A program made the translations under genes and the position numbers. Below the pieces are notes generated by a model that saw nothing but the letters and a program-made list of their open reading frames with translations, searched no databases and had not been told where the DNA came from. 57,404 nucleotides of DNA from a virus: positions 1 to 57,404 of the IMG/VR virus record IMGVR_UViG_3300001242_000028; one strand, written 5' to 3'. Shown here in pieces: positions 1-57,404 of this stretch (positions are counted from its first letter, which is position 1; every line of letters starts with the position of its first letter).

Positions 1-555
1 CCAGCCGGCCTGTACCATCTGGTCGACACTTCTATAGAAGACCATCTTATCGAAGACTTTACGTAATGAGGATTTATCACCTCTATTGGCGGTTGCTGTC
101 CAACCTACTACAAGGATTTTAGAACCCCGTGGTGCAAGGTGATCGAGGGCTTTAATATACGAGCTGGCCACGGCATGATGGCACTCATCAACGATGATTG
201 TAGCAAAGAATTCAGAAGAGAATTGCTGTAATCTTTTATCCTTTGATAGCGTTTGGATACTTGCAACAACAACATCTTTATCTTGCCAGTCATTGTTTTC
301 TGCTTTAACTAACCCTATACGAGCTTGAGGCCAAACTCGAAGTATCTTATCTCGAGCTTGCCCTAGCAATTCGTCAGTGTGTGCTATCACAAGACCTGGG
401 CCATTACTTTTCCGAGCCATTAATATGTATGAAAAGATAATGGTCTTTCCACTAGCCGTAGGAAGTACGCCTAATTGCCGACAGATATTCTGGTTAACAA
501 AATGTGTTCTAACCGCATGTACTGCCTCTGCCTGATAATCTCTTGGTACAATCAT
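1..555 (-). CDS. SF2 DNA/RNA helicase, N-terminal part (cut by window edge)
   Basis: The reading frame runs off the left edge, so only the first 185 residues are visible. It starts with ATG behind AAGGTGA. Seen: a Walker A motif PTASGKT at residues 32-38, a DECH box (motif II) at 123-126 and a TATAN motif III at 153-157. These define the RecA-like domain 1 of a superfamily 2 helicase of the DEAD/DEAH restriction/UvrB-like type (known family features). The second RecA domain should lie beyond the window. It has its own sigma70-like promoter with an operator-like element. A role in replication or recombination of phage DNA is inferred. Confidence 0.9.
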   Translation of the reverse strand, partial: MIVPRDYQAEAVHAVRTHFVNQNICRQLGVLPTASGKTIIFSYILMARKSNGPGLVIAHTDELLGQARDKILRVWPQARIGLVKAENNDWQDKDVVVASIQTLSKDKRLQQFSSEFFATIIVDECHHAVASSYIKALDHLAPRGSKILVVGWTATANRGDKSSLRKVFDKMVFYRSVDQMVQAGW

Positions 556-583
556 ATAAATCACCTTCTATGTATTATGTATC

Positions 584-624
584 AATGTTACATATATTAT
601 ATCATACCTTTGTTATGTATTCAA
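584..624 (-). promoter_or_regulatory. sigma70-type promoter with operator-like element for the helicase gene
   Basis: On the minus strand, TTGAAT (624-619) and TATAAT (601-596) are separated by 17 bp. The element AATGTTACA (plus strand 584-592) lies at the expected start point about 30-35 bases upstream of the helicase ATG. The same element recurs near three other promoters in this window. The promoter overlaps the 3' end of the preceding gene. Confidence 0.7.
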
Positions 625-975
625 ATCCCTATGTATTGCAGCACATCTCTTTTCATATCGTGCATGCATTATCTTAAAAGGTTCTTTACTTCTAATTACA
701 GGAACAGCTCCTATACCGTAACTGTCTAATAACTCCCACAGTTCAACTTCCTCGTCCTGATTATCTGCTTCTACTGTAAAACCAATAATACCGGCTTTGT
801 ATAAATCCCATAGTATAGCACCCGCCTGTTCAGCAGAACAAATAATTACACCATTTAGCATACTAGCGCCATGAGAGCTTACAATTGAGAGTATATAAAT
901 CTGACGCCCTCTGGCATATAACTCGTGACCGATTATACCGGTTGTAACATCAATTTGTTGAGTTAGTTTAATCAT
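613..975 (-). CDS. hypothetical protein (120 aa)
   Basis: The chosen ATG (MIKLTQQ) lies behind GGAGAGTACCT, so the longer frame upstream is probably not translated. The protein is mixed alpha/beta with an acidic stretch near residue 75 and no recognised motif. It lies 3' of the small 1005-1217 gene in the same leftward block. Function unknown. Confidence 0.7.
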   Translation of the reverse strand: MIKLTQQIDVTTGIIGHELYARGRQIYILSIVSSHGASMLNGVIICSAEQAGAILWDLYKAGIIGFTVEADNQDEEVELWELLDSYGIGAVPVIRSKEPFKIMHARYEKRCAAIHRDLNT

Positions 976-1004
976 AGGTACTCTCCTTTCTATTAACCAA
1001 TACT

Positions 1005-1217
1005 TTAATATATATTTTCCGGATTCAACCCCATTTTTCTGACTTCTTCTCTCCAAGAATCTCTAGCAGCCTGAACAACTTGAGCCTTTGACATAGGATT
1101 GCCAAAGTCATCAGTTACGGGTGTTCCTTCTAGCGTATACTCATCCATGAATTCTGCTAAAGCATCAGCTTCAGCCTTAAGTTGACGAACTAAGGCCTTT
1201 TGATATTTAGATGCCAT
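1005..1217 (-). CDS. small hypothetical protein (70 aa)
   Basis: ATG start with GGAGGTAAATATTA upstream. The protein is short, charged and probably mostly helical, with no cysteines or membrane segment. It is followed at once by the 120-aa gene and preceded by a perfect hairpin. Function unknown. Confidence 0.75.
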   Translation of the reverse strand: MASKYQKALVRQLKAEADALAEFMDEYTLEGTPVTDDFGNPMSKAQVVQAARDSWREEVRKMGLNPENIY

Positions 1218-1244
1218 TAATATTTACCTCCTAATCTTAATCTA

Positions 1245-1280
1245 TTAATAAGCCCCGTCAACTTTGACGGGGCTTATTAA
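1245..1280 (-). terminator. 16-bp perfect hairpin between genes
   Basis: TTAATAAGCCCCGTCA pairs perfectly with its inverted copy around a 4-nt ACTT loop, directly after the stop of the 142-aa gene. The AT-rich end gives a U-rich tail on either strand, consistent with a rho-independent terminator. Confidence 0.75.
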
Positions 1281-1709
1281 TCATTCTTGTTTAAAGTTAG
1301 GCAATGTATCGGGTACTTCCGGTTTTAGAGAATTCTTACTCATGGCTTTAAGTATCGTACTTAAGCAGTTCAGCATTATCACAACATCAATAACGCCGTA
1401 ATTGCTCTTAGTGGATAAAAGATCCAAGACCTCTCGCGTAGTTTCATTAGCAATTTCTTTATTCTCTTCTACCATGATACGAATCTCTGGTGAAGAATTA
1501 ACAACGCTTAAGGTAGTCATTACGATAGGAACTATAACAGCCTCGCCAGCGTTTACACACCCATGACGTAAACAAAGACCGTCACATACGGGCCATAACT
1601 CTTGGGCAGCCCTTAATATGTGTTCAGGAATCTTGTTCTCTTCCGGCGTCTCGGGATTAGGCTCTTCATGTTTGAGTTCGGGTTCTTGATTAACTTCTTG
1701 ATTTGACAA
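1281..1709 (-). CDS. hypothetical protein with a Cys/His cluster (142 aa)
   Basis: TTG start behind AAAGGGG. The N-terminal 27 residues are rich in E, P and N and probably disordered. Around residues 40-52 is CDGLCLRHGC, a C-x3-C-x3-G-C cluster resembling ones in three other proteins of this window (2510-3073, the dCMP deaminase and ThyX). The rest is helical and hydrophobic. Metal binding is inferred; function unknown. Confidence 0.75.
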   Translation of the reverse strand: MSNQEVNQEPELKHEEPNPETPEENKIPEHILRAAQELWPVCDGLCLRHGCVNAGEAVIVPIVMTTLSVVNSSPEIRIMVEENKEIANETTREVLDLLSTKSNYGVIDVVIMLNCLSTILKAMSKNSLKPEVPDTLPNFKQE

Positions 1710-1732
1710 TTGAATACCCCTTTCTATGATAA

Positions 1733-2209
1733 CTATATCTTGGATAAATTATCCTTGATATGATCTACCGTAATGCTAAGACTTTCCTGGATAGCCGCTC
1801 GTATTACCTCTCGGTAATCTCCACTTGCAACTCTTTTGATAACATTATTAACTTCCTCTTGAGCAACTGTTGCCATGGTTTCTCGTAATGAGCCTACTAC
1901 ATCTTTACGAATCTCTGTACATAAGTTACTCATAAAACCTTGATCTTTCAATAACTTCATTCCGAATTCCATAACAAGTTTAGCCATCGGCCCATACTCT
2001 TTTACAGACCGACTAAAACCGGGTGGAGTTATTACCTGAAAACCAGTAGTTAAAATTCGTTCCATATGAGTAGCTACAGCTTCGTCAATCTTACCCAGGG
2101 CTCTGTTTTTCTCTACCAAGGCCATAGTTACCTGGTTAACATGTTTTAGCATTTGCTCCTGGGTATCTTTATCTAGGATTGCTAAAAACTCATCTACTTT
2201 AACGATCAA
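1733..2209 (-). CDS. hypothetical helical protein (158 aa)
   Basis: The start is set at TTG 2209 (MIVKVDEF) because AAGGAGGTATAAGATA lies at ideal spacing. A longer in-frame start at 2284 would overlap the upstream gene by 70 nt. Long amphipathic helices are predicted by eye throughout, with a proline break near residue 80. No recognised domain. Confidence 0.75.
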   Translation of the reverse strand: MIVKVDEFLAILDKDTQEQMLKHVNQVTMALVEKNRALGKIDEAVATHMERILTTGFQVITPPGFSRSVKEYGPMAKLVMEFGMKLLKDQGFMSNLCTEIRKDVVGSLRETMATVAQEEVNNVIKRVASGDYREVIRAAIQESLSITVDHIKDNLSKI

Positions 2210-2213
2210 TATC

Positions 2214-2504
2214 TTATACCTCCTTCTTTTCTTGGCGGAGGTATACCTTACCGGTAACACCAATAGTATAGTAATCGTTAACATGATTTAACCCGTACTT
2301 CTCTTCAATTTGTTCCCAGAGATTATAGCTTTCAGTAACTGCTTCATAAATATCCTGAGCAGTACCACCATGTTTTGCAAAGATTACTTCTTTCATACGA
2401 GCAAGGTGGATTTTCTTAGCCTCTTCATAGGTCATTGTAGCAACAACCTTATCCTTCTCATCTATAAGAGACTTCTTAGAAGATTTCTTTCCAAATAACC
2501 ACAT
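2214..2504 (-). CDS. hypothetical protein (96 aa)
   Basis: The ATG of MWLFGKKSSKK is preceded by AGGAGGTATAAGATTT, so a seven-codon upstream extension is rejected. Start: hydrophobic, then very basic; remainder: charged and helical. It sits between two unknown genes with almost no spacing. Function unknown. Confidence 0.75.
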   Translation of the reverse strand: MWLFGKKSSKKSLIDEKDKVVATMTYEEAKKIHLARMKEVIFAKHGGTAQDIYEAVTESYNLWEQIEEKYGLNHVNDYYTIGVTGKVYLRQEKKEV

Positions 2505-2509
2505 AAATC

Positions 2510-3073
2510 TTATACCTCCTTCCATAGTTCTTCATCAACGAAGTATTCTTGAGTATCTTCGTCATTATCAAGACCTGTAGCTATAACGTTATACTCACCA
2601 TCTACCAGTTCCGCATCAGATGCTCCGGTTATCCATATACTACACCGGCGCGACAAGAGGTCTAATTCTTTAAGGAATAAATCTAAGGGGCTTAAAGATT
2701 CTGAAGACTCTAAGGGTTCCGACATATTATTCACCCTTTGTATAGGAAATGGAAATACTTGTTTACCAGGAGTAGGTATATAGACATTACAATAACGACA
2801 GCATTTACCCTTAGGAACAGACTCGCATTCTCCTACGCCCTTCTCTAAACAGTAATACTCGTCCTTAATACGTACCATAAAGGGACAATGGCCTTCATGT
2901 AGCCATGAACATTTATGTTTACAATCATCAGGACTTCTCAAAGTATAAAGATAATCCCTTAATTCATACATCGGGTCGGATCCGTCAAAACCTTTCGACC
3001 ATCCATTCCATACTGCTTCGGCTTTTGCTCTTAGTTCAGTGAAGAGCTTTTTATAATCAGGTTCGTTAGGCAC
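2510..3073 (-). CDS. cysteine-rich putative metal-binding protein (187 aa)
   Basis: GTG start behind GAGGTGAT. Seen: an N-terminal helical stretch, then residues 50-95 with the ordered cysteines CKHKC, HEGHC, YYC, GEC and P-x-G-x-CC-x2-C. The P-x-G-x-CC-x2-C end matches the C-terminal tail of the phage dCMP deaminase. Zinc or Fe-S binding is inferred. The C-terminal part is acidic. Confidence 0.75.
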   Translation of the reverse strand: MPNEPDYKKLFTELRAKAEAVWNGWSKGFDGSDPMYELRDYLYTLRSPDDCKHKCSWLHEGHCPFMVRIKDEYYCLEKGVGECESVPKGKCCRYCNVYIPTPGKQVFPFPIQRVNNMSEPLESSESLSPLDLFLKELDLLSRRCSIWITGASDAELVDGEYNVIATGLDNDEDTQEYFVDEELWKEV

Positions 3074-3085
3074 CTAAATATCACC

Positions 3086-3346
3086 TCATTTACTATCAGT
3101 GAAATCATATAAGTATCGTACTGCCGTTGCAGCAACCTGAATAGCCTCTTTTCTTGAGTGTGATATATCTTTCTTTTTAATAGCTTCCCACATCTCATCA
3201 AGCTCTTCTAGGATTACAGCATAACCTTCATGAGGACTATTAAATCTTGCATCCTCACCTAATTTGTCTACAGTTTCATACATTTCGGACATAACCAGGT
3301 CTAATAATCTCTTTACCTCCGAAAGGTCGATTATCTTTTTACTCAT
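3086..3346 (-). CDS. MazG-like nucleotide pyrophosphohydrolase (86 aa)
   Basis: Seen: EELDEMWEAIK followed about 18 residues later by RKEAIQVAATAVRYLYDF, matching the E-E-x2-E ... E-x3-A-x2-x-D-like pattern of small all-alpha MazG/NTP-PPase proteins that bind Mg2+ and cleave (d)NTPs to NMP and PPi (family knowledge). The last acidic metal ligand is less clear than usual. It overlaps the upstream zinc-type ORF by 8 nt, so translation is probably coupled. Phage MazG homologues can alter nucleotide or alarmone pools; that role is inferred here. Confidence 0.6.
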   Translation of the reverse strand: MSKKIIDLSEVKRLLDLVMSEMYETVDKLGEDARFNSPHEGYAVILEELDEMWEAIKKKDISHSRKEAIQVAATAVRYLYDFTDSK

Positions 3347-3524
3347 GTGTAAATATCTTCTTACTCAAATTACCCAGTGGCGTGTTGTGCTCTTTCTTTT
3401 TACCCGGGTGACACTTAATCCCATGGTCACAATAAACGCAACGACCATTCATACCCGCTTCAAAAGTCTGACATGCACCATGATCAGGTACATGACAGCA
3501 ACCACACTTACAGCGTTTTGTCAT
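3339..3524 (-). CDS. small zinc-binding protein (61 aa)
   Basis: ATG 3524 follows AGGTGAAGTGT. Seen in 61 residues: C-K-C-x-C-C near the N-terminus, then C-x-T, C-x2-C-x3-H/C pairs (CVYCDHGIKC). This is a compact zinc-ribbon or knuckle pattern with a basic C-terminus. Coupled to the MazG-like gene. Nucleic-acid binding is possible but not shown. Confidence 0.7.
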   Translation of the reverse strand: MTKRCKCGCCHVPDHGACQTFEAGMNGRCVYCDHGIKCHPGKKKEHNTPLGNLSKKIFTHE

Positions 3525-3552
3525 ACACTTCACCTACTTAGTTGGTAAATAT

Positions 3553-4134
3553 TGGTGGACTCGGAGGGAATCGAACCCTCGTCTGTATTAGCTACTCTTA
3601 ACCGTCTACCCGGAATAGACTTATTACGTAAGTCATTCGCCGCATTCCTGGACGGCGGAACCGCCCCGGCTGTTGGTCACCGTGGATAGTAATTGCCAAC
3701 TATCCTGGACATGGTCCTCCACCAACTGGTCTAGCTTATCGGCTCCAAGTATGACCAGTAATACCCCTTCATTCTTCGCTTCATGCCGAACTAGCAGCAT
3801 TAGACTTCTACGAGTCGCAGGACTGTCGCCTCCCACCTCTTCACATTTGCGAGGATTTGCTCTACACATTTCGATTCACGGGCCCGGCCCGATGTAGGCT
3901 TACACAGAAGCCACAGGAATGTAGATTTCCTACCCCATTCCCGGGGATTACTCAATTCTTAAACTCTCAATCGGTTAGCTGAGTTTTGCTCCGATGTTTT
4001 GAGGCTGTTTATCTATTCAGTCCTAAGACTAAGCAGCAGCTTGTAAAGGTGTTTTGGCATTTATATTGTTGGCGTAAGTCGCCACCTGTCCGGGCAAGTT
4101 TACCATCTCTAACACATCGAAACCAGTCGAGCCC
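3553..4134 (-). ncRNA. ssrA: phage-encoded transfer-messenger RNA (tmRNA)
   Basis: Seen: the 5' end GGGCUCG pairs with CGAGUCC before an encoded CCA at 3553-3555 (7 bp, one G-U). It is followed by ACUGGUUUCGAU, the conserved tmRNA D-loop-like segment. The T arm GAGGG-UUCGAUU-CCCUC is canonical. P2 is a perfect 8-bp helix, UGUGUUAG with CUAAUACA. The resume codon GCC (4073-4071) opens the tag ANNINAKTPLQAAA, which ends at TAG 4029-4031. Known role: rescue of stalled ribosomes together with SmpB; no SmpB gene is visible, so the host protein is presumably used. At 582 nt it is about 200 nt longer than typical tmRNAs. The extra length lies between the tag and the 3' half of P2 and is rich in hairpins and possible pseudoknots. 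Confidence 0.93.
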
Positions 4135-4135
4135 A

Positions 4136-4163
4136 TAAAAGACCGGGTTCTGCACACCCGGTC
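4136..4163 (-). terminator. terminator-like hairpin abutting the tmRNA 5' end
   Basis: GACCGGGT pairs with ACCCGGTC across a 7-nt loop and is followed by UUUUAU, then at once by the tmRNA 5' GGGCUCG. It could terminate the upstream transcript or guide 5' processing of tmRNA. No clear separate tmRNA promoter was seen between it and the tmRNA. Confidence 0.6.
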
Positions 4164-4230
4164 TGTGTTTGTTGAAAATACGTAATATTGGTCGTTAGTT
4201 ACCGGATATAAGCCCTCCGGCCGGGCGACG

Positions 4231-4404
4231 TTAGCCATAATCGGTATACGGAATATCACCAATAGTCTGAGGCCCGGAGACTATGGTAAATAACGGGTAT
4301 ACGAGTCTTGCCGGAATTAAGAAGAACTCAACATTACGCCATAATGGCTCAACTTCCGGATAAGGTAAATCGTATATATAATCGTAAATATATTCATATT
4401 CCAT
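4231..4404 (-). CDS. small hypothetical protein (57 aa)
   Basis: ATG 4404 lies behind AAAGGAGGTGTTATATAAAA. The product begins with an unusual acidic, tyrosine-rich stretch (MEYEYIYDYIYD), then a hydrophobic segment around residues 24-42 that could associate with membrane. It lies directly upstream of the tmRNA. No homologue recognised. Confidence 0.6.
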   Translation of the reverse strand: MEYEYIYDYIYDLPYPEVEPLWRNVEFFLIPARLVYPLFTIVSGPQTIGDIPYTDYG

Positions 4405-4625
4405 TTTTATATAACACCTCCTTTCTGAAGTAAACTATATCATATAAATTAAATGCTGCTACCCGTATCGAAACTTTCGCGGGCAGCGCCCGGCAGCCAA
4501 GATATTATTTATCAAAGGTTCTAGAGTATAAACCATCTTTCATTAGGCGTCATCCTCTCTTAATCAGTTAGAAGCAATTTTGGTAAGATAAATATTGGAG
4601 GTAGATAAGTATTAGCCCCGAAGGG
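4405..4625 (-). other. intergenic segment with RNA-like fold
   Basis: No convincing gene over about 200 nt. Near 4454-4495, GCTGC-(TA)-CCCG and CGGG-CAGC complementary segments enclose a loop, next to GC-rich repeats. A 16-nt hairpin TAGCCC-TTCG-GGGCTA lies at 4612-4627. A 12-codon frame (MKDGLYSRTFDK) with AGAGGATGA upstream is present but too short to support. Confidence 0.35.
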
Positions 4626-4982
4626 CTAGATGTAACCGCTAACAAAAGTACAGTGCCGCCGGAATAACGAAATGGTACCGGTAATCACCGGCAATAAACA
4701 ATTTGGCGATATTAAAAGCGCCAATGATTTAAGTATAAACTTTATGGGATACATTACGCGACTTACTACATCTCGCCAATCATCACAATAAGTTGTAAAC
4801 GCTTCAGTAAAATCCTTACCTATACGTCCTAATATAAAAGCACGTTCTAAGGCAAGAGAATTCCCTGATAAAGCAATTGCATGTCCATATCCTAAAACAG
4901 CAATATGCTTAGAAGATCCTTCATACACATAACAATTACACGCATAACCAGAAAACCGGCAAAAGGCTATTAATATAGTAAT
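4626..4982 (-). CDS. hypothetical secreted or membrane protein, probable ATT start (118 aa)
   Basis: A perfect AAAGGAGG SD lies nine bases before ATT 4982. No ATG, GTG or TTG is in frame until GTG 4928, which has no SD. From ATT the protein starts ITILIAFCRFSGYAC, like a short signal or lipoprotein-type leader, and has a second hydrophobic stretch near residues 80-105. The rest is unremarkable. The start codon is inference from SD position; the frame itself is well open. Confidence 0.55.
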   Translation of the reverse strand: MTILIAFCRFSGYACNCYVYEGSSKHIAVLGYGHAIALSGNSLALERAFILGRIGKDFTEAFTTYCDDWRDVVSRVMYPIKFILKSLALLISPNCLLPVITGTISLFRRHCTFVSGYI

Positions 4983-5106
4983 TAGTATTCACCTCCTTTC
5001 TTATTAATCAATAAATGAACCGAGGGCCGGTCACAGCAATATCGGCCCGGCCCAACCCCTCAGGTAATGAGCTAAAATATAAATATTCGGGAACTAAGCA
5101 AAACCC

Positions 5107-5283
5107 TTAAGTAAAACCGGTTGGAAATCCGTGTATCTCCGGTGATAGTTGCGGGGCGCCCTGTTGTAGCTTAACCAGAGAAAGGTATGCGTATGGTAAG
5201 TCTATATATATGCATACCAGCATTCCGCAGAATACCTTATCTAGCAAGCAACATACAACCGTACTATCGTGTAATAGATGCAC
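5107..5283 (-). CDS. small hypothetical protein (58 aa)
   Basis: GTG 5283 follows AAAGGAGATGAAATAAGA at normal spacing. Seen: cysteines at residues 11, 12, 19 and 24 inside a hydrophobic stretch (VVCCLLDKVFCGMLVCIYI), so a membrane-associated peptide is likely. It lies between two structured RNA regions. Function unknown. Confidence 0.55.
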   Translation of the reverse strand: MHLLHDSTVVCCLLDKVFCGMLVCIYIDLPYAYLSLVKLQQGAPQLSPEIHGFPTGFT

Positions 5284-5316
5284 TCTTATTTCATCTCCTT
5301 TCTTATGTGATATATA

Positions 5317-5451
5317 AATATTCAGGGTAGGCCAGATTCCCTCACCTGGCTACTGACTAATCTAAACTTTACCGCCTCGGGCTTAAATGGCCGATATTAC
5401 CGTTCCGGGCGGGATCCGGATGATCGCACAACCCCACTACCCTGAAGATAT
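5317..5451 (-). ncRNA. stem-closed structured RNA of about 130 nt
   Basis: TTCAGGGTAG (RNA 5' arm, 5446-5437) pairs perfectly with CTACCCTGAA (5330-5321), with AU pairs continuing outward. Inside are TCCGG-N6-CCGGA and GCCAG-N10-CTGGC hairpins. No SD-led ORF crosses it. It lies 3' of a hairpin terminator and 5' of the 58-aa gene, so it could be a processed ncRNA or a leader. The family is not recognised. Confidence 0.45.
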
Positions 5452-5508
5452 TAACATTTACTTCTTACTGTAGTATTGTCTTTTATTACTGTATTTCCTT
5501 TTACTTAT

Positions 5509-5544
5509 TAATTACGCCTGGTTTATTTTAACCAGGCGTAATTA
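5509..5544 (-). terminator. 15-bp terminator-like hairpin after the tRNA-like gene
   Basis: TAATTACGCCTGGTT pairs perfectly with AACCAGGCGTAATTA around a 6-nt A-rich loop, 12 nt beyond the 3' CCA of the tRNA-like RNA. It probably ends that transcript. Confidence 0.7.
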
Positions 5545-5556
5545 TAACTTTGTAAG

Positions 5557-5639
5557 TGGTCAAGGGTGCGGGAATTGAACCCGCTATGGCGTCGTCGGAG
5601 CCTAGGCGCGACACTTCCTTACCGTTAGGAGAACCCCTG
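5557..5639 (-). tRNA. tRNA-like RNA with an 11-nt anticodon loop (no anticodon assigned)
   Basis: Seen: acceptor CAGGGGU with ACCCUUG, discriminator A and encoded CCA. D arm UCCU-AACGGUA-AGGA. T arm GCGGG-UUCAAUU-CCCGC. The anticodon stem UGUCG/CGACG is good, but its loop CGCCUAGGCUC has 11 nt instead of 7, and the variable region is 8 nt. It therefore looks like an intact tRNA body that cannot decode normally. Alternatives are a degenerate gene or a tRNA decoy. Confidence 0.7.
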
Positions 5640-5667
5640 ATGTGACCGCCAGTTACGGCGGCTAAGT

Positions 5668-6033
5668 TTAGCAATTTCCACCCGGGCCTACGGCTTTATG
5701 AGCTTCTTTCTCAAGCTTCTCCCAAGCTTTCAAGTCAATGTGTTCTGTAATATCATAGACCTGATCATTTACCCAGATATAGCACTTGCGGCAGGCTACG
5801 CATACTTTAACACTGTAAGAGTCGGTTGAGACATTCTTGGTTTTATCCGCCCTCATATAGGGCATTACCATCTCTACATACCCGGCATGACGGAAATGTA
5901 GACCGCCGCAGCCAGCGCACTTAAAGAGGAATAATTCGTTACCGTCTTTAACATTTACGGGCGTAACCTTCTTGGTAAAATCGCTTACAGACATACTGAT
6001 AAGGGATTTATCTTCTGATGCATCTTCTGGCAT
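5668..6033 (-). CDS. zinc-ribbon-like hypothetical protein (121 aa)
   Basis: ATG behind AGGAG. Seen: CAGC-x2-LHFRH near residue 39 and CVAC-x2-C near residue 78, which could form a split zinc site. The acidic N-terminus and C-terminal helix flank a beta-rich core. It lies between two structured RNA genes. Function unknown; RNA binding is only a possibility. Confidence 0.7.
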   Translation of the reverse strand: MPEDASEDKSLISMSVSDFTKKVTPVNVKDGNELFLFKCAGCGGLHFRHAGYVEMVMPYMRADKTKNVSTDSYSVKVCVACRKCYIWVNDQVYDITEHIDLKAWEKLEKEAHKAVGPGGNC

Positions 6034-6061
6034 TAAAACAACTCCTATCTATTAGTTTAAA

Positions 6062-6342
6062 TACAGAATAGGTAAGATTCGAACTTACTTGGTCATGGGC
6101 TAGGCTACATACAGTTACCTGGATTTAATTCCCTGGTTACACACAAATCATACAGTTAGACCTGGCACCATATGACGGTATCACTGTGTCAATTCACAGA
6201 TAGGTAGAGCTGTCATCGGCCCTGTTATTTCAGGGCACCCATTAGGCCAGCAAATATTCGGAGCGTCACGTATCTCCTTATTCACCGACGCTCACCTTGT
6301 CTTTTCGCGTCTCGTGTTCACCACCACGATTGCTATTCTGTA
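6062..6342 (-). ncRNA. 281-nt structured RNA with tRNA-like ends
   Basis: UACAGAAUAG (6342-6333) pairs perfectly with CUAUUCUGUA (6071-6062). Directly inside the 3' strand is a canonical T arm GUAAG-UUCGAAU-CUUAC, exactly as in tRNA or tmRNA. On the 5' side is a D-arm-like hairpin UCGUG-GUGGUGAA-CACGA. The 190 nt between carry the hairpins GAGCGUC/GACGCUC, GCCCUG/CAGGGC and CUGUG/CACAG. No CCA is encoded and no tag-like ORF was found. It could be a tmRNA relative, a tRNA with a large insert, or a new RNA class. Confidence 0.6.
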
Positions 6343-6402
6343 ATAATCTTATTAGTCTTTAGTCGAACGATAAAGATTTGAACCTACTTCAGACAGATTA
6401 TC

Positions 6403-6570
6403 TTACTCACTTTCCTTAAAGGTGATCTTTTCATCACAGGAACGACAACGTAATTCGATATCGTCATTACCCGTAGTTCTGATCTCAAAGCCTACATGCA
6501 TAAGTTCTTCCATACCTATAGATTTATCTATCAGAACCGATTGTCCGCAACTACATATAATATTAAGCAA
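6403..6570 (-). CDS. small zinc-ribbon protein (55 aa)
   Basis: TTG 6570 follows AAGAGGGTG. Seen: C-x-C at residues 6-8 (ICSCGQ) and C-x2-C at 42-45 (RCRSC), typical of a minimal zinc ribbon. It lies in the same block as the 25-aa peptide and the dCMP deaminase. Function unknown. Confidence 0.65.
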   Translation of the reverse strand: MLNIICSCGQSVLIDKSIGMEELMHVGFEIRTTGNDDIELRCRSCDEKITFKESE

Positions 6571-6585
6571 TCTTACACCCTCTTT

Positions 6586-6663
6586 TCAACGTGGAATCAT
6601 TAATCCTATAAGAACTCCTATAAGGATAAGACCTGTTACAATACCTAAGTCGGCAGGTATCAT
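6586..6663 (-). CDS. 25-aa hydrophobic membrane peptide
   Basis: The ATG lies four bases beyond the dCMP deaminase stop, with AAGGAT just before. The peptide MIPADLGIVTGLILIGVLIG followed by LMIPR is a single predicted transmembrane helix with an arginine end. Such peptides are usually accessory membrane subunits or toxins; nothing specific can be claimed. Confidence 0.45.
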   Translation of the reverse strand: MIPADLGIVTGLILIGVLIGLMIPR

Positions 6664-6667
6664 ATCC

Positions 6668-7381
6668 TTAATCCTTGCCAAGATCTGTACATTCTTCGAA
6701 CTTTAAAACAACATCTTGGCATGGATACTCACAATTATCAAACTTTTCACAAAGTCCGCAGCAAGTACCTTCCGGCATATCTTCTTCACAATCGTAATCA
6801 GTTTTTATACATTCACCATGCTGTAAACATGCGATACCGCATTCGAATCTACGAAGTAGTTTAACATCTATATCCTTGTCTACGGCGGATTGAGCATCCA
6901 ATTGCTCTACTTCAATACCAGCATCTTTCAAGATATCCATAGCCGGCTTAGCTTTGTCTTGACCGTAAGTATCTCTGTAAACAAGCCGCTTAATTCCTGT
7001 CAAAGATACTAGAGTTGCACAGTTAACACACGGCTGATAAGTACAATATACTGTACCATTTAGCATTGGTACTCCACATTCAGCACTCGCGCATATTAAC
7101 CTAACTTCGGCATGAATAACATCACAAACCGGTTGACCCTCGCTCCAAATGCCGGCCTCGGCACCTATGCGGGGACATTTCTCTGGAGTGCATAATGAAC
7201 GATCCTTAAGATCGTTCCATTCCATTACAGTAGTCATCGGCCCGGATGCTGATACCAGAATAGCACCATTCTTTTTCTTAAGACAAGGCGAGTTTACAGA
7301 GATAGCCTCGGCCTCTTTCATCATTCGTCTATCAAACTCTTCCTGAGTTTCTGAATAATACTTTACAGTTTCTTCACTCAT
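6668..7381 (-). CDS. dCMP deaminase with Cys-rich C-terminal extension
   Basis: Converts dCMP to dUMP, feeding ThyX. The 237-aa protein starts at ATG 7381, overlapping the thyX stop (TAATG). Seen: HAE zinc/catalytic motif at residues 90-92 and PCVNC at 117-121, the hallmark of the cytidine/deoxycytidylate deaminase fold. An insert with C-T-P-E-K-C near 64-69 may bind a structural zinc. Residues 180-221 form an extra tail, C-x3-C-x2-HGEC ... P-x-G-x-CC-x2-C, that is not part of the usual family and recurs elsewhere in this phage. The call is firm; the role of the tail is unknown. Confidence 0.9.
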   Translation of the reverse strand: MSEETVKYYSETQEEFDRRMMKEAEAISVNSPCLKKKNGAILVSASGPMTTVMEWNDLKDRSLCTPEKCPRIGAEAGIWSEGQPVCDVIHAEVRLICASAECGVPMLNGTVYCTYQPCVNCATLVSLTGIKRLVYRDTYGQDKAKPAMDILKDAGIEVEQLDAQSAVDKDIDVKLLRRFECGIACLQHGECIKTDYDCEEDMPEGTCCGLCEKFDNCEYPCQDVVLKFEECTDLGKD

Positions 7382-8142
7382 TAAATAACAGCCGTCCCTT
7401 CCCATACATTACCCGGATACGGGCCGATCTTACATGGACGTTTCTCCGGGCACTCACCCATTTGGCAGGGTGCGCCACAGTAATTAAATATACTTGGGTG
7501 CTGCTCTCTTAATTGACGCAAACAGCTAACGCAAAAAGCTACAGTCTCTTCAGTGTTGCGCCTGCAGATACGTTTAGGCAAGGCTTCATACCAGGCCCAC
7601 ATAGTACCGGTAAGTATCATATTAGATTCTGTAATGTTTCTCAGCATTAACCTGGCATCATCCTGAGCCTGATCTTTATTAAACTGTTTGGCAATCTCCG
7701 GATTATCATCAAGAAACCTTTGCAGATGAGAGTGTACCTGATTGTATATCTTCTGATCTTCTTCCATCTGAGCTATAATAAAGTCTTTAACAACCGGTAC
7801 CATATCAATCAGTGGTGTAGATGACCAGGAGAAATCTTTATGAAGAATAAACTGTTGACTCTGTACACTCGGCTTAAGGAATGTATTCCGAGTAATCTGA
7901 GCCAGAAATCTACGGGTGTAGCCTGCTACGAAGAATGTAGCTACGCCATGTGCCAGTATGCTAACATGACCTTCTGTTAGCCTGCTGGTTAATTGTCTAG
8001 CAATGCTTTCATCAGCCATGTTTTCATAGATTATCCTAGCATTATCTGGCCGATAGCATTGTGCCGCACCTACAGCGCACAATTTCTCTTCAGTAATCCC
8101 CCTCTCTACTAAGAATATGTCTCTTTGTACTTCTTTTGCCAT
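7381..8142 (-). CDS. thyX: FAD-dependent thymidylate synthase ThyX, divergent
   Basis: Makes dTMP from dUMP using FAD and methylene-tetrahydrofolate. Seen: the 253-aa length is close to the family's usual size, an N-terminal helix leads to a GHVSILAH-like segment at 58-65, and the signature region is at 85-98. The usual R-H-R-x2-S-x4-S-x-R-Y reads R-N-T ... S-Q-Q-F, so several nucleotide/FAD ligands differ. The C-terminal half, with ARLML at 169 and a run of helices, fits ThyX. The tail adds CGAPCQMGEC, like the dCMP deaminase tail. GGAGGT precedes the ATG. Confidence 0.75.
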   Translation of the reverse strand: MAKEVQRDIFLVERGITEEKLCAVGAAQCYRPDNARIIYENMADESIARQLTSRLTEGHVSILAHGVATFFVAGYTRRFLAQITRNTFLKPSVQSQQFILHKDFSWSSTPLIDMVPVVKDFIIAQMEEDQKIYNQVHSHLQRFLDDNPEIAKQFNKDQAQDDARLMLRNITESNMILTGTMWAWYEALPKRICRRNTEETVAFCVSCLRQLREQHPSIFNYCGAPCQMGECPEKRPCKIGPYPGNVWEGTAVI

Positions 8143-8175
8143 GTGTTGAACCTCCGCTAGTGCTGTATTAGATAA

Positions 8176-8199
8176 GAGTCGGATTTAAGAACCCGACTC
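8176..8199 (-). terminator. hairpin at the end of the HU gene
   Basis: GAGTCGG pairs with CCGACTC over a 10-nt loop that includes part of the gene's last codons, followed by TTATC. Probable weak terminator between hup and thyX. Confidence 0.5.
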
Positions 8200-8508
8200 A
8201 CGTATCCTTGAGAAATCACAATGTGCTACAGCCTTATCAAAGTTAGAGCCGGCTGTTAACTTTATGAGGTTCTTAGCCTCAATATCAATTTCGCCACCAG
8301 TTTGAGGATTGCGGCCCTTGCGAGCTTTTCTATAAACAGGTTCAGCTGTAATCTCACCTATGAGCTGCACTTTATTGCCTTTGGCAGGTTCCTCTTTTAA
8401 GAAACTAAGAAAGGCATTAACAGCATCAGTAGCCTGGTCTTTGGTTAGCTTCGCAGTAGCCATAACATGGTTAACAGCATCTTCTTTGCGTCGTACTTGT
8501 CCAGCCAT
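8185..8508 (-). CDS. HU/IHF-family DNA-binding protein (107 aa)
   Basis: ATG behind GGAGAG. Seen: an N-terminal helical pair (residues 8-40), then a beta arm with the family signature GRNPQTG at about 71-77. The family dimer bends and compacts DNA. The C-terminal 12 residues extend past the normal end. It sits between thyX and a 250-aa unknown protein, consistent with a replication or packaging architectural role. Confidence 0.9.
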   Translation of the reverse strand: MAGQVRRKEDAVNHVMATAKLTKDQATDAVNAFLSFLKEEPAKGNKVQLIGEITAEPVYRKARKGRNPQTGGEIDIEAKNLIKLTAGSNFDKAVAHCDFSRIRESGS

Positions 8509-8528
8509 TAGAATCTCTCCTTTGTATA

Positions 8529-9281
8529 TTAGTCATCGGGTACCCATTTAGCACCTTTTGGTTCTAAGAATTTAGTACTAAACTGTTTTAGGTAATCACT
8601 AAACTCACCGGGTGTACCACTAAAATCATGATATTTTTGTTTCGTATCGCCAATCTTAATATAAAGTCTGGCGATAATTAAACCATCAACACTTGTTTTG
8701 GATATACAAATCATCTCTTTATCATCTACCGGCGTAGACTTAAGAGTGAGATATATTCCTTCACCTTCTGAAAGAGTAAACTCTGAATACTCAGGATTCG
8801 TATGTTGCTTATTATTACAGACACCAGAACAAAGTATACTCTTAGGACAACTTTTACATGGAGGTTTAATCTCTATCAAAAGGCCATCATACCAACTGAG
8901 AATAGGAGCGTTATATAGTAAATCAAGACTTAGTTTATGTTGTGAATAGTCTCCTTTTATCTCAGATATAGCATGATTGATAGCCTTATCTTGCTCATCC
9001 CAGTGAGTAATTAGCCAGCCTGTTACCCCGTATCCGGCCCGTACATTAATCATGGCCGTCATTAGGTCTGCATGTGGCATTGTTTTCTCATACTGTTTAA
9101 TAAAGTGTTTTCCACTTATAGCATATGCCGTGACAGTTACTTTTTCCTTGTCGATCCATTGTGCAAGTAGAAAAGCTCTGCCAATAACGTCAGGTAGAAA
9201 TGCTGATAGGATTAAAGTTACACTATTTTGTTTTACTCCCTGATGGAGATTGAGATTCTGGAGCACTTGACTTTGAATCAT
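8529..9281 (-). CDS. hypothetical protein with four-cysteine cluster (250 aa)
   Basis: ATG behind AAAGGAGAG and overlapping the end of the upstream gene. Seen in the middle (residues about 141-156): C-x2-C-x6-C-x3-C, a pattern that could hold zinc or an Fe-S cluster. The N-terminal half is mixed alpha/beta (FLLAQWIDKEKVTVTAYA) and the C-terminal part is beta-rich. No family recognised. Confidence 0.75.
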   Translation of the reverse strand: MIQSQVLQNLNLHQGVKQNSVTLILSAFLPDVIGRAFLLAQWIDKEKVTVTAYAISGKHFIKQYEKTMPHADLMTAMINVRAGYGVTGWLITHWDEQDKAINHAISEIKGDYSQHKLSLDLLYNAPILSWYDGLLIEIKPPCKSCPKSILCSGVCNNKQHTNPEYSEFTLSEGEGIYLTLKSTPVDDKEMICISKTSVDGLIIARLYIKIGDTKQKYHDFSGTPGEFSDYLKQFSTKFLEPKGAKWVPDD

Positions 9282-9603
9282 GAGTTATCTCTCCTTTCTG
9301 GAGATCTTGTAATCCTTTGGCTAAGAAATAATATAAATGACCAAGTACGAAGAGAGATACACCTATCGGCATATCTGGACGTTCTTTATTAAAATCGTCC
9401 AGAACGCCTAACAAATACTGATACATCTCTATAGAATATTCAGCGTATTCTTTATGTCTTTCTGGTTTAATATACCCACCTACCATAGCTTGACATATAA
9501 AACCGATAGCCTCCATAGCTTGATACCTTGTAATCTTACTTTTATATTTTAATACAACTTGCATAAGTTCGTCGGCCAATTCATTAACCACTGGTTCTAA
9601 CAT
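9223..9603 (-). CDS. hypothetical helical protein, start uncertain
   Basis: The frame is open to 9666, but a strong promoter places the transcript start near 9631, so upstream codons cannot be used. ATG 9603 is listed. An AGGGTGG SD actually fits ATA 9615 better (8 nt). GTG 9624 is another option. The protein is helical, with a hydrophobic stretch near its end (GVSLFVLGHLYYFLAKGL) and a Ser/Pro-rich tail. Function unknown. Confidence 0.65.
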   Translation of the reverse strand: MLEPVVNELADELMQVVLKYKSKITRYQAMEAIGFICQAMVGGYIKPERHKEYAEYSIEMYQYLLGVLDDFNKERPDMPIGVSLFVLGHLYYFLAKGLQDLQKGEITHDSKSSAPESQSPSGSKTK

Positions 9604-9637
9604 TGGCGTCTTTATAACAATCACCACCCTGTTACCC

Positions 9638-9673
9638 AGTATATATATCTTGTAGCAATGTGTCAAGTTACAT
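9638..9673 (-). promoter_or_regulatory. consensus sigma70-type promoter
   Basis: Minus-strand TTGACA (9666-9661), 17-bp spacer, TATACT (9643-9638). An AAGTTACATG element (plus strand 9665-9674) abuts the -35 box and resembles elements at three other promoters here. It should drive 9223-9603 and the block to its left. Confidence 0.8.
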
Positions 9674-9698
9674 GATACAGAGAACTTAACGTCCTCTG

Positions 9699-10349
9699 TT
9701 AAAACGGTATATCATCAATATTAACGTTAGCACCTGCTGTAACCAACGGGTTTTGGGTGCCAGATTCGATACTAGACTGGGCAATATATTGGGTATTAAC
9801 GTTGTTAACAGGAAATTGCTGCACTTGTCCGCCCTGAGCTACCGGCTGACCAGTTGCTTGCATCGTAGTTACATTTGTAACACCTAAGGGCTGACCGTCG
9901 GTAGATGTAGTTGCTTTGCTGCCTGGTAAAAGTCTAATATCATTAGCAAGTATCTCGACTTTTAGCTTCTTAACATTCATCTCAACGGCCAATCTGGAAT
10001 TGCATGTGGGGCAGCATATTCCATTAGGGTCGACCACTTTACCAACGTAATGGCCCATCCTAATAGTACCGTTAACGGTAAGAAACTTACCTTTGATAAG
10101 ATATTGATCAAGACGCTTAGCTAAGAAGTGAGGGACGATAACATCAACCCAATGGCTTTCCAGTCCGTAGTTACCATTCGGCTGGCGTACGGGCACATCA
10201 TACACGCAATTCAAGAAGATTGTCTTCTCTGCGATAGTTTCAGTTACTTGCCGGATACTTTCATTCCGTCCTGTGACTCTACAGATTAATGTTCCGTAGA
10301 AGGCTGTAAAACTAGATGTACGCTCTTGCTGCTCTTGAGTACCACTCAT
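9699..10349 (-). CDS. ssb: single-stranded DNA-binding protein
   Basis: 216 aa. Seen: an OB-fold-like N-terminal 150 residues (FYGTLICRVTG ... HWVDVIVPHFLAKRL ... KFLTVNGTIRMG), a C-x2-C insertion (CCPTCNSR) near residue 110, a Gln/Asn/Gly-rich flexible linker and the acidic end DDIPF. Known: the SSB tail binds replication proteins and the OB fold binds ssDNA. The zinc-type insert is unusual. Confidence 0.88.
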   Translation of the reverse strand: MSGTQEQQERTSSFTAFYGTLICRVTGRNESIRQVTETIAEKTIFLNCVYDVPVRQPNGNYGLESHWVDVIVPHFLAKRLDQYLIKGKFLTVNGTIRMGHYVGKVVDPNGICCPTCNSRLAVEMNVKKLKVEILANDIRLLPGSKATTSTDGQPLGVTNVTTMQATGQPVAQGGQVQQFPVNNVNTQYIAQSSIESGTQNPLVTAGANVNIDDIPF

Positions 10350-10380
10350 CTATACATTCCCCTCTCAATTATATTCAAAT

Positions 10381-10416
10381 AAACCTATTGCCCTTTTTAT
10401 TAAGGGCAATAGGTTT
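10381..10416 (-). terminator. 15-bp hairpin terminator
   Basis: AAACCTATTGCCCTT pairs perfectly with its inverted copy around loop AATAAA on the RNA, and the RNA continues TTTATTTG. It directly follows the stop of the 92-aa gene and separates it from ssb. Confidence 0.8.
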
Positions 10417-10695
10417 TTAATCTTTCTTATTTATGCGAAGTAAACCTGTTGCTAATTTAAACATCCCAAGTGTACTAGTTGCTAGTATGTTAGCAATACC
10501 TGTAACAGTGCCAACTACAATCTCTGCTGCATTATCAATAGTATCTAATGCTCCGTTATTAAGATTAGCTAATTGTTTGTATGTTTGATAAGCTGTATTA
10601 GCTATTCTCCCATGAGTCGGCTCGGGAGTTGGGTTAACAGTCTTATCATCCGGTGCTATACTAATAGACGTAATAACACCTCGATCTTGATCCAA
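10417..10695 (-). CDS. hypothetical protein (92 aa)
   Basis: TTG start eight bases after AGGAGG. The N-terminal 35 residues are polar and proline-rich. The C-terminal part (AAEIVVGTVTGIANILATS) is a small-residue hydrophobic helix that could be membrane-associated or amphipathic. Function unknown. Confidence 0.7.
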   Translation of the reverse strand: MDQDRGVITSISIAPDDKTVNPTPEPTHGRIANTAYQTYKQLANLNNGALDTIDNAAEIVVGTVTGIANILATSTLGMFKLATGLLRINKKD

Positions 10696-10707
10696 TTACA
10701 GCACCTC

Positions 10708-10902
10708 CTAGTATTTATAGCTAGATTGCTGAATCAATTTGCCAGTCTCACTTACAGAATACCTATGGTGTTCGTGTCTATCTTGGACAGTAACTGTATT
10801 ACCAGGTTCAGAGTAACCACTTTTACGAACAGCGTCTTTATGGTCTTTACCCTCTACGTTTTTAGATGTAGTCGGGTTACTCCAATTGGTTACTTTAAAC
10901 AT
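10708..10902 (-). CDS. hypothetical basic protein (64 aa)
   Basis: ATG behind GGGAGG with 10-nt spacing. A polar, His/Ser/Lys-rich sequence with DRHEHHRY near residue 42 and no hydrophobic core, so it is probably disordered or a nucleic-acid binder. No family recognised. Confidence 0.65.
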   Translation of the reverse strand: MFKVTNWSNPTTSKNVEGKDHKDAVRKSGYSEPGNTVTVQDRHEHHRYSVSETGKLIQQSSYKY

Positions 10903-10922
10903 ATCATGTTAACCTCCCTTAA

Positions 10923-10962
10923 TATAAATAACTGGTTACGCTTTTGTAACCAGTTATTTATA
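10923..10962 (-). terminator. 17-bp hairpin overlapping the tmk stop
   Basis: TATAAATAACTGGTTAC pairs perfectly with its inverted copy around a 6-nt loop. The AU-rich foot provides the U-run after the stem. It includes the tmk stop codon region and ends that gene. Confidence 0.75.
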
Positions 10963-11625
10963 TAAGTTATCAATTAGAGTCTTAATTTTATTATGTATAT
11001 TAGCAACTGTATCATCTCCGTTGACGATATTAAATCTCGGAGATTTAGCTTGTTCGAGATAAGCAGCTCGTGTTCTTTGAAAGAATTCAACAGTTTCTCT
11101 CTCTAATCTATCAAGAGCAACTCCTCTACGCCCCGTTAACCTTCTCGTAGATTCTTCTACAGTTATGTCAATGAGTATTACAAGGTCTGCATGTAGATCG
11201 TCTGTAGCAATTCTATGTAATTCTAATATTATATCTTTATTAAGCCCTCGACCTCCTCCTTGGTAGGCTAAGCTACTGTAGAAATATCTGTCACATACTA
11301 CGGTCGTACCACTCTTGAGTGTAGGGATGATTTTCTCAAAAGCCTGTTGACCTCTACTGACAGCATATAATAGCATTTCAGTTCTAGGTACCATTTCGGT
11401 ATTATCAGGGTCTAATAAAATCCCTCTTATTTTATCACCTATACTGGTACCGCCCGGCTCTTTTGTAAGTATCGCTGGTATATTCTTACTCTTTAAATAC
11501 TCCATAAGGAGTTGTACTTGCGTAGTCTTCCCGCAGCCATCTACTCCTTCAAATACTATAAACTTACCCAAAGTAGCATTTGTTTTTGAAGTGCATAGCC
11601 CATTGCCTTCTCTTACGTTGTTCAC
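10954..11625 (-). CDS. tmk: thymidylate kinase (dTMP kinase)
   Basis: Phosphorylates dTMP to dTDP using ATP, downstream of ThyX. Seen: P-loop GVDGCGKTT near residues 27-35, the TKEPGGT dTMP-binding segment, the CDRY DRX motif, SSLAYQGGGRG, and a lid region RLTGRRG. 223 aa from GTG 11625, whose SD is GGAGATGAT. An alternative start is TTG at LGKF (residue 19), which would be coupled to the stop of the small ORF 11564-11683. Confidence 0.93.
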   Translation of the reverse strand: MNNVREGNGLCTSKTNATLGKFIVFEGVDGCGKTTQVQLLMEYLKSKNIPAILTKEPGGTSIGDKIRGILLDPDNTEMVPRTEMLLYAVSRGQQAFEKIIPTLKSGTTVVCDRYFYSSLAYQGGGRGLNKDIILELHRIATDDLHADLVILIDITVEESTRRLTGRRGVALDRLERETVEFFQRTRAAYLEQAKSPRFNIVNGDDTVANIHNKIKTLIDNLYK

Positions 11626-11683
11626 GGCACATCATCTCCATCTTACGTTTACCTACAATAAGCTTGCATATAAACTTAAGCAC
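11564..11683 (-). CDS. possible 39-aa basic leader protein overlapping tmk
   Basis: GTG 11683 follows GAAGGTGATAAG. The product MLKFICKLIVGKRKMEMM and on is very basic with R/K runs (REQRKRRQW). Its TAA overlaps the TTG of tmk residue 19. It may be real, or may only couple translation into tmk. Confidence 0.35.
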   Translation of the reverse strand: MLKFICKLIVGKRKMEMMCREQRKRRQWAMHFKNKCYFG

Positions 11684-11701
11684 CTTATCACCTTCTTTAA
11701 G

Positions 11702-11739
11702 AATATGGGGTATGTTCATAATAGAACATACCCCATATT
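11702..11739 (-). terminator. 16-bp perfect hairpin
   Basis: AATATGGGGTATGTTC, a 6-nt loop, and its inverted copy lie between the RHH-like gene stop and tmk. The following RNA is not strongly U-rich, so termination or RNA processing are both possible. Confidence 0.65.
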
Positions 11740-11743
11740 AGGT

Positions 11744-12178
11744 TTAATTAGTATCTTGCGAATTACCGTCTAAGAACTGTTTAACGTAATGGTGAACCGC
11801 CTCTTCGTAGAACTGAGCCTGGCTAATACCCATTCGATTAGACCAATCTTCTCCAAACTCTTTTGTGTCTCTACGAACCCTTACAGATGACCACTGACTT
11901 TTCTCTTCATCATCAGCCAGTATTATTAAGTCGTCTGTTGCTGAGAGTAAACTACCCTCTCGGTTTATAATAAGACTACGCCATCTAACGGTGGCGTCAT
12001 TTGGATCTAATTTATCTAACCCAAGGTGTTTATTAGCTAACTCTCTTGTTATTGTTATACGCTCTCCTGTTAGCTCAAGACCATCAACTGTCACATTGTA
12101 CTTGATATTTTGATGTGCAACTAAGTGTTGAGCAAAGAGGCGGTTTTTCTCAGTAGCTCTTAATATCAACTTTGCCAT
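11744..12178 (-). CDS. putative ribbon-helix-helix regulator (144 aa)
   Basis: ATG eight bases after AAAGGGG. The N-terminal 95 residues are beta-rich. The last 45 (about 98-140: WSSVRVRRDTKEFGEDW then SNRMGISQAQFYEEAVHHYV) show a basic beta strand followed by two helices with a G-I-S turn, the pattern of MetJ/Arc or CopG-type RHH domains. It lies behind a palindrome-rich promoter, so autoregulation is inferred. The N-terminal domain may be a sensor or interaction domain. Family call is by eye. Confidence 0.6.
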   Translation of the reverse strand: MAKLILRATEKNRLFAQHLVAHQNIKYNVTVDGLELTGERITITRELANKHLGLDKLDPNDATVRWRSLIINREGSLLSATDDLIILADDEEKSQWSSVRVRRDTKEFGEDWSNRMGISQAQFYEEAVHHYVKQFLDGNSQDTN

Positions 12179-12185
12179 TTGTGTC

Positions 12186-12249
12186 ACCCCTTTGTTGACT
12201 ATTGTTAGTTGTCATTGTAACATGCTACATGTTAATTGTCAACAAAGGG
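12186..12249 (-). promoter_or_regulatory. promoter with nested operator-like palindromes
   Basis: Minus-strand TTGACA (12241-12236), 17 bp, TACAAT (12218-12213). A palindrome TAACATG-CTA-CATGTTA (12217-12233) covers the spacer and part of the -10. A 13-bp inverted pair CCCCTTTGTTGAC / GTCAACAAAGGGG (12186-12198, 12237-12249) spans from the -35 to the SD of the RHH-like gene. This suggests tight transcriptional control. Confidence 0.8.
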
Positions 12250-12262
12250 GTATGGCAAAGTA

Positions 12263-13000
12263 TTAAAATGGAGCTTTATACACTCCGTTACAAGTTTCAG
12301 GATCGTTATTACAGAATTGACATTCCTCACCGCTTGCCTTACAAGCTTCAATTCGGGCCTTCTTATCCGGATTTGCAGAAGTCTCTACCGGAAGAGGAAG
12401 TTCTTGTTGAGTGACCCGTTGATCATAGCCAAGTGGCTGCTCTGATTGGGTTGGCCAAGCTGGCGGCTTTAGAGCTGTATAACATTGTTGACCTTCGTTC
12501 GTGCTTGCTCTTAGAGTATCGCTCAATCCTGTCATGATCTGCGGATCTGATTCAACTGGTATTTGTTGTTGCACTACTGGCGGATTGAGACGGTGACGTG
12601 GTGTGTAATCAACTTCATCACTAACATCTTTAAAACTTTCCAAGAATTCGAGTGTATTATCCACTATCGGTGTGCCTGCGGGATAACCCTTAAGCGTAGT
12701 GGTAATACCGACATAATCAACACCCGGGTCTACATCAATAGCGGCCTTAATAGCCTCTTTTGACGATATTGCATTAAGGGTTATCATCTTCGGCTTACCA
12801 CCTATAGTATCAGGGTGAAAAGCTATCCCAAAGACCTTTTCTGCATCATCTTCTCGTTTAGGAACAACGATATCGAACTCGTTCTCAACGAGTTTCTTAA
12901 GCAGAAGATGGAAGGGAATAACCAAAACATTCTCATCAAAGGTTAAGACGACTATATCTCTATCAGGTAGACGAGAAACTTCTAAGTCTGTAATAGCCAA
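12263..13000 (-). CDS. hypothetical protein (245 aa) with C-terminal Cys cluster
   Basis: TTG 13000 lies nine bases after AAGGAG; a TTG nine bases earlier overlaps the SD and is rejected. Residues 1-130 are alpha/beta. The middle is proline/glutamine-rich, and the end has C-x8-C-x2-C-x6-C (CKASGEECQFCNNDPETC). The upstream-facing promoter of the RHH gene follows its stop. Function unknown. Confidence 0.7.
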   Translation of the reverse strand: MAITDLEVSRLPDRDIVVLTFDENVLVIPFHLLLKKLVENEFDIVVPKREDDAEKVFGIAFHPDTIGGKPKMITLNAISSKEAIKAAIDVDPGVDYVGITTTLKGYPAGTPIVDNTLEFLESFKDVSDEVDYTPRHRLNPPVVQQQIPVESDPQIMTGLSDTLRASTNEGQQCYTALKPPAWPTQSEQPLGYDQRVTQQELPLPVETSANPDKKARIEACKASGEECQFCNNDPETCNGVYKAPF

Positions 13001-13032
13001 TAAAACCAACTCCTTAAATTTATATATAAGTT

Positions 13033-13347
13033 CTAAGAGGTACTCGTGGCATACTCTAGAGCATTTCTAATTTCTTCTAGACTATAGGAATGTTCTGCGA
13101 GTAAGTATCTCTTGATATCCAGTAGAGTCTTATCCAACCCCTGCATTAATGCGATTTGTTTAACCAGTACATTCATAATAACACCTGGTATAGGCGTATC
13201 AGATACGTTGAGAAGTTCCTGAGCTATGGCTTTTCCAAACTCCTCTTTACTAACAGTATCAGGAAATACTGTCATACTGATTATTGCCGGTTCCGTTTGA
13301 ATAGTAACGGTTAATTTATTACCTCCGCTTAGAACCTCAAATTGCAA
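13033..13347 (-). CDS. hypothetical protein (104 aa)
   Basis: TTG start eight bases after AGGAGG. Beta-rich first 35 residues, then amphipathic helices; no cysteines. Part of a tightly packed run of small genes to 15095. Function unknown. Confidence 0.7.
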   Translation of the reverse strand: MQFEVLSGGNKLTVTIQTEPAIISMTVFPDTVSKEEFGKAIAQELLNVSDTPIPGVIMNVLVKQIALMQGLDKTLLDIKRYLLAEHSYSLEEIRNALEYATSTS

Positions 13348-13359
13348 TTAATTCACCTC

Positions 13360-13629
13360 CTACGTTCTTGATAACCTTACTGTTATCCGGGATATAAACT
13401 TTTCTAACGCCTGTTGTTTAATCTCTTCAGGAAGAACGACCTCGCTTTCTTTTAGATTAGAGCCATGACCTTTTCTGCTGTAAATTTTCTTAGTCCGAAA
13501 TTTATGTCTCTTAGTCTCTCTATTCTCAAGAGAGTAGCTATCAAGGATTATTGTTCTTTTATCATGATGATAATAAAAGATATATACTTCTCTTGTTAAA
13601 TCATCAATCTTCTTTTCTATAACAATCAT
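13360..13629 (-). CDS. hypothetical basic protein (89 aa)
   Basis: ATG overlaps the upstream stop (ATATGA), so translation is coupled. The sequence has alternating charged and beta residues (EVYIFYYHHDKRTIILDSY) and a strongly basic middle (RETKRHKFRTKKIYSRKGHG). Nucleic-acid binding is possible. No family recognised. Confidence 0.65.
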   Translation of the reverse strand: MIVIEKKIDDLTREVYIFYYHHDKRTIILDSYSLENRETKRHKFRTKKIYSRKGHGSNLKESEVVLPEEIKQQALEKFISRITVRLSRT

Positions 13630-13817
13630 ATTATGATCCCCATTCCTTTATCTTGAGTACGTTTTGGACACCACTTTGGGGCGTATATAACTTTGTTTTT
13701 CCAGGAGGATTCATATTTCCATCCAACTTTACGGCCTCTCGGTGTACCAGTACATCGGTACGTAATTATTCTATCAACAGCCGTCCTTGATAATTTATCG
13801 CAACCTTCACATCTCAA
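13626..13817 (-). CDS. small Cys-containing hypothetical protein (63 aa)
   Basis: TTG 13817 sits six bases after AGGTG; a GTG three codons earlier overlaps the SD. Seen: RCEGCDKL at the start, YRCTGTPRG and WCPKR near the end, so three to four cysteines could bind zinc. It ends overlapping the next gene. Confidence 0.65.
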   Translation of the reverse strand: MRCEGCDKLSRTAVDRIITYRCTGTPRGRKVGWKYESSWKNKVIYAPKWCPKRTQDKGMGIII

Positions 13818-13826
13818 ATGACTCAC

Positions 13827-14084
13827 CTATTTCTTTCTGAATTGTTTAAAGAATAACTCCTCTTGATAACTCGGATCTACTGTTATACCATGTATATCTC
13901 TATTTTGAAAGAATACATGGTTAACATAACATTGCACACAAGTTATTGTATCATCCATGTAACAAGCACTAAATAGCTTCTCTTTAGGATTATTAAGAGG
14001 ACACCAAAAGCAACTAATAGGTACAGCTAAGGTAGACGCCAGAGTAGATGTTTCTGGCTTTGTAATCTGTTGAACAGGATGCAA
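13827..14084 (-). CDS. small Cys-rich hypothetical protein (85 aa)
   Basis: TTG start behind GGGAGG. Seen: CFWC, ACYM and CVQC at residues 25-50, spaced like a four-cysteine zinc site, with an aromatic/basic tail (FFKQFRKK). Function unknown. Confidence 0.7.
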   Translation of the reverse strand: MHPVQQITKPETSTLASTLAVPISCFWCPLNNPKEKLFSACYMDDTITCVQCYVNHVFFQNRDIHGITVDPSYQEELFFKQFRKK

Positions 14085-14086
14085 AG

Positions 14087-14506
14087 TTATACCTCCCCGG
14101 TACCCGTACTCTTAGGCGATTCCTTAACCTCCTGCCAGGCTTCAATACTGTCAGGACTAATCGGCGTCTGTACCTTATCAGCATTCTTTAATAAATCTGG
14201 TATATCCGGATTAGCAGTACCCCGCATCTTTTCCAGGGTACGTATCATATGCTCGATATACTTATTCTTATCAACTTCGGGCATCTTCTGAACACATACG
14301 CCAGCTATTTGGGTGGCTAACTTTGTTAAGATTCCTACTGGCAGTCCGGAACAGATTGCGTTCATTAAACCGTTAACAATCTCAGAATTTACTCCATCAC
14401 TAAGAATGTTAGGTTCAAGACTATGGTCTAATATTATCTGAGTCATTATCTTGTTCGGATGTTTAGGTACTCGGATATGAAATGTATCGCCTTGTGCTGC
14501 CATCAT
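14087..14506 (-). CDS. hypothetical protein (139 aa)
   Basis: ATG with AGGAGGTCGCCACT upstream. Mostly helical. Residues 45-75 are hydrophobic (NGLMNAICSGLPVGILTKLATQIAGV), and the end is proline/serine-rich. Function unknown. Confidence 0.7.
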   Translation of the reverse strand: MMAAQGDTFHIRVPKHPNKIMTQIILDHSLEPNILSDGVNSEIVNGLMNAICSGLPVGILTKLATQIAGVCVQKMPEVDKNKYIEHMIRTLEKMRGTANPDIPDLLKNADKVQTPISPDSIEAWQEVKESPKSTGTGEV

Positions 14507-14520
14507 AGTGGCGACCTCCT

Positions 14521-14739
14521 CTACAAATTTGTTAAAGCCTGTAATGCTATAGACTTTGCAATATACAGATTGCTTAATACTTTGACATTTGTAACTCCAT
14601 GGTTACTCTCTCTTTTAACTAGATTGTTGATATCCTCGATATGAGCTAGAATATTCTGTTGTTTATCTAGACGAGAAAGAACGCTATTACCTTTTACTAA
14701 TGGAGAATACTCTTTTAGTATCTCATCTTTAATTGGAAT
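14521..14739 (-). CDS. hypothetical helical protein with ATT start (72 aa)
   Basis: GGAGG lies nine bases before ATT 14739, and no ATG, GTG or TTG occurs in this frame upstream. The open frame fills the gap between its neighbours exactly: it begins 3 nt after the upstream stop and ends next to the SD of the 139-aa gene. The protein is a coiled-coil-like run of charged helices. Start codon inferred from SD position. Confidence 0.6.
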   Translation of the reverse strand: MPIKDEILKEYSPLVKGNSVLSRLDKQQNILAHIEDINNLVKRESNHGVTNVKVLSNLYIAKSIALQALTNL

Positions 14740-14741
14740 TC

Positions 14742-15095
14742 CTAAACACCTCCATTCACTACTATTAATTCTCCAGACAAAAGCTTATCTGTTTCATCTC
14801 TACTCATCACTCGGTAGTCATAAATCAATACAATTAATTCCCCATCATGCCTTGATAGCCTACCCCGACCTGCAAATCCACGGCCTATAAAACTAGTAAA
14901 GTTTCTTCTTGTATTTAGGTTCTCTTTAGGTATCGCAACATTTACAAGGATATCCTTGTCCTTATCCGTAGTCTTTATCATAACAAAGACATAACGGGTT
15001 AAAACATCAACCTCGTCAATAATACCTAATATCTCTATGTTGGTAGTAAAACCAACGATAGTTACTGGTAAACTCTTAAACGATTTATGTACCAA
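14742..15095 (-). CDS. OB-fold-like, possibly ssDNA-binding protein (117 aa)
   Basis: TTG start behind GAGGTGAGG. A beta-rich pattern (PVTIVGFTTNIEILGIIDEV ... YVFVMIKT ... ILVNVAIPK ... FIGRGFAGRGRLSRHDGELIVLIYDYRVM) resembles SSB/PriB-type OB folds, where a strand-rich barrel ends in a basic glycine loop. This is a weak structural guess; other beta folds are possible. Confidence 0.6.
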   Translation of the reverse strand: MVHKSFKSLPVTIVGFTTNIEILGIIDEVDVLTRYVFVMIKTTDKDKDILVNVAIPKENLNTRRNFTSFIGRGFAGRGRLSRHDGELIVLIYDYRVMSRDETDKLLSGELIVVNGGV

Positions 15096-15109
15096 TTTAC
15101 CTCACCTCT

Positions 15110-15236
15110 CAGCTACTTTATACTAAAAAGAAACAACGGGCCTCCCGGGGGAGACCCAGGCACTTAGCAAAGTTAACTCCCTTTTAGGGACGCAGCCTTA
15201 AAGGCTGCCGCACCTGGCCTAACCCCACCAGGCTTA
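15110..15236 (-). terminator. multi-hairpin intergenic RNA ending in a terminator
   Basis: In RNA order: GCAGCCTTTAAGGCTGC (palindromic hairpin), TCCCTAAAAGGGA, then GGGTCTCC-CCC-GGGAGGCCC followed by GTTGTTTCTTTTT, a standard intrinsic terminator. The multiple stems suggest a small 3' UTR RNA. No ORF. Confidence 0.6.
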
Positions 15237-15866
15237 TTATACAGGCATAGGTATAATAGGTTTAACATCCTTGGGGTATACCTCGCATTTACCATCAAAG
15301 TGTGCTATACATAATTGAGCTTTCTTTTCGTTACACTTGTGAGCACAATGGAAACAACGTTTTGTACCAAGTTTTGCACAGGTATTAACATAAAAACCAG
15401 TTTTTATACTTCTTATTTTGGTACTATGATGAGAGCACATATAACAGTCTAATATGGGTGCCATGGGTTTGAACTCTTGTAATATCTCACATTCATTAAC
15501 ATACTCGCACATACACCTATAAGGTAATTGCCCTTTACAGATATTGCAATCAACCTTTTTAGGTATTAACTGTGACAAGGTTACTATTTCATTGGTACAC
15601 GATTTATCTTTCTCTTTGAACTCGCCGTTTGCAATTTCCTCACTTCTGCTTTTAATTCCTTTTGTGATATCTCCTAATACGCCAGAATAATGCTCTAAGG
15701 TATCAAGCTTGCTGCAGCTGTAAATAGTATCAACTATAAGTTGAGGTAAAAGCCGCATCTCTTCGATAGATAACTCGGTAATAACATTAATCCGTTGTAT
15801 AGACACTTCGGGCAGATTATCATGGCTAGGAATCTTTACACCATCGAATATAACATTTATCTTCAT
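15237..15866 (-). CDS. large Cys-rich hypothetical protein (209 aa)
   Basis: ATG start. The first 90 residues are alpha/beta. Residues 95-195 hold about 14 cysteines: CNICKGQ, RCMCEYVNEC, DCYMCSHH, CAKLGTKRCFHCAHKC, CIAHFDGKC. Multiple zinc sites, or a disulfide-poor metal scaffold, are inferred. Part of the Cys-rich theme of this phage. Confidence 0.75.
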   Translation of the reverse strand: MKINVIFDGVKIPSHDNLPEVSIQRINVITELSIEEMRLLPQLIVDTIYSCSKLDTLEHYSGVLGDITKGIKSRSEEIANGEFKEKDKSCTNEIVTLSQLIPKKVDCNICKGQLPYRCMCEYVNECEILQEFKPMAPILDCYMCSHHSTKIRSIKTGFYVNTCAKLGTKRCFHCAHKCNEKKAQLCIAHFDGKCEVYPKDVKPIIPMPV

Positions 15867-15881
15867 TGCAAACTTCCTTTC

Positions 15882-16478
15882 TTAACTCTTATTAACATGC
15901 GATTTTTCATCTAATATAAAAGACATACCACAATGGCTACAAATAACGCTTTGTGCATTTCCTCCGACAATACGCTTGAGAGTACTAACAAGATGTAAAT
16001 TATCAGGTTCCTGCATATCCTCAATTTCTATTGCAATAGGATCTGAAGTATCATCTTCTGTCCACTCTAAAGGACAGCCGGCAAACATCCATGCTTCAAT
16101 GATATATTCTTCATTGATACGGTACTCAATACCAGCTGATGAAATTCCATCATCGATAATATTTCGATTCGAGTATACCTTTTTACAAACTCCGGCATTA
16201 AAATACTTATCGGAAACGAATACGTTAATGCTATTAGTGTCCATGAAACCCACTACAGGGTTAATATTGAGTATATTTTGTACCTGCTCTTCGGTAAGAA
16301 AGATCTTCAGATCTTTCTCAACCTTCTTACAAATTGTATCCGAAATCTTCTCGATAGGTAGATTAACCCCAAGCTGCTCTCTTATTACACAAACGGCACT
16401 CATACCTATTTTCTCTTCTTTCATATTAATAACACTTCCTGAAGAACTTTTAGTTGCAAATCGTGCTGAGAATTCCAT
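15882..16478 (-). CDS. hypothetical protein (198 aa)
   Basis: ATG behind AAGGAGGAATTCTA. Residues 20-70 are helical, followed by beta-rich residues 75-140 with a WMFAGCPLEW segment that loosely echoes AWTKEGCPPEA in 17143-17415. It ends with CSHCGMSF, a single zinc-knuckle pair. Function unknown. Confidence 0.75.
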   Translation of the reverse strand: MEFSARFATKSSSGSVINMKEEKIGMSAVCVIREQLGVNLPIEKISDTICKKVEKDLKIFLTEEQVQNILNINPVVGFMDTNSINVFVSDKYFNAGVCKKVYSNRNIIDDGISSAGIEYRINEEYIIEAWMFAGCPLEWTEDDTSDPIAIEIEDMQEPDNLHLVSTLKRIVGGNAQSVICSHCGMSFILDEKSHVNKS

Positions 16479-16490
16479 TAGAATTCCTCC

Positions 16491-16658
16491 TTATTTAACT
16501 AAGCTTAATGCATCTTTCCAACAATCATCACATGAGTTATACTTATCACATGGTAATAAAGGCTTTAATCCATGTTTCACAGAACAGGGTTTATCATAAA
16601 CAGGCATAATCTCTAAGATAATACGTTTTAATAACTCTATCTTTTCTTTCTGATTCAT
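16491..16658 (-). CDS. small Cys-containing protein (55 aa)
   Basis: AAGGAGTAGTTACA precedes ATG 16658. Seen: a helical N-terminus (MNQKEKIELLKRIILEIM), then KPCSVKHG, LPCDKY and CDDC. Cysteines at about 25, 37, 44 and 47 could form one zinc site. It fits exactly between its neighbours. Confidence 0.6.
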   Translation of the reverse strand: MNQKEKIELLKRIILEIMPVYDKPCSVKHGLKPLLPCDKYNSCDDCWKDALSLVK

Positions 16659-16695
16659 TGTAACTACTCCTTATTAACCCCAAGCTAACTGACAA

Positions 16696-17028
16696 TTAGC
16701 GAGCATACAATAGTTTTTCTTCCGTTGCATACCAGCCATGCTCAGGCTCAAATCCTAGCCATACCTTATCCCTATGAACTTGTACTATTACAGAGATAGG
16801 TATTCTTTGACCGGTTAGCTCTCTTGCAAACCTGAGACACGCCGTAATGTATCCCGGAGTTTTACTTATGATAGCCTCGGACATTGCTTTCAAGAGTCCT
16901 AAATTAACTACAATCTTAGCCTCTCTTTCTCTTACCGTTTCGTAGGCTATAGATGCTGCAACTATAGTATAAATAGTAATAAATGATTCATCTGTCATAT
17001 TCGTGTAGTCTTCTAAACATACACTCAT
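16696..17028 (-). CDS. hypothetical protein (110 aa)
   Basis: ATG with AAGGAGGTAGTTCT upstream. Helical to residue 75, then a beta-hairpin-like end (ISVIVQVHRDKVWLGFEPEHGWYATEE). No recognised motif. Confidence 0.7.
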   Translation of the reverse strand: MSVCLEDYTNMTDESFITIYTIVAASIAYETVREREAKIVVNLGLLKAMSEAIISKTPGYITACLRFARELTGQRIPISVIVQVHRDKVWLGFEPEHGWYATEEKLLYAR

Positions 17029-17059
17029 AGAACTACCTCCTTACTACTTAAACTCACCT

Positions 17060-17145
17060 CACAAATCGTTTGCCCCGTCTTACCTCGCAAAGTCTTGACG
17101 GATTTAAAAAGGGGAACGAACCTCCCGAAGGAGGCTCGGGATTTA
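17060..17145 (-). terminator. hairpin terminator and leader without ORF
   Basis: CCCGAGCCTCC-TTC-GGGAGGTTCG forms a GC-rich hairpin, followed by TTCCCCTTTTTAAAT. It ends the 17143-17415 gene. The remaining 50 nt to the next SD hold no gene. Confidence 0.6.
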
Positions 17146-17415
17146 CTGAATCTTAGATAAATCTATCGGCATTGTTGAAGCAGCTATGATAAACCTGGTA
17201 CTAATTTCGTTGTACTTTACCATAGTCGGTTCGACAATAACCTCATTATCGTCCTTAAGCGTACAAACCTCAAATGGTACCGAGATATGATAAATCGCTT
17301 CAGGCGGACAGCCTTCTTTAGTCCAGGCTTTGATTGCAATTCCAATTGGGGTATGCTTGTGAAGTTTAATTAACTCGTCTTTCGTTGTGTATAGTTCCAA
17401 GTTGACACCTGTCAT
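17143..17415 (-). CDS. hypothetical protein (90 aa)
   Basis: The ATG of MTGVNLELY follows GGGAAGGGAG, so the longer frame to 17553 is rejected. It overlaps the 3' end of the next gene by 50 nt in another frame. Mixed alpha/beta with AIKAWTKEGCPPEA in the middle. Function unknown. Confidence 0.65.
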   Translation of the reverse strand: MTGVNLELYTTKDELIKLHKHTPIGIAIKAWTKEGCPPEAIYHISVPFEVCTLKDDNEVIVEPTMVKYNEISTRFIIAASTMPIDLSKIQ

Positions 17416-17797
17416 GTTTATTCTCCCTTCCCAATATATATAACGGTACCGATGACACTTCTGGCAAATAGCCAAGAAATTTGCCAATATAGGTACGATT
17501 AGCCGATACAATCCCATTTCTCTTTGCATCTGCAAGTGCAATATCGTATTCACTCCAGGAGCTGTAATTTATAGCCTGGTGGTATATACCATATTTGATC
17601 CTGCGTCTTTCTCCAGTAGGATCTATTAGAGTTAACCTGGAAGCTTTTGTAGACTCTATTCTCCACTCACTGTTATATATCTCACTAGTCGAATACACCC
17701 TATTTGTAAATCTCATAATCGGAACTTCGACTTTAGGCATTTCTTTAGATATTGCAACCATAGCACTGAGCTTATTAAAATACATGAATCTATCCAT
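17366..17797 (-). CDS. hypothetical protein (143 aa)
   Basis: The ATG of MDRFMYFNK lies after GGGAGGTAGCGTTT. A SEWRIESTKASRLTLIDPTGERRR segment suggests a beta sheet; no motif recognised. Its 3' 50 nt also encode the start of 17143-17415. Confidence 0.65.
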   Translation of the reverse strand: MDRFMYFNKLSAMVAISKEMPKVEVPIMRFTNRVYSTSEIYNSEWRIESTKASRLTLIDPTGERRRIKYGIYHQAINYSSWSEYDIALADAKRNGIVSANRTYIGKFLGYLPEVSSVPLYILGRENKHDRCQLGTIHNERRVN

Positions 17798-17823
17798 AAA
17801 CGCTACCTCCCTAATATACAAGT

Positions 17824-17857
17824 TTTGTTTGCCTGTTTTTATTAACAGGCAAACAAA
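17824..17857 (-). terminator. 14-bp hairpin with AATAAA loop
   Basis: TTTGTTTGCCTGTT and its inverted copy enclose loop TTTATT (AATAAA on the RNA). It follows the stop of the 276-aa gene. The same loop occurs in the hairpins at 10381 and 18711. Confidence 0.75.
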
Positions 17858-17859
17858 GA

Positions 17860-18690
17860 CTAGCCTAATATAATTTCAAAGCCACTATTTTTCATATCGT
17901 CAGCTACTATACTGCGATGGCAGAACAGAACATCTTTCTTAGCGCAAAAACAACCAAAAGCAATCTTCTTACCCTCGCTTAGCCTTAGCTTTAACCGGTT
18001 TAAATACGGCAGCATAACCGGGCCGGTCATTAACTTTTGAAAGCGAACTAGATATTCAGGCCACATTTCGGGCCACTTACCAGCCTCTTTCCAATCCTTA
18101 AACATGTTAAATAACTCTTCATCCGGGCCTAGCTGCGGAATCCATAGAATATCGGAACTGTTAATCTGTTTAATAGTACCAGCAATTTTAATATCAGCAT
18201 CAATTCTTGATAGCTGACTCATATGACATGTAATGAATTTACCCTTACCGGTCATGATATCTCCCTCCCATAGTTCTTTACTCTGAGCCCAAAAGCCTCT
18301 CTTATGCTGGTTCTTCTCTAGATTTGTCTGCATAAGAGTTTTATACCTTTCCTTCCCGTATTTCTTTATTACATTATCCCGTACCTGAACTATCTGCTGA
18401 ATCATGCGCTTAAACTGTGTTATTGGATAGAAGTACATTGGCCAGTAATCCGGTGGAGGTGTCTTACGAACTTCGTAATCGGTGATATGAGGCCCGATAT
18501 TAAAACGATAGTTAAGATGACTCTTCCCTTTATGGTCACTTATCCTTATACTATGAGATACTCCATAATCTAACTTTAGATAAAAGCTATTAGTAGAGTA
18601 ACTCTTATAATACTGTATCTTAAATCCGTGAACTTTAAGTGCATCAATAATCTGTTGCGTAACGTTATTCAAGTTAGCTTCCTTAGCCAT
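17860..18690 (-). CDS. hypothetical protein with DUF488-like C-terminus (276 aa)
   Basis: ATG start. The first 170 residues are unrecognised and rich in aromatic and basic residues. The last 90 include GCFCAKKDVLFCHRSIVADDM, resembling the C-x-C ... CHR end of DUF488-type proteins, where a Cys/His/Arg cluster follows a Rossmann-like sheet. Function of that family is unclear. Confidence 0.65.
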   Translation of the reverse strand: MAKEANLNNVTQQIIDALKVHGFKIQYYKSYSTNSFYLKLDYGVSHSIRISDHKGKSHLNYRFNIGPHITDYEVRKTPPPDYWPMYFYPITQFKRMIQQIVQVRDNVIKKYGKERYKTLMQTNLEKNQHKRGFWAQSKELWEGDIMTGKGKFITCHMSQLSRIDADIKIAGTIKQINSSDILWIPQLGPDEELFNMFKDWKEAGKWPEMWPEYLVRFQKLMTGPVMLPYLNRLKLRLSEGKKIAFGCFCAKKDVLFCHRSIVADDMKNSGFEIILG

Positions 18691-18710
18691 GTTTCACCAC
18701 CATTATATAC

Positions 18711-18748
18711 TTCTTATCAGCCTGTTTTTATTAACAGGCTGATAAGAA
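18711..18748 (-). terminator. 16-bp hairpin with AATAAA loop
   Basis: TTCTTATCAGCCTGTT pairs perfectly with its inverted copy around TTTATT. It lies after the 77-aa gene's stop. The stem core AACAGGC and the loop match the 17824 hairpin. Confidence 0.75.
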
Positions 18749-18755
18749 TGACTTA

Positions 18756-18989
18756 CTATCTTTCACGAATTTTTCTCATTTGATCCTCCATTATTCTGTT
18801 ATATTCGTTATAACTTTCTTTTTTAACAAACAAAGGTAACATATAATTCTTATCTAACTTTTTCCTATGAATATCTAAAGCAAGATCTCCAATTATATAT
18901 TTTATATTTTTTAATTCTGATAAATCTCCTCCAGTGGGCGTATTACCCACAAATATATAACCTTCAATTTCCTCTGCATATTTTTTCAT
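18756..18989 (-). CDS. hypothetical protein (77 aa)
   Basis: The ATG of MKKYAEEIEG follows GGGAGGAATTAGAA; six upstream codons overlap that SD. A YIFVGNTPTGGDLSELKNIKYIIGD segment is alpha/beta-like, and the C-terminus is a charged helix. Function unknown. Confidence 0.65.
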   Translation of the reverse strand: MKKYAEEIEGYIFVGNTPTGGDLSELKNIKYIIGDLALDIHRKKLDKNYMLPLFVKKESYNEYNRIMEDQMRKIRER

Positions 18990-19017
18990 TTCTAATTCCT
19001 CCCGCATTGCTATAACC

Positions 19018-21477
19018 TTAACGGTCTTTTAACGACACCGCAACTTGTGCTGTATCTTGTTGCTGTAATCTCATTGCGCGAGCCTCTGCATGTTTATAAC
19101 TTACGAATCTTAAGATAAATGCTGTTTGCTCATTAGTAAGGCCTGCGTCAAAACCAATCTCACCAGGTTTAACGACCTGTATATTAGCGGTTATAGGATG
19201 GCTATCAATGTTACATGTCACTGTAGCAATTATACCATTACTCGCAGGAGTTGTCCAATTGAGCGCCAGATTATCGATACCAGCCTGTCTTGCTGTGCAA
19301 GCATTGTAAGTCCAGTACCATGCCTCTTGGTTTGTGTTAGCCATGATCCTCTCATGACTAGGAGCGGCTACTGCGAATACCTCAGCTATACTAGCTTCTG
19401 CTATCCAGTCGCCCGGCTCGTGTGCTCTAAATTGCCATTCGGTATCCCAACCAGTATCTTCCGGATTATAACCGTCTATATGGCTGTCAAGAATGTTTAC
19501 TTGTTTCTTGGGGTCTACCCATCTGTATGGCTCGAAGTTTACGAATTTCTCACGGATAGGAAGAACTGTGCGATAATCTTCACCAGGTGCTGGAGTTGGT
19601 AAGATTGAGAAACTACCAGGCTCGGGTTTACCTTTAGCTGCAGCTCTCATCTTCATAGTAAACAAGTGATGGTCAAATACGTTTCTATCCTCCCATGCAG
19701 ATACACTAGGTATTTCTGGATAACGAACAGTAATTGGAACCATTCGTTTAGTAGCGGAATCGTAACTACGGGTTGTTGAGAATGGTATATAATTGGTATT
19801 TCCGGTGAGTTTATATAACCAAGCAGCTGGTACTACGCTTAGTTTGCCACTCTCTTCTCCTATAACCAGGACGCTTGGTGGCTCCCAAGCTTGTACTCTT
19901 TGTTCAACTGTGATGTTAAGAGTAGCATCATACTTTTTGATAATCTTACTCTTTTGAGGATGGATTAAGATAGGTTGACCATTATGAAGCATCAAATCTC
20001 CATTGATATCACGGACTGGTACCTTGCTGTAAAGATCGAGCTTTGGTCTGAGTGGTAAGTTGCTAACAATATAAACAAACTCGTCAAGACCTTTAGCCGG
20101 CTGGCGGGCCATAATTGTAGCTTCTTTATCATTTGTGGCAAGTCTTACATTACAGACCTGATACAGTTCTTTATTATTCATACCGATCTCTACCAAGTTC
20201 TTAATAGGTATGATTTCTGAATACTCTACAATATGGACACCCATTTCTCCAGGTAACTGATTGACAGCATTCTGAGAATGCATTTCCATATAGATGTCAA
20301 ACTTAGTACCAACTAAGTCGCGTTCATCATCAACCAGTCGACGAACGATTACTTTACCATTGTTAGTCATACGTACGAGTGTTACAAAACCAAAGCCAGC
20401 ATGTACATAAACATCATCACGTTCGGTAATAGGACACTCTTCACTCTTAGTAAACAGCTCTTCGTTATGACGGCTACTATCTTGAATCGAGGTAGGAGCT
20501 ACACTTCTTATATAATCAAGTATAGGAGTTCCTTCGTAAGATAACTCTTCGATAGGAACTATTCTACGTTTTCTCTTAACACTACCATCACTCTTATAGA
20601 TCGATTCTGTTCCGCTTACACCGATTTGATCGTCTTTCATCTGAACGATTTTGTAAGCCTCGAAGATGAACATATTAGGATGCTCAAGCACAAGACCTCT
20701 AAGGTTGGTGCGGTTACGATATCCACCTTTAGTCTCTGAATACATTTTAGGGGCCGGATTGTTACCCCATTCGAGTGGCGGTAATTCATCAAGAACGTTA
20801 CCTTTCCAGGTGCCAAGGCTATCTAGGTGAGCCATGTAACGTCTGTGTAAGTAGTTATCAGTTAAGACCGGATCGCAATACTTAGGCAAATCTATATAGG
20901 TAACTTTAGGAGTAGCAATTGGATTTAGCTTATGATAATTCGTTACGATAGGCGCATTAGTCTCTGCTTCTTTCTTAGCCTCTGCTGCTTTACGTTCAGC
21001 CTCTTTCTTAAGTAAGACTGTATTTAAAGCATAACGAGCTTTATTCAAACAAGTATGAGCTACTAATATATCAAATGTATCTCCGGTACCCATACTATCT
21101 TCCATCAGAATATAGTCGTGTTCGGATATTACACCAGCGTATTGAGCTTGCTGGATTTCTTTCTTAATACGGTGTTCGAGCTTAGAGTAAGCACCTTCTT
21201 GCATCCATTTCTCTAAATGCTCAGGGTTCTCAATAATTCTAGAGCTGCGTAACAGGCTGCAACAAGCGCCATCTTTAGCCCAGGTGTCAACCGGTAAATC
21301 CTCGGGAAAGAACGGACGTACTTTAATCCAATTCTCGTCTACCCGACGGTTTGTGGTATACACAGAGTGATTACTGTTTAACACGATTGAAATACCTTCC
21401 GTGTCTTTTCTGTTTCTTTCTTCATCGGTTCTCTCTATTATAACGCCGGAACCTCTTCTTCTACTACTAAGTGCCAT
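19018..21477 (-). CDS. large unknown protein (819 aa)
   Basis: ATG behind AAAAGGAGGACTTTAAA. The longest gene of the leftward half. The N-terminal 150 residues include a charged helix near 155-172 (KKEAERKAAEAKKEAE). The middle is beta-rich with few cysteines, and the last 100 residues contain a short Ig-like strand pattern (TWTTPASNGIIATVTCNID). No catalytic motif, Walker box or signal peptide was seen. It could be a virion-associated or replication scaffold protein; nothing supports a specific role. Confidence 0.8.
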   Translation of the reverse strand: MALSSRRRGSGVIIERTDEERNRKDTEGISIVLNSNHSVYTTNRRVDENWIKVRPFFPEDLPVDTWAKDGACCSLLRSSRIIENPEHLEKWMQEGAYSKLEHRIKKEIQQAQYAGVISEHDYILMEDSMGTGDTFDILVAHTCLNKARYALNTVLLKKEAERKAAEAKKEAETNAPIVTNYHKLNPIATPKVTYIDLPKYCDPVLTDNYLHRRYMAHLDSLGTWKGNVLDELPPLEWGNNPAPKMYSETKGGYRNRTNLRGLVLEHPNMFIFEAYKIVQMKDDQIGVSGTESIYKSDGSVKRKRRIVPIEELSYEGTPILDYIRSVAPTSIQDSSRHNEELFTKSEECPITERDDVYVHAGFGFVTLVRMTNNGKVIVRRLVDDERDLVGTKFDIYMEMHSQNAVNQLPGEMGVHIVEYSEIIPIKNLVEIGMNNKELYQVCNVRLATNDKEATIMARQPAKGLDEFVYIVSNLPLRPKLDLYSKVPVRDINGDLMLHNGQPILIHPQKSKIIKKYDATLNITVEQRVQAWEPPSVLVIGEESGKLSVVPAAWLYKLTGNTNYIPFSTTRSYDSATKRMVPITVRYPEIPSVSAWEDRNVFDHHLFTMKMRAAAKGKPEPGSFSILPTPAPGEDYRTVLPIREKFVNFEPYRWVDPKKQVNILDSHIDGYNPEDTGWDTEWQFRAHEPGDWIAEASIAEVFAVAAPSHERIMANTNQEAWYWTYNACTARQAGIDNLALNWTTPASNGIIATVTCNIDSHPITANIQVVKPGEIGFDAGLTNEQTAFILRFVSYKHAEARAMRLQQQDTAQVAVSLKDR

Positions 21478-21505
21478 TTTAAAGTCCTCCTTTTATATTT
21501 ATATA

Positions 21506-21539
21506 TTAAGGCCGCTGTTTGTTTCAACAGCGGCCTTAA
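21506..21539 (-). terminator. 14-bp hairpin terminator
   Basis: TTAAGGCCGCTGTT and its inverted copy enclose a 6-nt loop, directly after the stop of the 300-aa gene. The outer AU pairs and following AUAUAU serve as tail. Confidence 0.75.
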
Positions 21540-21541
21540 CT

Positions 21542-22444
21542 CTACGCCTTACGTGTATAATTCTCGTACATTTCAATATCCCAACCAGGCACCTCAATAT
21601 AAGTACAGCCGGTTTTATCATCCCGTTCTATGACAAGTCCAGCGAAATTCACAGGTGAATCATCGTTGTAAAACTTAGCACAATTATGATTTATATCATT
21701 AAGCCACGCTTCAGGTCTCTTCTCATCCCTAGAGAAAGCTCTGTTTTTAGTTTGACAAATTAACTCCCACTCCGGGTTCGGGTTGCCTAGCCATGAGCAA
21801 TGTATATTATTCTTATTCGGGCCTGACTTATCCCAAGTGCCTGTACTGTACATATTGGCTGCAACATCACCCATTACGGCATCGGTAGTACTTAATCTTC
21901 TTATAGCTCCGCAGTTTGCACAATTAGTACTATTAGCTATACGAATAAATGGACTACCTAATGGTGGTATATCATCTATGAAATGTACCAAACGAGCTAC
22001 AGCTCTTAATACAACATCATGTATAGGCCAACCGTAACTGTCCGTATACAACACATGAAATGTAGGGTCGTCTATCTGTGTACCTTTGCCGAAAGGGTCT
22101 ATTAAGAATTGACATTTATCAAATTCAACAAGTGCAATATGCTCTCGCTCTGGTAAATGCTCTATCTCACAACCACTGAGATTACTCAAGATGTGGCGGG
22201 TACGACAAGCTACCTCTCTACCATCTCCGGTACGAACCATATATGTCGGTACTGTAATCTTAGTCTGCTCTTCGTTGCCCATGACATATTGCCCATGAGC
22301 GATTACTTCAGCTGCGCCGGAAGTACCGGTAAAGGTAAACCCCGCCGGAAATAGCGGGGTTATTGTCATCTGTTCAATCACTAGACTAGCACGATTCTCA
22401 GCTAATAACTGAGCTGAACCGTGTGGTTTTCTTAATATAGTCAT
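21542..22444 (-). CDS. hypothetical protein (300 aa)
   Basis: ATG with TAAGGAGGCATAAC upstream. Beta-rich, with a possible zinc pair NCANC near residue 173 and separate cysteines near 92 and 105. No family recognised. It lies between the 819-aa and macro-SLOG genes in one operon-like run. Confidence 0.75.
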   Translation of the reverse strand: MTILRKPHGSAQLLAENRASLVIEQMTITPLFPAGFTFTGTSGAAEVIAHGQYVMGNEEQTKITVPTYMVRTGDGREVACRTRHILSNLSGCEIEHLPEREHIALVEFDKCQFLIDPFGKGTQIDDPTFHVLYTDSYGWPIHDVVLRAVARLVHFIDDIPPLGSPFIRIANSTNCANCGAIRRLSTTDAVMGDVAANMYSTGTWDKSGPNKNNIHCSWLGNPNPEWELICQTKNRAFSRDEKRPEAWLNDINHNCAKFYNDDSPVNFAGLVIERDDKTGCTYIEVPGWDIEMYENYTRKA

Positions 22445-22455
22445 GTTATGCCTCC

Positions 22456-24129
22456 TTAGAAGTTGTTAGGATTGACAACGAGAATCTTAGGTTGAAAGTT
22501 CTTATCCTCTTTCCATCTCTTAACAGCTGTCAAGAGTGTATTAGCTGTACCACCCTTGGTCTTTGGATCCATTAGCTGAGCGATTTGCTCGATAGCATAT
22601 AACCCGGGTTGTAAACCTGAATATATGGCAATAATCATACCGACATTCGGAAGAACGGGTAACGTACGCACCATACACTCATTACGATAGAAGAGTTTCT
22701 TAGCTGCATCAATGCGCTGCTCTTTATCATCTTTACCAACAGGGTCAGGACTACATATTACTGTCTCACCTGGATGGTTTAATGCGCTATCAAGAACTGC
22801 TTTCCATTGATACTTAAGTCTATCCGGCGCACATGGATACGGGATGTAGTTCCAAAGCTGCAGGTTATACTCCGGATGCAAATGACTCACATCAAGTACA
22901 GCTCTGGTAAATAACAAATCTCCGCCAGCTGCTATTCCCTCTATGAATATCCGGGTACCATTCTCCATAGCCATCTTATTAACAACTGTGGATAAGTATG
23001 TGATTAACTTTTGATTACGAGAATCTCCAAAGTTCCAGCCGGCTTTCCCATTAATACCATTCGGGCGGTGACCGGTAACCATACATGTGAGAATATCACT
23101 ACATCCCTCTTTGATAGTTCTATTTAACATATATACAGGAGTAGCACCCGGCTCCGGTGTAGGATTCTTAAATAAGTAATTAAGATTGAATAATTGATCA
23201 ATCTCTTGATATGCTGGTTTAGCCATTATTGGATTAAGGCCATTCTTAGCCATGAATGCAATTACATCTGCCTGGCAGTTCGTACTCTTACCACGGAACA
23301 TATCCGTAAAAGTATTAAATTGACGAGCGTATTGTAATAAATCTGGATTCTCAAGGAAATACCGAGTCCAAAGATACCAGTACCACGGTGTAAGATATTC
23401 AGGCCCAAACCTCTTACCATTAAGACTTACGGCCACTACCGGCCGGCCCTTGGCATTTCTCCAATCGGTCGGGCCCTCATTTGGGTCATCGGTAAAACGT
23501 TTAGCCTCTTGATAGAGCATCTCTATCTTATTGCCAAGCGCATTTACATGTGCGCCAAATGCGCTGAACCGATTATCTCCTTGAGAGCTACATTCAAGAG
23601 TGGTAGTCTGAGTAGTTACTTGGGTACCCGGCTGAGCAGCGGGTTGTGTATTTTGTTGCACAGAGTTACTATAGTGAACAATTACAAATCTATCATCAAG
23701 ATAAGATGGCAATAACTGTTTCAATTCTCCCCAGTTAAGACCTCCATTACCACATCCGGGAACCGGTAGGTATATAGGCCCGGGCCAAGCTTGGGAATCA
23801 GCAAGTGCTTTTAACTCAGCAGCCGATTTAGTAACCAGTGCAACAGTAGAGTTGTCGCGCCAATGTGCCTTAGTGGGGAAGCTAACAACAGTATAACTTA
23901 TACTCGGATCGTCTATTGGTACTAACGAACCGAGACTGTATACATGGTTACCGTTTGCTTTAACTAGTTGACCAAGTTTTTCCGCCATAGTGGGAAACTT
24001 ATTAGCAAAGTTAAGAGCAACTCCCTTACCCATAACCAAGGCGCCGTCCTTCTTAACGACGCCATTAGTGGTAACACAGATAATACCGTAACGACCAATT
24101 TCAAATATATCACCGGTTACTTCGCGCAT
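22456..24129 (-). CDS. macro domain - unknown domain - SLOG-like fusion protein (557 aa)
   Basis: ATG behind GGAGGGATACCAA. Residues 1-155 look like a macro domain: NGVVKKDGALVMGKGVALNFANKFP at the start and PVPGCGNGGLNW near 122-133 match its ADP-ribose binding loops. Residues 175-225 are a Gln/Thr linker and spacer. Residues 225-330 (WYLWTRYFLENPDLLQYAR ... FRGKSTNCQADVI) are a separate conserved-looking domain. From about 355, CMVTGHRPNG then FIEGIAAGGDLLFTRAVLD fits a SLOG/YpsA (DUF1273)-type Rossmann fold. Known: macro and SLOG folds bind NAD-derived nucleotides. A role in NAD or ADP-ribose-based counter-defence is inference. Confidence 0.75.
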   Translation of the reverse strand: MREVTGDIFEIGRYGIICVTTNGVVKKDGALVMGKGVALNFANKFPTMAEKLGQLVKANGNHVYSLGSLVPIDDPSISYTVVSFPTKAHWRDNSTVALVTKSAAELKALADSQAWPGPIYLPVPGCGNGGLNWGELKQLLPSYLDDRFVIVHYSNSVQQNTQPAAQPGTQVTTQTTTLECSSQGDNRFSAFGAHVNALGNKIEMLYQEAKRFTDDPNEGPTDWRNAKGRPVVAVSLNGKRFGPEYLTPWYWYLWTRYFLENPDLLQYARQFNTFTDMFRGKSTNCQADVIAFMAKNGLNPIMAKPAYQEIDQLFNLNYLFKNPTPEPGATPVYMLNRTIKEGCSDILTCMVTGHRPNGINGKAGWNFGDSRNQKLITYLSTVVNKMAMENGTRIFIEGIAAGGDLLFTRAVLDVSHLHPEYNLQLWNYIPYPCAPDRLKYQWKAVLDSALNHPGETVICSPDPVGKDDKEQRIDAAKKLFYRNECMVRTLPVLPNVGMIIAIYSGLQPGLYAIEQIAQLMDPKTKGGTANTLLTAVKRWKEDKNFQPKILVVNPNNF

Positions 24130-24428
24130 TTGGTATCCCTCCTCTTATTCAGTGAAGTAAGTACCTTTGTTGCTGTCAATATAAGGAGATCTCCATTAGA
24201 CATCTTATTACAGGCATTCATCAGCCATTGGATACTAAAGTTGTCAGCTAAGAAGTGTATTGCTTGATAATCCTCACCCTTAGATGCATCATGTACATCA
24301 ACTAGAATACCAATTTTATCATCTTCTTCATCATAAACGAAAATGTAGTCACCAATAAGAACTTCCTGACCAGCCCGAAGCGCAGTTAGTACGGCAATTG
24401 TTTTATCCATGGCAGTATTATTAGCCAT
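24117..24428 (-). CDS. hypothetical protein (103 aa)
   Basis: ATG after AAAGGAGGTCGTTATA. It overlaps the macro-SLOG gene by 13 nt. First 60 residues: beta-rich, acidic; rest: helical. Could be a partner of the fusion protein on position only. Confidence 0.7.
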   Translation of the reverse strand: MANNTAMDKTIAVLTALRAGQEVLIGDYIFVYDEEDDKIGILVDVHDASKGEDYQAIHFLADNFSIQWLMNACNKMSNGDLLILTATKVLTSLNKRRDTKCAK

Positions 24429-24456
24429 TATAACGACCTCCTTTAAACTCTATATA

Positions 24457-24496
24457 TTATTATACCCACTGTTGCAGTCAACAGTGGGTATAATAA
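24457..24496 (-). terminator. 18-bp perfect hairpin
   Basis: TTATTATACCCACTGTTG and its inverted copy around CAGT, between the DUF1848-like gene and the 103-aa gene. One of the longest stems of the series. Confidence 0.75.
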
Positions 24497-24505
24497 CTGT
24501 TGGTG

Positions 24506-25300
24506 TTACTGAGCGTAACAGTATAAACAACCTCCTGGGCAAACATATCCACCTCGTGAAGCATACACTCCCCAGTCGGCCGAGTAACAACAACCACAGT
24601 CTTTACGGGATGGATTTGCTTTAAAGATACCGGTTAACTCGGGTCTAACCTGTGTAGCCCAAGTCGGATCTGAACATGATGCTATTTGAATGCCAGATAC
24701 ATGTTGACCAATCCAGTTACTTTCGGCACATACCTGTAGAATAGCTCCTACTCGTTGTGCCTCTTCGGAAACAAAGCGAGCCGTACTAAGGATACGTTCT
24801 TGAGATGGAGTAAGGTCATTAGGTCGTATCAAACCTCTATGAATAAGTATATTACCTACGCCTTTATAGCTAGGTACTAAGAAGTTCATAACAAACCTGC
24901 GTATACCCAAACTACGTCCAGCCTCTAGGGAGGTGCGGATCATGTTAGGAGTAGTATAACCTAAGATAATAGGATCGATTCTGAGCTTAATATGCCCAGG
25001 CCCTCCAATTAGGCGAAGTAATCTATCCAATCCTTGATAGCGTGTATTAAAACTCGGAACACCCGGCTCCATTATACTGGAATAATTATTAAGTGTCACC
25101 TGCGCCAGTACGAGTGTATCTTTGGACATCATTTGACTTATCTGATTACGATATAAATCAGCAACAGTACCAGGATTCTTAGTCCAGAAACAGAAAACAT
25201 ATGCACCGTACCTATCAAGACTCTTTTGCAGCAGTACGGGCCCGAATGGATGCGCCGGATCGTTACGACGTGTGAAATCAACCCATGGTAAACTCTTCAT
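24506..25300 (-). CDS. DUF1848-like Fe-S protein (264 aa)
   Basis: ATG six bases after AGGAGG, an SD that lies inside the last codons of the upstream Cys-rich gene. Seen: CFWTKNPG at residues 37-44, TLVLAQVTLNNY, KLRIDPIILGY at 104-114, RRFVMNFLVPSY, and the end CGCCYSADWG ... CPGGCLYCYAQ. This order (FWTKNP, R-x-DP, final C-x3-C-x2-C) matches the DUF1848 family of TIM-barrel, probably [4Fe-4S] radical-SAM-like proteins of unknown substrate. Phage examples are not familiar to me. Confidence 0.75.
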   Translation of the reverse strand: MKSLPWVDFTRRNDPAHPFGPVLLQKSLDRYGAYVFCFWTKNPGTVADLYRNQISQMMSKDTLVLAQVTLNNYSSIMEPGVPSFNTRYQGLDRLLRLIGGPGHIKLRIDPIILGYTTPNMIRTSLEAGRSLGIRRFVMNFLVPSYKGVGNILIHRGLIRPNDLTPSQERILSTARFVSEEAQRVGAILQVCAESNWIGQHVSGIQIASCSDPTWATQVRPELTGIFKANPSRKDCGCCYSADWGVYASRGGYVCPGGCLYCYAQ

Positions 25301-25578
25301 AGTATACCTCCTTTATAATAAACCAGTGTATCTGAATTCATATAGGCTTTTATACATGTATAACAATTGCCAGAATGATTAATAAACTCTGAAAGATTCT
25401 TACATGTTATACACTTATGCCATGGTATAGGTTTCTTAAATTCATGATACCTACTATTATCTTTATAAGTTAGGCAATCCTCGCAAGGTATATCACTCAC
25501 ATTGCCCATATTGCGTGATAAAACACAGGTATAATATAAGCAAGTACCACATAGGCATAGCCAGTATAAGTCTTTCAT
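25297..25578 (-). CDS. eight-Cys paralogue 1 (93 aa)
   Basis: ATG behind AGGAGGCAGAT. Pattern: C-x2-CLYYTC ... PCEDC ... YHEF ... PWHKC-x2-C ... NC-x2-C. This is the family signature shared by seven genes in 25297-28382: C-x2-CLY-x2-C, C-x2-C, an aromatic strand, PW-x2-C-x2-C and a final C-x2-C. Two zinc sites are inferred. Overlaps the DUF1848-like start. Confidence 0.75.
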   Translation of the reverse strand: MKDLYWLCLCGTCLYYTCVLSRNMGNVSDIPCEDCLTYKDNSRYHEFKKPIPWHKCITCKNLSEFINHSGNCYTCIKAYMNSDTLVYYKGGIL

Positions 25579-25595
25579 ATCTGCCTCCTATATAT

Positions 25596-25633
25596 GTTCA
25601 CTTCTATTGTTTATCTCAACAATAGAAGTGAAC
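25596..25633 (-). terminator. 16-bp hairpin
   Basis: GTTCACTTCTATTGTT and its inverted copy enclose TATCTC, between the 67-aa gene and paralogue 1. Perfect stem. Confidence 0.7.
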
Positions 25634-25658
25634 CCTACCCAGGGTCTATATGTTAACC

Positions 25659-25862
25659 TTATAAATAACGGTTAGGCTGACATCCTACGCAACCAACACC
25701 ACGGCAACTCCCGCAAACACTTTTACCAGGAGCATCGGTACTGTATAACTTTACTTTCTTACGTGGAGTGGTCTTAGGTATATACTCTTTGTCTATACAC
25801 TCGGGACAGTATAAGTGAATCATGATATCATATTCCTTACCACACTCTGGACAAATTTCCAT
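25659..25862 (-). CDS. small zinc-ribbon protein (67 aa)
   Basis: The ATG overlaps the upstream stop (TAATG) and is preceded by GGGGGCTAG. Seen: CPECGKEY and YCPEC at residues 4-21, then CGSC-x3-GCVGC near 52-61: two C-x2-C pairs at each end. A basic linker (RKKVK) lies between. Function unknown. Confidence 0.7.
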   Translation of the reverse strand: MEICPECGKEYDIMIHLYCPECIDKEYIPKTTPRKKVKLYSTDAPGKSVCGSCRGVGCVGCQPNRYL

Positions 25863-26020
25863 TATTCTAGCCCCCAATCTTTACGTATATTTGATAGCAC
25901 CTCTAAGCTGGTCTTTCTATAAACGGAGTAGAGTTTGCTATCAGATAAACTACGTATCCATCCTTCAGGATACGTAGTCCACTCGGATAATTTCTTTTCC
26001 ATGTACTCTCTAGAGAGCAC
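25862..26020 (-). CDS. small hypothetical protein (52 aa)
   Basis: GTG 26020 follows AAAGAGGTGAATTTA. Charged helical protein (MLSREYMEKKLSEW ... SVYRKTSLEVLSNIRKDW), coupled to the zinc-ribbon gene. No family recognised. Confidence 0.6.
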   Translation of the reverse strand: MLSREYMEKKLSEWTTYPEGWIRSLSDSKLYSVYRKTSLEVLSNIRKDWGLE

Positions 26021-26167
26021 TAAATTCACCTCTTTTCACTACTATCATGTAGCAAGTATTAGGGTTTGTATAGTATTATACTCCGCCCTTATACCACCCT
26101 TGAAATAACAAGGACTGAGTCTACATACCATTAACTACTCTTCCTCTTAATACGGGCCTACCAAATA
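26021..26167 (-). other. intergenic segment
   Basis: Contains CCTTG-TTATTT-CAAGG and a 28-codon frame (ATG near 26127, GAGGAAGAG upstream; MVCRLSPCYFKGG and on) that is too weak to call. A TATAAT-like hexamer (GTATAATACTATAC) may be a -10 box for the 52-aa gene, without a clear -35. Confidence 0.3.
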
Positions 26168-26416
26168 TCACTTAAAAGCCTTATTAAAGAAGAACTTAGC
26201 TAGGCTTCGAGTGATACCTAAGGTACCTCCGGTTAAAGCAAAGAAACCCCCAACGACACGCTTTACGTTAGGAGCTTCATCTGGAGTGTACTTATAGGTA
26301 TGGTCACCAAGTTGCTGGTATAAATCTACGCCTTTATCAAATGCCTGGGCACCTTTCCGACACCCATACTTGATAGCATTAACGACTATCTCAGCTGCTT
26401 GCTGCTCTTTACTCAC
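26168..26416 (-). CDS. hypothetical protein (82 aa)
   Basis: GTG 26416 is nine bases after GGGAGG and overlaps the end of paralogue 2. The longer frame to 26575 lies inside the neighbour and is rejected. Helical, with GGFFALTGGTLGITRSLAKFFF near the end as a likely membrane-active segment. Confidence 0.6.
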   Translation of the reverse strand: MSKEQQAAEIVVNAIKYGCRKGAQAFDKGVDLYQQLGDHTYKYTPDEAPNVKRVVGGFFALTGGTLGITRSLAKFFFNKAFK

Positions 26417-26705
26417 GGTCATTACCCTCCCATTTACTGAAGTATGCATATACTCCGTAGTTAGTCTTAGTTGTCTTGCAGAAAACGCAATCAGCCATTG
26501 GGTTACCTTTATGTTTGCAGATAGAACAATCTTGCCATGATAAGATAGCCCTCTCGTAGTAAGGATATAGTACATACTCCCCGTCTACGGTTCTACTAGT
26601 ACATTCAAGGCACGGTGAATCCATTGCTCGGGCCTTATCTTGAGCGGCTACACCACAGTTAACATATAGACAAGACCAACAACCCTTTGGGTAAGTATCA
26701 TTCAT
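26409..26705 (-). CDS. eight-Cys paralogue 2 (98 aa)
   Basis: ATG behind AAAGAGG. Pattern: C-x2-CLYVNC ... PCLEC ... Y-x2-Y ... SWQDC-x2-C ... DCVFC. The PW of other members is SW here, and the central insert is longer. Same family as 25297-25578. Confidence 0.75.
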   Translation of the reverse strand: MNDTYPKGCWSCLYVNCGVAAQDKARAMDSPCLECTSRTVDGEYVLYPYYERAILSWQDCSICKHKGNPMADCVFCKTTKTNYGVYAYFSKWEGNDRE

Positions 26706-26970
26706 CTAGTTTACCTCTTTCCTTATAATTTTCAGGTACCTTATCGTTATTGTACATATACAGGAATACGCAACTTGTACAAACATCTGAACCCTTTACA
26801 AGGTCTGAGTACCTAATACATCTAACACAATAATTCCATGGAAACATTCTTTTAAACTCAAAGAATTTACGACTCCTACACTCAGCACATGGTTCGTCTT
26901 CACCACCCGAGCTACGTTCAATACATTTATGGTATAAACAACTAGGGCAGTATGCATATTTCCCTAAGAT
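26698..26970 (-). CDS. eight-Cys paralogue 3, probable ATC or ATT start
   Basis: A perfect AAGGAGGTG leaves the only conventional start, GTG 26979, inside the SD itself. In frame, ATT 26973 and ATC 26970 follow at 5 and 8 nt. Pattern: CPSCLYHKC ... PCAEC ... FFEF ... PWNYCVRC ... VCTSC. The C-terminus is basic. Frame certain; start inferred. Confidence 0.7.
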   Translation of the reverse strand: MLGKYAYCPSCLYHKCIERSSGGEDEPCAECRSRKFFEFKRMFPWNYCVRCIRYSDLVKGSDVCTSCVFLYMYNNDKVPENYKERGKLDE

Positions 26971-26983
26971 AATAAACACCTCC

Positions 26984-27274
26984 TTATATAGGTTTGAAAT
27001 ATGGAAAGACTCTCTTCATCCCGTATACCCATAGGCATAATCTGCAGGAATTAGAGAGATTCTTTAGACTAGTGTAACGTTCGCATTTTAAACAAGGGTG
27101 TAGTGCCATAGAGATTCTATCTCTACACTCAAAGTAAGGTCTATTTGGATTATCTCTACAAGTTAAACAAGGCGTACTATCAAATACTGTACACTTAGTA
27201 TACAAACACTGAGTATCACACAATGAGACTAGAATATCATCCAATGATAGCTTTAGATTAACAGCATGAGTCAT
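26984..27274 (-). CDS. eight-Cys paralogue 4 (96 aa)
   Basis: ATG with GAGGTGGTATC upstream. An 18-residue N-terminal extension precedes C-x3-CLYTKC, then PCLTC, YFEC, HPCLKC and SCRLC. The PW motif is changed to HP. Overlaps paralogue 5. Confidence 0.75.
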   Translation of the reverse strand: MTHAVNLKLSLDDILVSLCDTQCLYTKCTVFDSTPCLTCRDNPNRPYFECRDRISMALHPCLKCERYTSLKNLSNSCRLCLWVYGMKRVFPYFKPI

Positions 27275-27528
27275 GATACCACCTCTAAATTATAGTTAAT
27301 GCATCTACCACTTTTCATATAGTATACGATGCACTCAGAACATAAACCTTTCTTACCTAACATGGATATTCTATTGCAGCTAAGACAATACCTCCATGGA
27401 AAGTATCTTGCAAACTCATGATAAGCATTATCTCCTATAGTACAACACTCATAACATATAGTATCGCCAACGCCTCTTAAGCACTCAACATATAGGCAAC
27501 TACTGCACACTCTATAACGATTGATCAA
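27271..27528 (-). CDS. eight-Cys paralogue 5 (85 aa)
   Basis: TTG 27528 lies eight bases after AAAGGAAG; a GTG nine bases earlier is inside the SD. Pattern: CSSCLYVEC ... CYECC ... YHEF ... FPWRYCLSC ... CSEC. Very close in layout to paralogues 1 and 6. Confidence 0.75.
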   Translation of the reverse strand: MINRYRVCSSCLYVECLRGVGDTICYECCTIGDNAYHEFARYFPWRYCLSCNRISMLGKKGLCSECIVYYMKSGRCINYNLEVVS

Positions 27529-27542
27529 TAGATTCACTTCCT

Positions 27543-27806
27543 TTAATCTAATATAGAATTAAAACTAGACAAACCTTCACCTCTCATGTAAGTTTCAATA
27601 CACTTTCCACATATAGAACTAGATAAACCTTGAGAGAAGGTATTTTGTAAATGCTTAAGATTCTTGCATTCAAGACAGTACTCCCATGGAAAATATCTAA
27701 CATATTCGAAGTAGGTAAACTCCCAACCGGGAGCGCAATGCTCACATGGGTTATCAGTCTTATTAGAACAACCTAAGTATAAACAGAATGCACAATTCTT
27801 AAATAT
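27543..27806 (-). CDS. eight-Cys paralogue 6 with ATA start (87 aa)
   Basis: GGAGG lies eight bases before ATA 27806. A stop codon (TAG) is immediately upstream in frame, and no ATG, GTG or TTG follows before the first cysteines. The product is plainly a family member: CAFCLYLGC ... PCEHC ... YFEY ... FPWEYCLEC ... ICGKC. The family match makes the frame secure, so an AUA start is the simplest reading. Confidence 0.7.
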   Translation of the reverse strand: MFKNCAFCLYLGCSNKTDNPCEHCAPGWEFTYFEYVRYFPWEYCLECKNLKHLQNTFSQGLSSSICGKCIETYMRGEGLSSFNSILD

Positions 27807-27811
27807 CTATA

Positions 27812-28057
27812 TCACCTCCATTTAGACCATGTAAATTCATCACCCTGGGTAACAAAACGTCCTACCTTGCCGCCACACTCTACCCTGACATGGGTATCGT
27901 CTTCCTTAGTCAACACAATAGGTGAGCATCCCTCAAAATAGTATATCTGCACCCTATGATCATCTAACATACCTCTTACCCACACATAAGGTATTAACTT
28001 ACCCTTAGAATAAAACCCATGTTTGTCACTCTGAACGGGCCATGTAGGGGATGTCAA
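27812..28057 (-). CDS. hypothetical beta-rich protein (81 aa)
   Basis: TTG start behind AAGGGGTATC. Short beta-strand pattern (LIPYVWVRGM ... VQIYYFEG ... IVLTKEDDTHVRVECGGKVGRF) that could be a small barrel. It sits between paralogues 6 and 7. Function unknown. Confidence 0.65.
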   Translation of the reverse strand: MTSPTWPVQSDKHGFYSKGKLIPYVWVRGMLDDHRVQIYYFEGCSPIVLTKEDDTHVRVECGGKVGRFVTQGDEFTWSKWR

Positions 28058-28109
28058 GATACCCCTTGCCGCACCTATAATAATGTGAAACCTCTTCTTA
28101 TCACTAGAG

Positions 28110-28382
28110 TTAATCTATATCACCTCCTATCATAAGAGAGAATGAGGTAAGACCTAGACCATCGAAGTAATCTAATAAACAATTAGCACATACACTGGTA
28201 TTCTTATCTAACAGAATACATAAGAAGCATTTAGAGTATGGTACCTCTCCACACGATTCGAAGTAAGCATAACCAGTTGTATTATTTGAGTTAGGAAGGC
28301 ATTCAATACAAGGTGGATCAGCTTCCCTTCTAGTAACACACTTACGGTAAAGACACCTATAACAACGTCTAGGAAAAGACAA
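28110..28382 (-). CDS. eight-Cys paralogue 7 (90 aa)
   Basis: TTG start eight bases after GGGAGG. Pattern: CYRCLYRKC ... PCIEC ... YFES ... VPYSKCFLC ... VCANC. PW is replaced by PY. Last member of the array. Confidence 0.75.
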   Translation of the reverse strand: MSFPRRCYRCLYRKCVTRREADPPCIECLPNSNNTTGYAYFESCGEVPYSKCFLCILLDKNTSVCANCLLDYFDGLGLTSFSLMIGGDID

Positions 28383-28445
28383 TATATCACCTCCCTAATC
28401 GAGTATAGAACTAAAAAAATGTCCCTCCACCTGTATCGCTTCCTC

Positions 28446-28676
28446 CTAACAATCCTGTATCACCACACCATAAGGTAATAACCTCTCCTCCTCCCTTACC
28501 TCAAAATAAACATTAACCTTACTATGCTTACCAACTACTCTCCGTAAAAGAACCATAGCCTCTCTTTCACTACGTGCACCTACCCTATACCTGCCAAAAA
28601 TAACACAACCACGAGCAGCACTCCTACCTCTATGATGCACAACATAAGTCTTAGAATGCTTTACCTTACTAGACAT
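28446..28676 (-). CDS. basic hypothetical protein (76 aa)
   Basis: ATG behind GGGAGGTGATACAGGG. Arg/Lys/His-rich (KHSKTYVVHHRGRSAARG ... RSEREAMVLLRRVVGKHSK) with a short alpha/beta pattern, so nucleic-acid binding is plausible. First gene of the leftward block beyond the regulatory hub. Confidence 0.65.
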   Translation of the reverse strand: MSSKVKHSKTYVVHHRGRSAARGCVIFGRYRVGARSEREAMVLLRRVVGKHSKVNVYFEVREEERLLPYGVVIQDC

Positions 28677-28679
28677 CCC

Positions 28680-28989
28680 TGTATCACCTCCCCTCTTTAT
28701 AAGTGTACCACTGTCACATCATAGCCTATGAAAAATACCCTCTTGGTCGGGACGTGCCAGGGAGAGTTTCTCATAGGATATAAACAGTGAATAAACGGGC
28801 AAAAACCTTTAAATACGGGGAATCAATAGAAATAAAGCTTTTTAAATGTTCACGTAAATAGCGTAAATAAAGCATAAACATGAGAGTTTTGATACCCGGG
28901 TTTACCTCACCTCGCCCTACCTCAATGCTCAGGGGAGCCCATAGTAGAGTAATAATAAAAGGTGTTGGCCGTAAAGCCGGGTATCGAGT
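28680..28989. other. AT-rich intergenic control region
   Basis: No ORF on either strand. Contains TCATAG-C-CTATGA (28718-28731 region), a later TCTCATAGGA, and AT-rich repeats such as cgtaaatagcgtaaataaagc near 28852. It must hold the promoter for the leftward genes, but I could not assign one. A replication origin here is possible and unproved. Confidence 0.4.
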
Positions 28990-29030
28990 TTGACAAACCA
29001 ATCTATATAAGATTATAATTAGTCTCATAA
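28990..29030 (+). promoter_or_regulatory. promoter and operator of the HTH gene
   Basis: Plus-strand TTGACA (28990-28995), 18-bp spacer, TATAAT (29014-29019), immediately followed by TAGTCTCATAA (29020-29030) where transcription should start. The same motif is repeated five times after the gene, so this is probably an operator. Confidence 0.8.
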
Positions 29031-29094
29031 ATGCCATGTGTCAGTCCAGTCAGACTATATAAATGATACTATATAGAGAGGGTGCCGACAATAG

Positions 29095-29346
29095 ATGTTT
29101 CTAAATGCAGAAGAGGTCGCAAGCTTACTCAATAAGAGTAGAGCGACTATCTTCAGAATAAAAGGTAACGAACTTAAAGACTTCGATACCTCTACTATTA
29201 GAGAATACCTAATCAATATAGGTATAGAAATAGGTAAAGAAAGTATGATCAAACAACTTAGAGAAGACGGATGGTTACGCCGTGCAAGAAATGGTATATG
29301 GTTTATTAGGACTAAATATCTTAAGTATAGATACAAAGCTAGATAA
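29095..29346 (+). CDS. small helix-turn-helix DNA-binding protein (83 aa)
   Basis: The only plus-strand gene before 40.9 kb. ATG 29095 lies behind AGAGAGGGTG. Residues 3-24 (LNAEEVASLLNKSRATIFRI) fit the helix-turn-helix of MerR/excisionase-type proteins: sensor helix, turn, and the recognition helix with SRATIFR. The C-terminal half is basic with aromatics (GWLRRARNGIWF). Likely a regulator or excisionase-like factor acting on the TAGTCTCATAA repeats; the target is inference. Confidence 0.75.
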   Translation: MFLNAEEVASLLNKSRATIFRIKGNELKDFDTSTIREYLINIGIEIGKESMIKQLREDGWLRRARNGIWFIRTKYLKYRYKAR

Positions 29347-29500
29347 TAGTCTCATAATAATGTATCACCTAGACTTAATACGTTAGCTATACATTATGAG
29401 ACTCCTGACACAATTAGTGTCTGATAATCTCATAATGTTAGCTAGTCTCAAAATAGTATACCACCTATACTTAGTACGACATGTATATATTATGAGACTA
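29347..29500. repeat. cluster of five TAGTCTCATAA-type repeats
   Basis: Copies at 29347-29365 (+), 29389-29403 (-), 29425-29440 (+, TAATCTCATAA), 29443-29458 (+, TAGTCTCAAAA) and 29489-29500 (-). The first two form an inverted pair with a 23-nt spacer that could also fold as a bidirectional terminator between the convergent genes. A sixth copy is at the HTH promoter. Confidence 0.75.
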
Positions 29501-29519
29501 TAAAAACAATATAATACTA

Positions 29520-30731
29520 TTAGAACTTCATATCTGAGATATCTACACCAGCATCTTGAGCTTGTCTAACATTATCTAGGCTGGTATTACTTTGTCCAAC
29601 TATTTCAGCCACTACAGGAGCTTGATTGATATTAAGAGCGGCTTTTATAACATTCACTATGCTGTCAGTATGAGTACTACTAGTTACTAATGCTTTAATC
29701 TGAGGTATGAAATTAGCATCACGGATTGCTTTCTGACAATGAGCACAAATTGCAGTACCCGGTACAAACTTCCTATGGCTGTAGTTAGCCTCATCAATGG
29801 GTATACCATTCTTACCGCAAATGGGACAAGTAGCGTCTACTACCGGTATAACAGCGGTGCCCTTTTTCTTACCTTGGAACTTAATGATGCTGTTTATCAT
29901 CCAGGGCTGCTCTGTGTAAACAGGCTCTACAGTCTCAATAGTTACAACCGGCGGTACGGTAACCTGAGTTTGCGGTGCCGGTGCAGGCTTAGCATTGCGG
30001 GCACTATAGCTCTTGATTAACTCCTGGTTAACAGCTGGAGCATTCTTTAGTACGTTATTCATGACAACACCCATTTTGGCAGTGTTATTATTACAGGCAA
30101 TTAGCAAGCTCTGACGCAGGGCAGCAATAACAGCCTCTTGCTCTTTGTACACCTGAATGGCATTATCAATACGGGTTTCTAAACCAGCTACTACATCACA
30201 GGTATCACAGTAATCCGACTCGTCATTAACCAGGGTAAAGTAATCATGGCTCATCTCTGAATGTGCCTCATAGAGGTTATCATACCGCTCACGCGCCATG
30301 GTTAATTCATTAATCAGCTCAGCCTTCTTCATCTTACTCAAGCCGGCAGTCGGGGTAATAACAGGGGCAACTACCGGTGTAATCTCAAACTCATCGGCAA
30401 CCGGGAGAATACTATAATCGGTATTGTACAGAGCCATATCTAAGCAAGTAGTGCAACGATGATTATCACACATATCATTAACTATCGGACAGTAATCCTC
30501 AGCAACTTCACCCATCAACATTTCAAACTGGTTATTAATATTCATCATTTTAACTTCCTCCTTATTATTTAATTTATTTAATTCAGGGCAAGCACTGCAG
30601 AACATAGTATTGCTACACATACCAGTAACAACAGGGCAGTAATCGTAGCTAACATATTCCAGATTCATTAACATTTGATACTGTACATTAGCAGCTTGCA
30701 TATCTTCCATCATTTGATTAAAGGTTGTCAT
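29520..30731 (-). CDS. hypothetical Cys-rich modular protein (403 aa)
   Basis: The ATG of MTTFNQMM follows AAAGGGG. Residues 1-62 and 63-100 are two diverged copies of one module: FNQM ... YDYCPVV-x2-MCSNT-x-FC-x2-C and FEML ... EDYCPIV-x2-MC-x2-HRC-x2-C. The second copy has its own AAGGAGGAAGTTAAA before ATG ATG, so a shorter isoform may be made. The middle is coiled coil, then a proline-rich linker (PAPAPQTQVTVPP), then a C-x2-C ... C-x2-C zinc pair (CPICGKNG, CAHCQKA). Function unknown. Confidence 0.75.
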   Translation of the reverse strand: MTTFNQMMEDMQAANVQYQMLMNLEYVSYDYCPVVTGMCSNTMFCSACPELNKLNNKEEVKMMNINNQFEMLMGEVAEDYCPIVNDMCDNHRCTTCLDMALYNTDYSILPVADEFEITPVVAPVITPTAGLSKMKKAELINELTMARERYDNLYEAHSEMSHDYFTLVNDESDYCDTCDVVAGLETRIDNAIQVYKEQEAVIAALRQSLLIACNNNTAKMGVVMNNVLKNAPAVNQELIKSYSARNAKPAPAPQTQVTVPPVVTIETVEPVYTEQPWMINSIIKFQGKKKGTAVIPVVDATCPICGKNGIPIDEANYSHRKFVPGTAICAHCQKAIRDANFIPQIKALVTSSTHTDSIVNVIKAALNINQAPVVAEIVGQSNTSLDNVRQAQDAGVDISDMKF

Positions 30732-30799
30732 TTGACATACCCCTTTCCGCCGTATATTCGGCAATAAATTAATTTAGTGTAAAGCAGGAATTTAAATAA

Positions 30800-30837
30800 C
30801 CCTTGTCGAACTCTTACTGGTAAGAGTTCGACAAGGG
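30800..30837 (-). terminator. 17-bp hairpin after the 96-aa gene
   Basis: CCCTTGTCGAACTCTTA and its inverted copy around CTGG. On the RNA it is followed by TTATTTAAATTCC. It separates 30910-31200 from the 403-aa gene. Confidence 0.7.
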
Positions 30838-30909
30838 GGAATACTTGGTACTAGATATCCAACTATATCTAACCTTGATGAAGAATATCTAGGTATCACG
30901 GTATAAGCA

Positions 30910-31200
30910 CTACGCAGCGTAATTATGTCTAATGGCATGCCTCAAAGCGGTAGCTACTACATAATTAATAGCAAATAAAACAGTGAACATGGTAAGAAAG
31001 AAACCAGCATACAAACCTAATAATGCACCCCACTGACTAACATAAACAATAACGGGGAAAAGAACATAAGCTGTAACAGCGGCAACTACACAAGCTACTA
31101 TAGTCTGACCTGTTGTTAAATTACCACTGTCTGTTCTAATAAACAAACTCTTCACATAGCCAACACAGGTATTAAAGAAACCTTTAATCATCTCTAGCAT
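30910..31200 (-). CDS. small membrane protein (96 aa)
   Basis: ATG with AAAGGAGGTGCCATT upstream. Two predicted transmembrane helices, about 33-54 (TIVACVVAAVTAYVLFPVIVY) and 60-83 (LLGLYAGFFLTMFTVLFAINYV). Amphipathic N-terminus and His/Arg-rich C-terminus. Role unknown; holin-like topology cannot be excluded. Confidence 0.7.
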   Translation of the reverse strand: MLEMIKGFFNTCVGYVKSLFIRTDSGNLTTGQTIVACVVAAVTAYVLFPVIVYVSQWGALLGLYAGFFLTMFTVLFAINYVVATALRHAIRHNYAA

Positions 31201-31368
31201 AATGGCACCTCCTTTCTATACTTAGAATCTAAGCTCAGCTAATCTCTAAGTCATGGCTATTATCCCGTCACATGCGGGCGCTCCCTTGCGGTGACCTGTT
31301 ATCTGGTTATATGTATTTACAAGACCAGACAGGCGCGGCTCTTTAGCTTATAGTGATAGGCACAGTAA
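31201..31368 (-). other. structured intergenic RNA segment
   Basis: No supported ORF. In RNA order, CCTG-TCTGGT ... ACCAGA-TAACAGG forms a two-part stem (31284-31330 area), and GGTCACC is followed by GCAAGGGAGCGCCCGC. The GGTGACCTGTT segment recurs at 32038-32050. Confidence 0.35.
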
Positions 31369-31392
31369 AACCCAGGCACATACACCTGGGTT
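31369..31392 (-). terminator. hairpin terminator of the zincin-like gene
   Basis: AACCCAGG pairs with CCTGGGTT over an 8-nt loop and is followed by TTAC on the RNA, close after the 31401 stop. Confidence 0.6.
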
Positions 31393-31400
31393 CAATCTAC

Positions 31401-31964
31401 CTACTTAATTAAGCAGCTTACTAACTTATTAAAAACATGCTTAATATAAGTACTCATACCAGTAACACGCTTACTATGGTACTGCCTAAGTTTACTGATA
31501 GCATAATCATCAGCTGGTTTCTCAGGCCATGAATCCCTACCTGTCATAAAGGTAAGAGATTCTGCATTAATAAGTGTTTCCATATGTGCATTATTCATTA
31601 ATGTAAGATAAGCTACTGCATCAAGACCAGAAGCTTTATAATCAAACCAATGACCTGCCTCATGTAATAATGCAAAACGTAGCAGGTCATTATTATCAGG
31701 ATTAGGAATTACCCCTTTAACTATACCAATTAGTGATTCTACAGAGCCATCTAACATACGGTCTAATATACTCTTCCAATCCTCATGTATGTGTAACCCT
31801 TGCTCTATCATCAGAGCCTCTGTTACAAAGTCTAAAGGCATAGTCTCTAGTGCAATAGCTGCACCATAGGTACAAGATACTCTACTGTTAATCTGTAATT
31901 CAGGTACATCATTTAATTCAGGAAACTCACTACGTAAGTCTTCCCATACCTCTATTATCATCAT
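31401..31964 (-). CDS. putative zinc metalloprotease-like protein (187 aa)
   Basis: ATG behind AGGAGGAGGAGATACAC. Seen: LLHEAGHWFDYK near residues 97-108, the H-E-x2-H zincin motif in a helix, followed about 35 residues later by E/D-rich helices that could give the third ligand (NAESLTF). No signal peptide, so it would act inside the cell or be a domesticated non-peptidase. Resembles small ImmA/IrrE or toxin-type zincins in size only. Confidence 0.65.
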   Translation of the reverse strand: MMIIEVWEDLRSEFPELNDVPELQINSRVSCTYGAAIALETMPLDFVTEALMIEQGLHIHEDWKSILDRMLDGSVESLIGIVKGVIPNPDNNDLLRFALLHEAGHWFDYKASGLDAVAYLTLMNNAHMETLINAESLTFMTGRDSWPEKPADDYAISKLRQYHSKRVTGMSTYIKHVFNKLVSCLIK

Positions 31965-32002
31965 GTGTATCTCCTCCTCCTTTAAATAAACGCTTCCTTC
32001 TA

Positions 32003-32155
32003 CTACACTAGTAAGGCTAGTGTGCTGCTTAAAAGGGTGACCTGTTTAATCACCGTGTTTGCACTACTACGACGCTTGCCCATATGGGCAACGGTTCCGT
32101 CTACGCTGTAGTGACGTTTAACCACTGCACGTACAAGGCTGAGTGTACCACTCAT
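32003..32155 (-). CDS. possible small basic protein (50 aa)
   Basis: An open frame from ATG 32155 (MSGTLSLVRAVVKRHYS ...) without a clear SD. It overlaps an RNA-like fold: a perfect palindrome TTGCCCATATGGGCAA inside CGTC and CACTAC/GTAGTG complementary arms. The segment may instead be a structured RNA. Confidence 0.25.
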   Translation of the reverse strand: MSGTLSLVRAVVKRHYSVDGTVAHMGKRRSSANTVIKQVTLLSSTLALLV

Positions 32156-32157
32156 GG

Positions 32158-32250
32158 CTAGTTTAAAGAGTCATCTTTACTAATAACGTACATACCACTA
32201 AATACACTAACTATAACAAAGATAAGAACAAAGATACCCCAATAATTCAT
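32158..32250 (-). CDS. 30-aa membrane peptide
   Basis: ATG behind AAGGAGGTGACATC, a strong SD. MNYWGIFVLIFVIVSVFSGM and a short polar tail: one transmembrane helix. Function unknown. Confidence 0.6.
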   Translation of the reverse strand: MNYWGIFVLIFVIVSVFSGMYVISKDDSLN

Positions 32251-32281
32251 GATGTCACCTCCTTAAAAGAATGATAAGATA

Positions 32282-32425
32282 CTAGTACTTAACTGTTTGC
32301 ACGTAAGGAAAGCCTTCCTCATCGTGCCATAAGAACATAACTGAATCCCCTAGATGTACGACTTGCTTACGTACATCATCTATGAGACTGAATTCATCAA
32401 TCATCATACACACATGCTCTGACAT
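32282..32425 (-). CDS. small hypothetical protein (47 aa)
   Basis: ATG behind AGGAGGTAAGTATT, an SD that overlaps the previous stop region. Beta-like, acidic (MSEHVCMMIDEFSLIDDV ... VMFLWHDEEGFPYVQ). Function unknown. Confidence 0.6.
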   Translation of the reverse strand: MSEHVCMMIDEFSLIDDVRKQVVHLGDSVMFLWHDEEGFPYVQTVKY

Positions 32426-32430
32426 AATAC

Positions 32431-32574
32431 TTACCTCCTATCCAAGAATATAACACCACGTTCAGCAGCCCATTTACAGAACTCAATTAGTTTAACCCTA
32501 TCCAGTTGTAAACTAGTCTTAATCCCAACACTACGTACATACTCTTGTACTTTCTTAATCTCTTTCTTAGTCAT
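32431..32574 (-). CDS. small hypothetical protein (47 aa)
   Basis: ATG behind AAAGGAGGAGATATT. Basic helical N-terminus (MTKKEIKKVQEYVRSVG) and a CKWAAERG segment. First gene after the 90-nt stem-closed leader. Confidence 0.6.
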   Translation of the reverse strand: MTKKEIKKVQEYVRSVGIKTSLQLDRVKLIEFCKWAAERGVIFLDRR

Positions 32575-32604
32575 AATATCTCCTCCTTTAGTTATTATTT
32601 ACCC

Positions 32605-32694
32605 GGTGGGGCATTGAACAGCGTGAATCTTCTTGTATACCTAGTTCTGGTACCAATCAAAAATATATCTATCTATCCTCTTATAGGCCCCACC
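32605..32694 (-). ncRNA. stem-closed leader RNA (about 90 nt)
   Basis: GGTGGGGC (32694-32687) pairs perfectly with GCCCCACC (32612-32605). Inside is a UUG-GUACC ... GGUAU-CAA hairpin. It lies 20 nt before the SD of a four-gene mini-operon, so it may act as a control element or protective cap of the mRNA. Confidence 0.4.
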
Positions 32695-32787
32695 TGAAAC
32701 CTCCCCACTTCCCTCCCTCTTAAACACAACAAACACGCGAATTTAAATATATATGTACAAATTTTTCAGTATATAGGGCCCTTAAAC

Positions 32788-32821
32788 AAAACAAGACCTC
32801 GTTTGCACGAGGTCTTGTTTT
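32788..32821 (-). terminator. 15-bp hairpin terminator
   Basis: AAAACAAGACCTCGT pairs perfectly with its inverted copy around TTGC. The RNA continues TTTAAGG. It follows the 138-aa gene and stands before the leader RNA region. Confidence 0.8.
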
Positions 32822-32841
32822 ATGCTTATTCATATTAGATT

Positions 32842-33258
32842 CTAAACTAACAATTTTTTAGAGTTCTCTTTAATCAGTTTCGCCTCTTCGAGGCTCAACG
32901 ATTTGCCTACCGGCAATTTGTAGAGCAAGGGCGTGATACCCTCGTAGATATTAAGACAATCGGTAGCAATTTTAAGAGCCTGAGCTTCGTTCTTCGCGAT
33001 ACCCCAAACTGAGTAATGTACGTAATCAGAAAACTCCATGAGCCAACCTAATTTATAGTTATCAAAGATAACCCTGTGTAATATGGGTGAGTATTCGTTT
33101 AAGTTTACTGGCGATATTAATAAGATAGGCACTCTATAATTTACCTCCGATTTGACATGGATTCTCTTAAGGAACAGCTCGTTCTTCCAAATATTGTATG
33201 GTATATACAGTGTATTAATGGATAATCTAATGTTGATAGTATAACAGCTGATTCGCAA
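32842..33258 (-). CDS. hypothetical protein (138 aa), start uncertain
   Basis: TTG 33258 is the first available start but has no good SD, and no better in-frame start was found. The protein is beta-rich at first (LSINTLYIPYN ... YRVPILLISPVN). It then has NEAQALKIATDCLNIYEG and a helical C-terminus. No family recognised. Confidence 0.6.
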   Translation of the reverse strand: MRISCYTINIRLSINTLYIPYNIWKNELFLKRIHVKSEVNYRVPILLISPVNLNEYSPILHRVIFDNYKLGWLMEFSDYVHYSVWGIAKNEAQALKIATDCLNIYEGITPLLYKLPVGKSLSLEEAKLIKENSKKLLV

Positions 33259-33278
33259 GGATCTTCAACCCGTGGGAG

Positions 33279-33314
33279 TGATTAGAGGACGTTAATGATA
33301 ACGTCCTCTAATCA
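33279..33314 (-). terminator. 16-bp hairpin
   Basis: TGATTAGAGGACGTTA and its inverted copy around ATGA, between the 109-aa and 138-aa genes. Confidence 0.7.
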
Positions 33315-33346
33315 TGTTGTTCCCGCTATTAGCATTTTAAGATACA

Positions 33347-33676
33347 TTAACTTATAGTTTTCATACCACGAGGTTTAGCTCCCTCTTTAACCATACGAGT
33401 CGGCGATGGAGATGGAGGTATGGGAAATCCGGCATTCTTACGTTCGGCACTTGTAAGTCCAGATGGATTCTCATGATTAGCTCTATGTTTACAATATGCT
33501 TTATCCCGAGCCTTCCAGACTGCGGCGAGTTTCCTCTGTATCTTACCTCGGTTTTCATAATTACCCTGTTTGATAGCCTGTTCTAATTCAAAAGCCCAGG
33601 CATCAAGTTCTTGGTGAACTGGTCTGAGAGAATCACCATCTACTATGGCTTCTATAATAGACTTCCTACGAGCCAC
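33347..33676 (-). CDS. hypothetical basic protein (109 aa)
   Basis: GTG start behind AAGGAGATGAAGAAAA. Helical N-terminal 65 residues with many Arg/Lys, then a proline-rich tail (FPIPPSPSPTRM). Overlaps the next gene by 11 nt. Function unknown. Confidence 0.7.
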   Translation of the reverse strand: MARRKSIIEAIVDGDSLRPVHQELDAWAFELEQAIKQGNYENRGKIQRKLAAVWKARDKAYCKHRANHENPSGLTSAERKNAGFPIPPSPSPTRMVKEGAKPRGMKTIS

Positions 33677-33902
33677 TTTTCTTCATCTCCTTAAGCTGTT
33701 CCTTGGCCCATATCCCTACGCCTTTTGGGATATTTCTTGTGAAGTATTCTGTGCCGTTAAAGTGTTTGCAACCTTTGCAGCCACTCATTTGACAGGATAT
33801 TTGTGAGAACGGTATTCCAACAGGTTTTGTAGCATCAATATAACCACAGGGGCATTTGACACCTTCTGCAACTTCTATAAATTCAATGGATTCTGACATC
33901 AT
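33666..33902 (-). CDS. small Cys-rich protein (78 aa)
   Basis: ATG behind AGGGGTGTTAT. Seen: KCPCGY near 17, then SCQMSGCKGCKHF at 36-48; five or six cysteines likely bind one metal. Overlaps neighbours on both sides, so it is part of a coupled run from 34315. Confidence 0.7.
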   Translation of the reverse strand: MMSESIEFIEVAEGVKCPCGYIDATKPVGIPFSQISCQMSGCKGCKHFNGTEYFTRNIPKGVGIWAKEQLKEMKKSGS

Positions 33903-34315
33903 ATAACACCCCTATCATTATTCCCTGGTTCTGCTAATAACATTTTAGGTTTATCAATCCACCATGTATTAGGACATACTTTGATGTCTAAATGATATTC
34001 AATATCACATACATGCAGATGACAGGTATATTGCCAAGACCGATGAAATACTCTTCCTAAGTAAGCGCTATAATATTCCTGTTTTTCAGGTAGTTTTTTA
34101 AATAGTTCTTCATATTTATCTAAAGGTATAATAACTGATACATCTACATCCCTTGGTATCTCTTTATGTAACGCAGAACCTACGAGATAAACAGGATAAC
34201 CAAAACTATCAGCTACCTTTTGAGCAGCCTCTCTTAGTTTTAAAAAGGCACCCCAGGTAATAGGTTTATGATCATATCCATGAGGTTCCGCCTTGCCTAA
34301 AACTGGTTCATTCAT
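33899..34315 (-). CDS. nucleotidyltransferase-fold protein (138 aa)
   Basis: ATG with AGAGGAGATTTAAACT upstream. Seen: YLVGSALHKEIPRDVDVSVII at about 44-64, the G-S ... D-x-D motif of minimal pol-beta-type nucleotidyltransferases, and a later D (EYHLDIKV) as a candidate third acid. These enzymes transfer NMPs to small molecules, proteins or RNA. Substrate unknown. Confidence 0.65.
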   Translation of the reverse strand: MNEPVLGKAEPHGYDHKPITWGAFLKLREAAQKVADSFGYPVYLVGSALHKEIPRDVDVSVIIPLDKYEELFKKLPEKQEYYSAYLGRVFHRSWQYTCHLHVCDIEYHLDIKVCPNTWWIDKPKMLLAEPGNNDRGVI

Positions 34316-34351
34316 AGTTTAAATCTCCTCTAATTGATGAGGTCTTTATAA

Positions 34352-34807
34352 TCAAGATTTCCAACAATCCTTTTCCTGCCCATCACTTAACCGTGCATAA
34401 AACTGCTCCTGGGTTTCCGGATTTAAATGCAACATATCACACATCCGGAAGTATAAATCCCTCCACCAAGTGCGGATAGATTCATTGTCATGCATCCAAC
34501 CCACAACCTCCGTGGCATGGATAAAGTGCATCAGCCAATGAACAGGATAGTGATCTGGTTGTTTGAGAAAGACCTTAATATCTTCTTCTGTGACATCAAA
34601 GGTAATAAACTTCGGAATGTTTGAGCAGGCGTTGTTCAAAACAACACTACGAATAGCTCGCGTGAATTTCTTAGAAATGTCTTCTTTAATAACACCGTCA
34701 CAGCCACGGAGGGCTGAAACAAGTGTACCTTGCATCATCAACGAACATTCTTCAATTACCCAATCTTGCAATACATTTTGGTGCTTTGAACTACGAGTAA
34801 ATTTCAT
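34352..34807 (-). CDS. hypothetical protein (151 aa)
   Basis: The ATG of MKFTRSSKH follows GGAGG at five-base spacing, so the first codons of the longer frame are excluded. Helical with a Trp/His-rich centre (HWLMHFIHATEVVGWMHD ... RTWWRDLYFRM). The compact WMHD-N-x-R-x-WW-x2-LY pattern looks conserved, but I cannot name a family. Confidence 0.7.
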   Translation of the reverse strand: MKFTRSSKHQNVLQDWVIEECSLMMQGTLVSALRGCDGVIKEDISKKFTRAIRSVVLNNACSNIPKFITFDVTEEDIKVFLKQPDHYPVHWLMHFIHATEVVGWMHDNESIRTWWRDLYFRMCDMLHLNPETQEQFYARLSDGQEKDCWKS

Positions 34808-34831
34808 CATTTCCTCCATAATAGATTTATA

Positions 34832-35410
34832 TTACTCCTTATTTTCTGTAGTTAATCGTTTATATACAGTATAATCGCAGATGGCATAGATTAAGTTTAC
34901 TACACACTGTAATACAATAGCTATTACGATCCATTCGATATTTAGGTAGCTTATCAATACAGCTAAAGCTCCTCCTGCAGCGATAGACCAGGAGGCACAT
35001 GATTGTCTTAATACTTGAAAGTTTGTAAGATTCTCCGATGAGAGGTTGTTGTTTATCGCTTCGGTCATAATAGTAATCCATATGGTTGCTGTGACTGAGT
35101 TTATAATTGTAAACCCAAGGAATCTTAGATTGGTATTATTTATACCGTAATAGTTTATTACCACCATTAGAATTACATCTATTGTCATAACGAGTACAAA
35201 GTATTTTCTAAAGACCGCTCTGTTTTCTTTAGTCCTTAATATGGTTTGAAGTATAGCGCAAAAGGTAGTTTGTAAAAGTGTAGAGAGGGTATAGATATTT
35301 TGGGAGACTAACTTAACAAAATGTAATTGTACAAATGGCGTTGTTAGAGCGAAGGTGAAAGATATCATTGCTTCGCTCAACAGTAACATATATTTAGTTT
35401 GTCTATTCAT
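34832..35410 (-). CDS. six-helix membrane protein, transporter-like (192 aa)
   Basis: The ATG overlaps the upstream stop (ATGA). About six hydrophobic segments: 8-27, 38-57, 69-86, 93-116, 140-160 and 163-180. Charged loops (RTKENRAVFRKY) and a basic C-terminus resemble one half of an MFS-type carrier. Coupled to the 65-aa and radical-SAM genes. Confidence 0.7.
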   Translation of the reverse strand: MNRQTKYMLLLSEAMISFTFALTTPFVQLHFVKLVSQNIYTLSTLLQTTFCAILQTILRTKENRAVFRKYFVLVMTIDVILMVVINYYGINNTNLRFLGFTIINSVTATIWITIMTEAINNNLSSENLTNFQVLRQSCASWSIAAGGALAVLISYLNIEWIVIAIVLQCVVNLIYAICDYTVYKRLTTENKE

Positions 35411-35604
35411 AACTTGTCCACCAGTGGTGCGTATTTCACTCGTCTGATTAGACTATCCATAAATTCATTTACATCCGAGTCTGTCGATTTAAGACCCATT
35501 GATAAGGCTGCTTCAATAGCATCCCGTTCTGCCTCTGTAACGTAGATAGCATAGCACAAAGACGGTTGTATATTCATTATAGATCTTTCCGGTTTATACA
35601 CCAT
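35407..35604 (-). CDS. small protein in radical-SAM cassette (65 aa)
   Basis: The ATG overlaps the radical-SAM stop (TAATG); a second ATG ten codons later (MNIQPSLCY) has GGAAAGAT upstream and may be the real start. Acidic helical middle, one cysteine. A candidate substrate or partner of the radical-SAM protein by position only. Confidence 0.6.
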   Translation of the reverse strand: MVYKPERSIMNIQPSLCYAIYVTEAERDAIEAALSMGLKSTDSDVNEFMDSLIRRVKYAPLVDKL

Positions 35605-36764
35605 TATGATTTACAGTTCTTACAATCAAGCCTAGATAAATTATAAGCAGATAGCACATCGGGTATACAATGATGATAGTCAGCTATCTTACATGTAGGC
35701 TTATTGCAATTAAAGATGCCCTCTGGATGTAATGAAATCTGTTTGTGCAGGTGATGTTTCTTTTCAAGGATGATATTAGTAAAGCCTGTACATGTAACTT
35801 CGATACTATCCCTGGATGTGTAAAGATATTCAATATCCATAGACTTGTCAAAAGGAGGTATTACTTCCTGTACGTAAACATGTATATCAGAGGATAACTC
35901 TTTTACAAAATCACTAAACTGTGGTAGCTGAGAAAGAAAACGTTTTGTAGCAATAGAACGAATTGTAACGTCGGCAAATCCCATTGTTAAGGCGTGTTTT
36001 ATAAATGCAACCGTCTTATTAAATGTACCTATACCTCTGTTATCCTCGTGAACATCTCTTAAGCCATCAAGAGATATAGAAAGGTATACCTTCTCAGGAT
36101 ACTTAAGTTCATCTAGAGCATCTATTGTGCCATTAGTGATTACTGTATGAATAATATTAGGATGTCTCTCACAGATTCTATTCAGGCAAAAAGGAAACAT
36201 GTAATCTACGAATAGTTCTCCTCTACCTTCCCATATAATCCATTCAATGCCGTGCTCGAAATTATAGCGATCTATAAAGTTCCAGAAGTTCTGTAGATAG
36301 ATATGTTTATTATTCCTTTCTGTATCATGCTTCCGGAAGCACAATTTGCAATCAAGATTACATCCAGTATTGAACTGGATTGAGATATCGCACTCTTCAT
36401 TTCTTAGAGATGGTTCCTCGTTAACACAGGTAACGATCGTATTAAGTATTGGTGTGATTACTTTCTTAGTAATGGGAAACTTACGAATTAACTTAACTAA
36501 TGTAGGAGATACCCCATAATAAAAGTCAATCAATCGTCTACCTATAAAACTATTACGCATAACTACATCTCTATAAAGACGTAACAGATTGACTTCGTTT
36601 GCCTGAGAATCACCATATATCTCTGTTGCAATAAAGCAACCGTCTCCTCCGTCAGAACTCTTCCGACCAGAAACTATACCAGCATCAATAAGCATCTGTC
36701 TACTAATTCCTGGTTGTATGTTACGACCATCAGAACTACCTTCCCACCAGTTATTGTTACACAC
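35604..36764 (-). CDS. CFI-box plus radical SAM/SPASM-like protein (386 aa)
   Basis: GTG behind AAGGAAGTGATACC. N-terminal residues 43-110 match the CFI-box module: CFIATEIYGD, NLLRLYRDVVM, FYYGVSPTLVKLI. The radical-SAM cluster motif C-N-L-D-C-K-L-C lies at 135-142 (C-x3-C-x2-C), with a TIM-barrel-like run after it (WEGRGE, VITNG, LSISLDG). The end has CNKPTC ... C ... CKNC, a SPASM-like cysteine set for an extra Fe-S cluster. Known: such enzymes modify peptides or proteins. The CFI box is usually C-terminal in other proteins, so its N-terminal place here is odd. Confidence 0.85.
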   Translation of the reverse strand: MCNNNWWEGSSDGRNIQPGISRQMLIDAGIVSGRKSSDGGDGCFIATEIYGDSQANEVNLLRLYRDVVMRNSFIGRRLIDFYYGVSPTLVKLIRKFPITKKVITPILNTIVTCVNEEPSLRNEECDISIQFNTGCNLDCKLCFRKHDTERNNKHIYLQNFWNFIDRYNFEHGIEWIIWEGRGELFVDYMFPFCLNRICERHPNIIHTVITNGTIDALDELKYPEKVYLSISLDGLRDVHEDNRGIGTFNKTVAFIKHALTMGFADVTIRSIATKRFLSQLPQFSDFVKELSSDIHVYVQEVIPPFDKSMDIEYLYTSRDSIEVTCTGFTNIILEKKHHLHKQISLHPEGIFNCNKPTCKIADYHHCIPDVLSAYNLSRLDCKNCKS

Positions 36765-36784
36765 GTTGGTATCACTTCCTTAAG

Positions 36785-36820
36785 GATCGTTTCTTAGTGT
36801 AGTATCACTAAGAAACGATC
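36785..36820 (-). terminator. 15-bp hairpin
   Basis: GATCGTTTCTTAGTG and its inverted copy enclose TAGTAT and overlap the last codons of the 178-aa gene. It separates that gene from the radical-SAM cassette. Confidence 0.7.
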
Positions 36821-37344
36821 GCTACGTTAGGTTGATTCTGCTTTGTTACGTAAAGAGCTATACATTCCATTGATTGAGGATCGAATACTTGACGAAGCAT
36901 TTCTAATTCATCATCTTTGATTCCTGTTAGGCAAACATGGGTTGTATTTTCCGCCTCCCAGGGATACCTGTCTGGTTCTCTTTGATAGATAATAGCATAC
37001 ATTACATCTTTATAGCCTTCTTCACTTGAGTATTCAAAGGCAGCAAAAGCGCCAGCTTTACGGGTTGTGATATCTCTACGAGCTTTGTAACTTAACTTTT
37101 CTAAATCGACCTCGTATATTAACCATGTGTGACCGTCAGGCGTAATAAACTTGTCCAATATAGTACCTACAGACGGGGCCACTGAATCGGATTGACCCCA
37201 GCCAACTTGATAAGCGTCTTTAACGGGCAATCCTTTAACATTCTCGAATTTCTTATTCATCTCTTCTATACTTACCGCAACGCCAGTCGCTTTAAGGGGA
37301 ATATTAGCGCTGACACGAGACCTGGTTAAATAGACCTGTTTCAA
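36808..37344 (-). CDS. hypothetical protein (178 aa)
   Basis: TTG 37344 lies eight bases after GAGG; a GTG nine bases earlier sits in the SD. Alpha/beta, with WLIYEVDLEKLSYKARRD and a C-terminal strand-rich part. No recognised motif. Confidence 0.7.
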   Translation of the reverse strand: MKQVYLTRSRVSANIPLKATGVAVSIEEMNKKFENVKGLPVKDAYQVGWGQSDSVAPSVGTILDKFITPDGHTWLIYEVDLEKLSYKARRDITTRKAGAFAAFEYSSEEGYKDVMYAIIYQREPDRYPWEAENTTHVCLTGIKDDELEMLRQVFDPQSMECIALYVTKQNQPNVAIVS

Positions 37345-37358
37345 CGAAATCACCTCGG

Positions 37359-37640
37359 TTAATAGATTAGTTTATATTCTCCAAGTTGAACTTGGAGATG
37401 TTCGACCATAATATTGAGCGATTGTATAGAGCTAACGATACTCCCATTGTAACTATGAAGAATCGACGGAAGACGCTCGGGAGCTTTAAGCTCTTTAATG
37501 GTATCTCCATTTAAAGATATAACACCAGATAAAGTCTTCTGTAAAGTTGATACCGTATTTTCTAGAGATTGTACATTATACTCTAATGCTTTCATTTCGT
37601 CTTGCAAAGTTTCTTCTCTTGCAGTTTGTTCTGTCATCAT
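37359..37640 (-). CDS. coiled-coil protein (93 aa)
   Basis: ATG behind AGGAGGAATATCC. Residues 5-45 follow a heptad pattern (QDEMKALEYNVQSLENTVSTL), so oligomerisation is likely. Function unknown. Confidence 0.7.
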   Translation of the reverse strand: MMTEQTAREETLQDEMKALEYNVQSLENTVSTLQKTLSGVISLNGDTIKELKAPERLPSILHSYNGSIVSSIQSLNIMVEHLQVQLGEYKLIY

Positions 37641-37660
37641 GGATATTCCTCCTTTATTAT

Positions 37661-37694
37661 TTCTCTACGGATATGAAAACGTATCCGTAGAGAA
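37661..37694 (-). terminator. 13-bp hairpin
   Basis: TTCTCTACGGATA and its inverted copy around an 8-nt loop, after the stop of the 313-aa gene. Confidence 0.7.
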
Positions 37695-37701
37695 TGACTT
37701 T

Positions 37702-38643
37702 CTATTCTTTGATGATTATGATATCTCCCATTTGCTCAAACTCAAGTGAACGACCAGTTCCATCCTTAACCTGCAAAGATTGTTTCACACAGGAAGGATT
37801 CTTATGAAATGTAAAATCCGGCATCTTATCGATAGACTTGGAATTCGATAAGTGTTTACACTTGCCGGTAGAACTACCGCATATAACACACGGTACTACA
37901 GCTTCTTTGATAAGTGAGATACTTTCGAGTTTCATGTCATTTACAACTCCTATTACTCCCGGTGGCATATTCGGGTCGATTGTTACATTTATACCAGCAG
38001 AGAGGCCTAAACCTTTCATTACTTTATCGGCAAACCAGTCAACTGCAGACTCTTCTGATACACTTTTAATCTCCGGCTTCTTAGGTAACGAAATAGTATC
38101 TAGTACCTTAAAGAAAGCAGCTTTTACTTCTCCGGCATGATCAATATCCTTAACAGATTCTTCGAAGAGCATCTTTACCAATTCTCTCATAGTTTTGAAC
38201 CCCTGAAGAAATCCCTTATCCAGGATTTCTTTATATTGCGGATGATCTTCACCAAGGAGTATATTTGTTGGCGCCGGATACTCTTTTCTTGTCCAGGCTT
38301 TAGAAGAGTCGATACTTTCAGCAACATCTACATTTTCCCAGACATTATCATTAGAATTTACTCCAGTCATACCGTTAAGAGCTAGTCGATCGATCGGGCG
38401 ATCTAAACCGTCTTTCATGAGACAGTTTAAAGCGTAATTATCTAGAGCTATATTATTAGCATTAAGAATTCCCGCACTTAGCTCAAAAGGTTTATCGCCA
38501 AGCTTCATACTTTCAACATCGACACTGGGTAAAGTAGATTTGTCTTTAATCTCTATATCCTGGATACGGCCAATAGGTTTGCCGCCAATACTTACTTTAA
38601 AGCCTTTACTATAATCTATTTTCTTATCATTGTTTGATGGCAT
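37702..38643 (-). CDS. hypothetical protein (313 aa)
   Basis: ATG behind AACAGGAGGTTTAACACG. Mostly helical with an acidic middle. Near residue 250 is CVICGSSTGKCKH, a C-x2-C ... C-x-H zinc-type pattern. It could be structural or regulatory. No family recognised. Confidence 0.75.
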   Translation of the reverse strand: MPSNNDKKIDYSKGFKVSIGGKPIGRIQDIEIKDKSTLPSVDVESMKLGDKPFELSAGILNANNIALDNYALNCLMKDGLDRPIDRLALNGMTGVNSNDNVWENVDVAESIDSSKAWTRKEYPAPTNILLGEDHPQYKEILDKGFLQGFKTMRELVKMLFEESVKDIDHAGEVKAAFFKVLDTISLPKKPEIKSVSEESAVDWFADKVMKGLGLSAGINVTIDPNMPPGVIGVVNDMKLESISLIKEAVVPCVICGSSTGKCKHLSNSKSIDKMPDFTFHKNPSCVKQSLQVKDGTGRSLEFEQMGDIIIIKE

Positions 38644-38647
38644 CGTG

Positions 38648-38950
38648 TTAAACCTCCTGTTCCTTGTTCTCTGGTTTCCTTACGTTTCTATTTAAGCCCT
38701 TGGTGAACGCTTTATATATCTCTTCACCGATAGTTTCCCAGGTTTGTAGAAACATTGCTTTTTCTGCGTTATCTTTAAGAGCTTCATTGTCGATTTGTAA
38801 ACACAGACCACTCTTACCGCCTAAGTAAAAACCACCGTTCGTATCATTAATGACAAGACCATTAATCTCGAACTGAATATCCTTGCCGCCTTCTTTAATC
38901 TTATCGATAATAATCAGGTTGCCGGATACTACTCTTCTAATATCACTCAC
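38648..38950 (-). CDS. hypothetical protein (100 aa)
   Basis: GTG start behind AGGAGTGATTAC. Beta-rich to residue 55 (GNLIIIDKI ... IQFEINGLVIN ... GFYLGGKSGL) then helical. Function unknown. Confidence 0.7.
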   Translation of the reverse strand: MSDIRRVVSGNLIIIDKIKEGGKDIQFEINGLVINDTNGGFYLGGKSGLCLQIDNEALKDNAEKAMFLQTWETIGEEIYKAFTKGLNRNVRKPENKEQEV

Positions 38951-38960
38951 GTAATCACTC

Positions 38961-40553
38961 CTATTCGTAAACAGGTATGCCGTACATCATGTCCGGTGCT
39001 CCGTTATTATCATGGCTATTTTCAGTTCCTGTTGTATTTAGATATAAGTCGTCGTTTAGGTATTTTCCTTCTATCTTAAGAGGGCTTATAGAATTATAGG
39101 CATCTATAAATTCGTCTAGTTCCGCCTTATAACTCGTATTATGTTCGTGCTCTATACGAGTTAAGGAAATGGTTATACTTCTTCCGGAGTTGTGATACAT
39201 CTTAAGAGTACTTTGATTACTACTAATCGAGAGAGTAGTAAAGAGTTCTGTAATAGCTTTGATACCTATATACACCTTGCCATTATACTCTTCTACCAGT
39301 GTGGCGTTACCCCATATGGTTTGACGTACTTGTTTATTGTTTAAGTAGATCCAGTGACTTCTTACAACATCCAGGTCGGAGAGTTTGAACATATCGATAG
39401 TACCTTTGGTGTAGTTTGCGACAATAATCTCGCCTTTACTATTTATATCGTAGCCAAAGATATTGCCTGAGTAATCTAGATACTTGGCCTCTACCGGTCT
39501 CGTGGTAGCACCTCCGGGACTAACCGTCCAGATACCGGTATTATCTAAGAAGTAGATATACCCGTCTTTCATCTTACCTTTCATCATAACCCCGTCTTGA
39601 ACAAATCTGTCTGATATCCAGTCCGATACCTCTCCTGTAAAGATATTAAGCGCTGAAGAGTTTACACCATCGGTTAGATATATTGTGTCATCTCCCGGAA
39701 AGGCTATTACATCTATAAGACCAAATGGCGATGTAGGTTTTGTATTAGGAATAGGATCCCACTCGTGATATCTATGTGCTAACTTGTTTAAGTTAAACAA
39801 TATCTCTTCTGAACCATCTTTGTTCCACTTGGCCAGCCAGAACTGCTGATTATTATCTTCTTCACCCGGGTCAGTACTTTTGACTACGAGAAACGAATCC
39901 CCCATCGGCTGAATCTTTGGGACAGGTACGAAGAAGTAATATACGTAAAGTGCGTTACTACCGTTAAAGGTAAGGTCAGGGCGCTTATCCCAGATACCTT
40001 GAATGTAGTTACCGTTTCTAGGTGCTATGTTGCAGTAGGCTTTATCTGCCCGTAAGAGTTTAATATCTCCGGCCGCCGGGTCTATTTCAAAGAAGACGTT
40101 ATAGGTGAATCCTTCACGAGTCCAATTAGAACTTTCTGGAGTTAGATTCGTGAGTGGCCCCTTCACATCTTTCTTAAACATTAACCCGGAGAGATATATC
40201 TTATCTCCACCCCAGACCATATTACCATACCTGAAACTCCATATGCGAGCTTCTCCATCTAATCCGTACGGAGCGAGTTGTTCTGTAGCCTGCCACAGGC
40301 TTGTTATGGTCTTAACCTGACCATCTGCTATATATCTTAGGGATACTCCATCCAGGACGTATGCATCTTTTTCATTCTTATCCCAGAGTACTAAACTTGC
40401 CATGCTAAACTTGGCATCTTCTACCGGGCCATCTACGTACCCCGGCCCCTGACCAGCCATTCTCTCTACACTTACACTCGCTTCTACCGGGACTCCTAGA
40501 ACTGTTAGTAGTACGATTAATGTAAGCATGGTAAACAAGCTACGTACATTCAT
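38961..40553 (-). CDS. secreted NHL-type beta-propeller with copper-amine-oxidase-N-like tail (530 aa)
   Basis: The ATG of MNVRSLFTML follows AGAGGAGGAGATGTA, 30-40 nt after a promoter. Residues 1-26 form a signal peptide (basic start, LTLIVLLTVLGV, then PVEA-S). NHL-like blades are seen, for example RMAGQGPGYVDGP ... DAKF ... DAYVLDG ... RYIADGQVKTI. Near 420-470, IYLNNKQVRQ ... GIKAITELFTTL resembles the copper amine oxidase N-terminal domain common on clostridial secreted proteins. It is probably exported from the host, so it may alter the cell surface or act as an adhesin. Confidence 0.75.
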   Translation of the reverse strand: MNVRSLFTMLTLIVLLTVLGVPVEASVSVERMAGQGPGYVDGPVEDAKFSMASLVLWDKNEKDAYVLDGVSLRYIADGQVKTITSLWQATEQLAPYGLDGEARIWSFRYGNMVWGGDKIYLSGLMFKKDVKGPLTNLTPESSNWTREGFTYNVFFEIDPAAGDIKLLRADKAYCNIAPRNGNYIQGIWDKRPDLTFNGSNALYVYYFFVPVPKIQPMGDSFLVVKSTDPGEEDNNQQFWLAKWNKDGSEEILFNLNKLAHRYHEWDPIPNTKPTSPFGLIDVIAFPGDDTIYLTDGVNSSALNIFTGEVSDWISDRFVQDGVMMKGKMKDGYIYFLDNTGIWTVSPGGATTRPVEAKYLDYSGNIFGYDINSKGEIIVANYTKGTIDMFKLSDLDVVRSHWIYLNNKQVRQTIWGNATLVEEYNGKVYIGIKAITELFTTLSISSNQSTLKMYHNSGRSITISLTRIEHEHNTSYKAELDEFIDAYNSISPLKIEGKYLNDDLYLNTTGTENSHDNNGAPDMMYGIPVYE

Positions 40554-40590
40554 TACATCTCCTCCTCTGTATTCCATTCTGGATGACACT

Positions 40591-40619
40591 ATTATATACC
40601 CTAATGTTACATTTGACAA
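40591..40619 (-). promoter_or_regulatory. leftward promoter of the divergent pair
   Basis: Minus-strand TTGTCA (40619-40614), 17 bp, TATAAT (40596-40591). It drives the secreted propeller gene. Its -35 lies on the same bases as the rightward -35. Confidence 0.8.
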
Positions 40620-40642
40620 GTTACATTGTACAAATATATACT
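40606..40642 (+). promoter_or_regulatory. rightward promoter of the late operon
   Basis: Plus-strand TTGACA (40613-40618), 18 bp, TATACT (40637-40642). Two direct copies of GTTACATT (40606-40613, 40620-40627) flank the -35, and further GTTACA motifs are at 40648 and 40694. Activation or repression at this site would switch both directions. Confidence 0.75.
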
Positions 40643-40649
40643 GAGAGGT

Positions 40650-40915
40650 TACACAATCTATTTAGAACCAAGTAATATCTACCTTTAGATACTGTTACAA
40701 ATTACCTATCTAAAGTTAAAGGAAAATGGTAGGGTCGACGGCGTATTGCTGTGACAAAAACATCGAGCTTGCTTGGCAACGGGTTTAGGCTGTCAGGATA
40801 GATATCTGATAATTATCTTCTGATAGCCTTATCTTGAAGTAGCTGGTAAGTTTGATAGAGAACGTAAAGCGCGAGGGCCTGAGGAGGTCTGACTTTAGAT
40901 AAGGAGTAGATAGTA
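40650..40915 (+). other. long structured leader of the late operon
   Basis: No ORF. Two hairpins: CTTTAGATA/TATCTAAAG (40683-40715) and GGCTGTCAG/CTGATAGCC (40788-40828). AAGGAG at 40901-40906 is the SD of the first late gene. The roughly 265-nt untranslated leader may stabilise or regulate the late mRNA. Confidence 0.5.
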
Positions 40916-41830
40916 ATGAGTGAAGAGCAAAAGGAACAAGTTCCGGCACCATTAAAAGCACCGTCTTTAAAAGACATAAACAATATGATCGTCTTAAATG
41001 ACGATGGTGTACTTACAACTACAAGTGGCCTCGGAGTCCTTCCTTCATTCTGGGGTATAGATTCTGTCAGTATTAGTGCTGTTAAAACTGCTGTATCAGT
41101 ATCTAACACGAGACACGGTCTCATGGCCGCAGTGCCTATAATCTGTAGAGGAGAAGATTGCCCTTATGCTGAATCTTGCTATATAGATTCTACAGTTAGA
41201 AATGTAGTAGCTAATAAACAAGGTCGTTGCCCTATAGAGATCGCCACGATTGTTGACCGGTTTGAAATGTACTGTAATCACTTTAGTATTAAAGATCGGG
41301 AAGAAGATGCGGTAGATATGGGTATGGTTAGAGATCTGGTCGATATCGAAATACAGATCTTACGGTGCGATAATAAGATTGCCATTGATGGTGACTTTAT
41401 AGAGGATGTTATAGCCGGTATAAGTAATCAGGGCGTTCCTTATAATAACCCTCAACTTCATTTAGCCTGGGTTCAGAAAGAGAAATTAAGAAATGAACGT
41501 TATAAGGTATTTAAACTTCTTGACTCTACCCGTTCCGATAAAGCGAAGAAAGATATGGCTACTAACGATGCCAGTAAGAAGGCTGTAGATTTAGTATCTA
41601 GAGCTCTGGCATTGCAAAAGGCAGGCTTATTAAAACCTCTTCCAATGGTAACAATTGATGTAACTCCGGTAGTTACATCAGATGATAAACCTGAGGAAGT
41701 AATATCAAAATCGGTACCGGAAAAAGAGAGTAGTTCTGACGGTATAACTCCCACATATACCTCTTTGCCACAGGAAGATAATGAACCGTGCTTTGAAATT
41801 GAATATTCACAAGTAGATTTTGATTTATAG
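40916..41830 (+). CDS. first late protein, possible terminase small subunit (304 aa)
   Basis: ATG behind AAGGAGTAGATAGTA. Seen: CRGEDCPYAESC at about 77-88 and GRCPIE near 103, a four-cysteine site, then helical IVDRFEMYCNHF and coiled segments. The end is acidic and Ser/Pro-rich. Position first in the packaging operon suggests a small terminase or packaging factor; no sequence proof. Confidence 0.7.
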   Translation: MSEEQKEQVPAPLKAPSLKDINNMIVLNDDGVLTTTSGLGVLPSFWGIDSVSISAVKTAVSVSNTRHGLMAAVPIICRGEDCPYAESCYIDSTVRNVVANKQGRCPIEIATIVDRFEMYCNHFSIKDREEDAVDMGMVRDLVDIEIQILRCDNKIAIDGDFIEDVIAGISNQGVPYNNPQLHLAWVQKEKLRNERYKVFKLLDSTRSDKAKKDMATNDASKKAVDLVSRALALQKAGLLKPLPMVTIDVTPVVTSDDKPEEVISKSVPEKESSSDGITPTYTSLPQEDNEPCFEIEYSQVDFDL

Positions 41831-41841
41831 GAGGTGTTATT

Positions 41842-42279
41842 ATGCCAGCTTTAGGTTCTGTATTGAGCGCTTCTACTCCATTAAGTTCTATATTTGCAAA
41901 CGGTGACGCTAATAAATGGGTAAAAGCTCTAGACTGGATTATGCCAGCGTCATCTAAAAGTACAGAGTTTGCACACAGACCTATGATGAAACGAGCAGAA
42001 CAAAGAGCGGCCGCTCAAGCTGCAGGACAGACAGAGGCCGGTATTGTAAGACAAACTGCAGAAAATGTACTGGATATGGGTCATTCAATGTTGCGCGGTT
42101 ATGCAGCTCCCAAAGCTAATGGCCAAGGTATTGATTATCTTAAGTCGGCTTCGAGAGTAGGTTTTGATGTAAGTATGGGAGTTGCCACCGCTACCGCTGG
42201 TAGGAAAATGTTTGGTAGTGGTGGTCTTACGCGCGATGGTGATGGCAACTTTGATATTGCAGGAATTCCATTTATTTAA
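41842..42279 (+). CDS. virion-associated candidate 1 with GNFDIAGIPF tail (145 aa)
   Basis: ATG behind AGGAGGTGTTATT. Ala/Gly-rich helical protein, with MGVATATAGRKMFGSGG then the C-terminal GNFDIAGIPFI. The next gene ends in almost the same eleven residues. Probably an internal head or membrane-acting protein. Confidence 0.7.
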   Translation: MPALGSVLSASTPLSSIFANGDANKWVKALDWIMPASSKSTEFAHRPMMKRAEQRAAAQAAGQTEAGIVRQTAENVLDMGHSMLRGYAAPKANGQGIDYLKSASRVGFDVSMGVATATAGRKMFGSGGLTRDGDGNFDIAGIPFI

Positions 42280-42292
42280 GGAGGGATAAACT

Positions 42293-42703
42293 ATGCCTAG
42301 AATACCAACGAACCAAGATATAGGTGGTTTTGTTAATAACCTTATAACTAAAGTTGTTCCCAACTCTGCTGAAAAGGCCGGTATTAAATACGGCCAGATG
42401 GGAACTAAGATGGAGGCAGCTAGACAAAGTGGAGATGTTGCTGGTTATAACGAAGCTTTAAGTGCTATCAATAGTCGTGATGGATTAAGTAAGGGTATCG
42501 ATATGGCGGCTAGGCCTGCACGGTATTTCACTCCACGTAACGCAGAAGGTAAGATTGATTATGCAACAGCCGGGATTAGAGCAGGAGCTACTGCTGGTGC
42601 AAGTTTCTTAGCAGGTTCGACTTTTAGAACATTAGGCGGAGAAGGTTCTCCATTTAGTGATCAAAGAGGTAACTTTGATATTGCCGGCATTCCTTTCCTT
42701 TAA
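42293..42703 (+). CDS. virion-associated candidate 2 with GNFDIAGIPF tail (136 aa)
   Basis: ATG behind AAGGAGGGATAAACT. Similar size and Ala/Gly composition to its neighbour (TAGIRAGATAGASFLAGSTF), and the C-terminus GNFDIAGIPFL. The shared tail suggests a sorting or packaging signal (inference). Confidence 0.7.
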   Translation: MPRIPTNQDIGGFVNNLITKVVPNSAEKAGIKYGQMGTKMEAARQSGDVAGYNEALSAINSRDGLSKGIDMAARPARYFTPRNAEGKIDYATAGIRAGATAGASFLAGSTFRTLGGEGSPFSDQRGNFDIAGIPFL

Positions 42704-42721
42704 GAATAGGAGGGATAATCG

Positions 42722-43351
42722 ATGCCATTTATATCTAATGTATTAAATAAAGGATTGCCACTAATGGCCTTTGAGGGATTATTAGGTACCGCCCTTAAAG
42801 GTACTGCCAAAGTTGCAAAAGGTGCCTTTGTAGGAACTGCTGGCATGTATCAGTTAGGTAAGAAAACAGGAGTGAATTACCTAACTGGTCAGTTTGCAAA
42901 AGGCTTTGCAATAGGAGCTGGTAAGACAGCCTGGGCTGGCGTTAAGGCGGCAGATAAGGTACTGGGCGAGGCTGGCGAAATAATGATGCGCGAAGTAGGT
43001 ACCGGTAAAGGTCTTGCCAATAGAGCAAGAGATGTTGCTCATGTAGGTGCTGTTAACTTAATCCCGATAGCAGCGGTCGGAGTAGGCTTAAGTGATGGTG
43101 TAGCTGGTCAAAGCGCTGATATACTCTTAGGTGATATGAGTATATCAAGAATGGCTGGTAGTATTCATCCAGGAACTACACCTAATCTTGAAAGGACTAA
43201 AGCCGGACTATATAACATGGATTCTAAGAAGATACCTACAACTTTAGATTATGCCTATAGGAATGGTGAGACTCTCGATGATATGTTAAATGGTAGCGGT
43301 GGAGACTTAGCCTTAGCCCTATCTAACAATAGTAGGGGTGGTGGATTTTAA
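42722..43351 (+). CDS. hydrophobic/glycine-rich virion candidate (209 aa)
   Basis: ATG behind AGGAGGGATAATCG. Many small-residue helices (GLLGTALKGTAKVAKGAFVG, AVNLIPIAAVGVGL) suggest membrane interaction. C-terminal part polar. Likely DNA ejection or internal protein by position and composition. Confidence 0.7.
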   Translation: MPFISNVLNKGLPLMAFEGLLGTALKGTAKVAKGAFVGTAGMYQLGKKTGVNYLTGQFAKGFAIGAGKTAWAGVKAADKVLGEAGEIMMREVGTGKGLANRARDVAHVGAVNLIPIAAVGVGLSDGVAGQSADILLGDMSISRMAGSIHPGTTPNLERTKAGLYNMDSKKIPTTLDYAYRNGETLDDMLNGSGGDLALALSNNSRGGGF

Positions 43352-43797
43352 TGGCCGGAGTTATTGGAACGATAGTTAAGCATGCTGCCAGGAGGGTTAC
43401 TAACAGACAACTTGGCGCAGGACTTGCATTGAATGCTGCTTTTTCCGGTGTTGATTATATGATGCGTAGAAGTGAAGGCGATTCTGTCGGAAAAGCCGCT
43501 CTTGGCGCAGCCGGTACATTTGCATTATGGGAATTCTTACCGTCCGTAGCGATAGCTCAAATGGGTTATCAAATGGCTAGTGCTATCGGTGCCATTGGTA
43601 CCGAAGCTTATTTTGCAGGTAAGGATAAGAAGATGCACGCATCTCATGGATTTGGTCATAGCTTTACAGATACGGCAACTAGGCAAACTATGCGTCAACG
43701 TGCTATGCAGCAAGCTCATGAGTCAGGCATGGCAGCTCGATACGTGCTTGGTAACGAAGCTCGTATGATTAATAGGAATAACCTAGGCGGGCGGTAA
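43351..43797 (+). CDS. hydrophobic virion candidate (148 aa)
   Basis: The ATG overlaps the previous stop (TAATG), so translation is coupled. Alternating small hydrophobic helices (AALGAAGTFALWEFLPSVAI) and a basic Gln/His-rich C-terminus. Same class as the three genes before it. Confidence 0.7.
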   Translation: MAGVIGTIVKHAARRVTNRQLGAGLALNAAFSGVDYMMRRSEGDSVGKAALGAAGTFALWEFLPSVAIAQMGYQMASAIGAIGTEAYFAGKDKKMHASHGFGHSFTDTATRQTMRQRAMQQAHESGMAARYVLGNEARMINRNNLGGR

Positions 43798-43798
43798 T

Positions 43799-45490
43799 AT
43801 GGCAACAATAATAGCGCCGCCCCAATCTACATTAACTCCTGAAGAGACAGCCGAACTACAAGTTATCATGGATCCGGTTCAATGGTCTGATATCTACTTA
43901 AACTGGAAACCATTTGATTATCAGCCCGACCTAATGTATGGACTTCGTGATAATAAGAGGGTCGTATTTAGACTAGGGCGCAGACTAGGAAAAACAGAAA
44001 TACTTTGTATTATGATTCTATGGTATGCCTTTACACAGTATAACAGATCGCCAACTCTTCGCGAAGATGAGGACAAGTATAAGATTCTGATAATATGTCC
44101 TTTCGAAGAGCAGGTAGATCTTATCTTCGAGCGTCTTAATCAATTGATCGATGCATCTCCTGTGTTATCTAGTGTTAAACGGCGAGTCCATCACAGAATC
44201 GAGTTTTGGAATGGTACCGCTATTAAAGGTATGACAGCCGGTTCTAAGTCAAATACAGGAGCCGCTGGTACCAGAGGTCAGTATGCAGACGTTCTTGTAA
44301 CGGACGAAGTAGATTACATGGCTGATAACGATATTACTAATATCATCAATATTGCTAACGAAGATCCTGCACGTATTAAGATATTTGCAGCTTCGACTCC
44401 TACTGGTAAGAGGGGGCCATTCTATCGGTGGTGTACTGGTAAGATTAAAGGTTGGAAAGCATTCCATTTACCTAGTACCGTTAATAAGCGACTCCTTGAG
44501 ATGAACCCAGATACGGGTCAAAGTTATCTTGAAGATCTAAAAGAAGAACTTACCGATTTACGTTATCTGCAAGAGGTTATGGCTGAGTTCGGTGAAGAAC
44601 AAGCTGGTGTATACCAAAAACGCTTTATCGACCTGGCTCTTAAGCTTGGTAAGATATTCAATCTTAAGTATTATGATGAACGTAACTTGCCGCCAGCTCC
44701 CGCCGGGCCAAGAATTCTTGGAGTGGACTGGGATAAGGTTCAGGCGACTCCAAATTTAGTAGGTCTTGAGTTCGATACGACACTTGGGATGTTTAAGGTT
44801 ATCTTTAGAAAAGAAATACCAAGACATGAATTTACCCTAACCTTAGGTGTTAATGCTATTATCAATTCTGACAAACTGTTTAGGTGGGACTGGATTTTTG
44901 TTGACCGTGGTATGGGTGAGATGCAGGTAGAGCAATTACACTTACATGGTATTCGTACTGGTAATAAAGAGTTTTCTAAGAAAGTTATTGGAGTATCCTT
45001 CTCTGAAAAGGTTAAGGTACGAGATCCTCATACCAGAAAGGTTGTTAAGAAACCGGTTAAGCCTTTTATGGTTAACTACTCAGTTAACCAGTTTGAGAAA
45101 CAGCATATAGCTTTCCCTTGGGATAGGAAACTAGTAGACCAACTTGAAAATTATTATATTAAGAATGTATCTCCAAACGGTATGCCAACGTATACCGATG
45201 AGAATGAACATATCGTAGACGCTTTGAATTTATGTTTCCTTGGCTTTGCCTTGAAATATGACGACATGATTAAACAAAAGGCTGGTTGGGGATTTAAGAA
45301 AATTGATAATCTTGATACAAGGAATGGCGACATTAAAGATCGTACTACTATGTTGGAGAAAGGGTATAAAGAAAGTTGTAACCCTAATATAGATCCTACA
45401 AGAGACATAGAGATTAGAAAGTTAAGATCTCGGGCTACTAAGGGTAGGGGAGGTTGGTCAAGTATTCCCAGTCGGAGTAACCTAAGGTAA
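43799..45490 (+). CDS. terL: terminase large subunit
   Basis: Packages DNA into the prohead: ATPase motor and nuclease. 563 aa. Seen: Walker A RLGRRLGKT at 58-66, Walker B VLVTDE at 165-170, coupling motif AASTPTG at 197-203. The nuclease domain has GVDWDK near 308, a FVDRG-M-GE segment near 366, and an acidic ENEHIVDAL at about 470, the expected metal ligands. Basic C-terminus. Starts just after the previous stop. Confidence 0.95.
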   Translation: MATIIAPPQSTLTPEETAELQVIMDPVQWSDIYLNWKPFDYQPDLMYGLRDNKRVVFRLGRRLGKTEILCIMILWYAFTQYNRSPTLREDEDKYKILIICPFEEQVDLIFERLNQLIDASPVLSSVKRRVHHRIEFWNGTAIKGMTAGSKSNTGAAGTRGQYADVLVTDEVDYMADNDITNIINIANEDPARIKIFAASTPTGKRGPFYRWCTGKIKGWKAFHLPSTVNKRLLEMNPDTGQSYLEDLKEELTDLRYLQEVMAEFGEEQAGVYQKRFIDLALKLGKIFNLKYYDERNLPPAPAGPRILGVDWDKVQATPNLVGLEFDTTLGMFKVIFRKEIPRHEFTLTLGVNAIINSDKLFRWDWIFVDRGMGEMQVEQLHLHGIRTGNKEFSKKVIGVSFSEKVKVRDPHTRKVVKKPVKPFMVNYSVNQFEKQHIAFPWDRKLVDQLENYYIKNVSPNGMPTYTDENEHIVDALNLCFLGFALKYDDMIKQKAGWGFKKIDNLDTRNGDIKDRTTMLEKGYKESCNPNIDPTRDIEIRKLRSRATKGRGGWSSIPSRSNLR

Positions 45491-45604
45491 GGCAGGAGTT
45501 CCTGCCATAGCGATAGGTTTCCTGGTTAATCTGTCGCTAATCTCTAACCTCTTATTAATGGGTACCCCGGAATTCCGGGGTAAACCTTTCTTTTGGAGGT
45601 ATTT
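45491..45604 (+). other. intergenic hairpins
   Basis: GGCAGG-AGTT-CCTGCC at 45491-45506 and a 20-bp perfect palindrome TACCCCGGAATTCCGGGGTA at 45563-45582, then the SD TTTTGGAGG. No gene. Stems may stabilise or partially terminate the mRNA. Confidence 0.5.
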
Positions 45605-46804
45605 ATGAAAAGCTTTGAAAGGAAATATCTTAGCTACAAACCAATACTAGGATATGACCCGGATATCAACTGGATCAGAGTTTCAACTAGACAGGAGTTA
45701 TCAGATAATCTACCGAGTCAATTAAAGGATGCTAATAGTATCCTGGCTTCAGATTTACTTACAGAAGCTATGGCGGCTAAAGATAATCTTGAAACGTTAA
45801 TTAGCCAGGTAGAGGAATGCCTTAGTTCAAAGAAACTCGCCGGCCCGTGTCAGTTTAATGAATATCAGAAGGCTCGAGCCGAAAGTAATTCTGAGATAGT
45901 TGCTCAGTTTGACGATTTTCACCGTACATCTATCGAAGGAAGTGTTCAAGCAGAACTTTATCCAGCACTCTTATATATGCACGAGGAATTAACCGGATAC
46001 GTTACCAGACTTGGCGGGATTTTCTTTGGTAAGGTTAAGTTTAGAGAAGACGAACTTATTAAGCTAAGGGATGAAGAGAACAAGGCTTTAAATATACGTG
46101 TAATCGATGCTATGAACAACCCAAGTCAGATAGATCTTGATGCGCTTGCTATTGAAGCGAAGGTTAAATCTGTTAATAAAGAAAGAGTCGAGGGTTTACA
46201 AAAGTTCATTAAGGATTCAACTGAAGCAATGTCCTCTAACGTTAATCAACGTTTTAATGACAAGATAAAAGATGTTGTTACGATTCTTACCGAAGCTCCC
46301 TCGGGACATCTCGACAGTATTAAGAGTATGGCAGAAGTAAGGATGGGTATTCTGGGAAGTAAGAGTCAGGCTATTCATACCCGACTTACTAACGTTGGTA
46401 ATAACTCAATGAGAGACACTCTTGATATTACGATTAATAAACTTCGTGATCTACACTTAAATAAGGCTCGTTCATTAACCAAATGGTTAGCAAAGGTCAC
46501 TGACGAAGATAGCGATTATAGTTTATTTGAACTTGTAGAATGTTCTCTTTCGAGTATGGAGGAAATTAGTTATAACTTAGACAACTCTATCTTAGACGCT
46601 GCAAAGATGAATAAACTGGATGAGCTTAACAGAAGAGATTTGATTAACAATGTACTAACCAAGAAGATTACCAGGCAAATTCATCGGTTGGCCGGTAACA
46701 TTCAAGAATACATAGACTTTGACGATCCGAATAGAGAACGTCAAGTTAAACGTTTCATTGAAAATACTGGTCTTAAAAAGATTTCAAGTGTATGCACTGA
46801 TTAG
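45605..46804 (+). CDS. helical structural candidate (399 aa)
   Basis: The ATG of MKSFERKYLSY follows TTGGAGGTATTT. Almost entirely charged helices, few aromatic residues and three cysteines. It lies between terL and the fibre-like gene. No family recognised; a virion scaffold is possible. Confidence 0.7.
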   Translation: MKSFERKYLSYKPILGYDPDINWIRVSTRQELSDNLPSQLKDANSILASDLLTEAMAAKDNLETLISQVEECLSSKKLAGPCQFNEYQKARAESNSEIVAQFDDFHRTSIEGSVQAELYPALLYMHEELTGYVTRLGGIFFGKVKFREDELIKLRDEENKALNIRVIDAMNNPSQIDLDALAIEAKVKSVNKERVEGLQKFIKDSTEAMSSNVNQRFNDKIKDVVTILTEAPSGHLDSIKSMAEVRMGILGSKSQAIHTRLTNVGNNSMRDTLDITINKLRDLHLNKARSLTKWLAKVTDEDSDYSLFELVECSLSSMEEISYNLDNSILDAAKMNKLDELNRRDLINNVLTKKITRQIHRLAGNIQEYIDFDDPNRERQVKRFIENTGLKKISSVCTD

Positions 46805-46875
46805 CAATTACCATGCTAATCGGCGTAATATATTTGTTAGACACTAAGTAATTATTTAAAGGAGGATTTTAACAC

Positions 46876-48810
46876 ATGGCTTTTGTAAAGATTCGTGACG
46901 TGCAAATTAAAGCCGGTTCACTTGGTAATGCTCATTTTGCTGCAGATGCGGCAATTGCTGAGAGTAAGTTAGATGTCGATTGGGCTACTCATTATTCAAA
47001 CGCTCTTGCTACCAAATTAATGCTTGATTATGTTCAGTTAAACGCAGTATCTGCAAATGGCACTGCTATTGATAACGTTATTGCTGCTGTTAATCCACAG
47101 GCTACTCCAGCAGGTACAGAACTTGGTGTTATCGTTGATGCTACCAATGCTACTGTTAAGAATAAGGCAATCGTTCGCAGCTCTGCTACAGGCGAGCCAA
47201 TTCTTGATGTTAATGACCGTGAAGTTTATGGTCGTATGACATGGGATGCTACCCTGAATGCCGGCGCTGGCGGATTTAAGTTAAGTTTCTATACCACCGA
47301 TGGTGAGACCGAAACTGCTTACACATTTGCAGCTCCGACCAATATCGATGCTCAGTATATCCGCAGGTTTACCTTAAGAGATGTTGACGAAGCTTTCTCG
47401 ATGAATGAGAAGTTTGTTGACGGAGCTGCTGATGTGACAGCCCACTTAAACATCGAGCAACTGGCTGTCGACATATACGGTACAGTCGATCTCGATAGAG
47501 ACGGCGAAGCTAACTTAGTTACTCCGCTTGTAACTCAGGTAAGTAACGAAGTAACCCGTGCTACCGATGCTGAGGGTGTTTTACAAGGCAATATCGATAT
47601 TGTCACCACTAACCTAGCTACTGAAGTTACCAACAGAACTAATGCCGATACTGCTATTCGTACCGACTTCGCCTCTACCGCTAACGCAAAAGGAGCATCT
47701 CTCGTCGGTATCGAGGATCTTGCTGGTAAGATCACTGCTACTACCGTTGAAGGTGCGCTGGCAGAACTGGCTGATGAAGCTGATGCCGAAGCAACCGCTC
47801 GTGCCGATGCTGATACCGCAATTCGTACTGATTTTGCATCTACTGCTAACGCTAAAGGCGCAAGTTTAATCGGTATTGAAGATGTTGCTGGTAATATTAC
47901 TGCTACTACCGTTGAAGGCGCTCTGACTGAAATCGAAGGGCGGGTAAGTACTCTTGAAGATACCGGTGGTGCCGAAGTTGCAGCTACTCATACTCGTGAT
48001 GCGGCCTCTACTAACGGTTATTTTGCTCAGAAGATTGATGCAGCTGCATTTGTAAGTCTTGAAGCTCGTGTTGTTGACGTTGAAACCGTTGTCGATGCTA
48101 AAGCTAAGGTTGCAGATGATACTGCTACCGGCCTGGCTACTCATAAAACAGATCTAGCTGCCACTGATAATGCTAAAGGCGCCTCTCTTATCGGTATCGA
48201 AGATAGTGCTAATAAGTTTGCCGCTACTACTGTTGAAGCGGCTTTAGCAGAACTTCAAACCAATATCGAATCTGAAGCTTCTACCAGAAGTACTGCCGAT
48301 ACTACTCTTCAGACCAATATCAGTAATGAAGCAACTGCCCGTGCTAATGCCGATACGGCTATTGTAGAAAATCTTGCCTCTACTACTAATGCGAAAGGTG
48401 CATCTCTTGTTGGTATTGAGGATACAGGTAATAAGATTACTGCCACAACTGTCGAGGGCGCACTGGCTGAAATCGCTACCAACCTGGCAACTGAAGTCAC
48501 TGCTCGTACCGATGCTGATACTGCCCTGGATACTCGGGTAACTACACTAGAAGGTCAGTACCATCAGCATAATAAGAAAGTTGTGGTTATCAGTGCTGGA
48601 CAAGCTGGTGTTAGTTCAGTTACAGTTCCCGATGAAGCAACCTTCCCGATGGGTGGTAGCATGGACGTATTTGTTAACGGTTCTTTACAAGCCCCGACCG
48701 TACATTACACCGAAACAGAAATCGGAGTTACCGGGCGTGGCAACGCTGTTGACTTCGCTCCGGATATCGTTGTCGAAGGCGACGTTGTAATCTTCAAGTG
48801 GGAAGAATAA
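46876..48810 (+). CDS. repeat-containing fibre-like structural protein (644 aa)
   Basis: ATG behind AAAGGAGGATTTTAACAC. Residues 1-190: beta-rich head. Residues 260-530: four diverged repeats (TDFASTANAKGASLVGIED, KITATTVEGALAEL) joined by coiled-coil linkers (EVTARTDADTAL). The last 80 residues are a beta domain (VVVISAGQAGVSSVTVP ... VDVFVNG). This order is typical of trimeric phage fibres and head decorations. Exact place on the virion unknown. Confidence 0.75.
   Translation: MAFVKIRDVQIKAGSLGNAHFAADAAIAESKLDVDWATHYSNALATKLMLDYVQLNAVSANGTAIDNVIAAVNPQATPAGTELGVIVDATNATVKNKAIVRSSATGEPILDVNDREVYGRMTWDATLNAGAGGFKLSFYTTDGETETAYTFAAPTNIDAQYIRRFTLRDVDEAFSMNEKFVDGAADVTAHLNIEQLAVDIYGTVDLDRDGEANLVTPLVTQVSNEVTRATDAEGVLQGNIDIVTTNLATEVTNRTNADTAIRTDFASTANAKGASLVGIEDLAGKITATTVEGALAELADEADAEATARADADTAIRTDFASTANAKGASLIGIEDVAGNITATTVEGALTEIEGRVSTLEDTGGAEVAATHTRDAASTNGYFAQKIDAAAFVSLEARVVDVETVVDAKAKVADDTATGLATHKTDLAATDNAKGASLIGIEDSANKFAATTVEAALAELQTNIESEASTRSTADTTLQTNISNEATARANADTAIVENLASTTNAKGASLVGIEDTGNKITATTVEGALAEIATNLATEVTARTDADTALDTRVTTLEGQYHQHNKKVVVISAGQAGVSSVTVPDEATFPMGGSMDVFVNGSLQAPTVHYTETEIGVTGRGNAVDFAPDIVVEGDVVIFKWEE
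47660..48475 (+). repeat. four diverged fibre repeats
   Basis: Copies begin near 47665, 47827, 48150 and 48365. Each encodes about 19 residues around AKGAS-[LI]-[VI]-GIED and then ATTVE-x-AL-[AT]-E. Nucleotide identity is high between copies, so recombination-based length change is possible. Confidence 0.75.
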
Positions 48811-48826
48811 GCTTAATCTTTAATAA

Positions 48827-48868
48827 GTTACAAGAACAGGGTCGACTGGTCGACCCTGTTCTTGTAAC
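48827..48868 (+). terminator. 19-bp perfect hairpin after the fibre gene
   Basis: GTTACAAGAACAGGGTCGA pairs perfectly with its inverted copy around CTGG; no strong U-run follows. It divides the operon before the lysis cassette, so it may be a partial terminator. Confidence 0.7.
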
Positions 48869-48897
48869 AAGTAATATAAATAGAGGTGGTTTAGACG

Positions 48898-49395
48898 ATG
48901 ATTGAGATGAAACGTGGAGATATTGTATCAATTCGTTCTAATACTATATTAAGCAAGTTCTTATCAGCCATTACTGGTAAGTCATCCAATCATATAGGTC
49001 TTGCCATTTCTAATACTATGATGATTGTAGCGTTACCTTTGTACGGTGTCGATTTAATTGATATTAGAAAATGTTGCGCATATTCAATATACAGGTACCG
49101 CGATATGGCCGGCCAGAGCATAGCCGACAATGCTATCAATGGTGTTGTCGGCTATGCTCTTGATCGAGTTAATAAACGTTATGATCAAGGTTTGTTTATC
49201 AAGATATATCTTAGGTTGAGATACATCTTGAGAACAGGTCTTAATACCCAGGAAGAATGGTTTTCAACTAAGATAGTTCTTGAAGCATTTAAAAGAGTAG
49301 GTTACGATTTACTTCCCGGTAGGACTGGTTATTCAAATGTGGATGAGGTAATTAACTCAAAACTTCTTTATAAGGTGGGAGAGTATAATGTTTAA
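48898..49395 (+). CDS. YiiX/NlpC-P60-like fold protein lacking the Cys nucleophile (165 aa)
   Basis: ATG behind AGGTGGTTTAGACG. Seen: RGDIVSI at 6-12 and SNHIGLAIS at 30-38 (GD and H motif of circularly permuted papain-like YiiX proteins). At 121-130, WFSTKIVLEA stands where family members have C-S-E-L, so the nucleophile position is Ser. Activity may be lost or altered. First gene of the lysis-type cassette. Confidence 0.6.
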   Translation: MIEMKRGDIVSIRSNTILSKFLSAITGKSSNHIGLAISNTMMIVALPLYGVDLIDIRKCCAYSIYRYRDMAGQSIADNAINGVVGYALDRVNKRYDQGLFIKIYLRLRYILRTGLNTQEEWFSTKIVLEAFKRVGYDLLPGRTGYSNVDEVINSKLLYKVGEYNV

Positions 49396-50281
49396 GTTAG
49401 CCAACTATTCTATTAATCATGTAGCAGACGGAGCGGATAATTATGTACATAGTCCTAGTCTCGATATTATCAAAACTCGATCTATGTGGCCTACCTCTAC
49501 AGGTAAGAGGGTCATCGTAGCCATTATTGATACAGGAGTAGCTAGAACACATCCGGCTCTAACCGATAAGATAGTAAACGGTTACAACTTTGTACCCGGC
49601 GAAGCGCCGGAACGGTACGACGATGAAAATTGTCATGGTACTCATGTAGCTGGCATAATTAGTTTGATAGCACCTGATGCTAAACTTCTCATTTTAAGAG
49701 CTCTTGATAAGAATGGGAGTTGTATAGTGAGTACGCTGGTGATAAGTGTTTACTACGCGATTGATTATAAAGATAAAGATGGTCGCGGAGTAGATATTAT
49801 CAACATGAGTCTTGGTTGTCCAGAAGATAGTCCTGCGTTACGCCAAGCTATCGAGATGGCTGTTGGTAAGGGTATTATGGTTTGTTGCGCCGCAGGTAAC
49901 GAAGGGGATGGTAATAGTAATACACAAGAATTTAGTTATCCGGCAATGTATCCTGACGTAGTTAGTGTAGGAGCTGTTGATTTCTCATCACAGGTGGCCA
50001 AATTCTCTAACACTAATAACGAAGTAGACCTAGCCGCCCCTGGCGATCACATATGGTCTACATTACCCGATGGTAAATACGGAGCCTTGTCTGGTACAAG
50101 TATGGCTTGCCCCCATGTAGCAGGTATGGCCGCTTTATATATTGAGAAGTACGGACGAAGGTTTAACAAAAGACCTTCTGAAGAAGAGTTGTACTTAATA
50201 TTAAAAGTGATGGCTAAAGATATTGGAGCTTTAGGAATAGAGGCTGATACCGGAGCCGGATTAGTATCTGCATGGTTATAA
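49388..50281 (+). CDS. subtilisin-like serine protease (S8)
   Basis: 297 aa. Catalytic Asp in IIDTG (D48), His in HGTHVAG (H83), Asn of the oxyanion hole in AAGNEG (N171), Ser in GTSMACPHVAG (S238). All core motifs are intact. No signal peptide and only a short pro-region, so it acts in the cytoplasm or virion: capsid processing, lysis support or entry are the options. Overlaps the previous gene by 8 nt. Confidence 0.93.
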   Translation: MFKLANYSINHVADGADNYVHSPSLDIIKTRSMWPTSTGKRVIVAIIDTGVARTHPALTDKIVNGYNFVPGEAPERYDDENCHGTHVAGIISLIAPDAKLLILRALDKNGSCIVSTLVISVYYAIDYKDKDGRGVDIINMSLGCPEDSPALRQAIEMAVGKGIMVCCAAGNEGDGNSNTQEFSYPAMYPDVVSVGAVDFSSQVAKFSNTNNEVDLAAPGDHIWSTLPDGKYGALSGTSMACPHVAGMAALYIEKYGRRFNKRPSEEELYLILKVMAKDIGALGIEADTGAGLVSAWL

Positions 50282-50295
50282 AGGAGGTCTTAAAC

Positions 50296-51396
50296 ATGAT
50301 TGAAAAGAGGTTTGTACCGGAGAAGAAAGGTATTCGTTGTGCTAAGACGTATAATGTATTAACACCAAAAGGTGTATGTTGGCACTATACTGGGAATTAC
50401 GCAAAGACGGCTAATGCAGATAATCATTGGTCACTATGGAATCGTGTCGATACAGGTGCTCATTATGTAGTTGATAAAGATAAAATTCTATGGTGTGCTC
50501 CTCATAATGAGGTTATTTGGCATGCTGGCCCTGGTGCTGATTATACATCTTTTATTAAGAGTAAGTTTCCAGCAGGCGCGAATTCATCTCTGATTGGTGT
50601 TGAACTTTGTATCTGCGACGGTTGGCCGGCTATTTATCAAAAGGCCGTTGAATTAGGAGTAGCTCTCTGTAAACAGTATGGTTGGGATTCTTATAAGGAT
50701 TTCTATCGTCACTATGATTGTACCCGTAAGCAATGTCCACGAGATTGGGCCGATACTACAGCTGGCGGACATGTAGCCTGGGAGAAGTTTAAAACCGATG
50801 TAGCAAATGCATTAGCATACAGTGGGCCATTTAAAGATATGCAAGGACACTGGGCTGAAAGTGTTGTAAATAAGCTATACGATATGGGTATAGTTAAAGG
50901 TTCTGAAGGATTATATACACCCAATGCCGGATGTACTAGAGCAGAGGTTGTGGCAATGTCTGTTAGGATAGCAGCGGTTCTTGGAATTAAAGAAGATCGC
51001 GCTCCTAAGAAATTCACTGATATACCAAACCCGAAATGTATCTGGGCTACGCAAGCCGTTTATCAAGCGAATGCTCTTGGTTTGTTTGGAGGGTACGATG
51101 ATGGTACCTTTAGACCATTAAACAATATAACAAGGGCAGAATTCGCTGTTATTGTTGGAAATTTGTTTATTAGGTGTGGCACTTCGCTTCCTAAAGCCAG
51201 TAATATCTTTAGTGATGTAAGCAACTTACGACCCAGTATGATAGATGTAATAAATGGCCTGACAACTCTTGATATATTCAAGAAGGGTACAGGAAAATTT
51301 AATCCCAATGATAATTTAACCAGGGCTGAACTTGCTGTGGTATTGTATAGAACCTTGATACATTATGGAGCAGTTACATTAAAGATGGAGGTTTGA
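50296..51396 (+). CDS. N-acetylmuramoyl-L-alanine amidase endolysin with three SLH motifs (366 aa)
   Basis: The ATG of MIEKRFVP follows AAGGAGGTCTTAAAC. Residues 1-165: amidase_2/PGRP-like zinc domain (WHYTGN at about 29, HYVVDKDKILWCAPHNEVIWHAG, FYRHYDCTRKQCPRDW). Residues 175-350: three SLH repeats (FKDMQGHWAES ... GIVKGSEGLYTPN ... RAEVVAM; FTDI ... FRPLNNITRAEF; FSDV ... FNPNDNLTRAEL). Known: SLH binds pyruvylated wall polymers. This cleaves host peptidoglycan at lysis. Confidence 0.93.
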   Translation: MIEKRFVPEKKGIRCAKTYNVLTPKGVCWHYTGNYAKTANADNHWSLWNRVDTGAHYVVDKDKILWCAPHNEVIWHAGPGADYTSFIKSKFPAGANSSLIGVELCICDGWPAIYQKAVELGVALCKQYGWDSYKDFYRHYDCTRKQCPRDWADTTAGGHVAWEKFKTDVANALAYSGPFKDMQGHWAESVVNKLYDMGIVKGSEGLYTPNAGCTRAEVVAMSVRIAAVLGIKEDRAPKKFTDIPNPKCIWATQAVYQANALGLFGGYDDGTFRPLNNITRAEFAVIVGNLFIRCGTSLPKASNIFSDVSNLRPSMIDVINGLTTLDIFKKGTGKFNPNDNLTRAELAVVLYRTLIHYGAVTLKMEV

Positions 51397-51397
51397 T

Positions 51398-51718
51398 ATG
51401 AATACCGATATCATTATTGACGGTTTACAGCAAGTAATTATTATCTCCGCTATTACAGAACCTGTTGTAGAAGGTGTAAAACTTACCATTCTTCCAAGAG
51501 AGTTAACACCCGCACAGAAAATGAGTATTTCCTTTGCAGTAGCTACGGGAATTGCTGCTTGTACCGGTGTTACATTGTTTGAAGGAGGTTTAGCATCTAA
51601 GGTAATAGGGGCGGTTATAGCTGGTTTTATCGGCGGTAGGGGTAGTAATATTACACACTCTTTAATTGGTGTTATCCGAGGTCTTGCCGATCAGATAAAA
51701 GTTAAAACTATAAAGTAA
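51398..51718 (+). CDS. holin-like membrane protein (106 aa)
   Basis: ATG one base after the endolysin stop, with ATGGAGG upstream. Two hydrophobic segments, 43-60 (MSISFAVATGIAACTGVTL) and 64-81 (GGLASKVIGAVIAGFIGG), and a basic tail. Position after the endolysin supports holin; topology guess only. Confidence 0.65.
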   Translation: MNTDIIIDGLQQVIIISAITEPVVEGVKLTILPRELTPAQKMSISFAVATGIAACTGVTLFEGGLASKVIGAVIAGFIGGRGSNITHSLIGVIRGLADQIKVKTIK

Positions 51719-51745
51719 TTGATAAATTAGAAGGTAGGTGGTTGC

Positions 51746-53647
51746 GTGGCGTTAATGGGTAAGCTGGCTATAATGGCGAACGCATTAAAAAACCACCCCT
51801 TGTTTACTGCTACTGTCTCGCCAGTTACAACTTTAGAAGTTCCTGAAGTTAAAGAAGCCGGAGCTAAACGAGATCCGTATCAATCGGTAGTTAAGAAGGT
51901 AGGCTTATCAGACGACCCTACCAACAGAGACTACTCCAGTCCAAGTTATACAGGGTCGACTATGACCCTCGATAAGATCGAGGAAGCTTGGAACAAGGAG
52001 TCTTATGTAAGAAGGTCTGTCAGTAAGTATACGGAGTTGATGTTTAAAGCCGGTTGGGATCTTGTTGGTAAAAACCCTAGCGCCGTACAATACCTTAAGA
52101 CAAGGTTCGCCTTTATGGCGGAATGTACACAACAACCAACCGATATATGGCTTCTAGAGCAATCCGAGGACTTGGTTAAGTATTCAAACGTAGTTATGGC
52201 TAAACTGCGTAAAGGCGAAGTTCAGTGGCCAAAAGGGATTAAAGTACAAGGTATCGGAGGACGAGATCCAATCCTTGGTTATTCTTGTCTTCCGGTAAAA
52301 GATATGCAAGTAAAACGGGATAAAGTCGGGACTGTTAAGGGTTGGCAGCAAGATGCGGGTGATAAGCCTGTTAAGTTCAAAGCAGAAGATATTGTACACA
52401 TTTACTATCAAAGAGAGCGTGGTAAGATTTTCGGTACTCCGTCTCTCGTTCCTGTCTTAGATGACATTATCAGTCTGCGGCAAGCTGAAGAAAATGTATT
52501 AAAACTTATCTATAGAAACCTGTTCCCATTTTTACACTATAAGATTGGTACAGAAGGTGAACATGGACAGCCGGGCGATCAAGATGATGTTGATAAACTT
52601 ACCGACGAAGTCGAGAATATGGAATTAGAGGGCGGATTGGTTACAACAGAACGTGTTAATATCGAACCGGTCGCCCTAGATCAAGTTATAGATGCCTATA
52701 GTTATCTACTATACTTTGAACGTCGTGTATTTACCGGTCTTGGAGTTTCAGAATCTCAAATGGGGCGTGGTGCTACAAGTGCCAGGGCTACAGCTGAGAA
52801 CATGACAGACCAAATTATCGATAGTGTCAAAGCCTTACAAAGAATACAGGAGGCATTTCTTAACGAGTTGGTTATTAAAGAATTACTTCTCGAAGGTGGA
52901 TTCGATCCATTATTAAATCCGAATGACGATGTACGGTTCTTGTTTAAGGAAATTGATGTGGATATGAAAATCAAAAAAGAAAACCACGCCATATTCCAAT
53001 ACGAGCATAATGCTATAACTGAAGATGAAATGCGCATACTTCTTGGACGAGATCCTGTTACCGATCGTGGACTTATGTTCTGTAACGTAGTTACTATTCC
53101 GGTAGCTCAGGCTACGGCAGATGCGAAAGCAGAAGCCTCTCCAGCCGGTAATTCAGGTGGTGGTAAACCGGCAGCTACTACTAATAAAGTTAAACCAACT
53201 AATAAAGCTAAGACAAAGACAAAAGCCGGTAGTGTACCTGACTTTTCCGAGTTTGCCGCTTTAAATATTAAATACGAGTTTAGCGGTCTTAGGAAGGACG
53301 TAATGACTGTAGTCGGTCTTTATCACGCCGGAGAGACGAGCAATAAAGTCTCCATGGAACTGGCCGGTTGTCTAGCACAGACTAAGAAGAATTTCATGTA
53401 TACTATAGAATCATATCTTGGCCCGGATATTAAATTCAAAGCTGAGAATTACTTTGATAATCTTCTTCATCGTCTAAATACAATGGTTATTGAATCTCTA
53501 AGACAAATAGAATCTCCTATGAATTGCTTAAACACTATAGCAAGTTTCTTCGACCTTTATGATAGTTCTGATTGGGATGCTTTTGTAGCATGGTTAGTCG
53601 GAGATGACGATTTAGAATCAATTACTAAATCAAATGAAGAAGGGTAG
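51746..53647 (+). CDS. portal protein
   Basis: 633 aa from GTG, SD AGGTGG. Forms the dodecameric DNA channel and binds terminase. Seen: VRRSVSKYTELMFKAGWDLVG, the portal stem-like helices (QAEENVLKLIYRNLFPFL, ATAENMTDQIIDSVKAL), a GVSESQMG turn, and an FKAEDIVHIYYQRERGKIFGTPSL wing motif near 210, typical of large-phage portals. The C-terminal 150 residues, after a Thr/Lys linker, are an extra helical domain. Position before the protease/scaffold and capsid genes fits. Confidence 0.85.
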   Translation: MALMGKLAIMANALKNHPLFTATVSPVTTLEVPEVKEAGAKRDPYQSVVKKVGLSDDPTNRDYSSPSYTGSTMTLDKIEEAWNKESYVRRSVSKYTELMFKAGWDLVGKNPSAVQYLKTRFAFMAECTQQPTDIWLLEQSEDLVKYSNVVMAKLRKGEVQWPKGIKVQGIGGRDPILGYSCLPVKDMQVKRDKVGTVKGWQQDAGDKPVKFKAEDIVHIYYQRERGKIFGTPSLVPVLDDIISLRQAEENVLKLIYRNLFPFLHYKIGTEGEHGQPGDQDDVDKLTDEVENMELEGGLVTTERVNIEPVALDQVIDAYSYLLYFERRVFTGLGVSESQMGRGATSARATAENMTDQIIDSVKALQRIQEAFLNELVIKELLLEGGFDPLLNPNDDVRFLFKEIDVDMKIKKENHAIFQYEHNAITEDEMRILLGRDPVTDRGLMFCNVVTIPVAQATADAKAEASPAGNSGGGKPAATTNKVKPTNKAKTKTKAGSVPDFSEFAALNIKYEFSGLRKDVMTVVGLYHAGETSNKVSMELAGCLAQTKKNFMYTIESYLGPDIKFKAENYFDNLLHRLNTMVIESLRQIESPMNCLNTIASFFDLYDSSDWDAFVAWLVGDDDLESITKSNEEG

Positions 53648-53655
53648 GTGAAAAG

Positions 53656-55056
53656 GTGGCATTACTTTCTGTTGTTGAAGCAACACATAACATTACTACC
53701 AAGAATCTAAATACCTACCAAGCGGATTACTTTCCGACTTCCGTAAAGTCATGGAAAAAGCCATATAAGAAACCTGTATTACTTAATCACAACTCTTATA
53801 GTGGAACTCCTGTAGGTAGGATACAAAAGGCGGAGCATACCGATAGTGTTATTAAAAAGAATCTGCAAACGCAGCGACTTATCATTAAAACAACTGATGA
53901 ACTAGTTGCTAGTAGAATTCTTGATAGTACCTATACAACCCTGTCTATTGGTGGTTCTGCTGATTCAGCCATCTGCTCAATTTGCGGAGCAGATATATTA
54001 GATACCGGATGGTGTGGACATTTAAAGGGCAGGAAGTACGATGGTAAGGTTTGTACCTGGCTTATAGGAGTTATGGAGTATGAAGAAATATCCTGGGTTA
54101 ACGTTCCGGCAGATCCTTATGCTCAGGTAATTATACCCGACCTTGAAGCGGCAGCTAATGGTAATGATGAATCTGCCGCATTTGCAAGACAACTACTAAA
54201 GGAATATCTCGAAGATGAGCCAGGAAGGAGGACTGAGTTCGTGAGTAAGACAGCAGCCGAATTAGCAAAGGAAATAAACGATCAGATTAATAGTCTTAAT
54301 ACACCTCCAGCAGACACGGATAGCGGAAATGTAGGAGGTACAGAAGGCTCTTCTCAGCAAGAAAACTCCAATAATGAAAATCGCGTTCAGAATATAGCAA
54401 CCTTTACTACAACAGTCGAATCTTTAACTACTGAACTCGGTGGTATTAAAGGTGAAGTTACAGATGAAGTGATTTCTAAGGCTATTGGTGTAGTTGAACT
54501 TGTTGTTAAGGCAATTAGCGGTCAAATTAAACCAGAGGAGTTTATGGCAACCTTTACAGCTCCTGCAAATAAAGAATCTCTCGAGCAAGTAGAGCAAAGA
54601 GCCGTTACCGCCGAGACTGCTTTAATAGCTGCTGATGCTACTATCGTTGAATTAAAGGACAAGCTTAATAAGGCAGAGCAACAGACCGAGCCATTAAAGC
54701 ACCAAGCTGAACAAAGTAATAAATTAGCTCAGCAAGTCGCGAAACTGGCTAGAATGGTAGCCATAGATCGTGTTGTAGATCTAACTATCGTTGTAGAAGG
54801 AAAGAGTCCTAACGATCGCAATACTATTGCGGAATCTCTTGCATCTAAACAGATTTCCGATCTCGTAGCCGATGGACAATCACTGGCTGAGAAATTACCA
54901 ATCCCTCAAAGACAACAAGGGACTGCTCATAAAGATGGCGCTGGCGAAGAAGAAGAAATCGAAACACCAGGCGGTGGCAAGAATGAAGCTATTTCAACTG
55001 AAGCTATCGCATCATCCATGGTAGCTATGTTTTCAGGTAAGAATTTAAAGAGTTAA
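53656..55056 (+). CDS. prohead protease-scaffold-like protein with Cys cluster (466 aa)
   Basis: GTG start behind GTAGGTGAAAAG. N-terminal 175 residues: KPVLLNHNSYSGTPVGRI (His of a U35-like prohead protease), TTLSIGGSAD (Ser), then CSICGADI ... CGHLKGRKYDGKVC, a zinc-type insert, then WVNVPADP. From about 200: acidic linker and coiled coil (VEQRAVTAETALIAADATIV), scaffold-like. Fusion of protease and scaffold is known in other tailed phages; here it is inferred. Confidence 0.7.
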   Translation: MALLSVVEATHNITTKNLNTYQADYFPTSVKSWKKPYKKPVLLNHNSYSGTPVGRIQKAEHTDSVIKKNLQTQRLIIKTTDELVASRILDSTYTTLSIGGSADSAICSICGADILDTGWCGHLKGRKYDGKVCTWLIGVMEYEEISWVNVPADPYAQVIIPDLEAAANGNDESAAFARQLLKEYLEDEPGRRTEFVSKTAAELAKEINDQINSLNTPPADTDSGNVGGTEGSSQQENSNNENRVQNIATFTTTVESLTTELGGIKGEVTDEVISKAIGVVELVVKAISGQIKPEEFMATFTAPANKESLEQVEQRAVTAETALIAADATIVELKDKLNKAEQQTEPLKHQAEQSNKLAQQVAKLARMVAIDRVVDLTIVVEGKSPNDRNTIAESLASKQISDLVADGQSLAEKLPIPQRQQGTAHKDGAGEEEEIETPGGGKNEAISTEAIASSMVAMFSGKNLKS

Positions 55057-55083
55057 GTAATTAGTTATAAGGAGGAACTACGA

Positions 55084-56199
55084 ATGGCACTATTTGATGG
55101 TATGAAAGCAAAAGCTAACTCTCGTACAGATATGCGCCGATTCTTCGTGTCCGAAGGTGTTTCACCTAGTGAAGAATGGCAGCTTGATCAGACACTTCCT
55201 GTCTTATTTTCAAATCCCTTTGGTAAGCCTGGCCAAACCGAGGTTGTTATTGGTAAAGGTATGGCTTGTGCATTAAAACCAACTTTAGTCAAGTCTTTTA
55301 AGTATGGTACACATTTACCTGTAATGACCTTGGCTGACGGTGCTAATGCTTTTATCGGGGCCGCTCCGTATAATCTTTGCGTTGGGCGTTTAGATCGCTT
55401 TGAAGGTAACGATCCTAACATCTTACGTCGTCAGTATGTTGAGATCCCCTGGTTTCGTCGTAAAGAAGATGCGGCTCAGGTTAATTACGGTTGTTGCTGG
55501 GGCGATATTAAGCCTGGCGATATCTTAAAGGTTAGTAAAGATATACTCACTTTAAATGGCCGCAATATGCTGCTTGGTAAATATGACAAATTCGATAAGA
55601 CTGCAGACGATTACTGGCAAGTACTTGGCCAAATCATGGGCGTTGAAATGGATGTTGAACCATGGGGATGGTTCAAATGGGTCATGTGGGATGAAGCAGC
55701 TAAGCGCCAAGATGATGTTTATGTCAACTATGGTGGTAAAGAACTTCAGCCCAATACCATACAAACTGTTAACGGTAGTGATTATGCATATCCATTCGAT
55801 CCTGAATACCGTGATGGTCGTTTCGATATCAATGGTTATATGAATCAGTATACAAGATTTCCAAATGGAATTCCTGGTCTAACTGATGGCGGTAATCGTG
55901 AAAACCAAAGTTATGACGGTATTATACCTGCCGGTACATTAACCGGTGCTCAAGTTATTTGGACGATGCCGTATAAAGCTATTATTCAAGACAGTGTAAA
56001 GGTTACTGTTGGTAATAATGTAATGGATTTGTCAACATATACAGTCGATCATGATCTTGGTATTGTGACCTTTACTGCAGATAAAGACTATGACGCTCTG
56101 ACCTCTGTACTGGTTGAGTTTAAGAAGAAGTTCCCCGGTACTCCAACTAGTTGGGATACAGTGGGCTTTTCTGGTATGGTACGTCTATTACTCCGATAA
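55084..56199 (+). CDS. head-associated structural protein (371 aa)
   Basis: ATG behind AAGGAGGAACTACGA. Beta-rich with repeated Gly/Asp loops, Trp-rich centre (WGWFKWVMWDE) and a C-terminal strand domain (VKVTVGNNVMDLSTYTV). Between the scaffold/protease and the capsid genes, so a head decoration or second capsid protein is likely. No family recognised. Confidence 0.7.
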   Translation: MALFDGMKAKANSRTDMRRFFVSEGVSPSEEWQLDQTLPVLFSNPFGKPGQTEVVIGKGMACALKPTLVKSFKYGTHLPVMTLADGANAFIGAAPYNLCVGRLDRFEGNDPNILRRQYVEIPWFRRKEDAAQVNYGCCWGDIKPGDILKVSKDILTLNGRNMLLGKYDKFDKTADDYWQVLGQIMGVEMDVEPWGWFKWVMWDEAAKRQDDVYVNYGGKELQPNTIQTVNGSDYAYPFDPEYRDGRFDINGYMNQYTRFPNGIPGLTDGGNRENQSYDGIIPAGTLTGAQVIWTMPYKAIIQDSVKVTVGNNVMDLSTYTVDHDLGIVTFTADKDYDALTSVLVEFKKKFPGTPTSWDTVGFSGMVRLLLR

Positions 56200-56233
56200 T
56201 AATCGTTTAAATTGACACAAGGAGGAACTTCGA

Positions 56234-57376
56234 ATGGCACAAATCTTTACTGAAGCCGAACTTACAGAACTCAAGGGAAAGGTTACCGAGAAAGACCTTG
56301 AGTTAGCAAAGCAGTACGAAGCCTGGCAAAAGGGCGAGATTTCAAGTCCGCCTCATGTTAAAGAATATCTATCCAGTCCATCTGCTACAATATTAATTCC
56401 TAAGACTATTGTAATGGCAGCTCGTCTTGCAGGCGAACCTGTAGCCGTAGCTTCCCAGTTTATGAAAACCGTGAATATGCCAAACTCCGGCGCTCTGTAT
56501 GTATTCCCTACATATGGCCCGATGAAAGCTAACGATATTGCAGAAGGTCAAGAATGGCCGACAGCCACCATTGATAGCGAACAATTCGAAGGAGTCGAAA
56601 TCCGTATCGGTAAGTCTGGTATCAGGATTCAGTACACCGACGAAGTTGTAAAAGACTCTCAGTGGGAAGTTATTCAAATGATGATTGAGCAAGCCGGTCG
56701 CGCAATGACACGACATAAGGAGCAGAAATGTTTCCGTCAGTTTACATTGCACGGTCATACGGTATTTGATAACGATCCGGTTGTTAAAACGGTTACCGGT
56801 GGTTTATCTGCAACTTCCGGTCTTGATGTAGATGGTAACGTAAATGATACTTTCAGTGTAGAGGATTTCCTCGACCTGATTATCGCTGTTATGTTAAATG
56901 AAATGGATCCAAATACCATCTTGATGCATCCATTAACCTGGATTACTTTTGCTAAGCAGGAGTTAATGAATCAGGTAATGGGCGGCATGAATCTGTATCC
57001 GGCTACAGATCAACCCAGTGCCTTTAAACTTGGCCCTGGCAGCTTACAAGGACGTATTCCATTTGCCTTTGATTTAATGCTAAGTCCGTTTATCCCTCTT
57101 GACTGGAATCGTAAACGGTACGATATGTACTGTATTGATAAGAACAATATCGGTATAATTCTCCAGAAAGAGGGCTTATCTACCGAGAAATTTAACGATC
57201 CAACCAGGGATATTTACAATATCAAGTTGAAAGAGAAATACGGTATTGGTATCTTCCATCAAGGTCGTGGTATCGCGGTAGCCAGAAATATCAAACTCGA
57301 TGTTAGCTACCTGCAACCGAGACTTATTCGTGCTCGTATTGAAGGTCAACCTATTCAGACTGTACAAGCTCCCTAA
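56234..57376 (+). CDS. major capsid protein (HK97-type fold likely)
   Basis: 380 aa, ATG behind AAGGAGGAACTTCGA. Residues 1-50 are a charged helical N-arm that could be cut on maturation. GRAMTRHKEQKCFRQF is an E-loop/spine-helix-like stretch. LNEMDPNTILMHPLTWI is the A-domain motif of many large-phage capsids, and the end has KYGIGIFHQGRGIAVARNI. Position after portal, protease and decoration supports the call. Confidence 0.85.
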   Translation: MAQIFTEAELTELKGKVTEKDLELAKQYEAWQKGEISSPPHVKEYLSSPSATILIPKTIVMAARLAGEPVAVASQFMKTVNMPNSGALYVFPTYGPMKANDIAEGQEWPTATIDSEQFEGVEIRIGKSGIRIQYTDEVVKDSQWEVIQMMIEQAGRAMTRHKEQKCFRQFTLHGHTVFDNDPVVKTVTGGLSATSGLDVDGNVNDTFSVEDFLDLIIAVMLNEMDPNTILMHPLTWITFAKQELMNQVMGGMNLYPATDQPSAFKLGPGSLQGRIPFAFDLMLSPFIPLDWNRKRYDMYCIDKNNIGIILQKEGLSTEKFNDPTRDIYNIKLKEKYGIGIFHQGRGIAVARNIKLDVSYLQPRLIRARIEGQPIQTVQAP

Positions 57377-57395
57377 ATAAACGGAGGTATCAGAA

Positions 57396-57404
57396 ATGGA
57401 ACAT
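57396..57404 (+). CDS. start of the next late gene (cut by window edge)
   Basis: ATG GAA CAT behind CGGAGGTATCAGAA, 20 nt after the capsid stop. Only three codons are visible. Confidence 0.6.

Follow-up and report, generated by a model that had tools for sequence, protein, structure and literature searches.

The standard one-piece tmRNA (Rfam family RF00023) combines a tRNA-like domain containing the G3:U70 pair, a P2 helix, a resume signal, a tag reading frame with its stop codon, pseudoknots PK2 to PK4 and an encoded CCA. RNAs with such parts are charged with alanine, bind SmpB and EF-Tu, enter stalled ribosomes and add the tag. All of these parts are shared by the gene described here, which differs from the standard form in its length (582 nt rather than about 325-405 nt), in a block of about 193 nt between PK2 and PK3, and in a hairpin taking the place of PK1. 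The gene lies in a stretch of 57,404 nt from a virus record, referred to below as the window.

A phage tmRNA gene as such is not novel. Complete ssrA genes on phage genomes have been published for the mycobacteriophage Bxz1 group and Wildcat, for Bacillus phage G and for Pelagibacter/Methylophilales phages. In one published survey, tmRNA was found in 402 of 18,146 phage genomes (2.3%) by ARAGORN-based detection (PMC9004378), and a 2025 database holds 79 unique phage tmRNA sequences (PMC11915505). An earlier reading of the window from its letters alone, hereafter the sequence-only reading, had called phage tmRNAs known but rare, which fits the published share, though ARAGORN misses the present gene.

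The tmRNAs of phage G and the Bxz1 group are likened to that of the window by description, not by sequence, and the Melnitz tmRNA, unlike it, is two-piece and permuted. The group I intron form of tmRNA has in common with the window an oversized gene with an inserted block, but its introns lie in the T-loop and average about 290-410 nt, whereas the T-loop in the window is intact and no intron core was detected. The RNA of mycobacteriophage DS6A is likewise a phage-encoded tmRNA-type RNA, limited to the tRNA-like domain and lacking the tag and the pseudoknots, both of which are present in the window. In the portions of the literature available, no description was found of a standard-form tmRNA with a block of about 193 nt between PK2 and PK3; the 2025 database may include a long standard form.

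A complete one-piece tmRNA gene

A scan of the window against all 4,227 Rfam families returned a match to RF00023 that covers the model end to end, at 59.2 bits (E 1.1e-20) against a gathering cut-off of 47 bits. By this model, the matched interval holds an entire tmRNA in one piece (Table 1). The sequence-only reading had placed a full tmRNA at identical coordinates and had proposed a covariance model as the check, and the tRNA-like ends, 8-bp P2, resume codon, tag with stop and encoded CCA that it listed could each be located, all on one strand, which it had left unnamed and which is the minus strand. It was silent on the excess length of about 190 nt and on the simple hairpin at the PK1 site. 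A permuted two-piece tmRNA was rejected, as the gene order runs 5' to 3' and the permuted family RF04321 gave two partial matches at the two ends of the gene with only 20-21 bits against a cut-off of 47.

ARAGORN, which had also been proposed as a check, gave a divided answer: no tmRNA gene was called in the intact window, while deletion of the extra block led to the call of a 389-nt tmRNA with the tag AKTPLQAAA, so that the intact gene is missed because of its length alone. The call was regained once about 175 nt or more had been deleted at any mid-gene site, with shortened versions of the gene being called at about 407 nt and lost by 427 nt; the deletion test therefore shows the length limit of the program and not the exact borders of the block. 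Since the gene is lost between these lengths, the ARAGORN-based frequency of tmRNA among phages can only be a minimum, and longer tmRNA forms may be systematically overlooked by this program.

The acceptor stem is paired at 7/7 positions, carries the alanine-identity pair G3:U70 and is followed by the discriminator A73, completing with the T-arm, the D-loop and CCA the tRNA-like domain of a standard tmRNA. The P2 helix, paired at 8/8 positions and joined by CCCGGA/UCCGGG, has the extent of the long P2 of that form. When nine phage tmRNAs from IMG/VR are compared, substitutions at acceptor pairs 4-6 and at T-stem pairs 1, 2 and 4 preserve the pairing, and G3:U70 is invariant; in this comparison P2 was misplaced for the window and for one other member (L061), and the pairing count for P2 in the window comes from separate inspection.

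Because ssrA is a frequent integration site of phages, which then carry its 3' end, a dead ssrA copy or the remnant of a prophage attachment site needs to be considered. This explanation is extremely unlikely, as neither end of the gene is truncated, its reading frame and pairing are intact, the tRNA-like stems covary, and the kinship of the phage is with large phages bearing a tRNA cluster.

The spacing AUAA-AU-GCC is that of the known resume signal, for which AUAG or AUAA is the preferred tetramer before the resume codon in one study (PMC4236655). The resume signal opens a tag frame with the hydrophobic/alanine end and the stop codon of a standard tmRNA, and the tags of the other phage tmRNAs met here end in QAAA or LAAA. 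Upstream of the tag, PK1, which is usual but not essential, is absent, and its place is taken by a 5-bp hairpin; this was not counted as excluding a standard tmRNA because a hairpin suffices in published work. In that work (PMC3968760, PMC4236655), a hairpin can stand in for PK1, and exchange or replacement of PK2-PK4 costs little function, which makes it likely that an expanded ring is tolerated. The total energy of PK2, PK3 and PK4, calculated with RNA positions 176-368 deleted, was reached by none of 150 shuffles, in agreement with the post-tag pseudoknots of the standard form, while the individual pairs are predicted and lack covariation support.

Table 1. Positions of the tmRNA gene, its parts and selected neighbouring features in the window.
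Feature	Position	Strand	Remarks
Complete one-piece tmRNA (ssrA) gene	3553-4134	-	582 nt; RF00023 model positions 1-374
Acceptor stem, 5' strand	4128-4134	-	GGGCUCG; pairs with 3557-3563; includes G3:U70
D-loop	4117-4127	-	ACUGGUUUCGA; from covariance-model alignment
P2, 5' strand	4109-4116	-	UGUGUUAG; 8/8 pairs with CUAAUACA at 3584-3591
Hairpin replacing PK1	4070-4084	-	UGGCG-ACUUA-CGCCA; 5 bp, 5-nt loop; same form in G013
AUAA tetramer	4061-4064	-	2 nt 5' of resume codon
Tag frame	4029-4058	-	Resume codon GCC, AKTPLQAAA, stop UAG; same tag from ARAGORN on shortened sequence
Pseudoknot PK2	3961-3995	-	AUCGG/CCGAU with AAACUC/GAGUUU; RNA positions 140-174
Extra block of about 193 nt between PK2 and PK3	3767-3959	-	Ends uncertain by about 10 nt; RNA positions 176-368
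Pseudoknot PK3	3704-3759	-	ACUGGUC/GACCAGU with CUUGGA/UCCAGG; RNA positions 376-431
Pseudoknot PK4	3639-3683	-	ACGGUG/CGCCGU with GCCG/CGGC
P2, 3' strand	3584-3591	-	CUAAUACA
T-arm	3564-3580	-	GAGGG-UUCGAUU-CCCUC
Acceptor stem, 3' strand	3553-3563	-	CGAGUCC, discriminator A and encoded CCA
GC-rich hairpin	4140-4164	-	Perfect 9-bp stem ending 6 nt upstream of tmRNA 5' end; terminator-like on the plus strand
Terminase large subunit	43799-45490
Portal protein	51746-53647

The block between PK2 and PK3

The length of the gene compares with 325-405 nt in 174 bacterial tmRNAs, given as model match spans from two sampled phyla in a survey biased against long forms, in which the same quick search scored the gene of the window at only 26.7 bits. 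The phage tmRNAs met here span 334-407 nt, leaving aside a differently flagged call of 320 nt (L109), and at 582 nt the present one is half again the usual length. The borders of the block follow from the assignment of PK2 and PK3 and from nothing else.

Searches of the block with Rfam at E 10 gave no meaningful match, the one entry being a chance match of 14 nt (E 6.1) at the border of the searched segment. In fold energy the block does not differ from shuffled sequences (z about 0), it holds no more additional pseudoknots than shuffles do, and a closing helix around it (UAAUCCCC/GGGGUAUUA) was rejected at a shuffle p of 0.14. The window, the remaining phage sequence and the relatives contain no second copy, a 20-base piece of the block was not found in the viral collection, and the whole tmRNA gene had no blastn match in 50,697 phage records. 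For a block with no homologue detected and no structure above chance, a place in a working RNA is unexpected.

We nevertheless consider it probable that the phage encodes a one-piece tmRNA acting in ordinary trans-translation and that the block is a lineage-specific expansion retained in the mature RNA, the parts being read from the sequence and the function inferred from them. Alternatively, the block could be removed from a precursor as an unrecognised intron or an RNase-cut intervening sequence, leaving a tmRNA of about 389 nt in one or two pieces. Removal would restore a typical tmRNA size and the standard succession of PK2 and PK3, and insertions occur in tRNA genes of related phages, including one of about 600 nt with an HNH-like frame. 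Group I introns are known in tmRNA genes, all of them in the T-loop, and the authors of the 2025 database concede that introns elsewhere could have escaped detection (PMC11915505). Even so, we regard removal as unlikely, given that no intron or ribozyme match was obtained even at E 10, that a group I intron would be expected to be longer, and that the pairing of its ends and its fold energy stay at shuffle level. The silence of Rfam is a weak argument here, as the split tRNA-Leu gene in one relative (G011) likewise drew no intron match. A group I intron in particular was rejected from the lack of an Rfam match at E 10, the intact T-loop and the absence of core motifs in the block when inspected by eye. 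We likewise assign a low probability to a reading in which the block, at a novel tmRNA site, excises itself or is cut out by enzymes, or else forms a new functional domain, for instance one that would bias rescue toward the needs of the phage.

An assembly error, i.e., a chimeric join within a normal 389-nt tmRNA, would account for a block without a homologue anywhere searched, and the gene is seen in a single metagenome contig, the overlapping contig stopping short of the tmRNA region. We judge this very unlikely, because no misjoin-prone repeat was found in the window or in relatives, the base composition of the block equals that of the tmRNA, and both of its sides join the complete gene exactly between PK2 and PK3.

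The phage, its relatives and their tmRNAs

Over its last 4,313 nt, the window matches the beginning of a 137-kb viral contig (G023) at 100% identity. This contig belongs to the same phage and carries eleven tRNA genes; from the overlap, the tailed phage is about 190 kb long and the contig of the window is a fragment. Together with the terminase, the portal protein and the origin of the window in a virus record, this identity bears out the assumption of the sequence-only reading that the DNA is a phage genome. By portal and terminase, the nearest isolates are Moorella phage MTATph1 and Bacillus phage vB_BauM_KLEB27-3, which suggests a Bacillota host, and ribosome sites of AAGGAGGTG type fit such a host. 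Five bacterial contigs found with a gapped tmRNA pattern (L116-L120) had no tmRNA by ARAGORN, and no donor or host was identified from them.

The relatives searched comprised 27 records (found through the portal protein, plus two isolates), several of them fragments, with G023 kept apart. Only one of them, a 213-kb genome with a portal protein 38% identical (G013, IMGVR_UViG_3300024270_000009), has a tmRNA, of 378 nt and 89.5 bits; the search of the remaining long relatives and of related isolates gave none. Both are large phages with a tRNA cluster, and both tmRNAs show a hairpin (5 bp, 5-nt loop) at the PK1 site and a tag of nine codons with proline in fourth position, an AAA end and a UAG stop. 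The G013 tmRNA differs in its length, in having no extra block, in not encoding CCA, and in its tag (ANRPMLAAA). The likeness in hairpin and tag is best read as common descent, judging from the two sequences. Loss of pairing in related phages, which the sequence-only reading had named as evidence against itself, was not seen, as the tRNA-like pairings are kept in G013 with compensatory changes. The locus thus adds a tmRNA of unusual architecture for a lineage of large phages, one relative having a similarly reduced PK1 and a tag of like pattern.

Weak tmRNA matches in three further records (G006, G009 and W02) were taken as chance; those in G009 (L041) and W02 (L036) are coding sequence and that in G006 is of the same kind. 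Four viral contigs (L064-L067) share only an 18-nt stretch and have no tmRNA. Additionally, several relatives carry unusual tRNA genes. In G011, a tRNA-Leu gene at 19341-20037 on the plus strand (L039) is interrupted by an insertion of about 600 nt that has an HNH-like reading frame and looks like a group I intron, though Rfam reports none. Oversized tRNA genes were seen in G014 (206593-206703), G006 (68492-68602), G013 (112741-112868 and 113170-113266) and G011 (17863-18000), those of G014 and G006 having in common an extra arm with a compensatory A-T to G-C change. A contig of 170,948 bp (G019, L027 and L029; IMGVR_UViG_3300035034_002798) contains the portal region twice, inverted, with mirror-image motif hits, and is probably a palindromic assembly artefact.

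Possible working during infection

If the RNA acts as an ordinary tmRNA, it would be processed like a tRNA by host enzymes and charged with alanine. A search that was positive for SmpB in 11 of 14 control genomes gave no SmpB gene for the window, for the available remainder of the phage (G023) or for six related records; the tmRNA would therefore depend on host SmpB. With host EF-Tu, this protein would carry the RNA to ribosomes that have stalled on broken mRNAs in the infected cell, where A-AKTPLQAAA would be added, and the AAA end would mark the product for host proteases. The block would remain in the mature RNA as an expansion of the pseudoknot ring, a ring known to tolerate replacement, and the window would offer a natural test of the load of extra RNA that such a ring can carry. 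The phage may gain by having ribosomes freed from degraded host mRNAs for reuse, or by maintaining rescue if the host tmRNA is lost. The proposal of the sequence-only reading that the phage would control ribosome rescue during infection is plausible.

Alternatively, the RNA might be a decoy: by binding to SmpB or to stalled ribosomes, it would inhibit trans-translation in the host without carrying it out. Two papers describe inhibition of host tmRNA by the DS6A RNA, which consists of little beyond the tRNA-like domain (PMC4131195, PMC11915505), and the block could disturb mRNA-like function. A decoy needs no resume signal, tag, stop or downstream pseudoknots, yet all are kept and the G013 tag is alike, and we hold this role to be quite unlikely. 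Counting against a working tmRNA, besides the unexplained block, the failure to find SmpB in the phage and the finding of a tmRNA in only one relative, is the GC-rich hairpin that abuts its 5' end and makes the transcription route hard to place; on the minus strand, this hairpin is a possible leader or processing signal.

Other elements were observed elsewhere in the window. On the tmRNA strand and upstream of the gene, positions 6061-6339 contain an RNA of about 279 nt with tRNA-like ends, a 10-bp end pairing with AGAATAG/CTATTCT and the T-arm GTAAG-TTCGAAT-CTTAC, for which neither ARAGORN nor Rfam gave a call. A tRNA-like element at 5557-5642, also on the minus strand, has an 8-bp acceptor stem, CCA, a good T-arm and an anticodon-arm loop of 11 nt, and is followed by a strong terminator-like hairpin (5500-5560). 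Finally, the minus-strand frame at 22456-24129 encodes a protein matching NADAR-DarT1 (29 bits, cut-off 27) and phage phosphatase families, a possible counter-defence protein by these matches.
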